NCBI GenBank assembly: GCA_023954035.1
Contig: JAMLIT010000027.1
Location: 1-50,202, forward strand
Origin: Burkholderiaceae bacterium
Lineage (GTDB): Bacteria; Pseudomonadota; Gammaproteobacteria; Burkholderiales; Burkholderiaceae_C
Length of the DNA stretch: 50,202 nucleotides
Direction: 5' to 3'
Shown: positions 1 through 50,202 of the stretch, piece after piece
Position numbering within the stretch: the first letter of the stretch is position 1
How the letters are laid out: every line of letters begins with the position of its first letter
Notes under the pieces: generated by a model
Seen by the model: the letters and a program-made list of their open reading frames with translations, nothing else
What the model was told of the DNA's origin: nothing
Databases searched by the model: none
Program-made: the position numbers and the translations under genes

Positions 1-1243
<1,243 letters not shown>

Positions 1244-1245
1244 CT

Positions 1246-1261
1246 ATGCAACCAGTTGCAC
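1246..1261. promoter_or_regulatory. Palindromic operator candidate 1 (PadR-type)
   Basis: TGCAAC-CA-GTTGCA at 1247-1260 has perfect 6-base arms. It lies in the fadH/padR divergent spacer, and its centre is 42 bases (four helical turns) from a second similar site. PadR-family proteins bind short palindromes with ATG/CAT ends in front of their own gene, so I infer this is the autoregulatory and fadH operator. Confidence 0.6.
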
Positions 1262-1287
1262 AAAAGTGTACGAGCGTTCTTTTATTT

Positions 1288-1303
1288 ATGCAACTGGGTG
1301 CAT
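1288..1303. promoter_or_regulatory. Palindromic operator candidate 2 (PadR-type)
   Basis: ATGCAACTGGGTGCAT has one arm mismatch and is the same motif as at 1246-1261. It ends 29 bases before the padR ATG, a position suited to autorepression. Confidence 0.6.
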
Positions 1304-1332
1304 AGTTCTTTATTGTTTGATACCCTGCGTCC

Positions 1333-1890
1333 ATGTCACTGGCCCACGCTGTCCTCACTTCGCTGCTGGAAAAGCCCTCCTCGGGCTACGACCTGGCGCG
1401 GCGCTTTGACAAATCGATTGGTTACTTCTGGCACGCGACGCACCAGCAGATCTACCGCGAACTGGCGCGCATGGAGCGTGCCGGCTGGATCGAGAGCAGC
1501 ATTCCCGCTGACGCAGGCAAGACACGCAAAAAGGAATACCGGGTGCTGCCTGCGGGCCGGACAGAACTGGCACGTTGGGCCGTGCAGAGCGCCCCGCCGG
1601 CCGAACTTCGCGACGAATTCATGGTCAAGCTGCGCGCTGACGCCGTACTGTCCGAAGTGGACCTGCGGCCGGAACTCGCGCGCCATCTGGCTCTGCACCA
1701 GGAAAAACTGGCGCATTACCTGGCTATCGAAGCGCGGGATTTTCCGACGACGCGAACGCTGTCGCGCCACGCCCGCATCCAGCACATGATTTTGAAAAAG
1801 GGCATCCTCTTCGAGCAGGGGTCCGTTGCCTGGACACAGGAAATGCTCTGCCTGCTGGAGCAGTTGGCTGCACCCGCAGCGCATCCATGA
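1333..1890 (+). CDS. PadR-family transcriptional regulator
   Basis: A 185-residue protein with the N-terminal winged helix of PadR (SLAHAVLTSLLEKPSSGYDLARRF, then a recognition region around HATHQQIYRELARME and a basic wing near KTRKKEYRVL). The C-terminal helical half, residues about 90-185, is typical of the longer PadR group (PadR/VirR-like, with a dimerising C-terminal domain). It is divergent from fadH across a 125-base spacer that holds two near-identical palindromes, so it probably represses itself and fadH. The ligand is unknown; fatty acids or acyl-CoA would fit the neighbour. Confidence 0.88.
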   Translation: MSLAHAVLTSLLEKPSSGYDLARRFDKSIGYFWHATHQQIYRELARMERAGWIESSIPADAGKTRKKEYRVLPAGRTELARWAVQSAPPAELRDEFMVKLRADAVLSEVDLRPELARHLALHQEKLAHYLAIEARDFPTTRTLSRHARIQHMILKKGILFEQGSVAWTQEMLCLLEQLAAPAAHP

Positions 1891-1893
1891 AAA

Positions 1894-1926
1894 AAGCCAC
1901 CGAATCCGAAGCGGATTCGATGGCTT
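1894..1926 (-). terminator. Rho-independent terminator of nirS
   Basis: The stem is AAGCCA/TGGCTT plus CGAATCCG/CGGATTCG with one mismatch between the two blocks and a 3-base loop. Read on the minus strand it is followed by a run of T (the A run at 1890-1895 on plus). It lies 40 bases past the nirS stop. Confidence 0.75.
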
Positions 1927-1932
1927 GAATGG

Positions 1933-1957
1933 GGCGGGTTCAAAGACCCGCCGTTTT
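1933..1957 (+). terminator. Terminator candidate for the padR-type gene
   Basis: GGCGGGT (1933-1939) pairs with ACCCGCC (1946-1952) over a 6-base loop, followed on plus by GTTTT. Together with the opposite-facing hairpin at 1894-1926 it separates two convergent genes. Confidence 0.55.
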
Positions 1958-1968
1958 GCAAGGTGCGA

Positions 1969-3824
<1,856 letters not shown>

Positions 3825-3905
3825 ATAGCTAAGTGAAATGACCATTTAACAACGGGTTTACCCGGAGCAACTTTTTTTGCAACGGCCACTCCGCTGCGAC
3901 ACGAT

Positions 3906-5207
3906 TCACTCCTGAATCAGCAGCGCCCGAAAATCGTTCACGTTGGTGCGCGTAGGCCCCGACACCACAGAGTCGCCCAGCGCGCCAAAAAACCCATGCC
4001 CATCGTTGGTCGCAAGGCTGGCGCGGGGGTTGATCCCCAGTGCCCAGGCCCGCGCCAGCGTATCGGGCGCCAGCCAGGCGCCGGCGATTTCCTCCTGCCC
4101 GTCGACACCGTCGGTGTCTGCCGCCAGACCGTAGATGCGCGGGTGGCCTGCCAGCGCCAGGGCGCACGCCAGCAGGCACTCCACATTGCGCCCGCCGCGC
4201 CCATCGCCGCGCACGGTCACTGTGCTCTCACCGCCCGAGAGCAGTACGCAGGGCCCTGCTACCGGCTGCCCACGGTCGGCCACCTGGCGTGCAATACCGG
4301 CCAGCAACGTGCCCATGTCGCGCGCCTCGCCTTCCAGGGCGTCGCCCAGGATGTAGGCCGGGTAGCCCGCGTCACGCGCCACCTGCGCTGCAGCTTCCAG
4401 CGCCTGCTGCGGCGCGGCAACGATTCGGCTCTCGCAGCGGGCAAGCCTCGCATCACCCGGCTTGACCGATTCGCCGGCCCCTGTTTCCAACAGCACGCGC
4501 ACGCCATCGGGCAGGTCCATACCGTAGCGCTGCAGAATCTCCAGCGCGTCGGCGCAGTGCGTCGGGTCGGCCACGGTGGGGCCGGAAGCAATGTCCATCG
4601 GATCGTCGCCGGGCACGTCGGAAATCAAGAGCGACAACACCTGCGCCGGGTGGCACGCTGCCGCCAGGCGCCCCCCTTTGATGGCCGAGAGGTGGCGGCG
4701 CACGCAGTTCATCTCGCGGATGGTGGCGCCCGACTGCAGCAGCGCACGCGACAGCGCCTGCTTGTCGGCCAGCGTGACCCCCGGCAGCGGCAAGGGCAGC
4801 AGCGACGAGCCACCGCCTGAAATCAGACACAGCACGAAATCATCGGCACGCAAACCCTTGCACAGCGCCAACATGCGCCGCGCGGCCTGCTCGCCCGCCG
4901 CATCGGGCACCGGGTGTGCGGCCTCAACAATTTCAATGCGCTCGCAGGGCACGGCATAACCGTAGCGCGTCACCACCAGACCCGAGAGCGGCCTCGGCCA
5001 GTGCTGCTCCACCGCGCGCGCCATGGCCGCAGACGCCTTGCCCGCCCCGATGACGATCAGCCGCCCGCGCACCTCTGCCGGGTCGGGCAAATGGGGCGGT
5101 ACGCAGCGCTCGGGCTGCGCCGAAGCCACGGCAGCGTCGAACATGGCGCGCAGCAGCGCGCGGGGCGCAACTGCAGGCGGCAGAGAGGGTGGCGATGGAT
5201 CAGGCAT
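3906..5207 (-). CDS. ttuD: Glycerate 2-kinase (TtuD/GckA, MOFRL family)
   Basis: Last gene of the glyoxylate operon. The family phosphorylates D-glycerate to 2-phosphoglycerate and was earlier named hydroxypyruvate reductase. Family marks are VIGAGKASAAMA near the N-terminus, the glycine-rich LISGGGSSLLPLP, LLISDVPGDDP with ASGPTVADPT, and the C-terminal MOFRL-type block (LSGGESTVTVRGDGRGGRN, then ATDTDGVDG-like AADTDGVDG and ATNDGHGFF). The open frame can start at TTG 5216 or ATG 5207; I prefer the ATG, though neither has a good ribosome site. The gap to glxR is under 20 bases. It ends about 80 bases before the nirS box. Confidence 0.9.
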   Translation of the reverse strand: MPDPSPPSLPPAVAPRALLRAMFDAAVASAQPERCVPPHLPDPAEVRGRLIVIGAGKASAAMARAVEQHWPRPLSGLVVTRYGYAVPCERIEIVEAAHPVPDAAGEQAARRMLALCKGLRADDFVLCLISGGGSSLLPLPLPGVTLADKQALSRALLQSGATIREMNCVRRHLSAIKGGRLAAACHPAQVLSLLISDVPGDDPMDIASGPTVADPTHCADALEILQRYGMDLPDGVRVLLETGAGESVKPGDARLARCESRIVAAPQQALEAAAQVARDAGYPAYILGDALEGEARDMGTLLAGIARQVADRGQPVAGPCVLLSGGESTVTVRGDGRGGRNVECLLACALALAGHPRIYGLAADTDGVDGQEEIAGAWLAPDTLARAWALGINPRASLATNDGHGFFGALGDSVVSGPTRTNVNDFRALLIQE

Positions 5208-5224
5208 GGCTGGCAATGGGTGGT

Positions 5225-6142
5225 TCAGCCAGCAGTCTGGCCGATTTCAAAGTTCGCCATTTTTTCCAGCGCGCGCACCATGGCCGAATGGTCCCAGGCC
5301 TTGCCGCCGTGCGCTGCGCAGCTATTGAACAGCTCTTGCGCCGTGGCGGTGTTGGGCAGGGCCACGCCCAGTGCACGGGCGCTCTCCAGCGCCAGGTTCA
5401 GATCCTTTTGGTGCAAGGCAATGCGAAAGCCTGGGTCAAACGTGCGCTTGATCATGCGTTCGCCATGCACTTCCAGAATCTTGCTTGACGCAAAACCGCC
5501 CATCAGCGCCTGGCGCACCCGCGCCGGGTCGGCACCGGCACGCGCCGCAAACAGCAGCGCCTCGCCGACCGCCTCGATATTGAGCGCCACGATGATCTGG
5601 TTGGCCACTTTGGCCGTCTGCCCGTCGCCATTGCCGCCCACCAAGGTGATGTTCTTGCCCATCACCTCGAACAGCGGCCGGATACGCTCAAACACCTCCG
5701 GCGCGCCGCCCACCATGATGGACAGCGTGGCGTTCCTGGCTCCCACTTCACCGCCCGAGACGGGGGCGTCGAGGTAGTCGCAATCGAGGGCGTTGATCTT
5801 TTGCGCAAACTGCTTGGTTGCAATGGGCGAGATGCTGCTCATGTCCACCACCACCTTGCGGGTGCTGCCGGCTTTGGCAAGGCCTGCGGCCAAGCCGCCC
5901 TCGCCAAACAACACGGCCTCGACATCCGGTGTGTCGGGCAGCATGGTAAAGACGATGTCGGCCCGCTCGGCCACACCGCGCGCACTGACGCACTGCGTGG
6001 CGCTGCTTTGTGCAATGTGCGCTGGCAGCTTGCCCCGGCTGTAGACAAAAAGCTGGTGGCCCGCCGCCAGCAGATGGCCCGCCATGGGCGCGCCCATGAT
6101 GCCCAGGCCAATGAAACCGATTTTGAGAGGGGATGAAGTCAT
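5225..6142 (-). CDS. glxR: 2-hydroxy-3-oxopropionate (tartronate semialdehyde) reductase
   Basis: NAD(P)H-dependent reduction of tartronate semialdehyde, the Gcl product, to D-glycerate. The 305-residue protein is a beta-hydroxyacid dehydrogenase: Rossmann start GFIGLGIMGAPMAGHLL, the substrate motif DAPVSGGEVGA, and the catalytic lysine region GQTAKVANQIIVALN. AAGGAC precedes the ATG. It sits between hyi and ttuD with 16-base and 17-base gaps, so the four genes should be one transcript. Confidence 0.93.
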   Translation of the reverse strand: MTSSPLKIGFIGLGIMGAPMAGHLLAAGHQLFVYSRGKLPAHIAQSSATQCVSARGVAERADIVFTMLPDTPDVEAVLFGEGGLAAGLAKAGSTRKVVVDMSSISPIATKQFAQKINALDCDYLDAPVSGGEVGARNATLSIMVGGAPEVFERIRPLFEVMGKNITLVGGNGDGQTAKVANQIIVALNIEAVGEALLFAARAGADPARVRQALMGGFASSKILEVHGERMIKRTFDPGFRIALHQKDLNLALESARALGVALPNTATAQELFNSCAAHGGKAWDHSAMVRALEKMANFEIGQTAG

Positions 6143-6158
6143 TGCGTGTCCTTGCGAA

Positions 6159-6947
6159 TCATGCGGAAAGCGCCGTCAGACGTTCGCGCCAGGCCAGGCC
6201 CGCCGTGGTGCTGGTGGCCGGCTTGTATTCGCAGCCCATCCAGCCGGCGTAGCCGATGCGGTCCAACAGAGTGAATAGAAAGGGGTAGTTGATCTCGCCC
6301 GTGCCGGGCTCATTGCGGCCGGGGTTGTCGGCCAACTGGATGTGGGCAATGCGTGCCAGGTGCTTTTGCAGCGTGGCGGCCAGCTCGCCTTCCATGCGCT
6401 GGGCGTGGTAGATGTCGTATTGCACAAACAGGTTGTCCGCGCCGACTTCGTCGATGAGCGCCACGGCCTGCTCGGTGCGGCTGAGCACAAAGCCGGGAAT
6501 ATCGAAAGTGTTGATGGGCTCGATCAGCAGACGCAGGCCCGCGTCCTTCAAGGCGGCGGCGGCAAAACGCAGGTTGTCCACCAAGGTCTGGTGAATGAGT
6601 TGCTCGTCCACACCGGCAGGCGCCTTGCCCGCCAGGCAGTTGAGCTGGGGCACGCCCAGCAGATTGGCGTACTCGATCGCCTTGGCCACGCCCGCGCGAA
6701 ATTCCTGCACGCGGCCGGGGTCGCAGGCCATCCCGCGATCGCCCGCATCCCAGTCTCCGGCGGGCAGGTTGTGCAGCACCAGGGCAAGCCCATGGGCATC
6801 GAGCCGCTGCTTGATGTCAGCGGCCGAATACGCATAGGGAAACAAGAACTCCACGGCCTTGAAGCCGGCTCCGGCAGCGGCTTCGAAACGGTCCAGAAAC
6901 GGCAGCTCGGTAAAGAGCATGGTGAGGTTGGCAGCAAATTGGGGCAT
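6159..6947 (-). CDS. hyi: Hydroxypyruvate isomerase
   Basis: Interconverts hydroxypyruvate and tartronate semialdehyde. A 262-residue TIM-barrel protein of the AP-endonuclease-2/xylose isomerase fold; metal and catalytic positions appear in LIEPINTFDIPGF, QYDIYHAQRMEG, HIQLADNPGRNEPGTGEI and GCEYKP. I chose ATG 6947 (MPQFAANLTMLF), which has AAGGAA upstream and the family's usual N-terminus, rather than the frame start at 6971. It lies 26 bases after gcl. Confidence 0.93.
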   Translation of the reverse strand: MPQFAANLTMLFTELPFLDRFEAAAGAGFKAVEFLFPYAYSAADIKQRLDAHGLALVLHNLPAGDWDAGDRGMACDPGRVQEFRAGVAKAIEYANLLGVPQLNCLAGKAPAGVDEQLIHQTLVDNLRFAAAALKDAGLRLLIEPINTFDIPGFVLSRTEQAVALIDEVGADNLFVQYDIYHAQRMEGELAATLQKHLARIAHIQLADNPGRNEPGTGEINYPFLFTLLDRIGYAGWMGCEYKPATSTTAGLAWRERLTALSA

Positions 6948-6973
6948 GGTTTTTCCTTGTGTCGGGCGCAATG

Positions 6974-8764
6974 TCAGTCGAGCATGCCCACGGCGGTGGG
7001 TGCATCGGCCCGCACCTGCGCGGTTTCCTCAAACTCCATCACATTGTCGATTTCCGTGCCCATGGCGATGTTGGTGACGCGCTCGAGCATCACCTCGATC
7101 ACCACGGGCACGCGAAACTCCTCCATCCAGGCGCGCGCCTGAGCGATGGCCGGGGCCAGTTCTTCCTGCCGGTGCACGCGCAGCGCCTTGCAGCCCAGGC
7201 CCTCGACCACCTTGCCATGGTCCACGCCATAGCTGCGCGTGCCGCCCTCCTCCGGCGTATTGATGTTGTCGAAACCCAGTTGCACGCAGTAGTCCATGGA
7301 AAAGCCCCGCTGCGCCTGGCGAATCAGGCCGAGGTAGCTGTTGTTGACCACCACGTGGATGTAGGGCAGCTTGAACTGTGCGCCCACGGCCAGCTCTTCA
7401 AGCATGAACTGAAAATCGTAATCACCCGACAGCGCCACCACCTTGCGCGTCGGGTCGGCAGCGCAGACGCCCAGCGCGGCGGGTATGGTCCAGCCCAACG
7501 GGCCGGCCTGGCCGCAGTTGATCCAGTGGCGCGGGTGGTAGACATGCAGAAACTGCGCACCGGCAATCTGGCTCAGGCCGATGGTGGAGACGTAGGTCGT
7601 GTCCTTGCCAAAGGCGTTGTTCATGCACTGGTAGACGCGCTGGGGCTTCATGGGCACGGTGTCGAAATGCGTCTTGCGCAAGAAGGCCACCGAGCTTTTG
7701 CGCGCCGCGCATTCGCCCGCCCAGCCCGCGCGCTTGCGCAACCGGCCCGCCGCCTTCCATTCGCCCGCCAGCTCCACCAAAAGCGCCAGCGCCGCACGCG
7801 CATCGCTCACGATGCCGTAGTCGGGCGCGAACACGCGGCCAATCTGCGTCGGCTCGATGTCGATGTGAATGAACTGGCGGCCCTTGCAATACACCTCGGG
7901 CGAGCCGGTGTGGCGGTTGGCCCAGCGGTTGCCGATACCGATCACAAAATCGCTCGCCAGCATGCTGGCGTTGCCATAGCGGTGGCTGGTCTGCAGGCCG
8001 CACATACCGGCCATGAGCGGATGATCGTCGGGGATCGCGCCCCAACCCATCAGGGTGGGGATCACCGGAATCCCCGTGATTTCGGCAAACTGCACCAGCA
8101 ACTCACTGGCATCGGCGTTGATGATGCCGCCGCCCGCCACGATCAGCGGGCGCTCGGCGGCGCTGAGCATCTCCAGCGCCTTTTCGATCTGCTTGCGGCT
8201 GGCGGCCGGTTTGTACACCGGGAGCGGCTCGTAGGTGTCGATATCGAATTCGATCTCGGCCATTTGCACATCGAAAGGCAGGTCGATCAGCACCGGACCG
8301 GGCCGGCCCGAGCGCATCAGATGGAACGCCTGCTGGAAGGCGCGCGGCACCTGGGCCGGCTCCATCACCGTGGTGGCCCATTTGGTCACGGGCTTGGCTA
8401 TTGCAGCAATGTCCACCGCCTGGAAGTCTTCCTTGTGCAGGCGCGCACGCGGCGCCTGGCCGGTGATGCACAAAATCGCAATGCTGTCGGCCTGGGCCGA
8501 ATACAGGCCGGTAATCATGTCGGTGCCGGCCGGCCCCGAGGTGCCGATGCACACGCCGATGTTGCCGGCCGCTGCCCGGGTATAGCCCTCGGCCATGTGG
8601 CTGGCGCCTTCCACATGCCGCGCCAGGATGTGGGCCATCGTGCCGCGTTCGCGCATTTGCGCATACAGCGGGTTGATGGCCGCGCCCGGCACGCCGAAGG
8701 CCTGGCTTACCCCTTCTTTTTCCATCACCAGCACTGCGGCCATTGCGGCCTTCATCTTTGCCAT
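6974..8764 (-). CDS. gcl: Glyoxylate carboligase
   Basis: Condenses two glyoxylates to tartronate semialdehyde and CO2; a ThDP- and FAD-binding member of the acetolactate synthase family. The start is ATG 8764 ([18 protein letters not shown]) with AAGGAG upstream; the frame further upstream is non-coding. Length 596 is normal. Visible are [12 protein letters not shown] (the family has Val instead of the usual ThDP-activating Glu here), [36 protein letters not shown] and the ThDP motif starting GDYDFQFM and ending near NNSYLG. First gene of the operon gcl-hyi-glxR-ttuD. Confidence 0.97.
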
Positions 8765-8891
8765 CGCACACTCCTTGTTGGAATGGCGTCGATGGTGCAA
8801 GCGCGGCGCCCGGCGCGGAACCCCCGGTGCGGCCATATCAGCTATTCCCGAGCGCGATAAAGCAGCGGCAAGGGCCAAGTACATTGCGTGC

Positions 8892-9818
8892 ATGGACAGC
8901 CTGCTCAGCCTTCAACTCTTTGCGCGAATCGTTGAAACCGGCAGCTTCAGCAAGGCTGCGGGCGAGCGCGGCCTGGCGCAATCCACCGCCACCAAGGCGG
9001 TGGCCCGCATTGAAGAGCGCCTGGGTGCGCGCCTCCTGCACCGCTCCACGCGCGGCGTCACACCGACGGAGATCGGCGCTCTGTTCTACGAAAAATGCAA
9101 GGCCATCGTGCGCGATGTAGAAGAAGCTGAAAACCTGGCCACGCTGCTGCAAGGCGCGCCGGGTGGACAGTTGCGGGTCAGCACCTCGGTGGCCTTTGGG
9201 CGCCGCGTGCTGGTGCCGCTGGCGCTCGCCTACATGCGCCAGCACCCCGGTTTGCGCGTGGACCTGAGCTTTGAGGACCGCTACGTGAACCTCGTGGAGC
9301 AAGGCGTGGACCTGGCGCTGCGCATGGGGCGTCTGGCCGATTCCAGCCTGGGCGCGCGCTACCTTGGCGCCAACCCCTGGGTCATGGTGGCCTCGCCCAA
9401 CTACCTGCGCCGCCACGCTGCGCCGCGCACCCCGGCCGACCTGGCCTTGCACGACTGCCTGGTCTACAGCAGCGTACAGGGCGACGACCGCTGGAACCTG
9501 ACCGGGCCGGAGGGCGACAAGGCCTCGGTTCCGGTAGGCGGGCCGCTGCGCTCGAACAATCTCTCGGCGGTGCTGGCCGCCGTGCGTGCCGATATGGGTC
9601 TGGCCATCCTGCCCTGCTACGTGGCGCGCGAATCCCTGGCCGATGGCAGTGCCGTGGCCGTGCTGACCGACTGGGCGCTGCCGGCGCAGGAGGTGCACGC
9701 GGTGTTCCCTTCGCCCAAGCTGGTACCGTCCAAGGTCACCCACTTCATCGCATTTTTGCAACAGTCTCTGGCGGGGGACTGGTGGCGCATGGCGCCGGAA
9801 CACCGCAGCATTTCATAA
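8892..9818 (+). CDS. LysR-family regulator next to the gcl operon
   Basis: A 308-residue LysR protein: winged helix at residues 1-60 ([36 protein letters not shown]) and an effector domain of the short group ([20 protein letters not shown], then [15 protein letters not shown]). I start it at ATG 8892 because upstream codons are antisense to gcl. It is divergent from gcl across 127 bases and is the likely controller of the glyoxylate operon. The effector could be glyoxylate, tartronate semialdehyde or allantoin-derived, which the sequence does not settle. Confidence 0.9.
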
Positions 9819-9828
9819 TCAGGGTTAT
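9815..9828. promoter_or_regulatory. AT-rich imperfect palindrome before the TonB receptor
   Basis: ATAATC-AG-GGTTAT overlaps the lysR stop codon and lies 21 bases before the receptor's GTG start. It has the ATAAT/TTAT flavour of Fur-type sites, but it is too short to call with confidence. Confidence 0.25.
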
Positions 9829-9849
9829 TACTTAGTCCATCGACCATCC

Positions 9850-12174
9850 GTGAACCATCCTACTTCCCGGCCGCATGCGGTATTTGCCTCCGCACCCTCC
9901 TCTTCCCTGACTCTTCACTGGGTCGCCGCCTTGGCCTTGCTCGCCTGCGCCAGCGCAGGCAGCGCGTGGGCGCAAAGCGCAGCAGCCCAAACCAGCGCAG
10001 GGGCGCTGCCCGAAGTGGTGGTGAGCGGATCGCGCCAAGAGCAGGCCAGCGACGATTTGCCGGTGTCCATCGACGTGATTGGGGCGCAAGAAATCAGCAA
10101 CCGCCAAAGCACCGAATTGCGGGACGCCGTGCGCGACCTGCCCAACATCTCGGTGCAGACCGCGCCCACGCGCCTCTCGGTGACTGGCTCCAGCGCCAGC
10201 GCACTGCGCGACGGCAACACGGGCCTCAACATTCGCGGCCTGGGCGGCAACCGGGTGCTGATGCTGGTCGATGGCATTCGCATCCCGCGCAGCTACGCTT
10301 TTCGCACCACCACCTTCGACCGCGAATACCTGTCGCTGGAACTGGTCAAACGCATCGAAATCGTGCGCGGGCCGGCATCTGCCTTGTACGGCTCGGACGG
10401 CATGGCCGGCATGGCCAACTTCATCACTTTTGAGCCCCAGGACTTCCTGAAGAACGCCGACGGCTCGGCCAAAACGCTGGGCGGGCGCGTGTCCGCCGGC
10501 TGGAGCGGCGACGACAACGGCCACACCCTGGCCGGAACTGTGGCCGGCCGCGCCAGCGACAGTCTCGACTGGCTGCTCACCGCAAGCACGCACGGCGCCC
10601 ATGCGCTCAAGACCCAAGGCAGCAACTTCGAGCCCAACCTCAACCGCACGGCCGCCAACCCGCAGAAGGACAGCGGCAACTCGCTGCTGGGCAAAATCGT
10701 GCTGCGCCCCGCCGCAGGCCAGAAACACACCTTCACGCTGGAACATGTAGAAAAAAGCGCCGACGTCGAGCTGCTTTCCAGCCGCACCCCCTTGCCGTAT
10801 CGCGGCACGCCAAGCCAGATTGCCGGCGCCATCAAAGACGAGTCTGCCAGCCGCGACATGGAGCGCGACCGCTTCACCTGGGATGCACGCTTTGACCTCG
10901 GCGCTCCCTGGGCGGACAAGGTACAGACCGTGATTGCGGCGCAGCGCGCGACATCGCAGCAGGTCGGCACCAGCGTACGCAACACCTTGCCGCTGCGCAT
11001 CCGCGACACCCGCTACGGCGAGCGCACCTGGCAGGCCGGCGTGCAGGCCGACAAGCTGCTGCGAAACGGCGACTGGGCGCACCGCCTCACCTACGGCTAC
11101 GACTATGTCCGAAGCGATATCGACAACCTCTACACCGGTCTGAACCCCGCGCCGCCCGAGGTGTTTCCGCTCAAGCGCTTCCCCGACACGCGCGAAACCA
11201 CGCATGCGGTCTATCTGCAGGACGAAACCGTCTGGGGCGACTGGAGCTTCACGCCCGGCCTGCGCCTGGACCACTTTGCGCTGGACGTCACCAGCCAGGC
11301 CGGCTTCTATCCGCCCGCTTCCGAGCCAGGCAAATCGCTCAGCGGCTCGGCGCTCTCGCCCAAGTTCGGCCTGCTGTACCGCGCCACGCCGGTCTGGACC
11401 GTGTACGGCCAGTACGCCGCCGGGTTTCGCGCCCCCGACGCCGGCCAGGTCAACGGCTACTTTGAAAACATGGCCGAGCGCGTGGTGCTGATCCCCAACG
11501 CCAACCTCAAGCCCGAGCGCAGCCGGGGCGTGGAACTGGGCGCGCGGGCACGCTTTGACTCCCTGCGCGTGGACGTAGCAGCGTTCTCCACCAACTACAG
11601 CAACCTGATTGTCGACCGCGTGCTGATCCGCGGCGCCGGCACTCCAGCCGACCCGCGCGTGTTCCAGACCATCAACACCGACAAAGCGCGCATCCACGGC
11701 TTCGAGGTCAAGGGCGCGATGGACTGGGGACGCATGGACTGGGCTGGCGGCGCCCGCCTCTCTACCCCCTTCAGCTACGGCCAGGCCAGCGGCAAGAACA
11801 CGGACACCGGCGCTCCGCTGAACTCGGTGGAACCTGCACAAATGGCTCTCGGGCTGCAGCTCGATACAGCGCCATGGACGCTGCGCTTTGACGTGCGCCA
11901 CCATGCGGCCAAGAACGCTTCGGACATCGACAGCTCCGCTTCCGTCAAAGCGCCGGCCACGCAGTTCACCATTCCAGCGGCAACCACGCTCGATGTGGCG
12001 CTGCAGTGGCGTCTGCGCAAGGACATGCGCCTGAACCTCGCCGTGCGCAACCTGACCGACCGCAAGTACTGGATGTGGTCCGACGTGCAGGGCCTCGCGG
12101 CCAACGCAAGCACCAACGACGCTTATACGCAACCGGGACGCAGCGGATTTGTATCGCTGGTCGTGGACTTTTAA
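9850..12174 (+). CDS. TonB-dependent outer-membrane receptor, haem/haemoglobin type
   Basis: A 774-residue outer-membrane receptor with GTG start 9850 and a long signal peptide ending near SAWAQ42. A TonB-box-like stretch LPEVVVSGS is at about 50-60. The plug domain has LRDAVRDLPNISV, GLNIRGLGGNRVLMLVDGIR and IEIVRGPASALYGSDGMAG. The barrel ends in VSLVVDF with the terminal Phe used by the Bam machinery. FRAPDAG followed by PNANLKPE matches the FRAP/NPNL boxes of haem receptors, so haem or haemoprotein uptake is most likely, but no haem-transport neighbours are present. Its ribosome site is weak. Confidence 0.9.
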   Translation: MNHPTSRPHAVFASAPSSSLTLHWVAALALLACASAGSAWAQSAAAQTSAGALPEVVVSGSRQEQASDDLPVSIDVIGAQEISNRQSTELRDAVRDLPNISVQTAPTRLSVTGSSASALRDGNTGLNIRGLGGNRVLMLVDGIRIPRSYAFRTTTFDREYLSLELVKRIEIVRGPASALYGSDGMAGMANFITFEPQDFLKNADGSAKTLGGRVSAGWSGDDNGHTLAGTVAGRASDSLDWLLTASTHGAHALKTQGSNFEPNLNRTAANPQKDSGNSLLGKIVLRPAAGQKHTFTLEHVEKSADVELLSSRTPLPYRGTPSQIAGAIKDESASRDMERDRFTWDARFDLGAPWADKVQTVIAAQRATSQQVGTSVRNTLPLRIRDTRYGERTWQAGVQADKLLRNGDWAHRLTYGYDYVRSDIDNLYTGLNPAPPEVFPLKRFPDTRETTHAVYLQDETVWGDWSFTPGLRLDHFALDVTSQAGFYPPASEPGKSLSGSALSPKFGLLYRATPVWTVYGQYAAGFRAPDAGQVNGYFENMAERVVLIPNANLKPERSRGVELGARARFDSLRVDVAAFSTNYSNLIVDRVLIRGAGTPADPRVFQTINTDKARIHGFEVKGAMDWGRMDWAGGARLSTPFSYGQASGKNTDTGAPLNSVEPAQMALGLQLDTAPWTLRFDVRHHAAKNASDIDSSASVKAPATQFTIPAATTLDVALQWRLRKDMRLNLAVRNLTDRKYWMWSDVQGLAANASTNDAYTQPGRSGFVSLVVDF

Positions 12175-12199
12175 ACCCAAAATTTCAAGCAAAAATCGA

Positions 12200-12228
12200 T
12201 GCCAGCGCTTATTGGGTAAGCGTTGGCA
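12200..12228. repeat. REP-like palindrome, copy A
   Basis: TGCCAGCGCTTA (12200-12211) and TAAGCGTTGGCA (12217-12228) form a 12-base stem with one G-T pair around a 5-base loop, flanked by AAAATCG on the left and GCTATCAAAAAA on the right. The same arrangement recurs at 18.9, 21.5 and 37.7 kb. It lies just after the receptor gene and may also act as its terminator. The rest of 12175-12398 shows nothing else recognisable. Confidence 0.75.
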
Positions 12229-12398
12229 GCTATCAAAAAATGAGTTTTCCTGATGGGGGTACGGGCCTGACGACTGCCCTCGCCTGGCCATGGATTGTCG
12301 CAAGCGGCAAGTCTTGATACAAAGCATGCAAGATGCGCAGGCCGGTACGTACAGTCGGTCTCACGGCCCGGCCAATCAACCCATCGCGAACGCCACCC

Positions 12399-13718
12399 AT
12401 GACCGACAACACGCTCGACGCGGGCGCCCCACTGCGCGACAGCGCCCATTATTTGCACGCGGTCACGGAACTGGCCGAAACGCGGCCCGTGGTGGCGCAG
12501 GCGGCGATCTACAGCGAGAGCGGCATCAAGCTGGTGGCCGAAGGCATGCGCATCGACCGCCGCCTGTACGAGCGGCTGGTTGAGCACACCTTGCGCGAAC
12601 CCGTCGATACGCACCTCTCGGTGGAAGGCGCACTCACCACGGCGTCCCTGGGCGCCGAGGCCCGGGAGGTTTTTGCGAGCTCACCCCTGCCGTACAAGCT
12701 GGCGCAGACCCTGCGCGCGCCAGAAGCGCTTCTGGCCCCTCTGGCATCCATGCCGCTGCCGCCCTCCGTCGCCTTCAAGCTCACCTTGATGCGGGAGCAG
12801 CGTCCCGCGCTGTGGAAGCACAGCCTGGAAATGATGCTGATCTCTCTGTACCTGGCGCACCGCTCAGAAACCAGCCCGCGCGAGTGCACGGCGCTTTGCG
12901 CAGCCGCGCTGATGCACGACGCCGGCATGCTGCATCTGGACCCTGCCTGGGAAGACCCGCGACACAAGCCCGTCGGTGCCCAGCGCAAGCACCTCGTGGT
13001 GCACCCCATCACGTCCATGCTCATGGTGCGCCAGGCCCAGGTGTACCCCCGGTCGGTCGAACTGGCGATCCTGGAGCACCATGAAAGAATGGATGGATCC
13101 GGCTACCCGCGCGGCATTCCTGGCGCACAAATCTCCGCCTTGGGACGCATGCTGCTGCTCGCCGAGGTCGCCGCAGCGATCTACGACAAATATGAGGAGA
13201 TGCCGGCGCTGCAACTGGCGTTGGTGCTGCGCCTGAACCACAGGAAATTTCCCGCTGGCCTGAGCGCGCATTTGCTGCCTTTGCTCGATGAAGAGCGAGC
13301 CCGCGACTCGGCCCTCATGCCGATCGGGGCCCACGCGGCGCGCCAGCTGGAAATCCTGGCCGATGCGTTTTCGGAATGGGACCGCGTCAAAGCCTCCTTG
13401 CCGCACCCCGAGCAATCGACCAGTGCGAAGAACGCGCTGACCCAGCCATTGGCTTTCATTGAAATGCGCCTGGGCGCCCTGCACAAGGTCTTGCTGGAAT
13501 CGGGAACCCACCCCACGCAACAAAACGCCCTGATCTCCCAACTCGACGGCGACGCCGCCGGAATGGCAGAAGTGGCCTTTGTGGGAAAGGAAGCGCTTTG
13601 GCAGCTGCAAACCATTGTCAATGCCTGCCAGCGGCGCTGGCCAGCGGCCAGCGCGTCCAGTCCGGCGGAGGACCACGCGGCGCACCGCTGGTGCGAGTGG
13701 CTCTTGAGCCGCCTTTGA
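12399..13718 (+). CDS. HD-GYP domain protein
   Basis: A 439-residue cytoplasmic protein starting at ATG 12399 (MTDNTLDAGAP). Residues 1-140 are an unassigned helical region. The middle carries an HD-GYP domain: LMHDAGMLHLD gives the HD pair, HPITSMLMV a further metal-side His, and ILEHHERMDGSGYPRGIPG the HHExxDGxGYP signature. The domain family hydrolyses cyclic di-GMP. The usual HDxGKxxIP lysine and proline are changed (HDAGMLHLD), so activity may be altered. The last 130 residues are an unassigned helical tail. No signal-receiver domain is visible. Confidence 0.85.
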   Translation: MTDNTLDAGAPLRDSAHYLHAVTELAETRPVVAQAAIYSESGIKLVAEGMRIDRRLYERLVEHTLREPVDTHLSVEGALTTASLGAEAREVFASSPLPYKLAQTLRAPEALLAPLASMPLPPSVAFKLTLMREQRPALWKHSLEMMLISLYLAHRSETSPRECTALCAAALMHDAGMLHLDPAWEDPRHKPVGAQRKHLVVHPITSMLMVRQAQVYPRSVELAILEHHERMDGSGYPRGIPGAQISALGRMLLLAEVAAAIYDKYEEMPALQLALVLRLNHRKFPAGLSAHLLPLLDEERARDSALMPIGAHAARQLEILADAFSEWDRVKASLPHPEQSTSAKNALTQPLAFIEMRLGALHKVLLESGTHPTQQNALISQLDGDAAGMAEVAFVGKEALWQLQTIVNACQRRWPAASASSPAEDHAAHRWCEWLLSRL

Positions 13719-13839
13719 GCCCCTGCCGCCAATCTCGAAGCCGCTGGGTGTTTTCCGATCGCGGTATGCGGCGAATTCCTGCAAACGGGCGGCGCGAACG
13801 CAGCGAGCATGGACTTTTCTTTCCACCAGGAGGGCAGCC

Positions 13840-14019
13840 ATGGCTGACGACACCACCCAATCCGGCGGTCAGGACCGCCGACGCATCAACGTACATCAGG
13901 ACTACGAGCTTCGCGACTGGTCGAACAAATTCGGCGTGACGCCCGAGCAATTGAAGGAAGCCGTCAAGGCCGTCGGTGACAGCGCCGAAGCCGTGGAAGA
14001 CCACCTGTCACGGCGCTGA
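13840..14019 (+). CDS. DUF3606 small protein
   Basis: A 59-residue acidic/basic protein (MADDTTQSGGQDRRRINVHQ...) with an AGGAGG ribosome site. DYELRDWSNKFGVTPEQLKEAV and GDSAEAVEDHL are the DUF3606 pattern, a family of small proteins of unknown function often found near stress genes. Its TGA is one base from the ATG of the following hydrolase, so the two are probably co-translated. Confidence 0.85.
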   Translation: MADDTTQSGGQDRRRINVHQDYELRDWSNKFGVTPEQLKEAVKAVGDSAEAVEDHLSRR

Positions 14020-14020
14020 G

Positions 14021-14563
14021 ATGCCCGCCCTGGAGCGCAGCGCCACCGTCCTGGTGGTGGTCGACATGATCAATCCCATGCGCTTTCCGGGCGCCAGCGG
14101 CCTGGTGCAAACGGCGTTGCCCGCCGCGCACGCCTGCGCGGCGCTCAAAAAAAAGTTGACCCGGCGCGGCTGCACCACCGTCTACGCCAACGACAACTAT
14201 GGACGCTGGCGGTCGGACTTCAAGCAATTGCTCCTGGCCTGCCAGACCCTGCCGGGGGCGCGCGGAGAAATCGCCCAGTTGCTAGCACCCGCCGAGGACG
14301 ACCTGACCCTCCTCAAGCCGCTGCATTCGGCCTTCCATGCCACGCCGTTGGAACATTTGCTTGCGCAAATGCACACCCGTGAACTGGTCGTCGTCGGAGT
14401 CGCCACCGACATGTGCGTGCAACTGACGGCCATGGATGCCTACATGCGGGGTTACAAGGTCTGGGTGCCGTCGAACTGCACCGCAGCGCAAAGTCAGGAG
14501 CGCAAGGACATCGCGCTGCACCAGTTGCGGCACGTGTTCAAGTGTTCGGTGCGAAAGGCTTGA
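14021..14563 (+). CDS. Isochorismatase-like cysteine hydrolase
   Basis: A 180-residue cysteine hydrolase. The catalytic triad is readable: Asp in VLVVVDMINP, Lys in LLKPLHSAF, and Cys in VVGVATDMCVQLTAMDAY with the usual cis-peptide VAT before it. Family members hydrolyse small amides or isochorismate; the substrate cannot be told here. I start at ATG 14021, one base after the DUF3606 stop, because upstream codons belong to that gene. Confidence 0.88.
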   Translation: MPALERSATVLVVVDMINPMRFPGASGLVQTALPAAHACAALKKKLTRRGCTTVYANDNYGRWRSDFKQLLLACQTLPGARGEIAQLLAPAEDDLTLLKPLHSAFHATPLEHLLAQMHTRELVVVGVATDMCVQLTAMDAYMRGYKVWVPSNCTAAQSQERKDIALHQLRHVFKCSVRKA

Positions 14564-14594
14564 GGCCCCGCCCGACCCGGCAGTCCCTCCGCGC

Positions 14595-15860
14595 TCAATG
14601 CCCCACGTGGCACTCGCGCCGCAGCAGCGCCAGTGCGTCGCCCAGACTGACATCGCGGTCGTCTTCCAGCGTAGCGCGGGCCTCGGCCACAAAGCTGCGC
14701 CACAACGCCAGGAAATCGGCGCTATGCATTTCGGGAGCATGCTCGGCGATGAAGGTTTCGGCATGGCCAGGCTCCCAGCCCTTGGTGCGGAGCTTTCGCA
14801 CCAAGGCCTTGGCGGCTTTTTCTGGCAGCAGGGTTTTCTTCGGCACACCCACGGCCAGGCAGAGGAACAGCGTGAGCAGCGCGGCTTCATCGTTCTCGCC
14901 CTGCGTGGTGCGCTGCCATGTCTTGCTGGCCGCTGCCGGCGGCGCGTCGTCTTCATTCAGCGGCGCTGCGGCGCGCAGGTATTCGTCCACCTCGTCCAGC
15001 GGGTCTTCCAGCAGGAAATAGCGATTGCGCAGCGCGCTCATGGTCCGCAGCAGCGTACCCAGGGGGCGCCTGGGGTCAAGCAGCTTGCCCAGGTCGGCCA
15101 ACACCACCGGCTTTTGCGCGTCGACCACCGCCTGCAAGGGGGGCGGCAGCCCTTTGGGCGATGGCAGGGTCGACACGCCGGCCAGCGCCTTGCCGGCGCT
15201 GCGCCGCGCGCCGAGCAATTTGCGGAACGCCGCGACGCTGGGCCACTCGGCGCCGCGGTAGCCCAGAGTCTGCAGAACCAGCGCCGTGCGAATCACGCCT
15301 TCGGCATCGCCTTCTTCAAGCGCTTCATCCTCCAGCGCATGGCGCTCGGCCAACCACAACGCGGCCTGCACGGCTTGGCCGATGCGGCTGCGCCGCTCCA
15401 ATTCCTCGCGGTACTGCGCGTAGCTGCGCAGAGACCACAGCGCCAGCAGCGACACCTGCGCTTCATCCTGGCCCTGCATGCCAAAGTGGCTGCTCTCGGG
15501 CAGGGCGATCAGCTGGCGCAGCAAATCGGTGCCGGCCTTGGAGCGCGAGAGCAGCGAATGGTCGGCCAGCAGGCGCGCGGCCGCTGCCAGGTCGCCGGCC
15601 GTCTCATGCTCCAGGTGCAAGCTGATGAAGTTGACCATGCGCTCGCGTGCACGCTCAAGCTCGGGGCGCAGGAATTCGCTGCCAAAGTAGCGCGCAATCT
15701 GCACCATGCCCTTGGCGGCCTCCAGGTGCATGGCGACCAGACGCTCGGTGCCGATGATGCCGTGCTGCACGCCGTAGACCAGCGCCTTTTCAAAGAGCGG
15801 CCGGGCATCGTGCAGCGCCACCGCCTGGGCTGGCTCGCCCGCCTTGCTGCTGCCGGGCAT
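14595..15860 (-). CDS. Unassigned 421-residue protein, gene 4 of J-domain operon
   Basis: I do not recognise this protein. It is mostly helical, without signal peptide or membrane segments. Helical-repeat-like blocks occur at about 20-120 (PLFEKALVYGVQHGIIG, RLVAMHLEAAKGMVQIARYFG, AAAARLLADHSLLSRSK) and a second alpha-rich half at 290-421. Its ATG shares one base with the TGA of the preceding gene, so it is translationally coupled. Convergent with the cysteine hydrolase gene 31 bases away. Being coupled behind a J-domain protein suggests a role in an Hsp70-linked process, which is inference only. Confidence 0.8.
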   Translation of the reverse strand: MPGSSKAGEPAQAVALHDARPLFEKALVYGVQHGIIGTERLVAMHLEAAKGMVQIARYFGSEFLRPELERARERMVNFISLHLEHETAGDLAAAARLLADHSLLSRSKAGTDLLRQLIALPESSHFGMQGQDEAQVSLLALWSLRSYAQYREELERRSRIGQAVQAALWLAERHALEDEALEEGDAEGVIRTALVLQTLGYRGAEWPSVAAFRKLLGARRSAGKALAGVSTLPSPKGLPPPLQAVVDAQKPVVLADLGKLLDPRRPLGTLLRTMSALRNRYFLLEDPLDEVDEYLRAAAPLNEDDAPPAAASKTWQRTTQGENDEAALLTLFLCLAVGVPKKTLLPEKAAKALVRKLRTKGWEPGHAETFIAEHAPEMHSADFLALWRSFVAEARATLEDDRDVSLGDALALLRRECHVGH

Positions 15861-16606
15861 CAGATGGCCGATTCCTCATCCGAGGCGCGCGCCGCCGGCG
15901 TCGCCTTGCCGCGGTCGGTTTCGCTGGTTTCGAACTTGCGCTCGCCTTCCTCCTCCAGCGCCTCATCGCCTTCGGCCTGCTCGTGCGCGCGGGCCTTGGC
16001 GCGCAGCACCAGCAGCATTTCAATGAACAGGTCGCGGCATTCGTAGCGCAGCAGCCAGGCCATCTGCATCCAGTCCTGGTCGGCCACTTCGTCCAGCTCG
16101 ACGCGCGGGCGCACGTAGCCCGAGGCCAGCAGCTCGTCGTCGCTGAGCATCGGCCCGTAATCCTCTACGGCGTCGAAGCTTCCGGTGCGGGCAAAGGCCT
16201 CGACGCGACTCCACTTTTCGGTGAAATAGTTGGCCAGCGCCTCGGCGCCGCCCTCCAGATCGCCAATGGCGGTCAAAAACTCCACCGGGTCGGCGCCTTC
16301 GCGGAAGATGACGGCGTTGACCATGTTGCGCAAATGCTGGTGCGTGAGGTCTTTGTATTGCTTCTCCAGCACCATGGCGCGGGCAAATTGCTCGGGGGTG
16401 ACCAGCATGTTCACCACCGATGCCTTGGAGCTGTCGTATTCGCGCATCACGGCCAGCACGTCCTTGGGCGCGAGCTGGTCCAGCACGACCATCAGCGCGC
16501 GGTCGCCCTCTTCGTCGGCCAGCTCGGCCAGCGCGCCTTCCGCGCCGACGATGTCGCCTGCGGCAATGAGGCTGGTGGTTTTTTCAATCAATGCCAGGTG
16601 GTTCAT
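15860..16606 (-). CDS. Unassigned 248-residue protein, gene 3 of J-domain operon
   Basis: No family recognised. The first 80 residues look like short helical repeats (AGDIVGAEGALAELADEEGDRALMVVLDQLAPKDVLAVMREY), loosely like the N-domain of MgtE-type proteins. The middle is helical (LTHQHLRNMVNAVIFREG). From about 200 on it is a low-complexity, highly charged Glu-rich tail. It is soluble. It follows the preceding gene after 8 bases and overlaps the next start by one base. Confidence 0.8.
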   Translation of the reverse strand: MNHLALIEKTTSLIAAGDIVGAEGALAELADEEGDRALMVVLDQLAPKDVLAVMREYDSSKASVVNMLVTPEQFARAMVLEKQYKDLTHQHLRNMVNAVIFREGADPVEFLTAIGDLEGGAEALANYFTEKWSRVEAFARTGSFDAVEDYGPMLSDDELLASGYVRPRVELDEVADQDWMQMAWLLRYECRDLFIEMLLVLRAKARAHEQAEGDEALEEEGERKFETSETDRGKATPAARASDEESAI

Positions 16607-16614
16607 GGATGCTC

Positions 16615-17169
16615 TTAGTCCTTGCGATCGAAACCTTGGTCGGCGAGCCAGTCGGCCCCGGCCTCGTCGAGCGAGCGCTCGTCCTGCGGCGCGAGGGCGT
16701 CGTCGGTGCTCAGCGCATCGTCATCGTCGCCGGGGTCTGCGTCCTCTGTGGTGTCGCCGTCGGACAGATCTGCGCCCGCCCATCCGTGCGCGTGCAGAAA
16801 CTCCAGGCAGGCGGCCACCGTCATGAAGGCCGGGCCACCGGCCTCGGCCAGGACCTTGCGCGCCACAGGCTCCGCCCAGGATTCGAGCGCCACCGTGCCG
16901 GCCAGTTCCGGCCAGGCGGGCAGCGCCTCAGGCTGCAGCGTGAGCAGCCGCTGCATGGCGGCCGGCTTGGCAAAGCGAAAACCCCGGTGAAAGACCACCG
17001 CCACCATCTCGGGGCTGTGGTGGAGCATCTGCACCAGAAAGCCGATTTCGCTGCGCTTGGCGGCCAGGCGTTTCTTGAGCACGTCCTTGCCTTCGGAATC
17101 CGAAGTCAGGTCGTCCAGCTCGGCTTCGTACGCCGAGCGCAGGTCGGAAAAGTAGCGCGAGAGCTTCAT
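16615..17169 (-). CDS. Unassigned 184-residue acidic protein, gene 2 of J-domain operon
   Basis: No family recognised. The N-terminal 110 residues are folded-looking (MKLSRYFSDLRSAYEAELDD, KRLAAKRSEIGFLVQMLHHSPEM, VVFHRGFRFAKPAAMQRLL). Residues about 135-165 are a run of Asp/Glu that should be disordered. Its ATG overlaps the TGA of the J-domain gene (ATGA), a sign of coupled translation and perhaps of a complex. Confidence 0.8.
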   Translation of the reverse strand: MKLSRYFSDLRSAYEAELDDLTSDSEGKDVLKKRLAAKRSEIGFLVQMLHHSPEMVAVVFHRGFRFAKPAAMQRLLTLQPEALPAWPELAGTVALESWAEPVARKVLAEAGGPAFMTVAACLEFLHAHGWAGADLSDGDTTEDADPGDDDDALSTDDALAPQDERSLDEAGADWLADQGFDRKD

Positions 17170-17450
17170 GGCAACTCCATTCGTTTGACGTAGGCCTGCC
17201 AGATCTCGCTGGCGGTCTCCAGAGGATCGTCCAGCAGGTTGCGGCGCCGGTTGTCGTCGTACTGCTGGCGCCGCTCGGGATCGGACAAGACATCGTAGGC
17301 CTGCTGCACGGCCCGAAAACGCGCGGCGGCATCGCTCGCCGCGTTGCGGTCCGGGTGATAAAACGACGCCTTCTGCCGGAACGCCTTTTTGATGTCTGCC
17401 AAGGTGGCCGTCGCCGGCAGGCCCAGGGCGCTGTAATGGTCCTCACTCAT
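17166..17450 (-). CDS. Minimal J-domain (DnaJ-like) protein, gene 1 of operon
   Basis: A 94-residue protein consisting almost wholly of a J domain: HYSALGLPATATLADIKKAF, KASFYHPDRN with the essential HPD, then AVQQAYDVLSDPERRQQYD, and a 20-residue tail. J domains stimulate Hsp70 ATPase. It lacks the Gly/Phe, zinc and C-terminal substrate domains of DnaJ, so clients would have to be brought by partners, plausibly the three coupled downstream proteins. The start is ATG 17450; the longer upstream frame is antisense to the neighbour's promoter and N-terminus. Confidence 0.9.
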   Translation of the reverse strand: MSEDHYSALGLPATATLADIKKAFRQKASFYHPDRNAASDAAARFRAVQQAYDVLSDPERRQQYDDNRRRNLLDDPLETASEIWQAYVKRMELP

Positions 17451-17661
17451 GGAAGAACGGCGCCCAGGCGTTCGCGGCGCGCAATTGGAACCCTGTCGAT
17501 GGCATCGACTCTCCCCGGGCGTGCGCAGCCCGCGCCCTGCTCCTTGCTGTCCGTTGTGCGCCCATGCGACATCCTTGCTGCGCCTGGGCTGCCACCGCCG
17601 CCAGCGCGTGGTGCCAACCTCCGGCGAAAGCCCTGAGGTTACCACCGGCCCCGCCGCCACA

Positions 17662-18918
17662 ATGGCAGTCTTTGCGCTCGCTCCTTTCATGCTCAATACG
17701 CTCTGGCTGGGATTTTTCGTCACCTCCGCCCTCGCCGCGCTGGTGCAGTGGCTCGCTGGCGGCAACGCACAGGTCTTTTCCGCCATGGTCGAGGCCCTGT
17801 TTGCCATGGCCAAGCTCTCGGTCGAGGTGATGCTGCTGCTGTTTGGCACCCTCACCCTCTGGCTGGGTTTTTTGCGCATTGCCGAGCGCGCCGGCCTGGT
17901 CGAAACCCTGGCGCGCTGGCTGGCACCGCTGTTTGCACAGCTGATGCCCGGCGTGCCGCGCGGCCACCCGGCCCTGGGGCTGATGACGCTGAACTTTGCC
18001 GCCAACGCGCTCGGCCTGGACAACGCGGCCACGCCCATTGGCCTCAAGGCCATGCATTCGCTGCAAAGCCTGAACCCCGAGCCCCAGACTGCCACCAACG
18101 CGCAAATCCTGTTCCTGGTGCTCAACGCCTCGTCGCTCACGCTGCTGCCCGTCTCCATCTTCATGTACCGCCTGCAGCAAGGCGCGAGCGACCCCACGCT
18201 GGTGTTTGTGCCCATCCTGCTCGCCACCTCGGCCTCCACCCTGGTGGGGCTGCTCACCGTAGCTTTTGTGCAGCGGCTGCCGCTGTGGCGCCCTGTCGTG
18301 CTGGCCTACCTGCTGCCGCTGGCCCTCTGCATTGCGGCGCTGGTCGCTTTCCTCTCGACCCTGAGCGCCACGGCACTGGCCAGCCTGTCGTCCCTCACCG
18401 GCAACCTGACGCTGTTTGGCCTGGTGCTGCTGTTCGTGCTGCTGGGCGCCCGGCGCCGCGTGCCGGTGTACGAGGCTTTTGTCGAAGGCGCACGCGACGG
18501 CTTCGAGGTGGCCAAGGGCCTGCTGCCCTACCTGGTTGCCATGCTCTGCGCCGTGGGCGTGCTGCGCGCCTCGGGTGCGCTGGGCTACGCGCTCGACGGC
18601 ATCCGCTGGCTGGTGGAAGGCGCGGGCTGGGACACGCGCTTTGTCGATGCGCTGCCGACCGCGCTGGTCAAACCCTTCTCAGGCAGCGCCGCCCGCGCCA
18701 TGCTGATCGAGACCATGCAGGCCAAGGGCGTGGACAGCTTCCCCGCCCTGGTCGCCGCCACGGTGCAGGGCAGCACGGAAACCACCTTCTATGTGCTGGC
18801 GGTGTACTTTGGGGCGGTGGGGATTCAGAGGGTGCGGCACGCGGTGCCTTGTGCGCTGCTGGCGGAACTGGCGGGGGTATTGGCGGCGATTGGGGTTTGT
18901 TACTGGTTTTTTGGCTAG
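17662..18918 (+). CDS. Fused SpmA/SpmB-like nucleoside-recognition (Gate) membrane protein
   Basis: A 418-residue inner-membrane protein with two Gate-type halves, corresponding to spore maturation proteins A and B joined in one chain. Half 1 shows LTLWLGFLRIAERAGLVE, NFAANALGLDNAATPIGLKAM and a polar run near SLNPEPQTATNAQ. Half 2 shows FVEGARDGFEVAKGLLPYLVAML, ALVKPFSGSAARAMLIE and VQGSTETTFYVLAVYFG. About ten hydrophobic segments are visible. The family is common in non-sporing bacteria and the transported molecule is not established. The start is ATG 17662; ATG 17689 (MLNTLWLGFF) is as likely, and neither has a ribosome site. The 211-base spacer to the divergent J-domain operon shows no motif I can name. 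Confidence 0.88.
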   Translation: MAVFALAPFMLNTLWLGFFVTSALAALVQWLAGGNAQVFSAMVEALFAMAKLSVEVMLLLFGTLTLWLGFLRIAERAGLVETLARWLAPLFAQLMPGVPRGHPALGLMTLNFAANALGLDNAATPIGLKAMHSLQSLNPEPQTATNAQILFLVLNASSLTLLPVSIFMYRLQQGASDPTLVFVPILLATSASTLVGLLTVAFVQRLPLWRPVVLAYLLPLALCIAALVAFLSTLSATALASLSSLTGNLTLFGLVLLFVLLGARRRVPVYEAFVEGARDGFEVAKGLLPYLVAMLCAVGVLRASGALGYALDGIRWLVEGAGWDTRFVDALPTALVKPFSGSAARAMLIETMQAKGVDSFPALVAATVQGSTETTFYVLAVYFGAVGIQRVRHAVPCALLAELAGVLAAIGVCYWFFG

Positions 18919-18929
18919 AAATCTTGGTA

Positions 18930-18980
18930 AAAATGGCCGCTAGCGCTAGTCCAGCAATCGTTTTTTGCTATCGATTTTGA
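18930..18980. repeat. REP-like repeat, copy B (degenerate)
   Basis: AAAAATGGCCGCTAGCGCTAG, a short spacer, then a decayed right arm ending GCTATCGATTTTGA. The flanks and left arm match the family seen at 12.2 and 21.5 kb, but the right arm no longer pairs well. It fills the gap between two convergent genes. Confidence 0.55.
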
Positions 18981-19004
18981 TGAAGCCTGGGGAAATGCAG
19001 GGGT

Positions 19005-19805
19005 TCAGTGCACCGCCCGGCCCAGCCGCTTGCTGGCTTGCGAGATCGCATAGTTCACCAGGCAGTACAGCAGCGCCACGACCAGATACACGGGCACCAG
19101 CGCGTGGTAGTTGGCGATAAGGACCTTGGCGTTCTGCATCAGTTCGCCGTAGGTGACGACATAGCCAAACGTGGTGTCCTTGACCACGATGACCAGTTGC
19201 GCCACCAACGCCGGGACGATGTAGCGCAGTGCCTGGGGAAAGACGATGCCAAAGAAGACCTGGATTTCGGTCATCCCCAGGCTGCGCGCAGCGTCGGTCT
19301 GGCCACGGGGGACGGCAAGGACGCCTGCGCGGTAGACCTCGGCCACCACCGCGGCCGTGCTCAGTCCCACGGGCAAGGTCAGCATCCAGTAAGTGCTCAG
19401 TTTGATTCCCGCCTGCGGCAGCACCAGAAAGCACACGTAGATCAGCAGCAGCGTCGGCGTACCGCGCAGGAATTCGATGGCTGCCACGCTGGGCCAGCGC
19501 AGCAGCCGCGAACCGGCGAGCCGTCCGAGCAGCAGCACCAGTCCAAGCGCCAGAGCGATCGCGGCAGCCATGCTCGCCGAGGCCAGCGTTCCGAGCAAAC
19601 CTTCGGCGAGAAATGCCCAGGTGCTCGGCGAGGCAAAAAACCGCCAGTAGCGTGCGTCGAGCTGCCCCGCGTCCTCAAAGCGCAACACCAGACCGGCCGC
19701 CAGCAGCAGCAGTGCGGCGCCCGTCGTCACGCTAAGCGCGCGGGCGGCCGCCCTGGCACGCGGGGTGGGCGCCGCAAACAAGGCCTCTTCCAAGGGGCGG
19801 CTCAT
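19005..19805 (-). CDS. Amino-acid ABC transporter permease 2 (HisM family)
   Basis: A 266-residue polar-amino-acid permease with an N-terminal helix, five or so membrane segments, the HisM-type EFLRGTPTLLLIYVCFLVLP and the ATPase-contact EAA loop VPRGQTDAARSLGMTEIQVFFGIVFPQALR. The ATG at 19805 overlaps the stop of permease 1. It completes a heteromeric importer with permease 1 and the binding protein. No ATPase gene follows; the next genes are convergent. Confidence 0.9.
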   Translation of the reverse strand: MSRPLEEALFAAPTPRARAAARALSVTTGAALLLLAAGLVLRFEDAGQLDARYWRFFASPSTWAFLAEGLLGTLASASMAAAIALALGLVLLLGRLAGSRLLRWPSVAAIEFLRGTPTLLLIYVCFLVLPQAGIKLSTYWMLTLPVGLSTAAVVAEVYRAGVLAVPRGQTDAARSLGMTEIQVFFGIVFPQALRYIVPALVAQLVIVVKDTTFGYVVTYGELMQNAKVLIANYHALVPVYLVVALLYCLVNYAISQASKRLGRAVH

Positions 19806-20464
19806 CGCAGGATCCGCGCCTTCCTGTCCAGCGCTGCACCAGCCCAGGCGATCAGCAAGCCCGACACCACGTACATCGCCGCAGCGACGGCAAACGCGGG
19901 GATGCCGGCGGCTGAGTCGGTCGCAATCTTGGACACCAGCGCGGTGAGTTCCCGACCCGGAAACGGAACTTGCGAGGCCAGCGAGGTCGAGAGCATAAGC
20001 GCGATGAGCAACGAGGTCATGGGTTGCACCACCGCGCGCAGCGCCTGCGGCATCACGATGGCGACGATGACACCCATGGGCCGCATGCCCAGGCTGAGCG
20101 CGGCCTCGGCCTGGCCGCCGCCCACCGTGTTGATCCCCGCCCGAAGGTAGTCCGCCGTGAACGCCGAACACACCAGCGCCAAAGTCAGGACCACGCTGGG
20201 CTCATAGTCGATCAGAACCTGGAGATCGGGCAGCGCGAACACAATGAAGATCAGCAGCGCCACGCTCGGAATATTCCGAAAGATTTCCACGTAGACGGTC
20301 AGCACGAAGCGCAGCGGCGGCAGCGGGAGGAGCCTCAGCACAGCCACGGCCACGCCCAGCATGAAACCGGGCACGAAAGACAGCGCCGTGAGCTTCCAGG
20401 TCAGCAAAAGGGCCTGCCCAAAGGCAGGCCCATAGCTCGCCAGAAGCTTGGAAACCTCGTCCAT
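19802..20464 (-). CDS. Amino-acid ABC transporter permease 1
   Basis: A 220-residue permease of the same HisM family: FVLTVYVEIFRNIPSVALLIFIVFALP and the EAA loop TVGGGQAEAALSLGMRPMGVIVAIVMPQALR. Its ATG lies 3 bases after the binding-protein stop, and its own stop overlaps the next start by 4 bases. Probable substrate is a polar amino acid such as glutamate or aspartate. Confidence 0.9.
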   Translation of the reverse strand: MDEVSKLLASYGPAFGQALLLTWKLTALSFVPGFMLGVAVAVLRLLPLPPLRFVLTVYVEIFRNIPSVALLIFIVFALPDLQVLIDYEPSVVLTLALVCSAFTADYLRAGINTVGGGQAEAALSLGMRPMGVIVAIVMPQALRAVVQPMTSLLIALMLSTSLASQVPFPGRELTALVSKIATDSAAGIPAFAVAAAMYVVSGLLIAWAGAALDRKARILR

Positions 20465-20467
20465 CCC

Positions 20468-21370
20468 TCAGGGAATGGCGGGCGGCGTCGGGACGTCGGT
20501 GCTGCCGGTGCGCTGGCCGATGGAGATGGTCCAGAGCTTGGCCCAGGTTCCATCGGATTGCAGCTTTTTCAGGAAGGCATTGACGAAAGCCACCCCGTCC
20601 GATCCCTTGGGAAGGCCAACGCCATAAGGGTCCTGCGCACCAAAGGGCTCGCCCGCCAGCTTGGTGTCGCCCGTCCCCAGACTCAGGGCATTGAGCAGCA
20701 AGGTGTAGTCCGTCACGTAGGCATCGACGCGCCCCTGGCGCAATCCGTCAAGGGCCTCCTGGTGGGTCTGGAACTCCTGCACCACCGCCTTGGGCGCGTA
20801 CTGGGCGAGAATGGATGGCCCGGTGGAGCCCGCCTGGGTCGCGACCTTCTTGCCGGCCAGATCCTTGATCGACTGGATGTCCTGGTTCTTCGCCTTGACC
20901 AGCACTCCAGCCTGCGAGGTGTAGTACGGCCCTGCAAACGAGATTTTCTCTGCGCGTGCCGGAGTGATGGAGTAGGTAGCAAAGACCATGTCCACCTGGT
21001 CGTTGATGAGCACCTGCTCGCGCGTGGAGGAAGTCACTTGCGTGAACCGGTACTTGCCGGCATCCCCCAGGATGTAGCGCGTGATGAGCTGCGCCAGGCC
21101 CGCATCGAAGCCGCGGATCTTGCCGTCCTTCTCGTTGAGCAGAGAGAACAGGTTCGACGTCTGCGTGGCGCCCAGGCGCAGCGTGCCAGATTGCTTGATC
21201 TTGCTCGCCCAGGTGCTCGACGCAATGCTTGCCGCGTCGGCGACGGGGCCCTGCGCGACCAGCGCGTCAAACGCCGCAGCATCGATGGGCGTGCCCTGCG
21301 CCAGCAGCGGCCCACCGGCAACGACCGCCAGTGCCACCACGGTGGATTTCAGAATGGATGGAATAGACAT
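20468..21370 (-). CDS. Amino-acid ABC transporter periplasmic binding protein
   Basis: A 300-residue family-3 solute-binding protein. The start is ATG 21370 (MSIPSILKSTVVALAVVAGG) with a GAGAGGA site and a signal peptide ending at LLAQG. Binding-fold marks are SGTLRLGATQTSN, FDAGLAQLITRYILGD, RVDAYVTDYTLLL and the hinge-side motif YYTSQAGVLVKAKN. The family binds glutamate, aspartate or similar. First gene of the three-gene importer; a -10-like TATATA lies at 21404-21409 on the minus strand. Confidence 0.92.
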   Translation of the reverse strand: MSIPSILKSTVVALAVVAGGPLLAQGTPIDAAAFDALVAQGPVADAASIASSTWASKIKQSGTLRLGATQTSNLFSLLNEKDGKIRGFDAGLAQLITRYILGDAGKYRFTQVTSSTREQVLINDQVDMVFATYSITPARAEKISFAGPYYTSQAGVLVKAKNQDIQSIKDLAGKKVATQAGSTGPSILAQYAPKAVVQEFQTHQEALDGLRQGRVDAYVTDYTLLLNALSLGTGDTKLAGEPFGAQDPYGVGLPKGSDGVAFVNAFLKKLQSDGTWAKLWTISIGQRTGSTDVPTPPAIP

Positions 21371-21530
21371 GCGGTCCTCTCGGGGGTGGGTAACGCAAAC
21401 CAATATATAGCAGTTGGGAAGTGCACGGAGGAGGGTCCACCCGTTTCGCGGCGCCCCCAACGCCTGCCCAACGCCTGCACGAACTGTCTGCGCCGTGCCC
21501 ACGGCGGTGGAAATAAAAAAAGACAAAATT

Positions 21531-21570
21531 GGACTCCAGCGCTTGTTCCATAAGCGCCACCAGCTATCAA
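21531..21570. repeat. REP-like palindrome, copy C
   Basis: CCAGCGCTT, TAAGCGC and CAGCTATCAA in the same order as copy A. The core stem is GCGCTT (21539-21544) with AAGCGC (21552-21557) over 7 bases. It lies directly beyond the stop of the kinase gene, between it and the importer promoter. Confidence 0.7.
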
Positions 21571-21571
21571 T

Positions 21572-22888
21572 TCAGGAGTTTTCCGGCGGCGCAGACACCC
21601 AATCCCACTCAGCCACTTGCTCGTTCGTCGCCACCAGCCGTCCCACCAGCAGCTTGATAAATGCCTTGTCGAAGCACGACTGCAGCGCCTCCGACGCGCC
21701 GCGCAAAGCCGGGTTGCGCACTTTCAGCACCAGCACTTCGCTGTCGGCCACGGCGGTGGCGGTGCGCACGGGGCTTTCGGGGCGCAGGTAGGTCATTTCG
21801 CCGAAAGTGACGCCGGCATCAAGCGTGCACAGCTGCCAGCCTTGGCGATAGATGCCGACCCGGCCTTCGATGAGAATGCAGAAGGAGTCGCCTGGCGCGC
21901 CCTCGCGCATCAAGGCGGTGCCGCGCGGTACGCGGTGCCAATTGCCCAGGCGCATCAGCTCCCACAGGGCGACGTCGTGGAAGTCGGAAAAAAATGGCAG
22001 ACCGCGCAGGCGGGTGAAGCGCTCGGTTTCGGTGTCTTGCGACTTCTGCCGCGGCAGGGCGCGCGAGAGCGCTTGCAGAGCCTCGGTCCAGTCGGCCCAG
22101 CGGGCAAAACGCTCCTGCGGCGCTTTGGCGAGGGCGCGCAGAACAAAAGCGTCGACCTCAGGCGGCAAGGACGCGCGCAGCAGGCCGGGAGCGGTCGGTT
22201 CCTCGTGGCCGATGCGGTAGAGCGTGGCGAAGTCGGTTTCGCCATCAAACGGCCGCCGTCCCGTGAGCAGCTCGTACAGCACGACACCCAGCGAAAACAT
22301 GTCGCTGTGGTGGGTGAGCGCTTCTTCCCGCACCTGTTCGGGCGACATGTACGAGGGCGAGCCCACCAGGCCGGCGAGCTGGGTGGCCTCGCTGCGGGTG
22401 CAGAGTGCCGCGCCGAAATCGACCAGTTTCACGTCCCCATCGCTTGCCAGAAGAATGTTGGCGGGCTTGATGTCGCGGTGCACCAGGCCCTGGCGCTCGG
22501 CGTATTCCAGCGCGTGACCGCACTTGAAGGCGATGTCGAGCACTTGCGCCAGCGGCAGCAACGTGTCGGCGCTGGCGTGCTGCGACAGGGGATCGCCGTC
22601 CAGATATTCAAACACCAGGTACGGCGGCTGCGCGCCTTCGTCGGCGTCCAGCAGGCGCACGATATTGGGGTGACGCAGTTGCGCGGCCAGGGCGGCCTCT
22701 TGCCTCAGCTGGCGCCGGTGGCGCGCGGCCAGCAGCGGGTCGGCCAGCAGGTGCGCGTGCATTTGCTTGACCGCCACCTTGCGCCCCCGCAGGCCGTCGA
22801 GCCCCAGGTACACCACCCCGCTGGCGCCCCGCCCGAGCTCGCGCTCGATGCGGTATTTGCCAATGCTGGCGGGCTGTGCACTGGCCAT
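21572..22888 (-). CDS. Ser/Thr protein kinase fused to a cyclic-nucleotide-binding domain
   Basis: A 438-residue cytoplasmic protein. The Hanks-type kinase covers residues about 10-270: P-loop GRGASGVVYLG, ATP-site Lys in KVAVKQM, catalytic HRDIKPANILL, DFG in LVDFGAAL, and SPSYMSPEQ. The C-terminal domain, about 300-420, is a cNMP-binding fold: LMREGAPGDSFCILIEGRVGIY and the phosphate cassette GVTFGEMTYLRPESPVRTATA. All kinase catalytic residues are present. I start at ATG 22888. Two bases separate it from the upstream sbcB stop, so the pair should be co-transcribed. The likely logic is a kinase gated by cAMP or cGMP; the target is unknown. Confidence 0.92.
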   Translation of the reverse strand: MASAQPASIGKYRIERELGRGASGVVYLGLDGLRGRKVAVKQMHAHLLADPLLAARHRRQLRQEAALAAQLRHPNIVRLLDADEGAQPPYLVFEYLDGDPLSQHASADTLLPLAQVLDIAFKCGHALEYAERQGLVHRDIKPANILLASDGDVKLVDFGAALCTRSEATQLAGLVGSPSYMSPEQVREEALTHHSDMFSLGVVLYELLTGRRPFDGETDFATLYRIGHEEPTAPGLLRASLPPEVDAFVLRALAKAPQERFARWADWTEALQALSRALPRQKSQDTETERFTRLRGLPFFSDFHDVALWELMRLGNWHRVPRGTALMREGAPGDSFCILIEGRVGIYRQGWQLCTLDAGVTFGEMTYLRPESPVRTATAVADSEVLVLKVRNPALRGASEALQSCFDKAFIKLLVGRLVATNEQVAEWDWVSAPPENS

Positions 22889-22890
22889 GC

Positions 22891-24342
22891 CTACTGCTCC
22901 GGAACCACGGCTTCGGCCCAGTCGTACAGCGCGCCCAGAATCGCTTCGGCGCGCTCGTCGGCGTTTTCCGAGAGCGCGTCGATGCGCTCGAACAACGCCT
23001 GTACCGTCAGCGCCCCGCCCTGCCCATGCAGCAGGCAAGCGGTGCGGTGCTGAAGCCAGCGAGCTTGTTCCTCGGGAGTGAGGGTGGACGCGAAGTTGCG
23101 CGCCCGGTAGCGAAACAGCAACTCGGCAAGCCGCGGGTCGTCAAATCCGCTGCGCGCTCTGGCCAGTTGCGCGCCGGTCATGGCGCACAGCTCGTCGAGC
23201 CGGCGGCGGTCGCCGTTGCCGACAAAACCCCCGTACAAATCCTGCTCCACGTCAGGCGCAGGGCCTTCGGCCTTGGGGCGCTGGTACAGCGTCGCCCAGA
23301 TCGCGCTCATGTCGGGCAACAAACGCGCGTGCTTGGCGTGCTCCGCGATCAACACCAGGTCGATGCCCCAGCGCGCTGCCAGCTCGGGCGCCAGCGTGTG
23401 GAGGTTGCCCACCACCATGGGCGATTTGTTCAGGTGCACGCCCTTGAGCGGCAAGCGCCTGACGCCTTCAGGCAGGTCGGCGGTGCGCGTGAACAGCCGC
23501 AGTCGAAGCTCCTCCACGCTTTGCGTCGCCAGCTCGGACGGGTCGTGCGCCAGGTCCCAGGCGAGAAGCTCGTTTTTGTTTGTCGGGTGCATGGCGAGCG
23601 GGAACATCACCGCCAGGCACCCGCGCTCGGCGGGAAACCTGCCCGAGACATGCAGGAACGGCCGCGCATTCTGCACATCGGTCGGCAGGCGCAGTTCGGC
23701 GGCCACGCGCTCCTTCTTGTGCAGACCCAGGGCGAAGTCAAACAGCTTGGCATTGTGCTGACGCAAAAGCTTTGCCAGCGCAATGGTGGCGCGCACGTCA
23801 GACAGGGCGTCGTGCGCGGCCTCGTGCAGCAGGCCGTTGGCCCGGGCCAGGTCGCCCAACTTGAAGCTGGGCGCGCCATCGTCCTTTTTTGGCCAGACGA
23901 TGCGCCCATCGGGCCTAAGCGCGTAGGCCAGGCGCACGACGTCGAGCAAATCCCAGCGACCGCACTGGTTCTGCCACTCGCGGCCATAGGGGTCGATCAG
24001 GTTGCGCCAGAACAGGTGGCGCGTGACCTCGTCGTCAAAGCGAATCGTGTTGTAGCCCACGCCAATCGTGCCCGGCTGCGCCATGGCCTCGTGGATGCGC
24101 GCGGCGAATTCGCGCTCGCTGACACCGCGCTCAAACGCGATTTGCGGCGTGATGCCGGTGATGAGGCAGGCCTCAGGTTCGGGCAGATAGTCGTTGGGCG
24201 GCTGGCAGTAGAGCATCAGCGGCTCGCCGATTTCGTTCAAATCGGCATCGGTGCGGATGGCGGCGAACTGCGCAGGCCGGTCGCGGCGCGGGTGCGAGCC
24301 AAAGGTCTCGTAGTCGTGCCACAGGAAGGTGTGCGGGAGCAT
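22891..24342 (-). CDS. sbcB: Exodeoxyribonuclease I
   Basis: A 483-residue 3'-5' single-strand DNA exonuclease of the DEDD class acting in recombination and mismatch repair. The first acidic pair is in FLWHDYETFGSHPRRDRPAQFA; others are in GYNTIRFDDEVTRHLFWRN and HEAAHDALSDVRATIALA. The SH3-like and helical C-terminal parts follow (GVHLNKSPMV, RYRARNF). I start at ATG 24342 (MLPHTFLWHDYE); the longer frame to 24732 is antisense to thiE. Confidence 0.95.
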   Translation of the reverse strand: MLPHTFLWHDYETFGSHPRRDRPAQFAAIRTDADLNEIGEPLMLYCQPPNDYLPEPEACLITGITPQIAFERGVSEREFAARIHEAMAQPGTIGVGYNTIRFDDEVTRHLFWRNLIDPYGREWQNQCGRWDLLDVVRLAYALRPDGRIVWPKKDDGAPSFKLGDLARANGLLHEAAHDALSDVRATIALAKLLRQHNAKLFDFALGLHKKERVAAELRLPTDVQNARPFLHVSGRFPAERGCLAVMFPLAMHPTNKNELLAWDLAHDPSELATQSVEELRLRLFTRTADLPEGVRRLPLKGVHLNKSPMVVGNLHTLAPELAARWGIDLVLIAEHAKHARLLPDMSAIWATLYQRPKAEGPAPDVEQDLYGGFVGNGDRRRLDELCAMTGAQLARARSGFDDPRLAELLFRYRARNFASTLTPEEQARWLQHRTACLLHGQGGALTVQALFERIDALSENADERAEAILGALYDWAEAVVPEQ

Positions 24343-24463
24343 GGGCTGTGCCTTGTCGGAAGCCTGCGATGGTAGCGGCCTCTTCGAAGCGCGAGGCAGC
24401 CGCAAAACAGCGCCCAGCCGAGCACGCCGGTGCTGGGCACGCCGTTCTGGCACCATGCGCCCC

Positions 24464-25257
24464 ATGATTGAGTCCGACACCCTGGCGCTGGGTATCACGG
24501 CCGCCCACGCCGCAAGCTTCACAGGTCCCCTGCGCAGCCTGTGCCAGCCCCCGAGAGCGATGCATTGGTGTACCGCGCCGCGCTGTCCGCCTGCAGTACG
24601 CTGGGCTTCATTGCCCCGGATGCGCAGGTGCTCGCCCATGCCTGGCAGGCGCGCTGGGAGCGCACCGGCAACAGCGCCCCTGAACTCTGGCGGAGCGTGG
24701 CGCAGGATTTTGGCCTTCAGCTTCGCCCCCATGTCGCACCCTTTGCCGCCTGCCCGCAGCAGCTTGGCCTATACGCCGTGCTGCCCGACGCCGCCTGGGT
24801 AGGCCGCATGGCGCGTGCGGGCGTGCCCACAGTGCAACTGCGCTTCAACTCGGATGACGCGACCGCCATCGCCCGCGAGGTGCGCGCTGCGGTCGAAGCG
24901 GTGCGCGGCACCGACGCGCTGCTGTTCATCGCCGACCACTGGCGCGATGCCATCGCAGCCAAGGCCTACGGCGCTCATCTGGGTCAGGAAGACCTTGACG
25001 CGCTGAGCGCCGCCGAAGAGCAGGATCTGCGCGCGAGCGGTCTGCGCCTGGGCGTGAGCACGCATGGCTACGCTGAAATGCTGCGTGCCGATGCCGTGCG
25101 GCCCAGCTACATCGCCCTGGGCGCTGTCTTCCCGACCACGCTCAAGCGCTCGGCCACAGCGCCGCAGGGCGTGGCTCCTTCGGCAGCGTATGCGGCACTG
25201 CTGCGCGACTACCCGACGGTGGCAATTGGCGGCATTGGCGGCATTGGCGCGGAGTAG
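24464..25257 (+). pseudogene. thiE: Thiamine-phosphate synthase thiE, frameshifted and truncated
   Basis: ThiE joins HMP-PP and thiazole phosphate in thiamine synthesis. The likely start is ATG 24464 (MIESDTLALGITAAHAASF), but this frame must change near the C run at 24527-24530. Adding one C there joins it smoothly to the main frame (PAPESDALVYRAALSACSTLGF), which carries the barrel: GLYAVLPDAAWVGRMARAGV, the substrate motif TVQLRFN, GAHLGQEDL, LGVSTHGYAE, YIALGAVFPTTLK and VAIGGI. The frame then stops after a 9-base tandem repeat (GGCATTGGC) where intact enzymes continue about 25-30 residues (SVAVVRAI region). If functional, translation could begin at GTG 24541, but the missing last strand argues for a dead gene. 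24343-24463 holds no other feature. Confidence 0.7.
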
Positions 25258-25400
25258 TTTGGGGAGATCCGAGACAGTCCACCCTGAATAATCTTTAACT
25301 CTCTTACTTTATTGATGATTGCGACGTCTTCCCGGTACACCATCTGCAAGGTGATGCGTTAAGCAATGCAGTTTTCTTGCAAATTTCGAGAGCTGTTTCG

Positions 25401-25508
25401 ATGGGACCCAAGCCTTCTCCGCCCCGTACCGATGCCCTGTTCATCAACCGCCTGGATGAACTGATCAACCTGCAGCACCCGCTGGTGCGCCTAGCGGGCT
25501 TCGCATGA
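25401..25508 (+). pseudogene. IS5-family-like transposase N-terminal remnant
   Basis: ATG 25401 opens 35 codons, MGPKPSPPRTDALF followed by NRLDELINLQHPLVRLA, then a stop. This is the start pattern of IS5-family transposases (lysine/proline leader, then LF..RLD.IIN..HPLV.LA). Nothing of the catalytic DDE part follows, so only a scar of a past insertion remains. Confidence 0.55.
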
Positions 25509-25746
25509 TTCTGGCCAAGCTGCGGCTTTTTTACGCCCGGATGGGCATCGCGCTGCGCGCGCTGCTCGCTTCGCTTTCGTCTGCCGACACGTCTCATCAC
25601 GTCGCACGCGGATGAAAATAGGATTGTTCGAGGCGGACTAGACAAGGGCGTGGGCTGGGTTGCCGCGGTGCACGCGCAGGTGGCAGCGCAACACCCTGAG
25701 GCCGAGGCGGCGCGGCTGCTGCCGGGCGATGGGTGAGCGGTGACCA

Positions 25747-25779
25747 CTCCCGGCTAAAGCGGGAGGGTGCGCCCTTTTT
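25747..25779 (+). terminator. Terminator-like hairpin in the debris region
   Basis: CTCCCG (25747-25752) pairs with CGGGAG (25760-25765) over 7 bases. A T5 run lies nine bases further on. It probably terminated the orphan fragment ending at 25736. Confidence 0.4.
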
Positions 25780-25822
25780 CGCGTATCGGAATAGCCCATG
25801 AAATGTGCCTATTACTGGGCAT

Positions 25823-27040
25823 TCATGCGGGTTGTTTGGGTCTCGCCGTGTCGGTCAATGAGCACTTGGCAAGCTCGAAAAGCAACACGCTCAGTGCAAG
25901 CAGATTCAAGAGAGCGAGAGCGACCAAGGCAAGATCGTAGCTGCCACGCTGTGAGAACACCCAACCAGAAAACCAAGGGGCAATCAATCCAGCCAAGCCC
26001 CAAGCCGTAAATATTTTTCCATATACCTTGGAGAACTCCTGCTGTCCGGTGCCCTTCATCACCAAGGCGGGAACAATCGCTGAATACCATCCATAGACAA
26101 GTGCGACGATGAGGATGGCACCATAGCTGGCGCCTGAATTCCAGCGCGCGAAAAGAACCCCCAGCCCGGCCACGGTCAAAAGCAGTGGGGCGCCAAGCAA
26201 AACCGCCGGGGAGATGCGGTCGGCCATGAATCCCCCTAAGAGCCTTCCGAAACCATTCATTCCACCTGTCACGGCAACAACAGAAAGTCCGAGGAAAAAA
26301 TAGACGCTGTCGCTATTGAGCAGTTGAAGAGATTGTCCGATGACAGTGAGCCCCGCCGAGGCCACGGAAAAAAACGTGAGCCACAGAGTCCCGTTGGATA
26401 TGGCCGCGTGCCTCACAGGCGGTTTTTCTTGCGCTCCTTGGGCCCGATGTTCGCTTGTCTCGGCAAACGGTGCGTCTTGGGAATCCACGAGTTTGAGTAT
26501 CTGCCCAGCAACACCCGCCAAGCTCGCAACCACCAGTGCCGAAATTACGAGCGTGCTTGAGAGGCCAATGCTCGCGATACCCGTCCCGAGAGCTTGCGCC
26601 CAGCAGACCGATCCCATCGCGAAAGAGGCCACAACAATACCGGCAGCAGCGCCGGGCCATTTCATTCTCGCCTTCGAAAGCGCTGCCAGGGACAGTGCAT
26701 AGCCGATCCCTACGCTAAGGCCATAAATTCCCGAATACCCTGCAATGAGCACCCCTGCACCTTGTACCCATGCGCAAGAAAGCAGGCCGACAGCTGCCCC
26801 CAACCCGGCACCCGTGGCAATTGTGCTGGCACGCCAGCGCTTCAGGAGTGGGCCGCATGCCCACACTCCCGTCATGAAGCAGGTGGTGGACAAGGCAAAC
26901 ATCATCCCGGTGTCTGAACGCGTCAAACTGGCCGAGCCTTCCAGTGCCGGAACCAGGGCACTGAAGGCATACAAGCCGCCAAACGCCATATTGAGAAGAA
27001 TTCCACCCAGCACCCCCGCAAAGCCGCGATGGAAACTCAT
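25823..27040 (-). CDS. MFS transporter
   Basis: A 405-residue, 12-helix major-facilitator permease, resembling the oxalate/formate antiporter and monocarboxylate group: N-terminal GILLNMAFGGLYAFSALVPAL and loop features LKRWRAST and NGFGRLLGGFMADRIS (the A-like motif between helices). A cytoplasmic loop at about 200-220 is polar. Its ATG overlaps the DUF35 gene stop by 4 bases. As the last gene of the catabolic cluster it probably moves a carboxylate substrate or product. Confidence 0.85.
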   Translation of the reverse strand: MSFHRGFAGVLGGILLNMAFGGLYAFSALVPALEGSASLTRSDTGMMFALSTTCFMTGVWACGPLLKRWRASTIATGAGLGAAVGLLSCAWVQGAGVLIAGYSGIYGLSVGIGYALSLAALSKARMKWPGAAAGIVVASFAMGSVCWAQALGTGIASIGLSSTLVISALVVASLAGVAGQILKLVDSQDAPFAETSEHRAQGAQEKPPVRHAAISNGTLWLTFFSVASAGLTVIGQSLQLLNSDSVYFFLGLSVVAVTGGMNGFGRLLGGFMADRISPAVLLGAPLLLTVAGLGVLFARWNSGASYGAILIVALVYGWYSAIVPALVMKGTGQQEFSKVYGKIFTAWGLAGLIAPWFSGWVFSQRGSYDLALVALALLNLLALSVLLFELAKCSLTDTARPKQPA

Positions 27041-27480
27041 GCGTTGGGAAGCTCAAAGGAAAAATCGCAGCTTTGCGACGGATGCACCCAATCCCGCGCG
27101 GCTGGCAGGAGGCGAACGCGTTGATTGGGTTCGATGCGAATCGCCTCGCCCAAGACCCGGCCCAAGCAAAGGTTGCTCGCGCCATCGAGCTGGATCAGGC
27201 CAAAGGCGAACTCGCCGCTGATCGACGTACCGGGCAGGACGGCGCGCCCACTCGTCCAATGCCGCAATACACCGCCGCCATCGAGCGGCTGCCACGCCAT
27301 GCGCCTGTTCTGGCAAGCACAGATGAGACGAGGGGCGAACCAGGTGCGTTTGCAGATGTTGCAATGCGTGGCCAGCGCGACGCCACCGGTCAGCGCCAGA
27401 AAATACGGAGAAAGATCACCCAGCCCGTGCGTGTACCGCAATGAGATACCGAGCTGAACCGCCATGGCTGACTCAGTCAT
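27037..27480 (-). CDS. Zn-ribbon/OB-fold DUF35 protein, partner of the thiolase-like protein
   Basis: A 147-residue protein with a zinc-ribbon (cysteines in HCNICKRTWF and LICACQ) followed by an OB fold (GGVLRHWTSGRAVLPGT, FAFGLIQLDGA). In this family the OB domain binds the CoA part and works in a complex with a thiolase-fold partner (for example ChsH2 with Ltp2). I choose ATG 27480, with GGAG 8 bases upstream and an 8-base overlap with the thiolase-like stop. Confidence 0.85.
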   Translation of the reverse strand: MTESAMAVQLGISLRYTHGLGDLSPYFLALTGGVALATHCNICKRTWFAPRLICACQNRRMAWQPLDGGGVLRHWTSGRAVLPGTSISGEFAFGLIQLDGASNLCLGRVLGEAIRIEPNQRVRLLPAARDWVHPSQSCDFSFELPNA

Positions 27481-28660
27481 CGAGTCGCTCCAAAACATGG
27501 GTCACATTCAATGTGCCGACACCCGCATGGCAGTCGGCCACGCCGAAAGACCCAAGATTCGAGGGTTGAAGCGCAGGGATATAGGCTCCCCCGAGCATGG
27601 CTGCAATGGTCGCCACCTGCGCAATGCCGGTGGCGCCTGGCGGCCCGCCCTGTCCAATCAGGCCACCCGACACGTTGACCGGCAAACGGCCGTTGAGCGA
27701 AAACTCTCCGGTCAGCGCTGCCGGGCCGGCATGCCCCGGCGGACACAGGCCGAGCGCTTCGATCGACTGAAGTTCCGCCCCGGTGTAGGCATCGTAAAGC
27801 TCTGCGACCGCGATCTGCCGTGCAGGCGCACGGATGCCAGCCATGGCGTAGGCCTGGCGGGCGCTTGCCTGCTTGCCGGCGAAGACGCCTATGTCGCTTC
27901 GATCGCCAAGCCGGACATGGTCTGTCGCACAACCCGTGCCGGCGATGTGGATGGCCGGTCGATCCTCTCGCAACTGCGCCCGCTCGGAAGTGAGCACGAC
28001 ACACGCGGCGCCATCGCTGATCAGGCTGCAATCGAGCAGCTTGTAGGGGTTATAGACCGGGCTGGAGGATAAAACGTCGTCAAGCGAGATGCGCATGGGT
28101 TTGTGCGCATTCGGGTTCTGCATGGCATTGCCATGGTTCTTGACGGAAACAGAGGCCAGCTGGACCTCGGTCACTCCGGCAGACGCCATATAGGCCTGGA
28201 TCGACAATGCATAAAGCGCCGTGGCGGTGGCGCCGGCAAAACCTTCTATTTCCGCATCAAACGACAAGCCATAGAGCATCCGGACATCGTCCCCACTCAG
28301 GTGGCTGGCAGCGTATTCGTAGCCAATGACCAGAACGGTTTTGCTCAAGCCCGCCCGAATCTGCATAAAGCCTTCGCGCACGCCCTGGCCGCCGCTGGCG
28401 CCGCCCGATTCGACGCGGACCACGGGGCGCGGAACCAAGCCGAGTTCGTCCAAGAGCAGCGGTGCGGGCACCAACTGCAGCGACAGGAAATCGGTCTCGG
28501 ACGAGAACACCACGGAATCGACCTGCGAGGCGTCCATCCCGGCGTTGTCGAGGGCCGCCGCAGCGACCTGCCGCACCCAATCGCGCGGCGTGGAATGGTC
28601 GCGCCTTCGCCCGAAGGGCGTCATCGCCGAACCGGCAATATAGACGCGCCTGGCACTCAT
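27473..28660 (-). CDS. Thiolase-fold protein lacking the catalytic Cys and His (Ltp2-like aldolase candidate)
   Basis: A 395-residue protein of the SCP2-thiolase family. The usual nucleophile position reads VESGGASGG, with Gly87 in place of Cys. The usual GHPxGATG reads GGPPGATG, with Gly339 in place of His. The HDxF-type position reads YDAYTGAE (Tyr289, Tyr292). The same pattern of losses with gained tyrosines is known in steroid side-chain aldolases of the Ltp2 type, which pair with a DUF35 protein. Here the DUF35 gene overlaps the stop. I therefore infer a CoA-ester aldolase (retro-aldol C-C cleavage) rather than a thiolase. Its start overlaps the ligase stop (ATGA). Confidence 0.85.
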   Translation of the reverse strand: MSARRVYIAGSAMTPFGRRRDHSTPRDWVRQVAAAALDNAGMDASQVDSVVFSSETDFLSLQLVPAPLLLDELGLVPRPVVRVESGGASGGQGVREGFMQIRAGLSKTVLVIGYEYAASHLSGDDVRMLYGLSFDAEIEGFAGATATALYALSIQAYMASAGVTEVQLASVSVKNHGNAMQNPNAHKPMRISLDDVLSSSPVYNPYKLLDCSLISDGAACVVLTSERAQLREDRPAIHIAGTGCATDHVRLGDRSDIGVFAGKQASARQAYAMAGIRAPARQIAVAELYDAYTGAELQSIEALGLCPPGHAGPAALTGEFSLNGRLPVNVSGGLIGQGGPPGATGIAQVATIAAMLGGAYIPALQPSNLGSFGVADCHAGVGTLNVTHVLERLDD

Positions 28661-30321
28661 ACCGCCATTCCAGGCTGTTTGCGCAGGACCTCCAAGCGAC
28701 GCAGTTCAGCACGGCGAATCTTGCCGGAACTGGTCAACGGGAATGATTCGACAAATTCAATCTCACGTGGGTACTTGTACAAAGCCAAATCCGTTTTGAC
28801 CATGCGCTGGAGTTCCTCCACCAACGCATCGCTTGGCATGGCGCCGGCACGCAACCTGACAAAGGCCTTCACGACCATGCCCCGTTGCGGATCGGGGCTG
28901 CCAACGACCGCAGCCTCGGCCACCGTCGGATGGCGCAGAAGGGCATCTTCCACCTCGGCCGGCCCAATGCGGTAGCCAGCGCTTTTGATCAAATCATCGT
29001 TGCGCCCTTGGTACCACACATAGCCTTCCCGATCGATCCTCGCCAGGTCCCGGGTCCGGAGCCAGTTGCCAAGCCGCATCTCCTCTGGTATTCCCAGCCG
29101 GCCCCAATAACCAAGGAACAAAGTCGGGTCATCGGCACGCACGACGATTTCTCCAACCTCTCCAACCGCTACATCCTCTCCAGCCTCGTCCACAAACCGA
29201 ACGTTATGCCCCGGGTAAACCTTGCCCATGGAGCCAGGCAGGTTGGGATACGCCGCGCGACAGTTGCCAATCAGATGGTTGACCTCGGTCAGGCCATAGA
29301 ACTCGTTGCATACGGCGCCCAGTGCCCGATCGGTCCACTCAAGCACTTCGCCAGGCAATGATTCGCCGCCGGTACATACCGCCTTCAGGCGCAGTCCCTC
29401 AATGTGATGGAGGTCGTCGATCTCGGCGAGGCGTTTGAGCGCAGTCGGCGTCATAAAGCTGTGCGTGACCCCATGACGGGCCATCAAGCGCAGCGATTCG
29501 AGCGCATCGAATCGCCCCGCCCAGGCTAGGACGGTGCGCTCGTGCGCCCAAGCCGGCAGGACTAGGTCGAGAAGCCCGCCCACCCATGCCCAGTCGGCCG
29601 GCGTCCAGAACACCGCCTCCGCTTCATCGAGCGACATGTCGTAAAACATGCGGACCGTCGGCAGATATGCAAACAGCACCCGGTGCGCGTGCAGCATTCC
29701 TTTCGGCAAGCCCGTCGAACCACTGGTGTACATGAGCAGTGCAGGATCTTCCGCACGGGTTTGCACCGGAATAAAGCGCGGGTCACCATCCGCAAGAAGG
29801 CCCTCGAACTCTCCTTTGCAATCGATTATCCGGGGTGCCGCCAAACCTTCGACTTGCAAGTCGGCAATGGCAGCACGAATCGGCCCCGCGGGGTTGCGGG
29901 TAAATATGAAACGCAATTGGGCATCCCGCATGACATGCGCAAGGGTGTCATGACCGTACAGGCTCGACATCGTGCAAACGATGGCCCCTAGCTTGTAAAG
30001 CGCGAGATGTGCAATCGCGGTTTCTGGACGCTGGTCGAGATGAACGCCAACAGGCTCTCCCTTTTGCACCCCCATGGCACGCAGCGAACTTGCCAAGCGG
30101 TTGGCCAATTCATTCAAATGGGAAAAACTGAACTCTTTGACAGCGCCGCCGTCATCTTCAAAAATCAATGCGGGGCGATCTCCGCGTACCGTACGGGCGC
30201 AACGGCCCACGGTATCCTCCGCTATGTTGGCAAATTCTGGGACGGCGATTGTCCATTTTCCATTTTCCAAATGGAAACCGGAATGCACAAGCGCCGCGCC
30301 GTAAGCTTCTTTATTGAACAT
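28657..30321 (-). CDS. AMP-forming acyl-CoA ligase 1 of the TRAP cluster
   Basis: A 554-residue adenylate-forming ligase related to acetyl-/benzoate-CoA ligases. Motifs are YTSGSTGLPKGMLHAHR (P-loop), NEFYGLTEVNHLIGN (A5-type), RTRDLARIDREGYVWYQGRNDDLIKSAGYRIGPAEVED (hinge and A8), and the C-terminal catalytic Lys in LTSSGKIRR. It closely resembles ligase 2 of the same cluster at every one of these motifs. Lies 19 bases after dctM and overlaps the thiolase-like gene. It should activate the imported acid or a pathway intermediate. Confidence 0.9.
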   Translation of the reverse strand: MFNKEAYGAALVHSGFHLENGKWTIAVPEFANIAEDTVGRCARTVRGDRPALIFEDDGGAVKEFSFSHLNELANRLASSLRAMGVQKGEPVGVHLDQRPETAIAHLALYKLGAIVCTMSSLYGHDTLAHVMRDAQLRFIFTRNPAGPIRAAIADLQVEGLAAPRIIDCKGEFEGLLADGDPRFIPVQTRAEDPALLMYTSGSTGLPKGMLHAHRVLFAYLPTVRMFYDMSLDEAEAVFWTPADWAWVGGLLDLVLPAWAHERTVLAWAGRFDALESLRLMARHGVTHSFMTPTALKRLAEIDDLHHIEGLRLKAVCTGGESLPGEVLEWTDRALGAVCNEFYGLTEVNHLIGNCRAAYPNLPGSMGKVYPGHNVRFVDEAGEDVAVGEVGEIVVRADDPTLFLGYWGRLGIPEEMRLGNWLRTRDLARIDREGYVWYQGRNDDLIKSAGYRIGPAEVEDALLRHPTVAEAAVVGSPDPQRGMVVKAFVRLRAGAMPSDALVEELQRMVKTDLALYKYPREIEFVESFPLTSSGKIRRAELRRLEVLRKQPGMAV

Positions 30322-30340
30322 ATCTTGGAAATTTAGAACA

Positions 30341-31657
30341 TCAATTGTTTAGCATTTGCTGCGGCAACCAGGTCACGAGATCAGGGAAGGCGATCAGCAA
30401 GGCAAGAACGATTAATTCAAGAGCAATAAATGGCACCACGCCTTTGGTCACATGCCCAAAGGTGGTTTTTTCGTCGACCGCGCTCATGACGGCGAAAAGA
30501 TTCATTCCAACGGGTGGTGTGATGACCGATATCTCGACGAGCTTCACCAATACAATGCCGAACCACACACCGTCAATCCCGAGGTGCTGAACAATGGGAT
30601 AGATGAATGGAAGCGTCACCACCATCATCGAAGTGGTGTCCAGGAAGCAACCCAGTACCAAATAGAACACGCTTGCAAGAATTAAAAATTGCATCGGGGA
30701 CTGCGTGAAAGATGTAATGACATCGACAATGCCGTCGATCATCCCAAGCACCACCAGCATTCGAGAGAAAATCAATCCACCGATCAGTACGGCGAATATG
30801 ATACAGCTCACCGTCGCTGAATCTAGTAGCGCAGCACCGAGCTGGCTACGCACCCTGCTGCGCAAACGCAGTACGAAAATGACAAATACGCCGAAAGCTC
30901 CCATTGCCCCAGCTGCAGAAGGCGGAAAGATCCCAAGGTAGATTCCACCCAAAACCAGCGCAACCAATACGACCACGCTCCAAAGCCATCTGATCGCCCT
31001 GAGCCGCTCACGCATGGGAACGGGCGCACCCAGCTTGGGCGCCAATTCAGGCCGGATACGGACCATTACTATAATTCCCACCATATACACCACGGCAGTG
31101 AGAATTCCTGGGATGATGCCGGCAATTAATAACTTACCAACCGATTGCTCAGTTAAGATTGCATAGATCACCATGGTAATGGACGGGGGAATCATTGCCG
31201 CAAAGCTGCCCGCCGCCGCAATTGCGCCGATGGACAGGCTGCGTGAATACCCATACTTCAGCATTTCAGGGTATGCAATGCGCGTGAAAACCACTGCATT
31301 GACGATCGTCGAGCCCGAAATGGCAGCAAAAACCGCCGAGCCCAATATCACCGCCTGGTACAGGCCTCCCTTAAACTGACGGAGCCAGACGTCTGCCGCC
31401 CGGAACACCTCTTCCGTAATCCCCGAACGCTCGGCCAGCACACCCATTAAAACGAACAACGGAAGCACCGCGTAAGCGTAGTTCGCGGTCACCGCATAGG
31501 GCAAGCTTGACAATTGCCCGGCAAGAAAATCCGCGCCAGGGCCAAGCAGCATGCCGACAATTCCACTGGCCCCAAGCGCCACGCCCACAGGGACGCCCAA
31601 AGCCAGCCCCGCAAACAAAAGCCCGATGCACAGGTATCCAACGACAGCGAAATCCAT
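30341..31657 (-). CDS. dctM: TRAP transporter large permease DctM
   Basis: A 438-residue membrane protein of the TRAP large-subunit family, with about 12-13 hydrophobic segments. Typical features are the N-terminal GLALGVPVGVALGASG, the GSAVFAAISGSTIVNAV signature, the LIPPSITMVIYAILTEQSVGKL-like hairpin (here AMIPPSITMVIYAI) and the C-terminal VVTLPFIYPIV and ISVITPPVGMNLF. It forms the Na+-driven channel with DctQ. Nine bases after dctQ. Confidence 0.95.
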   Translation of the reverse strand: MDFAVVGYLCIGLLFAGLALGVPVGVALGASGIVGMLLGPGADFLAGQLSSLPYAVTANYAYAVLPLFVLMGVLAERSGITEEVFRAADVWLRQFKGGLYQAVILGSAVFAAISGSTIVNAVVFTRIAYPEMLKYGYSRSLSIGAIAAAGSFAAMIPPSITMVIYAILTEQSVGKLLIAGIIPGILTAVVYMVGIIVMVRIRPELAPKLGAPVPMRERLRAIRWLWSVVVLVALVLGGIYLGIFPPSAAGAMGAFGVFVIFVLRLRSRVRSQLGAALLDSATVSCIIFAVLIGGLIFSRMLVVLGMIDGIVDVITSFTQSPMQFLILASVFYLVLGCFLDTTSMMVVTLPFIYPIVQHLGIDGVWFGIVLVKLVEISVITPPVGMNLFAVMSAVDEKTTFGHVTKGVVPFIALELIVLALLIAFPDLVTWLPQQMLNN

Positions 31658-31666
31658 TGGATCTCC

Positions 31667-32161
31667 TCAAACAGCGCGGCGCAATGCCGAGAAGGCACCC
31701 GCCACGCATTGAATGGTCATCAGGCTTGCGCCCAGTCCCAAGGCCAGCTTGGAAGGCCACAAAGGGAAGCGCAGCAGGCCAGAACTCAACTCGCCAGCGT
31801 GCCAACTCTCCGCGGCCATGCCCCAGCCATACCAGGCAATCACGGCATAGACCAGTACGCTGAACAACTCCGCGAAGACATCCAGCACCGCACGGCCGCG
31901 GGGCGGCAGACGCTCGGCAAGCAAGGTGACGCGTATCTGGCGCCCCTCGCGCTGACTCAGCGCCAAGGCGAGAAATACGCTGGCCACCATGAGCACTTCG
32001 GTCAACTCATAAGCACCTGGCACGGGGCGATTGAACCCAGCCGTACCAATGACGTCGAGGGCGCCCACCAGCATCATCCCCAAGACCGCGATGGATGCGC
32101 AGAGCGCAGCTGCGCGCTCCACGCCAAGGAGAAGGGAGAACGGCTGTGCTTTCAGCGTCAC
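31667..32161 (-). CDS. dctQ: TRAP transporter small permease DctQ
   Basis: A 164-residue protein with four membrane segments (ALCASIAVLGMMLVGALDVIG, LMVASVFLALALSQ, FAELFSVLVYAVIAWYGWGM, LALGLGASLMTIQCVAGAF) and the conserved REGRQIRVTLLAERLP loop. Its ATG overlaps the dctP stop by 4 bases. It is the small membrane partner of DctM. Confidence 0.92.
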   Translation of the reverse strand: MTLKAQPFSLLLGVERAAALCASIAVLGMMLVGALDVIGTAGFNRPVPGAYELTEVLMVASVFLALALSQREGRQIRVTLLAERLPPRGRAVLDVFAELFSVLVYAVIAWYGWGMAAESWHAGELSSGLLRFPLWPSKLALGLGASLMTIQCVAGAFSALRRAV

Positions 32162-33189
32162 TTGACCGTCTCCACGACTTCTTTCCAGACCTTGACCATA
32201 TGGGCGGCATCGGTACCCTTGCCAAGCTTCTCCTGGGTCGCGATGAATTCCGCGAAGAAATCAGGGAGTGCCGCCTTCCACTTCTGACGGTCGGCCTCTG
32301 GAAACGCATGAAACTTGACGCCGCGCTTAAGCAGTTCTTCGCGCGCGGCCTTCTCCGCCGCGATGGTCGCCTCCATATCGCGGTGGTTGGCCTCGGAGGC
32401 AACCTCGAGCATCACCTTTTGCTGCTTTGGCGTCAGTTTCTGCCACGCAGCCTCACCAATCCACACGCCCCAGCTTGGACCAAGCCAAAGTGTGGCTTCG
32501 GAAATGTTCTTGGCTACTTCAAAAATCTTGTAAGTCATTACCAGGTCCACCGAAAACGGAGCAGCGTCTATGACGCCACGACCCAGCCCCTCGTAGATTT
32601 CTGGAAGAGAGAGGGTGACCGGCGTCATTCCGGCCGCCTGTGCCATGCGCGGCATATCGCTGCCCCAAGTCCGTATTTTTTTGCCCTTCAAAACTTCAAG
32701 ATCAGTCAATGGCTCTTTCGACACCAGCAAGTACGGATTCAGATGATGGAAGAAAAGCGTGCGAACGCCATTCGCCTTCGCCTCGGCGGCCAATGCGGGA
32801 ACTTCTGCAAGCAGGCGATTCATGAGCACATTGGCCTGCTTGACCGAGTCCATGGCCATTGGAATCGAGTTGGGCGCAGTGTGAAACGGCAATTGGGTCG
32901 GGAAGTAAGCCGGAGACATGGCGCCCATCTCCACTGCGCCCTTTTGGATCAGCGACAGGTTTTCGCCCGCTTTTCCCAATGCCTCGGACCAGAAGATTTT
33001 TATTTCAACCTCGCCTTCGGTGCGTTTTTTTACCTCGTCCGCATACCACTGGTCAATCTTGGAGCCAGCCGCGGTCGCAGGCCATTGAGAATTGAGCTTC
33101 AGGATGGTCTTCGCCGCAGCCAAAGGTGTTGTGAATACCAAGCCGGTCAGCAATGCCGCCAGCAGAGAGCGTCGTAGCGGGTGGTTCAT
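32158..33189 (-). CDS. dctP: TRAP transporter substrate-binding protein DctP
   Basis: A 343-residue periplasmic protein with a signal peptide ending at PLAAA26. DctP-family marks are LKLNSQWPA, WSEALGKAGENLSLIQKGAVEMG and GKKIRTWGSDMPRMAQAAG, which contains the arginine that usually grips the substrate carboxylate; VIDAAPFSVDLVM lines the cleft. The substrate is therefore very probably a carboxylate, perhaps bulky or aromatic given the adjacent CoA ligases. Ten bases after ligase 2. Confidence 0.93.
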   Translation of the reverse strand: MNHPLRRSLLAALLTGLVFTTPLAAAKTILKLNSQWPATAAGSKIDQWYADEVKKRTEGEVEIKIFWSEALGKAGENLSLIQKGAVEMGAMSPAYFPTQLPFHTAPNSIPMAMDSVKQANVLMNRLLAEVPALAAEAKANGVRTLFFHHLNPYLLVSKEPLTDLEVLKGKKIRTWGSDMPRMAQAAGMTPVTLSLPEIYEGLGRGVIDAAPFSVDLVMTYKIFEVAKNISEATLWLGPSWGVWIGEAAWQKLTPKQQKVMLEVASEANHRDMEATIAAEKAAREELLKRGVKFHAFPEADRQKWKAALPDFFAEFIATQEKLGKGTDAAHMVKVWKEVVETVK

Positions 33190-33199
33190 AAGGGTCTCC

Positions 33200-34891
33200 T
33201 TAGTAATTTGTAGATGCCAAAGGTTGGTTGCGCAGCTCTTTTCGGCTGATTTTTCCGGTTGTCGTTAATGGGAAGTTATCAACGAATTCAATTAAACGTG
33301 GGAATTTATAGCTGGCGAGATTGGCCTTGACATGGCGGCGCAAATCATCGGCCAGCTCTCTGGATGGCAGGTACCCATCCACAAGACGCACGAATGCCTT
33401 CACGATTTGACCTCGATCCGGGTCAGGTATTCCGACCACGCCGGCCTCGGCGACTGCTGGATGCCGGACCAATGTGTCTTCCACCTCCGCCGGTCCAATT
33501 CGGTATCCCGCGCTTTTGATCAGGTCGTCGTTGCGGCCGGCATACCAGAAGTATCCATCCGAGTCCACACGGGCATAATCCCCGGTAAGCACCCATTCTC
33601 CTAGGTACATGGCCTGCGTGCGTTCAGGCTGATTCCAATAGCCGAGAAACAGCGTGGGGTCGCTTTTGTGCGCTGCAATCTGCCCCGTGGCGCCTGCCGG
33701 CAGCGGGTTTCCGTTTTCGTCAATGATGGCGATGCGATGGCCTGGATAGGATTTTCCCATAGAGCCAGGTCGAATTGGATACAGGTGGCGGCAATTTCCG
33801 ATCAAGTGATTGACTTCTGTCAGGCCGTAAAACTCGTTGATCGGCACCTGCAAGGAGTCTTCGCCCCAAGCCAAAAGCGCGCTTGGGCACGGCTCGCCCC
33901 CAGTTCCAATGGCGCGCAAGCGCAGGTGGGGCCACCGGAGACGTGGATTTTCAATCTCCGCCATTCTCTTGAGAGCTGTCGGCGTTAAGAAGGTATGGGT
34001 AATCCCATGGCGGGCAATAAATTCGAATGCCCATTCAGCAGAAAACTTGCTTTGGCCGGCAACCACCGTGTGCCCAAAAAACCAGCCGGTCAACTGCACG
34101 TTGACGATGCCGGCAATCCACGACCAGTCGGAAGGCGTCCATAAAACCTGTCCGGCTTCACGCATCTGAAGCTCGTAGAACATGGAGACGGAGGCGAGAT
34201 AACCAAGCAGCAGCCGGTGGGCATGCAGAATGCCTTTCGGCAGCCCGGTGGAGCCCGAGGTGTACAGCAACAAGGCTGGGTCGTTGGCGTTCGTCTCCAC
34301 TGGCCTATCCAGCGGCGCATGCTCTGCATAGTCTCCAAAATCGACTTCGGTACCTGTCGCCCCTCCGGCAATCACCAAGTGCTTCAGGTTTAGTTCCGCG
34401 CCCAGGCCCGCCAATGCGTCCCAAGCCGTGCGTGTCGATACCACGATGCTGGCGCCGCTGTCGCGAATGGCATGGCGCAACGTATCTCGGCCGTACAGCA
34501 GCGAAAGCGGTGCGATGACCGCGCCCAGTTTGTAGGCTGCGAGATGGGTCAGTGCGGCCTCCATTCCCTGGGAGGCATAGCAGACCACGACCTGGCCACG
34601 CTCCACGCCCAGTGCGCGCAGGAACGCTGCGCAACGACTGGCTTCGCGATCCAGCTCCTCAAAGGTGAGCTGGCGTGCCGGCGAATGCTGTGTGTCGATC
34701 AGCGCCACCTGGTTCGCCGCCCCACCCCGTGCATGCCGGCCCACCGCTGCCTCGGACATGTTGAAGCGCTCGGGCACATGCAACTGGAATGGCCGCAGCT
34801 GCGATTCCAGCTCGACCGACGGGTTTGGATCCCACCGATTCACATCGGTGACTAACCCGTCAAAGTACTGATCTGCCTCGTTGGCGCCCAT
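33200..34891 (-). CDS. AMP-forming acyl-CoA ligase 2 of the TRAP cluster
   Basis: A 563-residue adenylate-forming ligase. I start at ATG 34891 (MGANEADQYFDGLV), which has a strong AGGGAGG site; the open frame to 34954 has none. Motifs are YTSGSTGLPKGILHAHR, NEFYGLTEVNHLIGN, VLTGDYARVDSDGYFWYAGRNDDLIKSAGYR-type hinge and LTTTGKISRKEL with the catalytic Lys. It is a paralogue of ligase 1 in the same operon. First gene of the TRAP cluster, divergent from the LysR gene. Two ligases may serve two acids, for example the imported one and a product of the cleavage step. Confidence 0.9.
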   Translation of the reverse strand: MGANEADQYFDGLVTDVNRWDPNPSVELESQLRPFQLHVPERFNMSEAAVGRHARGGAANQVALIDTQHSPARQLTFEELDREASRCAAFLRALGVERGQVVVCYASQGMEAALTHLAAYKLGAVIAPLSLLYGRDTLRHAIRDSGASIVVSTRTAWDALAGLGAELNLKHLVIAGGATGTEVDFGDYAEHAPLDRPVETNANDPALLLYTSGSTGLPKGILHAHRLLLGYLASVSMFYELQMREAGQVLWTPSDWSWIAGIVNVQLTGWFFGHTVVAGQSKFSAEWAFEFIARHGITHTFLTPTALKRMAEIENPRLRWPHLRLRAIGTGGEPCPSALLAWGEDSLQVPINEFYGLTEVNHLIGNCRHLYPIRPGSMGKSYPGHRIAIIDENGNPLPAGATGQIAAHKSDPTLFLGYWNQPERTQAMYLGEWVLTGDYARVDSDGYFWYAGRNDDLIKSAGYRIGPAEVEDTLVRHPAVAEAGVVGIPDPDRGQIVKAFVRLVDGYLPSRELADDLRRHVKANLASYKFPRLIEFVDNFPLTTTGKISRKELRNQPLASTNY

Positions 34892-34980
34892 CTGCCCCTC
34901 CCTTGGACTGTTCCATCCCTGCATGGCACCCCATGCAATTGACAACAGTGTCATGGTCCCGCAGAATCATCATCGAAGCA

Positions 34981-35019
34981 AACGATATTTTTCGTTCAAA
35001 CTCAATCGATTTGTTCGAT
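34981..35019. promoter_or_regulatory. Two inverted repeats in the TRAP/LysR divergent spacer
   Basis: AACGA-N6-TCGTT (34981-34996) and ATCGA-N5-TCGAT (35005-35019) lie in the 134-base spacer, the second just before the regulator's start codon. They are plausible LysR sites for autoregulation and for ligase 2 expression. The spacer is visibly AT-richer than the genes. Confidence 0.35.
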
Positions 35020-35025
35020 GAATGG

Positions 35026-35928
35026 ATGCCGATGACTTTGAAGCAACTAGAGGCGGTGTACTGGGTGGTCCGGCTCGGCACCTTCGCCAAGGCGGCTGAC
35101 AAGTTGCACACTACTCAATCAACGGTTTCATCGCGAATTCAGGAGCTTGAGACCAGCCTCGGGACCCCTCTTCTGGATCGCGGAAAGCATCTCTCGCAGC
35201 CGACCGCAAAGGGGCGTGAGCTGATCGATCTCGCCGAACGCATGCTTGGAATTGCCGCGCAGATTCGCGCCACGGTGGGGGATCCGCGTGCGCTGTCGGG
35301 CGTGATCCGCGTCGGGATTGCCGAATTCATTGCCCACGCCTGGCTGCCGGAATGGGTCGTTACCGCCAATGAGCGGTACCCTGGGGTGCGGCTGGAGATG
35401 GACGTCGATCTGACTCGCGGGCTGATCGAAAAACTGGGCAGCGGCCAAATCGACTTGGCTTTGCTCCCAGGCCCGCTGAAGGATCCTGGCGTCAAGCAGA
35501 CTTCATTGGGCGGCGTGCAGTTCGCGTGGATGGCCAGTCCCACTCTTGGCGTACCCGCTGGCCCCATTCGCGGAACGGATTTCCAGGGCTTTCCCGTGTT
35601 GCTGCTGTCGAACAAGTCTAATCTGCATGTCATCCTGGAAGCTTGGTTCGAAAGCAACGGCGTGGCCATACGCCGGATCAACCGCTGCAACAGCCTTGCG
35701 ACACTGGCATCGCTGGCGACCGCAGGGCTTGGGATTGCTTATCTCCCTCTGGAGAATCACCGCGCCGACCTCCAATCGGGGCGCCTCCAACTCGTTGATG
35801 CGCAACCGAAAATCGCACCCCTGGAGTACGTTGCCGCCCACCGCAACGCAAGGGTGGAACCCCTCATCCCTCTGCTCGCGCAACTGGCCGTCGAGACCAG
35901 TACGTTTCCTCGAACAGAGTCGCTTTGA
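35026..35928 (+). CDS. LysR-family regulator of the TRAP/CoA-ligase cluster
   Basis: A 300-residue LysR protein. I start at ATG 35026 (MPMTLKQLEAVYWVVRLG); ATG 35032 is equally possible, and the longer frame is spacer. Helix-turn-helix: TFAKAADKLHTTQSTVSSRIQELE. The effector domain (GVIRVGIAEFIAHAWLPEW, LIEKLGSGQIDLALLPG) is typical. It is divergent from the nine-gene catabolic cluster and is its likely activator. Confidence 0.9.
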   Translation: MPMTLKQLEAVYWVVRLGTFAKAADKLHTTQSTVSSRIQELETSLGTPLLDRGKHLSQPTAKGRELIDLAERMLGIAAQIRATVGDPRALSGVIRVGIAEFIAHAWLPEWVVTANERYPGVRLEMDVDLTRGLIEKLGSGQIDLALLPGPLKDPGVKQTSLGGVQFAWMASPTLGVPAGPIRGTDFQGFPVLLLSNKSNLHVILEAWFESNGVAIRRINRCNSLATLASLATAGLGIAYLPLENHRADLQSGRLQLVDAQPKIAPLEYVAAHRNARVEPLIPLLAQLAVETSTFPRTESL

Positions 35929-36036
35929 AAAGAAATGCAGTCGAGACGGAGGGGGTGAAAACCGCTCCAGAACTTGCAGCTGGCGAACGCCTCGCCACAA
36001 GACACCGACCCGGCGCCCTTCGCGCGCCAAGCTGCT

Positions 36037-37629
36037 TCAGCTGCGCGCCTCCGCTGAAACGAACAAGCCGCTAACCGCCTCGCGCAGCCGATTCTTCTGC
36101 ACCTTGCCCATGGTGTTGCGCGGCAGTTCGGGCACCAGCACGCAGTGCTTGGGAATCTTGTAGTTCGCCAGTTGGGCCTTGAGGGCGGCCAACAACTGCT
36201 CGGGTTCGGGCCGGGTACCGGCGCGCGGCACCACCACCGCCACACCGACCTCGCCGAAATCCGGGTGCGGCACGCCGACGACGGCGCTCTCCTGCACACC
36301 GGCAAGTTCGTTGAGCACGCCCTCGACTTCCGCCGGATAGACGTTGAAGCCGCCGCTGATGATGAGGTCCTTGCTGCGTCCCACGATGTGCACGTAGCCG
36401 CGCGCATCGACCCGGCCCACGTCGCCGGTGCGGAACCACCCGTCGGTGGTGAATTCCTGCGCGGTCTTCTCCGGCATGCGCCAGTAGCCGCCAAATACGC
36501 TCGCGCCGCGCACCTGGATGCCGCCGACTTCGCCGGCGCGCAGGCTCTGGTCCTGGGCATCGGCCACCCGCAAATCCACCCCCGGCAGCGGGAAACCTAC
36601 CGTTGCGCCGCGCCGCTCGCTCTGGCCGCCAAAGCGCGCGTCAGGTCCATAGGGGTTGGAGGTAAGCATGGTGGTTTCGCTCATGCCGTAGCGCTCCAAT
36701 ATCGTGTGGCCGGTGCGCTCCTGCCAGGCGCGGAAGGTTTCTATCAAGAGCGGCGCCGAGCCGGAGATAAAGAGCCGCATGGGCGCAGCCGCTGCGCGGT
36801 TCAAGCCCGGCTCAGCCAGCATGCGCCCATACAACGTAGGCACGCCCATGAACACCGTCGCATGCGGCAAGGCGGCCACCACGGCAGCGGGGTCGAATCT
36901 GGCAAACCACAGCATCTTGCTGGCGCCCAGCAGTGCGGCGTGGATGGCGACAAACAGCCCATGCACATGGAAGATGGGCAGCGCATGGATCAGCACGTCG
37001 TCCTGGCGCCAGCCCCAGTAATCTTTGAGCGTGGTGGCGTTGGCCAGCAGGTTGCCGTGCGTCAGCATCGCCCCCTTGCTGCGACCCGTGGTGCCGCTGG
37101 TGTAGACGATGGCGGCGAGCGCATCGGCGCCGCAGAACGCTGGAGTGTGCGTGTCGGCATGGTGGGCCGCGCGCTCCAGCAGGCTTCCGCTGCGCGCATC
37201 GCTCAGCGTGTAGACCGCCTGCGTGCCGGCCTGAAACGCGATTTTGGACACCCATCCGAAAGCAGCTGGCGTGCACACCACCACGGCCGGCTCGGCGTCG
37301 CGCACGAAGTAGGCGACCTCGGCACTGCGGTAGGCGGTATTGAGCGGCAAGAACACCAGCCCCGCGCGCAGGGTGGCCAGGTACAGCGCCACGGCTTCCA
37401 CCGATTTTTCTACCTGCACCGCCACGCGGGCGCCCATCGGGAGCTGGAGCGACGCCAACAAATTGGCGATGCGCGCGCTGGCTTTGTCCAGGTCGGCCCA
37501 GGTGTAGTACTGCGTGCTGCCATCGGCGCCAATCGACTCGACGGCAGTCGCGTCCAGGTCGGCTGGGAAGGCAGCGCGCAGGGCGACAAAGAGGTTCTGG
37601 TTGGCAGGCACGGCGAATCCAACAATCAA
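36037..37629 (-). CDS. matB: Malonyl-CoA synthetase MatB
   Basis: A 530-residue AMP-forming ligase converting malonate, ATP and CoA to malonyl-CoA. Motifs are AIVYTSGTTGRSKGAMLTHGNLLANA, LPIFHVHGLFVAIHAALLG, ERYGMSETTML, FRTGDVGRVDARGYVHIVGRSKDLIISGGFNVYPAEVE and the Lys in NTMGKVQKN. Assignment to MatB rests on these MatB-like blocks and the adjacent malonyl-CoA decarboxylase. Both possible starts are non-ATG: TTG 37629, overlapping the upstream stop as TTGA, or GTG 37611. The spacer 35929-36036 to the convergent LysR gene shows no clear terminator. Confidence 0.88.
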   Translation of the reverse strand: MIVGFAVPANQNLFVALRAAFPADLDATAVESIGADGSTQYYTWADLDKASARIANLLASLQLPMGARVAVQVEKSVEAVALYLATLRAGLVFLPLNTAYRSAEVAYFVRDAEPAVVVCTPAAFGWVSKIAFQAGTQAVYTLSDARSGSLLERAAHHADTHTPAFCGADALAAIVYTSGTTGRSKGAMLTHGNLLANATTLKDYWGWRQDDVLIHALPIFHVHGLFVAIHAALLGASKMLWFARFDPAAVVAALPHATVFMGVPTLYGRMLAEPGLNRAAAAPMRLFISGSAPLLIETFRAWQERTGHTILERYGMSETTMLTSNPYGPDARFGGQSERRGATVGFPLPGVDLRVADAQDQSLRAGEVGGIQVRGASVFGGYWRMPEKTAQEFTTDGWFRTGDVGRVDARGYVHIVGRSKDLIISGGFNVYPAEVEGVLNELAGVQESAVVGVPHPDFGEVGVAVVVPRAGTRPEPEQLLAALKAQLANYKIPKHCVLVPELPRNTMGKVQKNRLREAVSGLFVSAEARS

Positions 37630-38429
37630 AAATGGGGCGCACGCTTGGCGAGAAAGGCCTCAATGCCCTCGCGATGCTCGGGGCTGTCGGCGTACTGGTA
37701 GGCCTTCTCCACTATGCTTTCCATAGCTGCTTGCGCATACCCCGCAAGCGTGGACGGCGATTTTAAGGCTCGAAGCGTCTGTTTGTTCAGGCGCGCGGCC
37801 TGCGGCGCGAGGGCGACGATGCGGCTGGCGCTGGCCAGTGCCTCTGCAGCGAGGTTCCCGTCCGCCACCACGCGCGAGACAAAGCCGCAGGACTGCATTT
37901 GGAGGGCTGAAAACACCGCGGCTTCCAGGAGCATCTGGCGCGCCACCGTCTCGCCCACCGCGCCGGCCACCAGCTGCGCCTCGCGTGGCGCCATGGGAAA
38001 CCCCAGCCGCGCAATGGGCGCGCCAAACCGGGCCGAAGCGCTGGCGATGCGAATGTCGCAACAACTGGCGATCTCCACGCCCGCCCCCATGCAGGCGCCA
38101 CAGATGCCGGCAACAACGGGAACGTCGCAGGCCTGCATGGCGGCAAGCGCGCCCCAGACTTCGGTTTCATGAAAGTCGCGCAATGCCGCGTCATCGAAGC
38201 GAAATGCCGGATATTCCGAAATGTCGCCGCCTGCACAGAAGGCGACTCCCTCCCCCTGCACCAACACGCAGCGCGCGCTGGCGTCGGCGTTGATTTGCTC
38301 AAACACTGTTTTCAAGTCGCGCCACATGGCGCGCGACATGGCATTCAGACGGCCCGGGTTGTGGATGACGACGCACCGGCCGCCAGCGATGGCGTCCAGC
38401 GGCTCCAAGCGGATGTGGCCTTGTTCCAT
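37626..38429 (-). CDS. Enoyl-CoA hydratase/isomerase of the malonate operon
   Basis: A 267-residue crotonase-fold protein. The oxyanion holes are seen in VAFCAGGDISEY and GICGACMGAGVEIASCCDIRIA; the catalytic-side region is RFGAPIARLGFPMAPREAQL. The usual second Glu of true hydratases (around LPE) is replaced by Arg/Met-rich sequence, so it may be an isomerase, hydrolase or decarboxylase. It lies between the decarboxylase and matB genes (17-base gap, 4-base overlap). A REP-like palindrome is read in frame near its C-terminus (ALKSPSTLAGYAQAAME). Confidence 0.85.
   Translation of the reverse strand: MEQGHIRLEPLDAIAGGRCVVIHNPGRLNAMSRAMWRDLKTVFEQINADASARCVLVQGEGVAFCAGGDISEYPAFRFDDAALRDFHETEVWGALAAMQACDVPVVAGICGACMGAGVEIASCCDIRIASASARFGAPIARLGFPMAPREAQLVAGAVGETVARQMLLEAAVFSALQMQSCGFVSRVVADGNLAAEALASASRIVALAPQAARLNKQTLRALKSPSTLAGYAQAAMESIVEKAYQYADSPEHREGIEAFLAKRAPHF
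37717..37765 (-). repeat. REP-like palindrome, copy D, inside a coding sequence
   Basis: GCTTGCG (37729-37735) and CGCAAGC (37743-37749) form a perfect stem over 7 bases. On the minus strand the flanks AAAATCG and GCAGCTAT match copies A and C in order and spacing. It is read through without a stop by the enoyl-CoA hydratase gene. Confidence 0.6.
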
Positions 38430-38446
38430 GCGTGGCTCGCTTTGCG

Positions 38447-39904
38447 TCAGCCGGCAGCAGCCAACTTTTCGACTTCGCGCGACGCGGCAATCTTGCCCTC
38501 GGCCAGCTGGCTGCGGTGCTTGTCGATGCGCTTGAGGTCGTAGAGGTAATTGACCATCAGGCCGTACGACTGCTTGTGCCCCTTGGCCGAGCGGTCGCCC
38601 GCCCAGTTGATGCGCTCGACGCGCGCGCCGTTGCCCAGGTGAAAGCGCGCCACCGGATCCACCGGGCGGCCATCGACCATTTCCAGCGCCAGGTAGCGCG
38701 CAGCACATTGCTGCAACCACAGGGCCACGGGGGCGCGGGCCGGCAGCACGCTGCTTTGCTCGGCGGCGGCCAGCAAGGCGGCGCTCGCGAGCGCTTCGGG
38801 CCCCTCGAGTGCGAGCGCGGTGGCCAGCTCGCTGCGGCGCTTGTCGTCCAGGCGTTCCAGGGCCTCGGCCGCATGCTTGGCCAGCCAGGCGCGAAAGCCG
38901 GGAATCGGCGAGAGCGTGGCGAATTGGCGCAGACGCGGGAACTCTGCGCTGAGTGTTTCGGCCACGGTCTTGATGAGCGAATCGCCAAAGCTCACGCCGC
39001 GCAGCCCGGTCTGCGTGCTGCTGATGGAATAGAAGATCGCTGTCGTCGCGCGGTCGGGAGCGACCTGCACCGCGCTCTCGTCCAGCAGGGGGGCAATGCT
39101 GTCCGAAATGCGGTCCACCAGCGCGACCTCGACGAAGATGAGCGGCTCCGTCGGAAGGCTGGGGTGAAAGAAGCCATAGCACCGCCGATCGCCCGCCAGC
39201 CGGTTTTTCAGGTCGGCCCAGCTGCGGATGTCGTGCACGGCTTCATATTTGATGAGCTTTTCAATCAGGGACGCCGGCGAATCCCAGGACAGTCGGCGCA
39301 GCTGCAGAAACGCGACGTCGAACCAGGTCGAGAACAGCTGCTCCAGCTCGGCATCGAGCGCCAGCAGGCGTTTGTCGGTCTTGAGGGGTTTGAGCAGCTC
39401 GGCGCGCAGGTCGATGAGAAATTGCATGCCGTCCGGAAAGGCCGAAAAGCGCTGCAGCAGCCGGGTGCGCGGCGAGGTCATGGCCTTGCGCAGCGCGATC
39501 TCCGCCTGGGCCTCTTCGGGTGTGCCTGCGGCGGCCTCATAGCGCTCGCGCGCCGCCTTGAAACGCGAGGCGTCGGGCGCGAACTGCTCGCACAGCAGAA
39601 GCCAGAAATCGCGCCGCTCGCCGGGTTCGGCCGCCGCGTACCAGGTGGCCACAGCCTGAGCACGGCGCCCTCCCTCGACCTCGCTGACGCGGGGAGCGAT
39701 GACATCCTGCAGTTCGATGAGCAGCTTTCGCAAGGCGCGCGGCGACAGGCATTCCTCACCGCGGCGCAGCGTGGCCTGCAGCCGCTCATGCGTGCTGCGT
39801 TCGACGGCAGGCACGGGGGCTGCAGCTGCTGCGTCCTCGGACGCCGGGCGCGCGCTGGTCAGCAGCGCCACGCTGCGCGCAATCCAGTCGGGAACATGGT
39901 TCAT
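38447..39904 (-). CDS. Malonyl-CoA decarboxylase
   Basis: A 485-residue member of the malonyl-CoA decarboxylase family (MatA/MLYCD), giving acetyl-CoA and CO2. The helical N-domain has TWYAAAEPGERRDFWLLLCEQF; the acetyltransferase-like C-domain has YEAVHDIRSWADLKNRL, CYGFFHPSLPTEPLIFVEVALV, AIFYSISSTQTGLRGVSFG and FATLSPIPGFRAWL, which hold the family's Ser and His catalytic positions. The last part, LMVNYLYDLKRIDKH, is also typical. The start is ATG 39904. With matB it makes the malonate-to-acetyl-CoA route. Confidence 0.95.
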   Translation of the reverse strand: MNHVPDWIARSVALLTSARPASEDAAAAAPVPAVERSTHERLQATLRRGEECLSPRALRKLLIELQDVIAPRVSEVEGGRRAQAVATWYAAAEPGERRDFWLLLCEQFAPDASRFKAARERYEAAAGTPEEAQAEIALRKAMTSPRTRLLQRFSAFPDGMQFLIDLRAELLKPLKTDKRLLALDAELEQLFSTWFDVAFLQLRRLSWDSPASLIEKLIKYEAVHDIRSWADLKNRLAGDRRCYGFFHPSLPTEPLIFVEVALVDRISDSIAPLLDESAVQVAPDRATTAIFYSISSTQTGLRGVSFGDSLIKTVAETLSAEFPRLRQFATLSPIPGFRAWLAKHAAEALERLDDKRRSELATALALEGPEALASAALLAAAEQSSVLPARAPVALWLQQCAARYLALEMVDGRPVDPVARFHLGNGARVERINWAGDRSAKGHKQSYGLMVNYLYDLKRIDKHRSQLAEGKIAASREVEKLAAAG

Positions 39905-39984
39905 GGGCTTGATCGGGCAATAGGTGGTACCGGCGCACGCTGCCTCACCCAGCCGGAGCGCGCGCACCGCAAGCGCACATTATT

Positions 39985-39998
39985 CCGGCAATTGCCGG
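39985..39998. promoter_or_regulatory. Perfect palindrome upstream of the malonate operon
   Basis: CCGGCAATTGCCGG is a perfect 14-base palindrome 80 bases before the decarboxylase ATG and 36 bases after the stop of the MerR-type gene. It could be the operator of the malonate operon. The rest of 39905-40034 shows nothing else. Confidence 0.4.
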
Positions 39999-40034
39999 CA
40001 CCACGCGCGAAACCGACCACCCGCCGATCAAGCG

Positions 40035-40520
40035 CTACCCGGCCTTCGTTGGCGGCAGGCCCAAACTCTTGCGCACGCCGTCGTTGATGATGCGCAGCTC
40101 CGCCAGACTGCTTTCGATGTGGTTGCGCTTTTGTTCGAGCTCGGCAATCGCGGTGTCGGTGCGCTCGAGCACGTAGCGCAGCTGCTGCTGTCGGCCTTCT
40201 CCGGCCTGTCCGTACATGTCCAGGTACTGCTTGATCTCGGCCAGCGACGAACCGATGGCCTTGGCCCGCAGGATCAACACCAGACGCGCGCGGTCGCGGC
40301 GGCTGTAGACCCGCGTTCCGTTGATGCGCCGAGGGCTCAGCAAACCTTTGTCTTCGTAGAACCGCAGGGTGCGCGGCGTGACGTCAAAGGCCCTGCACAG
40401 CTCGGTCACGCCGAACAGCTCGGAGTTCGCGTCGTCAGAAAAATGATCGGCCAGCACCTGGCGCGCTGCCTCGTTGGCCGCTGCCTGGCGCTCGCCCGCG
40501 CTGGATGAGCGCCCGGGCAT
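40035..40520 (-). CDS. MerR-family regulator (LiuR-like)
   Basis: A 161-residue MerR protein. Winged helix: LFGVTELCRAFDVTPRTLRFYEDKGLLSPRRINGTRVYSRRD, followed by the long dimer helix and no cysteine metal site at the C-terminus. It sits beside acyl-CoA genes, like LiuR of leucine/isovalerate pathways. The start is ATG 40520, two bases after the SCP2 gene stop. It should control the divergent acyl-CoA carboxylase operon through the palindrome at 40911-40924. Confidence 0.88.
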   Translation of the reverse strand: MPGRSSSAGERQAAANEAARQVLADHFSDDANSELFGVTELCRAFDVTPRTLRFYEDKGLLSPRRINGTRVYSRRDRARLVLILRAKAIGSSLAEIKQYLDMYGQAGEGRQQQLRYVLERTDTAIAELEQKRNHIESSLAELRIINDGVRKSLGLPPTKAG

Positions 40521-40522
40521 GC

Positions 40523-40819
40523 TCAGATGACCCGCTGCAGCTTCATGGCGATGCTCATGTCGCCGCTGACCTTGAATTTGCCGCCCATGAAGCCAGTGAC
40601 CGGGTCGAGCTGGCCGGTGAGCAGCTTGTTCAGGTTCTCCAGCGTGATTTCTACCGTGCAGTCGGCCGCGCCGTCGTCGTTGCTGACGGTGTTGGGGCTG
40701 GATGCGCCGTCGATGAGGATCTGTCCGTCGGCGCCGCAATCGAACTTGAGAACGGCGCCTAGCCCGCTGTTATCGCCCACTTTGGTGCGGATGGCGTCGG
40801 TGCATTCCTGGATGTTCAT
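40523..40819 (-). CDS. SCP2 sterol-binding-domain protein
   Basis: A 98-residue stand-alone SCP2 domain: GAVLKFDCGADGQILIDG, DCTVEITLENLNKLLTGQLDPVTGFMGGKFKVSGDMSIAMKL-type core with the GKFKVSGD signature. Such proteins bind acyl chains or sterols in a hydrophobic tunnel. The start is ATG 40819 with AAGGAC upstream. Its place with the MerR gene opposite an acyl-CoA operon suggests it holds lipophilic CoA esters such as terpenoid or fatty ones. Confidence 0.9.
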   Translation of the reverse strand: MNIQECTDAIRTKVGDNSGLGAVLKFDCGADGQILIDGASSPNTVSNDDGAADCTVEITLENLNKLLTGQLDPVTGFMGGKFKVSGDMSIAMKLQRVI

Positions 40820-40909
40820 GGTTGTCCTTGCAGGTTGGTAATTGGTGCCGTGCATCATAAGAAAATTTGCTGCCTATTACCAAAGGGAAAATACCTATAA
40901 GAAACCTTG

Positions 40910-40938
40910 TTGACGTTAACGTCACGTTCGCCTCTAAT
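40910..40938 (+). promoter_or_regulatory. Promoter and palindromic operator of the acyl-CoA carboxylase operon
   Basis: TTGACG (40910-40915), a 17-base spacer and TCTAAT (40933-40938) make a good sigma-70 promoter for the rightward operon. Over the -35 and spacer lies a perfect palindrome, TGACGTTAACGTCA (40911-40924). This is the expected place for binding by the MerR-type regulator. The start codon is 36 bases beyond the -10. Confidence 0.6.
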
Positions 40939-40973
40939 GGGGCATCTCCTCGTTCCGCAGCTCGCAGCTCGCC

Positions 40974-41882
40974 ATGAATCCGACCACGCCCTTGCCCACA
41001 GTCCACACCGGCCACGCAGGCCACTACGACAGCGTCTTTCGTTCCGGCCTGTTTGCAGGCCGCACCCTCTGGGTCACGGGCGGCGGCAGCGGCATTGGCC
41101 GCTGCACCGCACACGAGCTGGCCTCGCTGGGCGCGCGCGTCGTCATCAGCGGGCGCACCGCCGAAAAACTGGACCGTGTCGCCCAGGAAATCCGCGAGGA
41201 CGGCGGCCTGTGCGAGACCATTGCCTTCGACATCCGCGACGAAGACGCCGTGAAGGTCGCCGTGGCCAGCACGGTGGCGCGCCTGGGGCCTGTTCATGGC
41301 CTGGTCAACAACGCAGGCGGCCAGTTCCCGGCGCCGCTGCAGGCCATCAGCAAGCGCGGCTTCGAAGCGGTGGTCAGCAATAACCTTACCGGCGGCTTTT
41401 TGATGATGCGCGAAGTGTTTCTGCAAAGCATGCAGGAGCATGGCGGCGCAATCGTCAACATGACGGCCGACTTTCGCAACGGCATGCCGGGCATGGCCCA
41501 CTCGGGCGCTGCGCGCTCGGGCATGAGCAACCTGACCATGAGCGCGGCTTTTGAGTGGGCCAGCAGCGGCGTGCGTGTCAACGCGGTGGCCCCGGGCTGG
41601 GTGGCCTCCTCCGGCATGGACAGCTACGGGGGCGCTGTGAAAGCCCTGATCCCGAAGCTGCGCGAACACGTACCGCTGCGCCGCCTGGCAACCGAGGCAG
41701 AAATCAGCGCCGCCATCGTCTTCCTGCTCAGCCCCGGCGCCGCCTTCATCACCGGCATCACGCTGCAGATCGACGGCGCCGCCTCACTGGGTGCACCGCT
41801 TTTCCCCATCATGGAACACCAGCGGTCGCAGCCCTTTGAAGGCTTTCACCGCGCAAAGGCGCCGGAGGTGCTCAAGCCATGA
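40974..41882 (+). CDS. Short-chain dehydrogenase/reductase heading the carboxylase operon
   Basis: A 302-residue SDR with NAD(P) motif WVTGGGSGIGRCTAHELASLGA, NNAG in GLVNNAGGQ and a family-typical AIVNMTADF. The usual YxxxK is changed: the position reads AHSGAARSG, as in the peroxisomal 2,4-dienoyl-CoA reductase branch, so the standard Tyr is absent. Gene order parallels atuB/atuG, the SDRs of the Pseudomonas citronellol pathway. The ribosome site is weak. Its stop overlaps the next ATG by 4 bases. Confidence 0.87.
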   Translation: MNPTTPLPTVHTGHAGHYDSVFRSGLFAGRTLWVTGGGSGIGRCTAHELASLGARVVISGRTAEKLDRVAQEIREDGGLCETIAFDIRDEDAVKVAVASTVARLGPVHGLVNNAGGQFPAPLQAISKRGFEAVVSNNLTGGFLMMREVFLQSMQEHGGAIVNMTADFRNGMPGMAHSGAARSGMSNLTMSAAFEWASSGVRVNAVAPGWVASSGMDSYGGAVKALIPKLREHVPLRRLATEAEISAAIVFLLSPGAAFITGITLQIDGAASLGAPLFPIMEHQRSQPFEGFHRAKAPEVLKP

Positions 41883-43501
41883 CTGCGATCCGTTCGATGA
41901 TCGACGCGAACAGCGACGCCTTTCGCCGCAATGCCGAACGCATGGCCGAGCGTCTGGCCCTGGTGCAAGGCCTGCAGGGCAAGGTGGTGGCCGAGTCGGC
42001 CTCGAAACGCGAAAAATTCGAAAAAAAGGGCCAACTGCTTCCGCGTGAGCGCGTGGCCCGCCTGCTCGACCGGGGCAGCAGCTTCCTGGAACTCTCGGCC
42101 CTGGCGGGGCTGGGCATGCACGACGACGACGGCAAGAAGGCCGTGCTGGGTGGCGGCTCCATCGTCGGCATCGGCCAGGTGGCGGGCAAGCGCGTGCTGA
42201 TTTCCGCCAGCGACAGCGCCGTCAAGGGCGGCACCGTGGCGCCCATGGGCCTCAAGAAGGGGCTGCGTGCCCAGGCGATTGCACTGCAGAACAAGCTGCC
42301 GCTGATTGCGCTGGTCGAATCGGGCGGCGCCAACCTGATGTACCAGGCCGACATTTTTGTCGATGGCGGGCGCAGCTTTGCCAACCAGGCACGCTTGTCA
42401 GCCGCCGGTATTCCGCAAATTGCCGTGGTGCACGGGTCATCGACGGCCGGCGGCGCCTACCTGCCCGGCCTGTCCGACTATGTGGTGCTGGTGAAAGACC
42501 GCTCCAGCATCTACCTGGCGGGCCCGCCCCTGGTGAAGGCCGCCATTGGCGAAGACACCACCGACGAGGAACTGGGCGGCAGCGACCTGCACGCCAGCGT
42601 GACCGGCCTGGGCGAATACCTGGCCGAGAACGATGCCCACGCCATCGCCCTGGCACGCGATCTGATGGACCACCTGCCCTGGGACGAAGCAGGCGGCCCG
42701 AATACCACTGCGCGCGCGCCGCTGTACGACGCTGCCGAACTGATGGGCATTGTGCCTGCCGACGAACGTGAACCGTACGACGCCCGCGAGATCATTGCCC
42801 GCATCGTCGATGGCTCGCACTTTCTGGAATTCAAGGCCAGCTTCGACCGCGACACCCTGTGCGGCCATGCCCGCATCGACGGCCACCGCGTGGGCATCAT
42901 CGCCAACAACGGCCCGATCCAGCCCACGGGTTCGGTGAAGGCCGCGCAGTTCATCCAGCTGTGCGACCAGAGCGGCACGCCGCTGGTGTTTTTGCAGAAC
43001 ACCACGGGCTACATGGTGGGCACGGCGGCCGAGCGGGCGGGTGCCATCAAGCACGGCAGCAAGATGATCCAGGCCGTGGCGAATGCGCGGGTACCCAAAT
43101 TCACCATCGTGGTCGGCGGCTCGTTTGGTGCCGGCAACTACGGCATGTGCGGGCGCGGGTTTGATCCGGACTTCATCTTCACCTGGCCTACCGCGCGCAC
43201 TGCCGTCATGGGCGGCGCGCAGGCGGCCATGGTCATGGAAATGATCAGCCGCGGCAAGTTGGAGCGCGCTGGCGTGCCGATGAACGAGCAGGCCGAGGCC
43301 GGTATCCAGGCCATGAGCGACCAGCTCAGGCGGCGCCTGGATGCCGAGTCGGACGTGCTGTTCGGCACCGCCCGCCTGTGGGACGACGGAATCATCGACC
43401 CGCGCGACACCCGCAGCGTGCTGGCGCAATGCCTGGCCATGGCGCACGACGCCCGCGCGCGCGCGCTGCGCCCCAACACCTTTGGCGTGGCGCGCTTCTA
43501 A
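41879..43501 (+). CDS. Acyl-CoA carboxylase beta (carboxyltransferase) subunit, methylcrotonyl/geranyl-CoA type
   Basis: A 540-residue carboxyltransferase moving CO2 from carboxybiotin to an alpha,beta-unsaturated acyl-CoA. N-half: KLPLIALVESGGANL, SSTAGGAYLPGLSDYVVLV, IYLAGPPLVKAAIGE. C-half: FLQNTTGYMVGTAAERAGAIKHGSKM, VGGSFGAGNYGMCGRGFDP and MGGAQAAMVM. Where methylcrotonyl-CoA carboxylase has a longer insertion ending in FFNQ, this protein reads GGRSFANQ, which I take, with gene order, as favouring a geranyl-CoA or other long-chain substrate. It works with the biotin subunit at 45777. Confidence 0.9.
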   Translation: MTAIRSMIDANSDAFRRNAERMAERLALVQGLQGKVVAESASKREKFEKKGQLLPRERVARLLDRGSSFLELSALAGLGMHDDDGKKAVLGGGSIVGIGQVAGKRVLISASDSAVKGGTVAPMGLKKGLRAQAIALQNKLPLIALVESGGANLMYQADIFVDGGRSFANQARLSAAGIPQIAVVHGSSTAGGAYLPGLSDYVVLVKDRSSIYLAGPPLVKAAIGEDTTDEELGGSDLHASVTGLGEYLAENDAHAIALARDLMDHLPWDEAGGPNTTARAPLYDAAELMGIVPADEREPYDAREIIARIVDGSHFLEFKASFDRDTLCGHARIDGHRVGIIANNGPIQPTGSVKAAQFIQLCDQSGTPLVFLQNTTGYMVGTAAERAGAIKHGSKMIQAVANARVPKFTIVVGGSFGAGNYGMCGRGFDPDFIFTWPTARTAVMGGAQAAMVMEMISRGKLERAGVPMNEQAEAGIQAMSDQLRRRLDAESDVLFGTARLWDDGIIDPRDTRSVLAQCLAMAHDARARALRPNTFGVARF

Positions 43502-43540
43502 GCCCATCGCGCTCCCACAATTTTTTCTGGAGAGAACCCC

Positions 43541-44695
43541 ATGCAATTCACCCCCGAGCACGAGCAGATTGCCGACACCGTGCGCAAGTTTGTCGCCAAC
43601 GAGATCAACCCCTTCACGGCCGAATGGGAAAAGGCCGGCATCTTCCCCGCACGCGCGCTCTTCAAGAAGATGGGCGACCTGGGCCTGCTGGGCATCAAGT
43701 ACCCCACCGAATTTGGCGGCATGGGGCTGGACTTCAGCTACTCCATGGTGATGGCCGAGGCCCTGGGCGATTGCAACGTGGGCGGCGTGCCCATGGCCAT
43801 TGGCGTGCAGACGGACATGTGCACCCCGGCGCTGGCGCGCTTTGGCTCGGACGAGCTGCGCAAGGAGTTTCTGGCCCCCGCCATTGCCGGTGACATGGTG
43901 GGCTGCATCGGCGTGAGCGAGGTCACCGGCGGCTCGGACGTGGCAGCGCTCAAGACCACGGCGCGCAAGGACGGTGGCGACTATGTCATCAATGGCTCCA
44001 AGATGTGGATCACCAACGGCATGCAGGCCGACTGGTGCTGCCTGCTGGCCAACACCTCGGACGGCCCGGTGCACAAGAACAAGTCGCTCATCATGGTGCC
44101 CATGGATGCGCCCGGCATCACACGCCAGAAGATCGAGAAGATCGGCATGCATTCGAGCGACACGGCACAGCTGTTCTTTGACAACGTGCGCGTACCCCAG
44201 CGCAACCTCATTGGACAGGAAGGCGCGGGCTTCATGTTCCAGATGCTGCAGTTCCAGGAAGAGCGCCTGTACGGCGCCGCCAGCAGTCTGCGTTCACTCG
44301 ACAACCTCATCAACCTGACCATCGAATACACCCGCCAGCGGCACACCTTTGGCCAGCCCATCCTGAACAACCAGGTGGTGCATTTCCGTCTGGCCGAGCT
44401 GCGCACCGAGGTGGAGTGCCTGCGCGCGCTGACCTACCGTGCGGTGGAATCCTACGTGGCGGGCAAGGACGTCACCAAACTCGCCTCCATGGCCAAGCTC
44501 AAGGCCGGGCGTCTCTCGCGCGAAGTCACCGACAGCTGCCTGCAGTACTGGGGCGGCATGGGTTTTACGGCCGACAACCCCATCTCGCAGGCCTACCGCG
44601 ACAGCCGACTCATCTCCATCGGCGGCGGTGCCGACGAGATCATGCTGGGCATCATCTGCAAGCTCGAAGGCACCTTACCTGGCAAGCAGCGCTGA
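43541..44695 (+). CDS. Acyl-CoA dehydrogenase (AtuD/isovaleryl-type)
   Basis: A 384-residue FAD acyl-CoA dehydrogenase. FAD and substrate motifs: GCIGVSEVTGGSDVAALKT, GSKMWITNGMQA, RQRHTFGQPI and LQYWGGMGFTADNP. The usual Glu of medium-chain enzymes (near YxxExP) is Asp here, while Glu241 in FQEERLYGAA aligns with the alternative base of isovaleryl-CoA dehydrogenase. So it likely oxidises branched CoA esters such as citronellyl- or isovaleryl-CoA. A GGAGAG site precedes the ATG; it lies 39 bases after the carboxyltransferase gene. Confidence 0.92.
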   Translation: MQFTPEHEQIADTVRKFVANEINPFTAEWEKAGIFPARALFKKMGDLGLLGIKYPTEFGGMGLDFSYSMVMAEALGDCNVGGVPMAIGVQTDMCTPALARFGSDELRKEFLAPAIAGDMVGCIGVSEVTGGSDVAALKTTARKDGGDYVINGSKMWITNGMQADWCCLLANTSDGPVHKNKSLIMVPMDAPGITRQKIEKIGMHSSDTAQLFFDNVRVPQRNLIGQEGAGFMFQMLQFQEERLYGAASSLRSLDNLINLTIEYTRQRHTFGQPILNNQVVHFRLAELRTEVECLRALTYRAVESYVAGKDVTKLASMAKLKAGRLSREVTDSCLQYWGGMGFTADNPISQAYRDSRLISIGGGADEIMLGIICKLEGTLPGKQR

Positions 44696-44708
44696 ACGGT
44701 AGATTGCT

Positions 44709-45527
44709 ATGAATTTTGAAGCTATCACCGCAATCACCACGGGCGCGGTGCTCGAAATAACCCTCAATCGCCCCGAGGTGCGCAACGCCATGTCTTTGGC
44801 CATGGTGGGTGAGTTGCGCCAAGCGCTTGCGCAGGCCGAAAGCACGGCGGGCAGCGCACAGGCCATCCGCGTGGTGGTGCTGCGCGGTGCGGGCGGGCAT
44901 TTCTGCGCCGGGGGCGACCTCAAGGACATGGCAGCGGCCCGCATGCGCGCCGTGCAGAACGCGGGCGACGCTGCCGATCCCATTGCCCATGTGAACGCCG
45001 AATTTGGCCACCTCTGCGCGGCGTTTGCCAACACCCCGCTGGCCGTGGTGGTGGTGCTGGAGGGCACGGTGATGGGCGGCGGCTTTGGGCTGGCCTGTGT
45101 GGCCGATGTGGCGATTGCCACTGAGACCGCCCGCTTCCGACTGCCCGAAACGTCGCTCGGCGTGGTGCCCGCGCAGATTGCACCTTTTCTCGTCGAACGG
45201 CTGGGCTACTCGCAGGCCAAGCGCCTGGCCGTGACCGGCGGGCGGCTCGATGCGACCGAGGCTTTGGCCGTGGGCCTGGTGCACCAGCAGGTGGCGACAG
45301 GCGAAGTGGATGCCGCAGTGCAAGCCGTGCTGGCCGACATCCTGGCCTGCGCGCCCGGGGCCCTGGCAGCCACCAAGGCGCTGATGGCCAAGGCCCGCTG
45401 GAGCGCTCCCGCCGATTTGGTGAACGAAGCCGCCGCCATCTTCTCGCGCGCCGTGCAGGGCCCCGAGGGCCAGGAAGGTACGAGCGCATTTCTGCAGAAA
45501 CGCAAACCAAACTGGGTTCCGGCATGA
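44709..45527 (+). CDS. Enoyl-CoA hydratase (glutaconyl-CoA type, AtuE/LiuC-like)
   Basis: A 272-residue crotonase. Oxyanion-hole segments: GHFCAGGDLKDMAAARM and LEGTVMGGGFGLACVADVAIA; then FRLPETSLGVVPAQIAPFL with the conserved LPE, the pattern of methylglutaconyl- and isohexenylglutaconyl-CoA hydratases. It would hydrate the carboxylase product. The stop overlaps, as ATGA, the original start of the biotin carboxylase gene at 45524. Confidence 0.9.
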   Translation: MNFEAITAITTGAVLEITLNRPEVRNAMSLAMVGELRQALAQAESTAGSAQAIRVVVLRGAGGHFCAGGDLKDMAAARMRAVQNAGDAADPIAHVNAEFGHLCAAFANTPLAVVVVLEGTVMGGGFGLACVADVAIATETARFRLPETSLGVVPAQIAPFLVERLGYSQAKRLAVTGGRLDATEALAVGLVHQQVATGEVDAAVQAVLADILACAPGALAATKALMAKARWSAPADLVNEAAAIFSRAVQGPEGQEGTSAFLQKRKPNWVPA

Positions 45528-45655
45528 GTTTTTCCAAAATACTGATTGCAAACCGGGGTGACCAGCCGCACAGCGGCGCAGCGGCGAAGCCACATTGCCT
45601 GGTGCGCGCAGCGCACGCAGGCGGTTTTTCCGCGATAGGGGCACAGCATGTTTAA
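45524..45655 (+). CDS. Leader ORF 1: original biotin-carboxylase start, interrupted
   Basis: ATG 45524 overlaps the hydratase stop (ATGA) and opens MSFSKILIANRG, the expected first residues of a biotin carboxylase. After codon 11 the sequence leaves the family and runs as DQPHSGAAAKPHCL... to TAA at 45653-45655, 43 codons in all. Its end overlaps the next ATG (45648) by 8 bases. I read it as the native gene start, cut by insertion of a repeat unit. Confidence 0.65.
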   Translation: MSFSKILIANRGDQPHSGAAAKPHCLVRAAHAGGFSAIGAQHV

Positions 45656-45677
45656 GAAGATCCTCATTGCGAATCGC
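45557..45677 (+). repeat. Insertion unit copy 1 at the biotin carboxylase start
   Basis: 121 bases: GGTGACCAGCCGC, two CAGCGGCG microrepeats, AAGCCACATT, a hairpin GCCTG-GTGCGC-GCA-GCGCAC-g-CAGGC (45597-45622), GATAGGGGCAC, then ATG plus ten codons (MFKKILIANR). The right end thus restores the start of the gene it cuts. It has three or four base differences from copy 2 outside the microrepeat. Confidence 0.75.
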
Positions 45678-45767
45678 GGTGACCAGCCGCGCAGCGGCGC
45701 AGCGGCGCAGCGGCGAAGCCACATTGCCTGGTGCGCGCAGCGCACACAGGCGGTTTCTCCGCGATAG
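45648..45767 (+). CDS. Leader ORF 2: second rebuilt start, interrupted again
   Basis: ATG 45648 opens MFKKILIANRG, then DQPRSGAAAQRRSHIA... and stops at TAG 45765-45767, 39 codons. An AGGGG site precedes the ATG and another overlaps its stop, ready for the real gene at 45777. Probably translated as a short leader that hands ribosomes on. Confidence 0.55.
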   Translation: MFKKILIANRGDQPRSGAAAQRRSHIAWCAQRTQAVSPR

Positions 45768-45806
45768 GGGCACGACATGTTTAAGAAGATCCTCATTGCG
45801 AATCGC
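45678..45806 (+). repeat. Insertion unit copy 2 at the biotin carboxylase start
   Basis: 129 bases, same plan as copy 1 but with three CAGCGGCG microrepeats instead of two, which accounts for the 8-base difference. Hairpin at 45726-45751. It ends with ATG plus ten codons whose bases are identical to those at the end of copy 1 and different from the native start at 45524. Confidence 0.75.
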
Positions 45807-47774
45807 GGAGAAATCGCCTGCCGGGTCATCCGCACAGCCCGCGCACTCGGCTACCGCACCGTCGCCGTGTATTCCGACGCCGATGCCCAGGCCCCCCACG
45901 TAGCGCTGGCCGATGAGGCCGTGCGCATCGGCCCGGCGCCAGCGGCCGAGTCCTACCTGAAATTCGACGCCATCCTCGGCGCCTGCCGGGCTACGGGTGC
46001 CGATGCGCTGCACCCCGGTTATGGCTTTCTGAGCGAAAACGCCGCCTTTGCGCAGGCGTGTTCTGACGCCGGGGTGCTGTTCATCGGCCCGCCCCCCTCG
46101 GCGATTGAAGCCATGGGCGACAAGGCCCTGGCCAAGCAACGCATGATCGAGGCCGGTGTGCCCTGCGCGCCAGGCTACCTGGGCCAGGACCAGAGCGATG
46201 CCACGCTGGTCGCAGAGGCCCAGAAGCTGGGCTACCCCTTGCTGGTCAAGGCCGTGGCAGGCGGCGGCGGGCGCGGTATGCGCCTGGTGCGCCAAGAGGG
46301 CGAGCTGCAAGCCGGTATTGAAGGCGCCCGGCGCGAAGCCACCAGCGCATTTGGCGACGGCACGCTGATGCTCGAACGCCTGATTGAAGGCGGCCGCCAC
46401 ATCGAAATCCAGGTCTTTGCCGACGCGCACGGCAACGCCGTGCACCTGGGCGAGCGTGACTGCACTGCGCAGCGCCGCCGCCAGAAAGTGATCGAGGAAG
46501 CGCCCTCCCCCATCGTCTCGCCGCAGATGCGCGCGCAGATGGGCGCAGACGCCGTGGCTGCCGCCCTGGCCGTGGGCTACCGGGGTGCGGGCACGGTGGA
46601 GTTCATCGTGGACAGCGAGAACCGCCACTACTTTCTGGAAATGAACACCCGCCTGCAGGTGGAGCACCCGGTGACCGAATGCATCACCGGCCTGGATCTG
46701 GTGGAGTGGCAGCTGCGCGTGGCCGCGGGCGAGCCCCTGCCGCTGCAGCAGCAGGACATTCAACTGAGCGGCCACGCGATTGAGGTACGACTCTACGCCG
46801 AGGACCCCTACAACGACTTTGCGCCACAGACCGGCCCGGTGCAGTTCTGGCGCCCAGAGCTGGCCCTGACAGGCCGCGCGCGGGGGCAATGTGCTTTTGG
46901 CGAGGTACGCATCGACGCGGGCATCCAGGAGGGTGGCGAGATCACCCCTTGGTACGACCCCATGGTGGCCAAGCTGATCGCCCACGGCCGCGACCGCAGT
47001 GACGCCATCCGCCGCCTGATGGCCGCGCTGGAAGACAGCCCGCTGCTGGGGGTGCAGAGCAACGCGCGCTTTCTGCGCGACCTGCTGGACCACCCCCAGT
47101 TCCGCGCAGCGCGCATGCACACCGCCACCATCGACCAGTGGATGCAGGACGGCGAGCCACTGCTGCAAGCGCCACAAGCAGATGCCGCTACCTGGGCCCT
47201 GGCCGCCGCAGCACTGGCAGCACAAACGTCGGGCGCCTTCCGGCCGGGCAGCGTGGCCGCCTGGAGCACCACGCTGAGCCTGCAAGGCACGGCAGAAAGC
47301 CAGGCCGTACGCATCCGCCCCCACGGCACGCAGGTGACCGTGGAACTGGCCGGTGGCGAAGCCTTCGACTTTGAGCACATCGCCTTGCAAGACCACTGCC
47401 TGCACTACCGCCAGCGTGGCATGCAGCGGCGGGCTCTGTGTTTGCTACAAGATGGCCGGGTGACGCTGACAGCAGGCGCTGCGGTGTTTGTCTTTGAAGA
47501 AAAGTCGCCCTTTCCGCAGACCGATCAGGCCCTCGACCCGCGCAAATTGCGCTCCCCCGTGGCGGGCACCGTCTGCGCCATCTCCGTCGCCGTGGGCGAC
47601 CAGATCAAGGCAGGCCAGCCCCTGCTTTGCGTAGAGGCCATGAAGATGGAAATGTGGCTCAGCGCCCGGGCGGACGGCACCGTCACCGCCCTGCACACCA
47701 CGCTCAAAGACAGCGTGGCTGCAGGCAGCGTGCTGGCAGAACTTGAACTCACCAACGAAGAGACCACGCCATGA
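45777..47774 (+). CDS. Acyl-CoA carboxylase alpha subunit (biotin carboxylase + biotin carrier)
   Basis: A 665-residue protein. Biotin carboxylase domain 1-450: ILIANRGEIACRVIRTARALG, HPGYGFLSENAAFA, ATP-grasp glycine loop KAVAGGGGRGMRL, RDCTAQRRRQKVIEEAPSP and FLEMNTRLQVEHPVTE. Biotin carrier at the C-terminus: RSPVAGTVCAI and VEAMKMEM with the biotinyl Lys. It carboxylates its own biotin and serves the beta subunit at 41879. The start is ATG 45777 with AGGGG six bases upstream; both are supplied by insertion unit 2. Stop overlaps the BKACE start (ATGA). Confidence 0.95.
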   Translation: MFKKILIANRGEIACRVIRTARALGYRTVAVYSDADAQAPHVALADEAVRIGPAPAAESYLKFDAILGACRATGADALHPGYGFLSENAAFAQACSDAGVLFIGPPPSAIEAMGDKALAKQRMIEAGVPCAPGYLGQDQSDATLVAEAQKLGYPLLVKAVAGGGGRGMRLVRQEGELQAGIEGARREATSAFGDGTLMLERLIEGGRHIEIQVFADAHGNAVHLGERDCTAQRRRQKVIEEAPSPIVSPQMRAQMGADAVAAALAVGYRGAGTVEFIVDSENRHYFLEMNTRLQVEHPVTECITGLDLVEWQLRVAAGEPLPLQQQDIQLSGHAIEVRLYAEDPYNDFAPQTGPVQFWRPELALTGRARGQCAFGEVRIDAGIQEGGEITPWYDPMVAKLIAHGRDRSDAIRRLMAALEDSPLLGVQSNARFLRDLLDHPQFRAARMHTATIDQWMQDGEPLLQAPQADAATWALAAAALAAQTSGAFRPGSVAAWSTTLSLQGTAESQAVRIRPHGTQVTVELAGGEAFDFEHIALQDHCLHYRQRGMQRRALCLLQDGRVTLTAGAAVFVFEEKSPFPQTDQALDPRKLRSPVAGTVCAISVAVGDQIKAGQPLLCVEAMKMEMWLSARADGTVTALHTTLKDSVAAGSVLAELELTNEETTP

Positions 47775-48649
47775 GCAACAACAAAGCCATCCTGACCTGC
47801 GCCCTCACCGGCGTGCTGACCAATCCCCAGCAGCACCCTGTTCCCGTCACGCCCGAGCAGATGGCCGCGCAGGCGCGCCAGGCGTTCGATGCCGGTGCGT
47901 CCATCATGCATGTGCACATCCGCTCCCAGCAGGAAGGCATGGGCCACATGCCCAGCTGGGACCCGGATGTGGCGCAGGAAGTGGTGGACGCCATCCGCCA
48001 GGCCTGCCCCGGCGTCATCATCAACCTGACCACGGGCGTCATCGGCAAGGACATCAGCGGGCCGCTCGACTGCATCCGCCGCGTGCGCCCCGAGATTGCC
48101 GCCTGCAACGCCGGCAGCCTGAACTACCTCAAGCTCAAGGAAGACGGCAGCTGGGCCTGGCCGCCCATGGTGTTCGACAACCCGGTGGCCAAGGTGCAGC
48201 AGTTCCTCGACGTGATGCAGGAATGCGGCACGCACCCCGAGTTCGAGTGCTTCGACGTGGGCATCGTGCGCTCGACCACCATGTACATCAAGAACGGCAT
48301 GCTCAAACCCGAGATGGGGCGCCCCGAATACAACCTGGTGATGGGCGTGGCCTCGGGCATGCCCTGCGATGCGCGGCTACTGGAGCTGCTGCCCGAGTGG
48401 ATGGCCCCCGGCGCCGTGTGGCAGGCCACGCTGATCGGCCGCCAGGAGATCTGGCCCGTGCACCAGAAAACCGCCGACCTGGGCGGCATGCTGCGCACGG
48501 GCCTTGAAGACACGTTCTACCTGCCGGACGGCGGCCGCGCCAGCGGCAACGGCCCGCTGATCGAAGCCTTGGCGCAATGCGCGCGCAATGCGGGCCGCGA
48601 TATCGCCTCGCCCGCCGAGGCACGGCAGATGCTGGGGCTGAAGGCCTGA
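47771..48649 (+). CDS. BKACE-family enzyme (beta-keto acid cleavage, DUF849)
   Basis: A 292-residue TIM-barrel protein of the 3-keto-5-aminohexanoate cleavage family. Zn ligands are in SIMHVHIRSQ; further marks are INLTTGVIGKD, CNAGSLNYLK, FECFDVGIVRSTTMYI and a late GGMLRTGLEDTFYLPDG. Members condense a beta-keto acid with acetyl-CoA to give acetoacetate and a new CoA ester. It stands where liu clusters carry HMG-CoA lyase. Joined to the alpha subunit gene by a 4-base overlap. Confidence 0.9.
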   Translation: MSNNKAILTCALTGVLTNPQQHPVPVTPEQMAAQARQAFDAGASIMHVHIRSQQEGMGHMPSWDPDVAQEVVDAIRQACPGVIINLTTGVIGKDISGPLDCIRRVRPEIAACNAGSLNYLKLKEDGSWAWPPMVFDNPVAKVQQFLDVMQECGTHPEFECFDVGIVRSTTMYIKNGMLKPEMGRPEYNLVMGVASGMPCDARLLELLPEWMAPGAVWQATLIGRQEIWPVHQKTADLGGMLRTGLEDTFYLPDGGRASGNGPLIEALAQCARNAGRDIASPAEARQMLGLKA

Positions 48650-48661
48650 CAGCGCCGTCCA

Positions 48662-48689
48662 GGCCAAGGCCCCACAGAAGGGCCTGGCC
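48662..48689. repeat. Hairpin in the BKACE/ligase spacer
   Basis: GGCC-AA-GGCCC and GGGCC-T-GGCC can pair over a 7-base loop. There is no T run, so it is not a terminator of the usual kind. It may adjust expression or mRNA stability of the last gene. Confidence 0.3.
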
Positions 48690-48739
48690 CTGCGCGGCAC
48701 TGCCGCAGCGGATTCCCACAAGAACGCGGAGACAAACGC

Positions 48740-50202
48740 ATGTCCATCACCTACGCCCGAAACGCCCCCCTGGCACCCAGCGACAGCCGGTTTGTCAGCA
48801 TCCCTGAGCGCCTGATGCGGACGGCGGCACGCCAACCCACCCAAGCTGCGTACCACGTGCGCGATGCCGCTGGCTGGCAGCCGACGTCGTGGGAAGCCTA
48901 TGCCGCGCAAGTACGCCAGGCGGCCCGCGCCCTGGTCGCGCTGGGCGTGCAGCCGGGCGATGCCGTGTGCATCCTGGGCTTCAACCGGCCGGAATGGACC
49001 ACCATGGACCTGGCCGCCATGATGGTGGGCGGCGTGGCTGCCGGCATCTACTGGAGCAGCGCCGCCAACGAAATCGCCTACATCGTCGAACACAGCGGTT
49101 GCACGGTACTGCTGGTGGAAAACGCGCAGCAATGGCAGAAGGCGGCGTGCGAACCGCAGGCACTGGCCCGCCTGCGCGCCACAGTGATGATGCGCAGGGC
49201 CCCGACCGAAGCCCCGGCGCAGGCGCCCGCAGGCGTCAGCCCGCCAATGACCTGGGAGGCCTTCATGGCGCTGGGCGCCGGTATGGAGCACGATGCCGAA
49301 GTGCAGCGGCGCCTGGACGCCATCCAGGAGAGCGATATCGGCACGTTGATCTACACCTCGGGCACCACAGGCCACCCCAAGGCCGTGGAGTTGAGCCATG
49401 CGAACCTGAGCTGGACCTCCGCCGGGCTCTCGGCCGCGTTCGCAGTCACGCCGCAAGACCGTTTGATTTCCTACCTGCCGCTGGCCCATGTGGCCGAGCA
49501 GATGGGCGCCATCTGCAACCATGTGCTGGCGGGCTACCAGATTTACTTCGCCCGATCGCTGGAAACCCTGGGTGAGCATTTGCAGGAAGTGCATCCCACC
49601 ATCTTCTTTGGTGTGCCCCGTGTCTGGGAAAAGATGCAGGCAGCCATTGCCACCAAACTGAATGCCGCAACCGGCCCCAAGGCCGCCCTGGCCCACTGGG
49701 CACTGCGTGCCGGGCGCGACTGGCATGCCAAAGCGCTTCAAGGCCAGGAACCCGGTGCCTGGCTGGACATGAAAAAGCGGTTGGCCGGCAAGTTGGTGCA
49801 CAAGAAGGTGCAAAAGGCACTGGGTTTTGACCAGGCGCGCATCCTGCTCTCGGGCGCAGCGCCCATCGCCGTGGAGAACCTGCAGTTCTTCACCAGCCTG
49901 GATTTGCTCATTGGCGAGGTCTATGGCCAGTCGGAAGACAGCGGCCCCACCGCCATCAGCCTGCCGGGCTTCATCCGCATCGGTGCCGCCGGCAAGCCCC
50001 TGCCCGGCGTACAGGTGCACATTGCCGAAGACGGAGAAATCCTGGTCAAGGGGCCCAATGTGTTCATGGGCTACAAAGGCCGCCCCGAAGCCACAGCCGA
50101 GACCCTGCAGGACGGCTGGCTGCACAGCGGCGACCTGGGCCGCATCGACGAAGACGGCTTCATCTACGTGACCGGCCGCAAGAAAGACCTGCTCATCACC
50201 TC
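48740..50202 (+). CDS. Long-chain-type acyl-CoA synthetase (3' end beyond window)
   Basis: An AMP-forming ligase of the long-chain fatty acid/AtuH type, 487 codons visible. Motifs are IGTLIYTSGTTGHPKAVELSHANL, YLPLAHVAEQMGA, IFFGVPRVWEKMQAAI, EVYGQSEDSGP (in place of the usual YGxTE) and HSGDLGRIDEDGFIYVTGRKKDLLIT at the edge. ATG 48740 lies 90 bases after the BKACE stop. It probably makes the CoA ester that the operon degrades. Confidence 0.92.
   Translation, partial: MSITYARNAPLAPSDSRFVSIPERLMRTAARQPTQAAYHVRDAAGWQPTSWEAYAAQVRQAARALVALGVQPGDAVCILGFNRPEWTTMDLAAMMVGGVAAGIYWSSAANEIAYIVEHSGCTVLLVENAQQWQKAACEPQALARLRATVMMRRAPTEAPAQAPAGVSPPMTWEAFMALGAGMEHDAEVQRRLDAIQESDIGTLIYTSGTTGHPKAVELSHANLSWTSAGLSAAFAVTPQDRLISYLPLAHVAEQMGAICNHVLAGYQIYFARSLETLGEHLQEVHPTIFFGVPRVWEKMQAAIATKLNAATGPKAALAHWALRAGRDWHAKALQGQEPGAWLDMKKRLAGKLVHKKVQKALGFDQARILLSGAAPIAVENLQFFTSLDLLIGEVYGQSEDSGPTAISLPGFIRIGAAGKPLPGVQVHIAEDGEILVKGPNVFMGYKGRPEATAETLQDGWLHSGDLGRIDEDGFIYVTGRKKDLLIT

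What the first reader, a model, noticed from the sequence alone, without database searches (positions are those of the whole stretch)
45524..45806. Tandem insertion unit that cuts and rebuilds the 5' end of a biotin carboxylase gene
Seen directly: the start ...ILIANRG of the gene occurs three times, at ATG 45524, 45648 and 45777. Between them lie two copies of a 91/99-base unit with a strong hairpin, an AGGGG site and variable CAGCGGCG microrepeats (2 versus 3). The first start (MSFSKILIANRG) overlaps the hydratase stop and is coded by quite different bases from the other two (MFKKILIANRG), which are identical to each other. So this is not a simple tandem duplication of the native start. The unit seems to carry its own replacement start, entering at the conserved ANRG codons and restoring the reading frame. 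I know of no named element of this kind. It could be a small non-autonomous mobile element, or a scar of recombination with another biotin carboxylase gene.
Basis: partly seen in the sequence, partly recalled or inferred. Interest (0 to 1): 0.85.

Follow-up and report, generated by a model that had tools for sequence, protein, structure and literature searches.

The report
Hairpin leader cassette in carboxylase genes
Many betaproteobacteria carry, inside the first codons of some biotin carboxylase genes, a short hairpin-forming cassette that turns the old start into a tiny leader gene and supplies a new start whose translation appears tied to that leader; my searches found no published description of it.

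Summary
The triple start is real: ATG 45524, 45648, 45777, with two units between. It is not a local oddity. In the window's genus the same gene has no unit (3 genomes), one (7) or two (2). Related units sit at the same codon of other biotin carboxylase (BC) genes: 73 of 250 family genomes, and 101 of 119 pattern stretches in named genomes, mostly betaproteobacteria.

A typical unit has four features. (1) The old start opens a leader ORF of about 40 codons. (2) In 124 of 144 distinct units the starts lie 3n+1 bases apart; in 115 of 144 the leader stops on a codon overlapping the new start. (3) Three hairpins show compensatory changes. (4) A helix of about 18 bp pairs the unit with the gene's own NRGEIA codons and follows their synonymous changes. 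Best reading: a translationally coupled leader cassette, changed in copy number and perhaps moved by recombination. The unit-core patterns I ran found it only at BC genes, so it is not a dispersed repeat. What the coupling is for is unknown. Rfam and nine literature searches gave nothing like it. The window's second unit is atypical (leader stops 12 nt before the start).

The parts
45524..45559 (+). copy 1: native start MSFSKILIANRG, now the start of leader ORF 1
   Evidence: aligns with the start of the unit-free orthologues in G003, G009, G012
45524..45655 (+). leader ORF 1 (43 codons plus TAA); its stop 45653-45655 overlaps the second ATG
   Evidence: no Pfam match
45560..45647 (+). unit 1 (88 nt): hairpins, arm, AGGGG and junction to the second start
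   Evidence: 121.4 bits to model R1 (not reported separately, where it overlaps the unit 2 match)
45602..45616 (+). hairpin P3 of unit 1 (GTGCGC-GCA-GCGCAC)
   Evidence: sequence; the helix shows compensatory changes across relatives
45618..45636 (+). P4 5' arm of unit 1
   Evidence: sequence, placed one 129-nt period before the unit 2 arm; one more position off Watson-Crick pairing than unit 2
45648..45680 (+). copy 2: start MFKKILIANRG
45648..45767 (+). leader ORF 2 (39 codons plus TAG); ends 12 nt before the third ATG, frame changed by the extra 8-nt repeat
   Evidence: no Pfam match
45681..45776 (+). unit 2 (96 nt)
   Evidence: 131.5 bits to R1, 142.2
45731..45745 (+). hairpin P3 of unit 2
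   Evidence: sequence
45747..45765 (+). P4 5' arm of unit 2
   Evidence: inverted repeat I1, 95% complementary
45802..45820 (+). P4 3' arm: codons of the BC gene itself
45777..47774 (+). biotin carboxylase / acyl-CoA carboxylase alpha subunit, 665 aa
   Evidence: Biotin_carb_N at residues 1-110, Biotin_carb_C, Biotin_lipoyl

Best explanation
The unit is a translationally coupled leader cassette of biotin carboxylase genes. Ribosomes start at the old start (copy 1) and translate a leader of about 40 codons through the hairpins. They unwind helix P4, which pairs the unit with the gene's own NRGEIA codons around the new ribosome-binding site and start. They end on a stop codon that overlaps or nearly touches the new start, and restart there to make the full enzyme. 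Shown by sequence: architecture, compensatory changes, frame and stop conservation, presence and absence among relatives, tandem copies. Inferred: that the leader is translated, that P4 closes the start without it, and that the copied start lets recombination add, remove or transfer units. The peptide itself is probably not the point, since its sequence and even its reading frame over the hairpins differ between lineages. Whether the coupling senses something or only fixes enzyme dosage is open.
For: P1-P4 on 28 seed sequences: 94.2% of cells paired; 15 of 32 pairs change on both sides; 85 such cells against 19.6 in shuffles and 5-14 when slid. On 103 model matches: 471 such cells against 115.5 shuffled and 26-65 slid (that alignment is fitted to the structure). 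Arm against gene: in the 123 of 144 units where at least 13 of 20 bases are complementary, the freely varying GGN third base is Watson-Crick paired in 108. Where copies 1 and 2 differ there, the arm suits copy 2 in 52, copy 1 in 6, neither in 4 (the arm was located by its fit to copy 2, a mild bias). Frame: 124 of 144 are 3n+1, 69 of 86 at 85% non-redundancy. 142 of 144 leaders stop within -23..+8 of the start; unit shuffles that keep length give a mean of 79 (maximum 100), and the other two frames give 13 and 12. Among the 124, copy 1 TTC with copy 2 TTT (which makes the overlapping stop) 47 times, the reverse once; non-redundant 32 against 0. All 7 tandem arrays measured have 3n+1 periods; the window's array does not. 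Empty, single and double sites in one genus. Coupling with structure around the downstream start is an established mechanism (PMC12548453, passages).
Against: No expression, ribosome profiling or RNA probing data. The window's second unit breaks the rule (spacing 129, stop at -12), and its two P4 arms compete for one partner. 20 of 144 units are not 3n+1; two read in frame into the enzyme. Of the 20 weak family matches that I fetched, 16 have a copy 1; only 6 of those 16 are 3n+1 throughout, though their leaders still stop close to a start; 4 of 20 show no copy 1 and no typical unit. A diverged unit on another BC gene of the same genome lacks the arm and the overlapping stop. Structure just after a stop can reduce restart (PMC7518266, passages), so P4 might insulate rather than couple. 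Rows are related, so counts are not independent events.
Confidence: 0.73

Rival explanations
1. A gene-interrupting, near-neutral or selfish cassette: it enters BC genes at NRG|E and stays harmless because it brings its own stop/start junction, so the gene is restarted rather than broken. Regulation is not its purpose.
For: Copy 1 looks like the cut native start: MSFSK or MNFTK in copy 1 against MFKK or MFNK in copy 2. Copy 1 decays mildly in some lineages (ITNRG, IAHCG, IMIANRR). Patchy presence: 73 of 250 family genomes, roughly 18 of 182 BC genes in 50 genomes. Filled and empty orthologues at two different BC genes. Both AccC-length and longer BC genes are hit.
Against: No copies away from BC genes in the patterns run. 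Compensatory changes in P1-P3 speak for lasting selection on the structure. The two units of G239 were nearer to units of other genomes than to each other.
Confidence: 0.3
2. A ligand-binding riboswitch-like leader that controls BC translation.
For: Several covarying helices before a defined gene family.
Against: P1 and P2 vary in length and sequence and P2 can be missing; no Rfam match. Two alternative pairings were tested: AAATTGC with the P4 arm shows one compensatory cell, and copy 1 with the P4 arm is disfavoured.
Confidence: 0.1
3. Plain local tandem duplication of the gene start.
For: The two-unit state most simply arose separately in the window's genome and in G006 (tree and copy numbers).
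Against: The first start differs from the others and unit-free relatives lack the unit sequence at this site; the unit occurs at many other BC genes. It explains copy number two, not the unit.
Confidence: 0.03
4. Transposon-like repeat (MITE, REP or palindromic coding element).
For: Short, hairpin-rich, present or absent; GNA triloops in 103 of 133 stems found near the unit's end.
Against: One codon of one gene family in the patterns run; in the own genome only short partial matches elsewhere (five inspected, none near a BC start); the arm follows the host gene's synonymous codons.
Confidence: 0.05

Closest known systems
Translational coupling by termination-reinitiation or RNA unfolding (review PMC12548453, passages; PMC6728339, search listing)
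   Same: Upstream ORF ending on or near the downstream start; structure around the downstream start
   Different: Upstream ORF is a short leader that begins with a copy of the enzyme's own N-terminus; the closing helix uses the enzyme's own codons; the cassette is optional and can be tandem
Leader-peptide translational attenuators such as ermBL/ermB (PMC8274638, search listing only)
   Same: Short leader ORF that controls the downstream gene
   Different: No conserved stall peptide seen here: leader peptides differ in sequence and frame between lineages
Conserved uORF of ilvBNC in Corynebacterium (PMC10272879, search listing only)
   Same: A conserved region before a metabolic gene, found in a search for structured RNAs, that proved to be a uORF
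   Different: Other gene, other lineage; a copied start is not mentioned in what I saw
Rickettsia palindromic elements and bypass elements of mitochondria (recalled; listings)
   Same: Short elements tolerated inside coding genes
   Different: Here one gene family and one codon, and the gene is restarted rather than read through or bypassed

Membership tests
Translationally coupled leader ORF | short ORF whose stop overlaps or closely precedes the main start | tested here: met
   142 of 144 leaders stop within -23..+8 of the main ATG; in the window leader 1 stops on the second start and leader 2 at -12 of the third
Translationally coupled leader ORF | conserved structure around the main start | tested here: met
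   P4, 18 pairs, 93.7% and 91.0% of cells paired, compensatory changes
Translationally coupled leader ORF | main translation depends on leader translation | not testable with these tools
   needs reporters
Transposon-like repeat (MITE/REP/palindromic element) | copies dispersed at unrelated loci | tested here: not met
   limited to the patterns and genomes searched
Transposon-like repeat (MITE/REP/palindromic element) | terminal inverted repeats plus target-site duplication | tested here: inconclusive
   the copied start resembles a 33-36 bp duplication, but in the window's gene the two copies differ; the inverted repeat has one arm in the host gene
Riboswitch | match to a known family | tested here: not met
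   no hit at gathering threshold in 9 loci; two hits far below gathering score in the window
Riboswitch | ligand binding | not testable with these tools
   needs in-line probing
Intron, intein or bypass element | interrupted reading frame joined across the insert | tested here: inconclusive
   the main ORF is complete from its own start and the frames differ by +1 in 124 of 144, so joining is not needed; hopping is not testable

The most novel reading that the evidence does not exclude
A new kind of gene-interrupting element, a 'restart cassette': it enters one conserved codon of biotin carboxylase genes, may find that site by complementarity of its arm to the gene's codons, and keeps the gene alive by turning the severed 5' end into a leader ORF that terminates on the cassette's own start codon. 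It would be another solution, beside splicing and bypassing, to living inside a needed gene.
Probability: 0.28. Interest if true: 0.88.

Novelty: new variant of a known kind. Interest (0 to 1): 0.73.

Why it matters
Biotin carboxylases start fatty acid synthesis and feed propionate and branched-chain acid breakdown (general knowledge). A structured leader with a built-in termination-restart junction, present in about three in ten family genomes sampled and not found in print in my nine searches, would give a large natural experiment on translational coupling: filled, empty, tandem, frame-shifted and fused versions of one gene family.

Tried and rejected
Rfam: nothing. A decoy switch in which the P4 arm pairs with copy 1: disfavoured (52 against 6). 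Alternative stem AAATTGC/GGCGATTT: one-sided changes, one pair broken in 12 of 28. Conserved peptide function: disfavoured, since the same core is read in other frames in some lineages. The class-wide model search (369 genomes) gave strong hits only in the window's genome, with G153 (same family) at 43 bits and the other genomes under 36. It scored 8 candidates per genome (12), so I draw no absence from it and counts are lower bounds. In one search, 64 of 299 genomes matched, but in 7 of these the only match covers just the BC start, so I count units. My pattern forced codon 3 of copy 2 to NAN and copy 1 to AACCGNGG; I therefore claim nothing about codon 3, nor about copy 1 conservation, from that set. 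18 of its 119 matches failed a first test for a duplicate start: 3 differ in one residue, 2 were cut off at a contig end, 13 show none. The arm regular expression failed and was replaced. Dropped rows: 39 of 183 with exactly repeated sequence. In one search three loci were aligned in the wrong direction; their single units are shown.

Full report
Observation. The units are 88 and 96 nt between start copies, the start-to-start distances are 124 and 129, and the repeat is 94% identical. The gene is a biotin carboxylase with a biotinyl domain, 665 aa. It lies in an operon-like run: a carboxyltransferase-like protein, an acyl-CoA dehydrogenase, a crotonase, BC and a protein related to 3-keto-5-aminohexanoate cleavage enzyme.

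Presence and absence. Of 26 genomes of the genus, 12 gave the orthologous locus. G003, G009 and G012 have the plain start with no unit. G025, G018, G002, G011, G008, G020 and G021 have one unit; the window and G006 have two. On an unrooted tree of flanking gene sequence the window groups with one-unit G025, and both stand beside the three empty genomes; G006 lies among one-unit genomes. The two-unit state most simply arose twice. Presence changed at least twice if the node joining window and G025 to G012 holds (support 0.69), otherwise at least once. Between window and empty genomes, identity is 0.84 and 0.60 in the first two 15-nt bins after NRG and 0.98-1.00 in the next three. This hints at the end of a recombination tract, though empty genomes also vary in the second bin (0.76). 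Related units stand at other BC genes of the genus in six genomes (L018, L019, L021, L032, L033, L034). The window's own genome has an empty counterpart of the L018 site (contig C7; flanking sequence alike by eye) and a diverged unit on a third BC gene (contig C15).

Spread. Thirty loci from a query without copy 1 all carry a BC-like start before the unit: 19 fit my block pattern; in the other 11 the copy has small changes, a different following codon or, once, a frameshift, and in one of these the outermost copy is cut by the contig end. A covariance model found 73 of 250 family genomes, 52 of 141 genera, at 47.4 to 164.3 bits. I fetched 20 weak matches: 16 have a copy 1 and a leader; 4 do not, but their genomes have other matches, so the 73 stands. 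The 50 family genomes searched with PF00289 hold 182 BC domains; by coordinates about 18 of these genes carry units. The printed lists were cut, so this is approximate. Titles were printed for 80 stretches, 65 of them among the 101: by my reading 60 name betaproteobacterial groups (Hydrogenophilus counted), 2 gammaproteobacteria (Marinobacterium, an Oceanospirillales genome) and 3 only 'proteobacteria'. The alphaproteobacterial, acidobacterial and Stenotrophomonas stretches among the printed titles were not duplicates. Of 70 unit-bearing genes with a readable end, 40 are 600-800 aa with EIAC, 27 AccC-length with EIAL, 3 other. Four of four EIAL proteins tested pass the NCBIfam accC cut-off; the two EIAC proteins tested do not.

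Leader. From copy 1, 115 of 144 distinct units read to a stop overlapping the new start, 4 stop one codon later, 23 stop from 23 nt before to 1 nt after its first base, and 2 read through in frame. Unit shuffles that keep length reach the -23..+8 zone in a mean of 79 of 144 (maximum 100), the exact overlap in a mean of 63 (maximum 82); the other two reading frames reach the zone in 13 and 12. Among the 124 units with 3n+1 spacing, copy 1 has TTC and the new start TTT, which creates the stop, in 47; the opposite occurs once; 63 have TTT in both and 8 TTC in both. In the non-redundant set it is 32 against 0. Among the 16 weak matches with a copy 1, only 6 are 3n+1 throughout, but the leaders still end from 18 nt before to 5 nt after a start; in one of them (L281) the first leader passes through a middle start and ends at the main one.

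Structure. Helices P1-P4 show compensatory change far above both controls. P4 joins the unit to the gene's own codons. One pair at a third codon position reads GC 41, AU 27, UA 15, CG 7, GU 1, unpaired 12 of 103. The arm suits the copy that begins the enzyme, not copy 1. The outer P4 pairs switch together in a way that fits EIAC and EIAL codons (examples, pairs); I did not tabulate this by gene type.

Reading. A leader ORF that ends on the main start, beside a helix that spans that start, is the anatomy of translational coupling (PMC12548453, passages). Against a simple version, structure just after a stop can suppress restart (PMC7518266, passages). Copy 1 is best seen as the severed native start: in the window's gene it keeps the native kind of start while copies 2 and 3 are MFKK. 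Similarity of the two copies within a locus exceeds that between loci (28.9 against 26.7 of 33; 0 of 5000 permutations), as expected from duplication or conversion. Tandem arrays of two or three units and seamless empty sites fit recombination between copied starts.

What is known. Searches and 69 of an open-access library gave no description of this leader in the listings; most subscription papers are not covered. I call it a new variant of translational coupling, and leave the gene-interrupting 'restart cassette' as the bold reading.

Noticed in passing
L242 (window genome contig C15, 53800-55900, minus strand): Another BC gene (MFTKILIANRGEIACRVIATAKK) with a longer, diverged unit: copy 1 MFTKILIANRS, AAATTGCGTG and a GCCCGC-GCA-GCGGGC hairpin, leader ending in TAAGGAG before the start, without the P4 arm.
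   Followed up: partly
L108 and L119: Leader in frame with the enzyme and without a stop, predicting an N-terminally extended BC with two ILIANRG motifs.
   Followed up: no
L107, L152, L243: Three tandem units with identical periods (121, 118, 136), each 3n+1.
   Followed up: partly
hairpins near the 3' end of the units: Triloops are GCA, GAA or GTA in 103 of 133 stems found in 144 units. I recall that such GNA loops are unusually stable in single-stranded DNA, which might point to a DNA-level role.
   Followed up: no
L117, L142, L179, L186: New starts where the usual overlapping stop is missing; the leader stops one codon later, at +8.
   Followed up: partly
L091, L110, L135, L150, L168: The conserved core is read in another frame, yet the spacing class and the final overlapping stop are kept.
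   Followed up: partly
L282, L283, L289, L290, L291, L296: Weak model matches form a separate-looking class with leaders beginning MKKVLIANRGEN or similar, spacing 134 or 137.
   Followed up: no
L286, L287: BC starts without copy 1 but with an arm-like GGCGATCGAGCC or similar just before the ribosome-binding site; possible relics or precursors of the unit.
   Followed up: no
L004, L006, L007 (window genome contig C1): Three copies, about 920 bases apart, of a short stretch that matches query bases 33-59 of the unit on the minus strand at 88-89%; no BC start near.
   Followed up: partly
window 15178-15259, minus strand: Weak model match (23.1 bits, GC 0.79), probably chance.
   Followed up: no
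window 41879-48649: Carboxyltransferase, acyl-CoA dehydrogenase, crotonase, BC and a keto-acid-cleavage-like protein in one run; the substrate of this carboxylase operon is not obvious.
   Followed up: no
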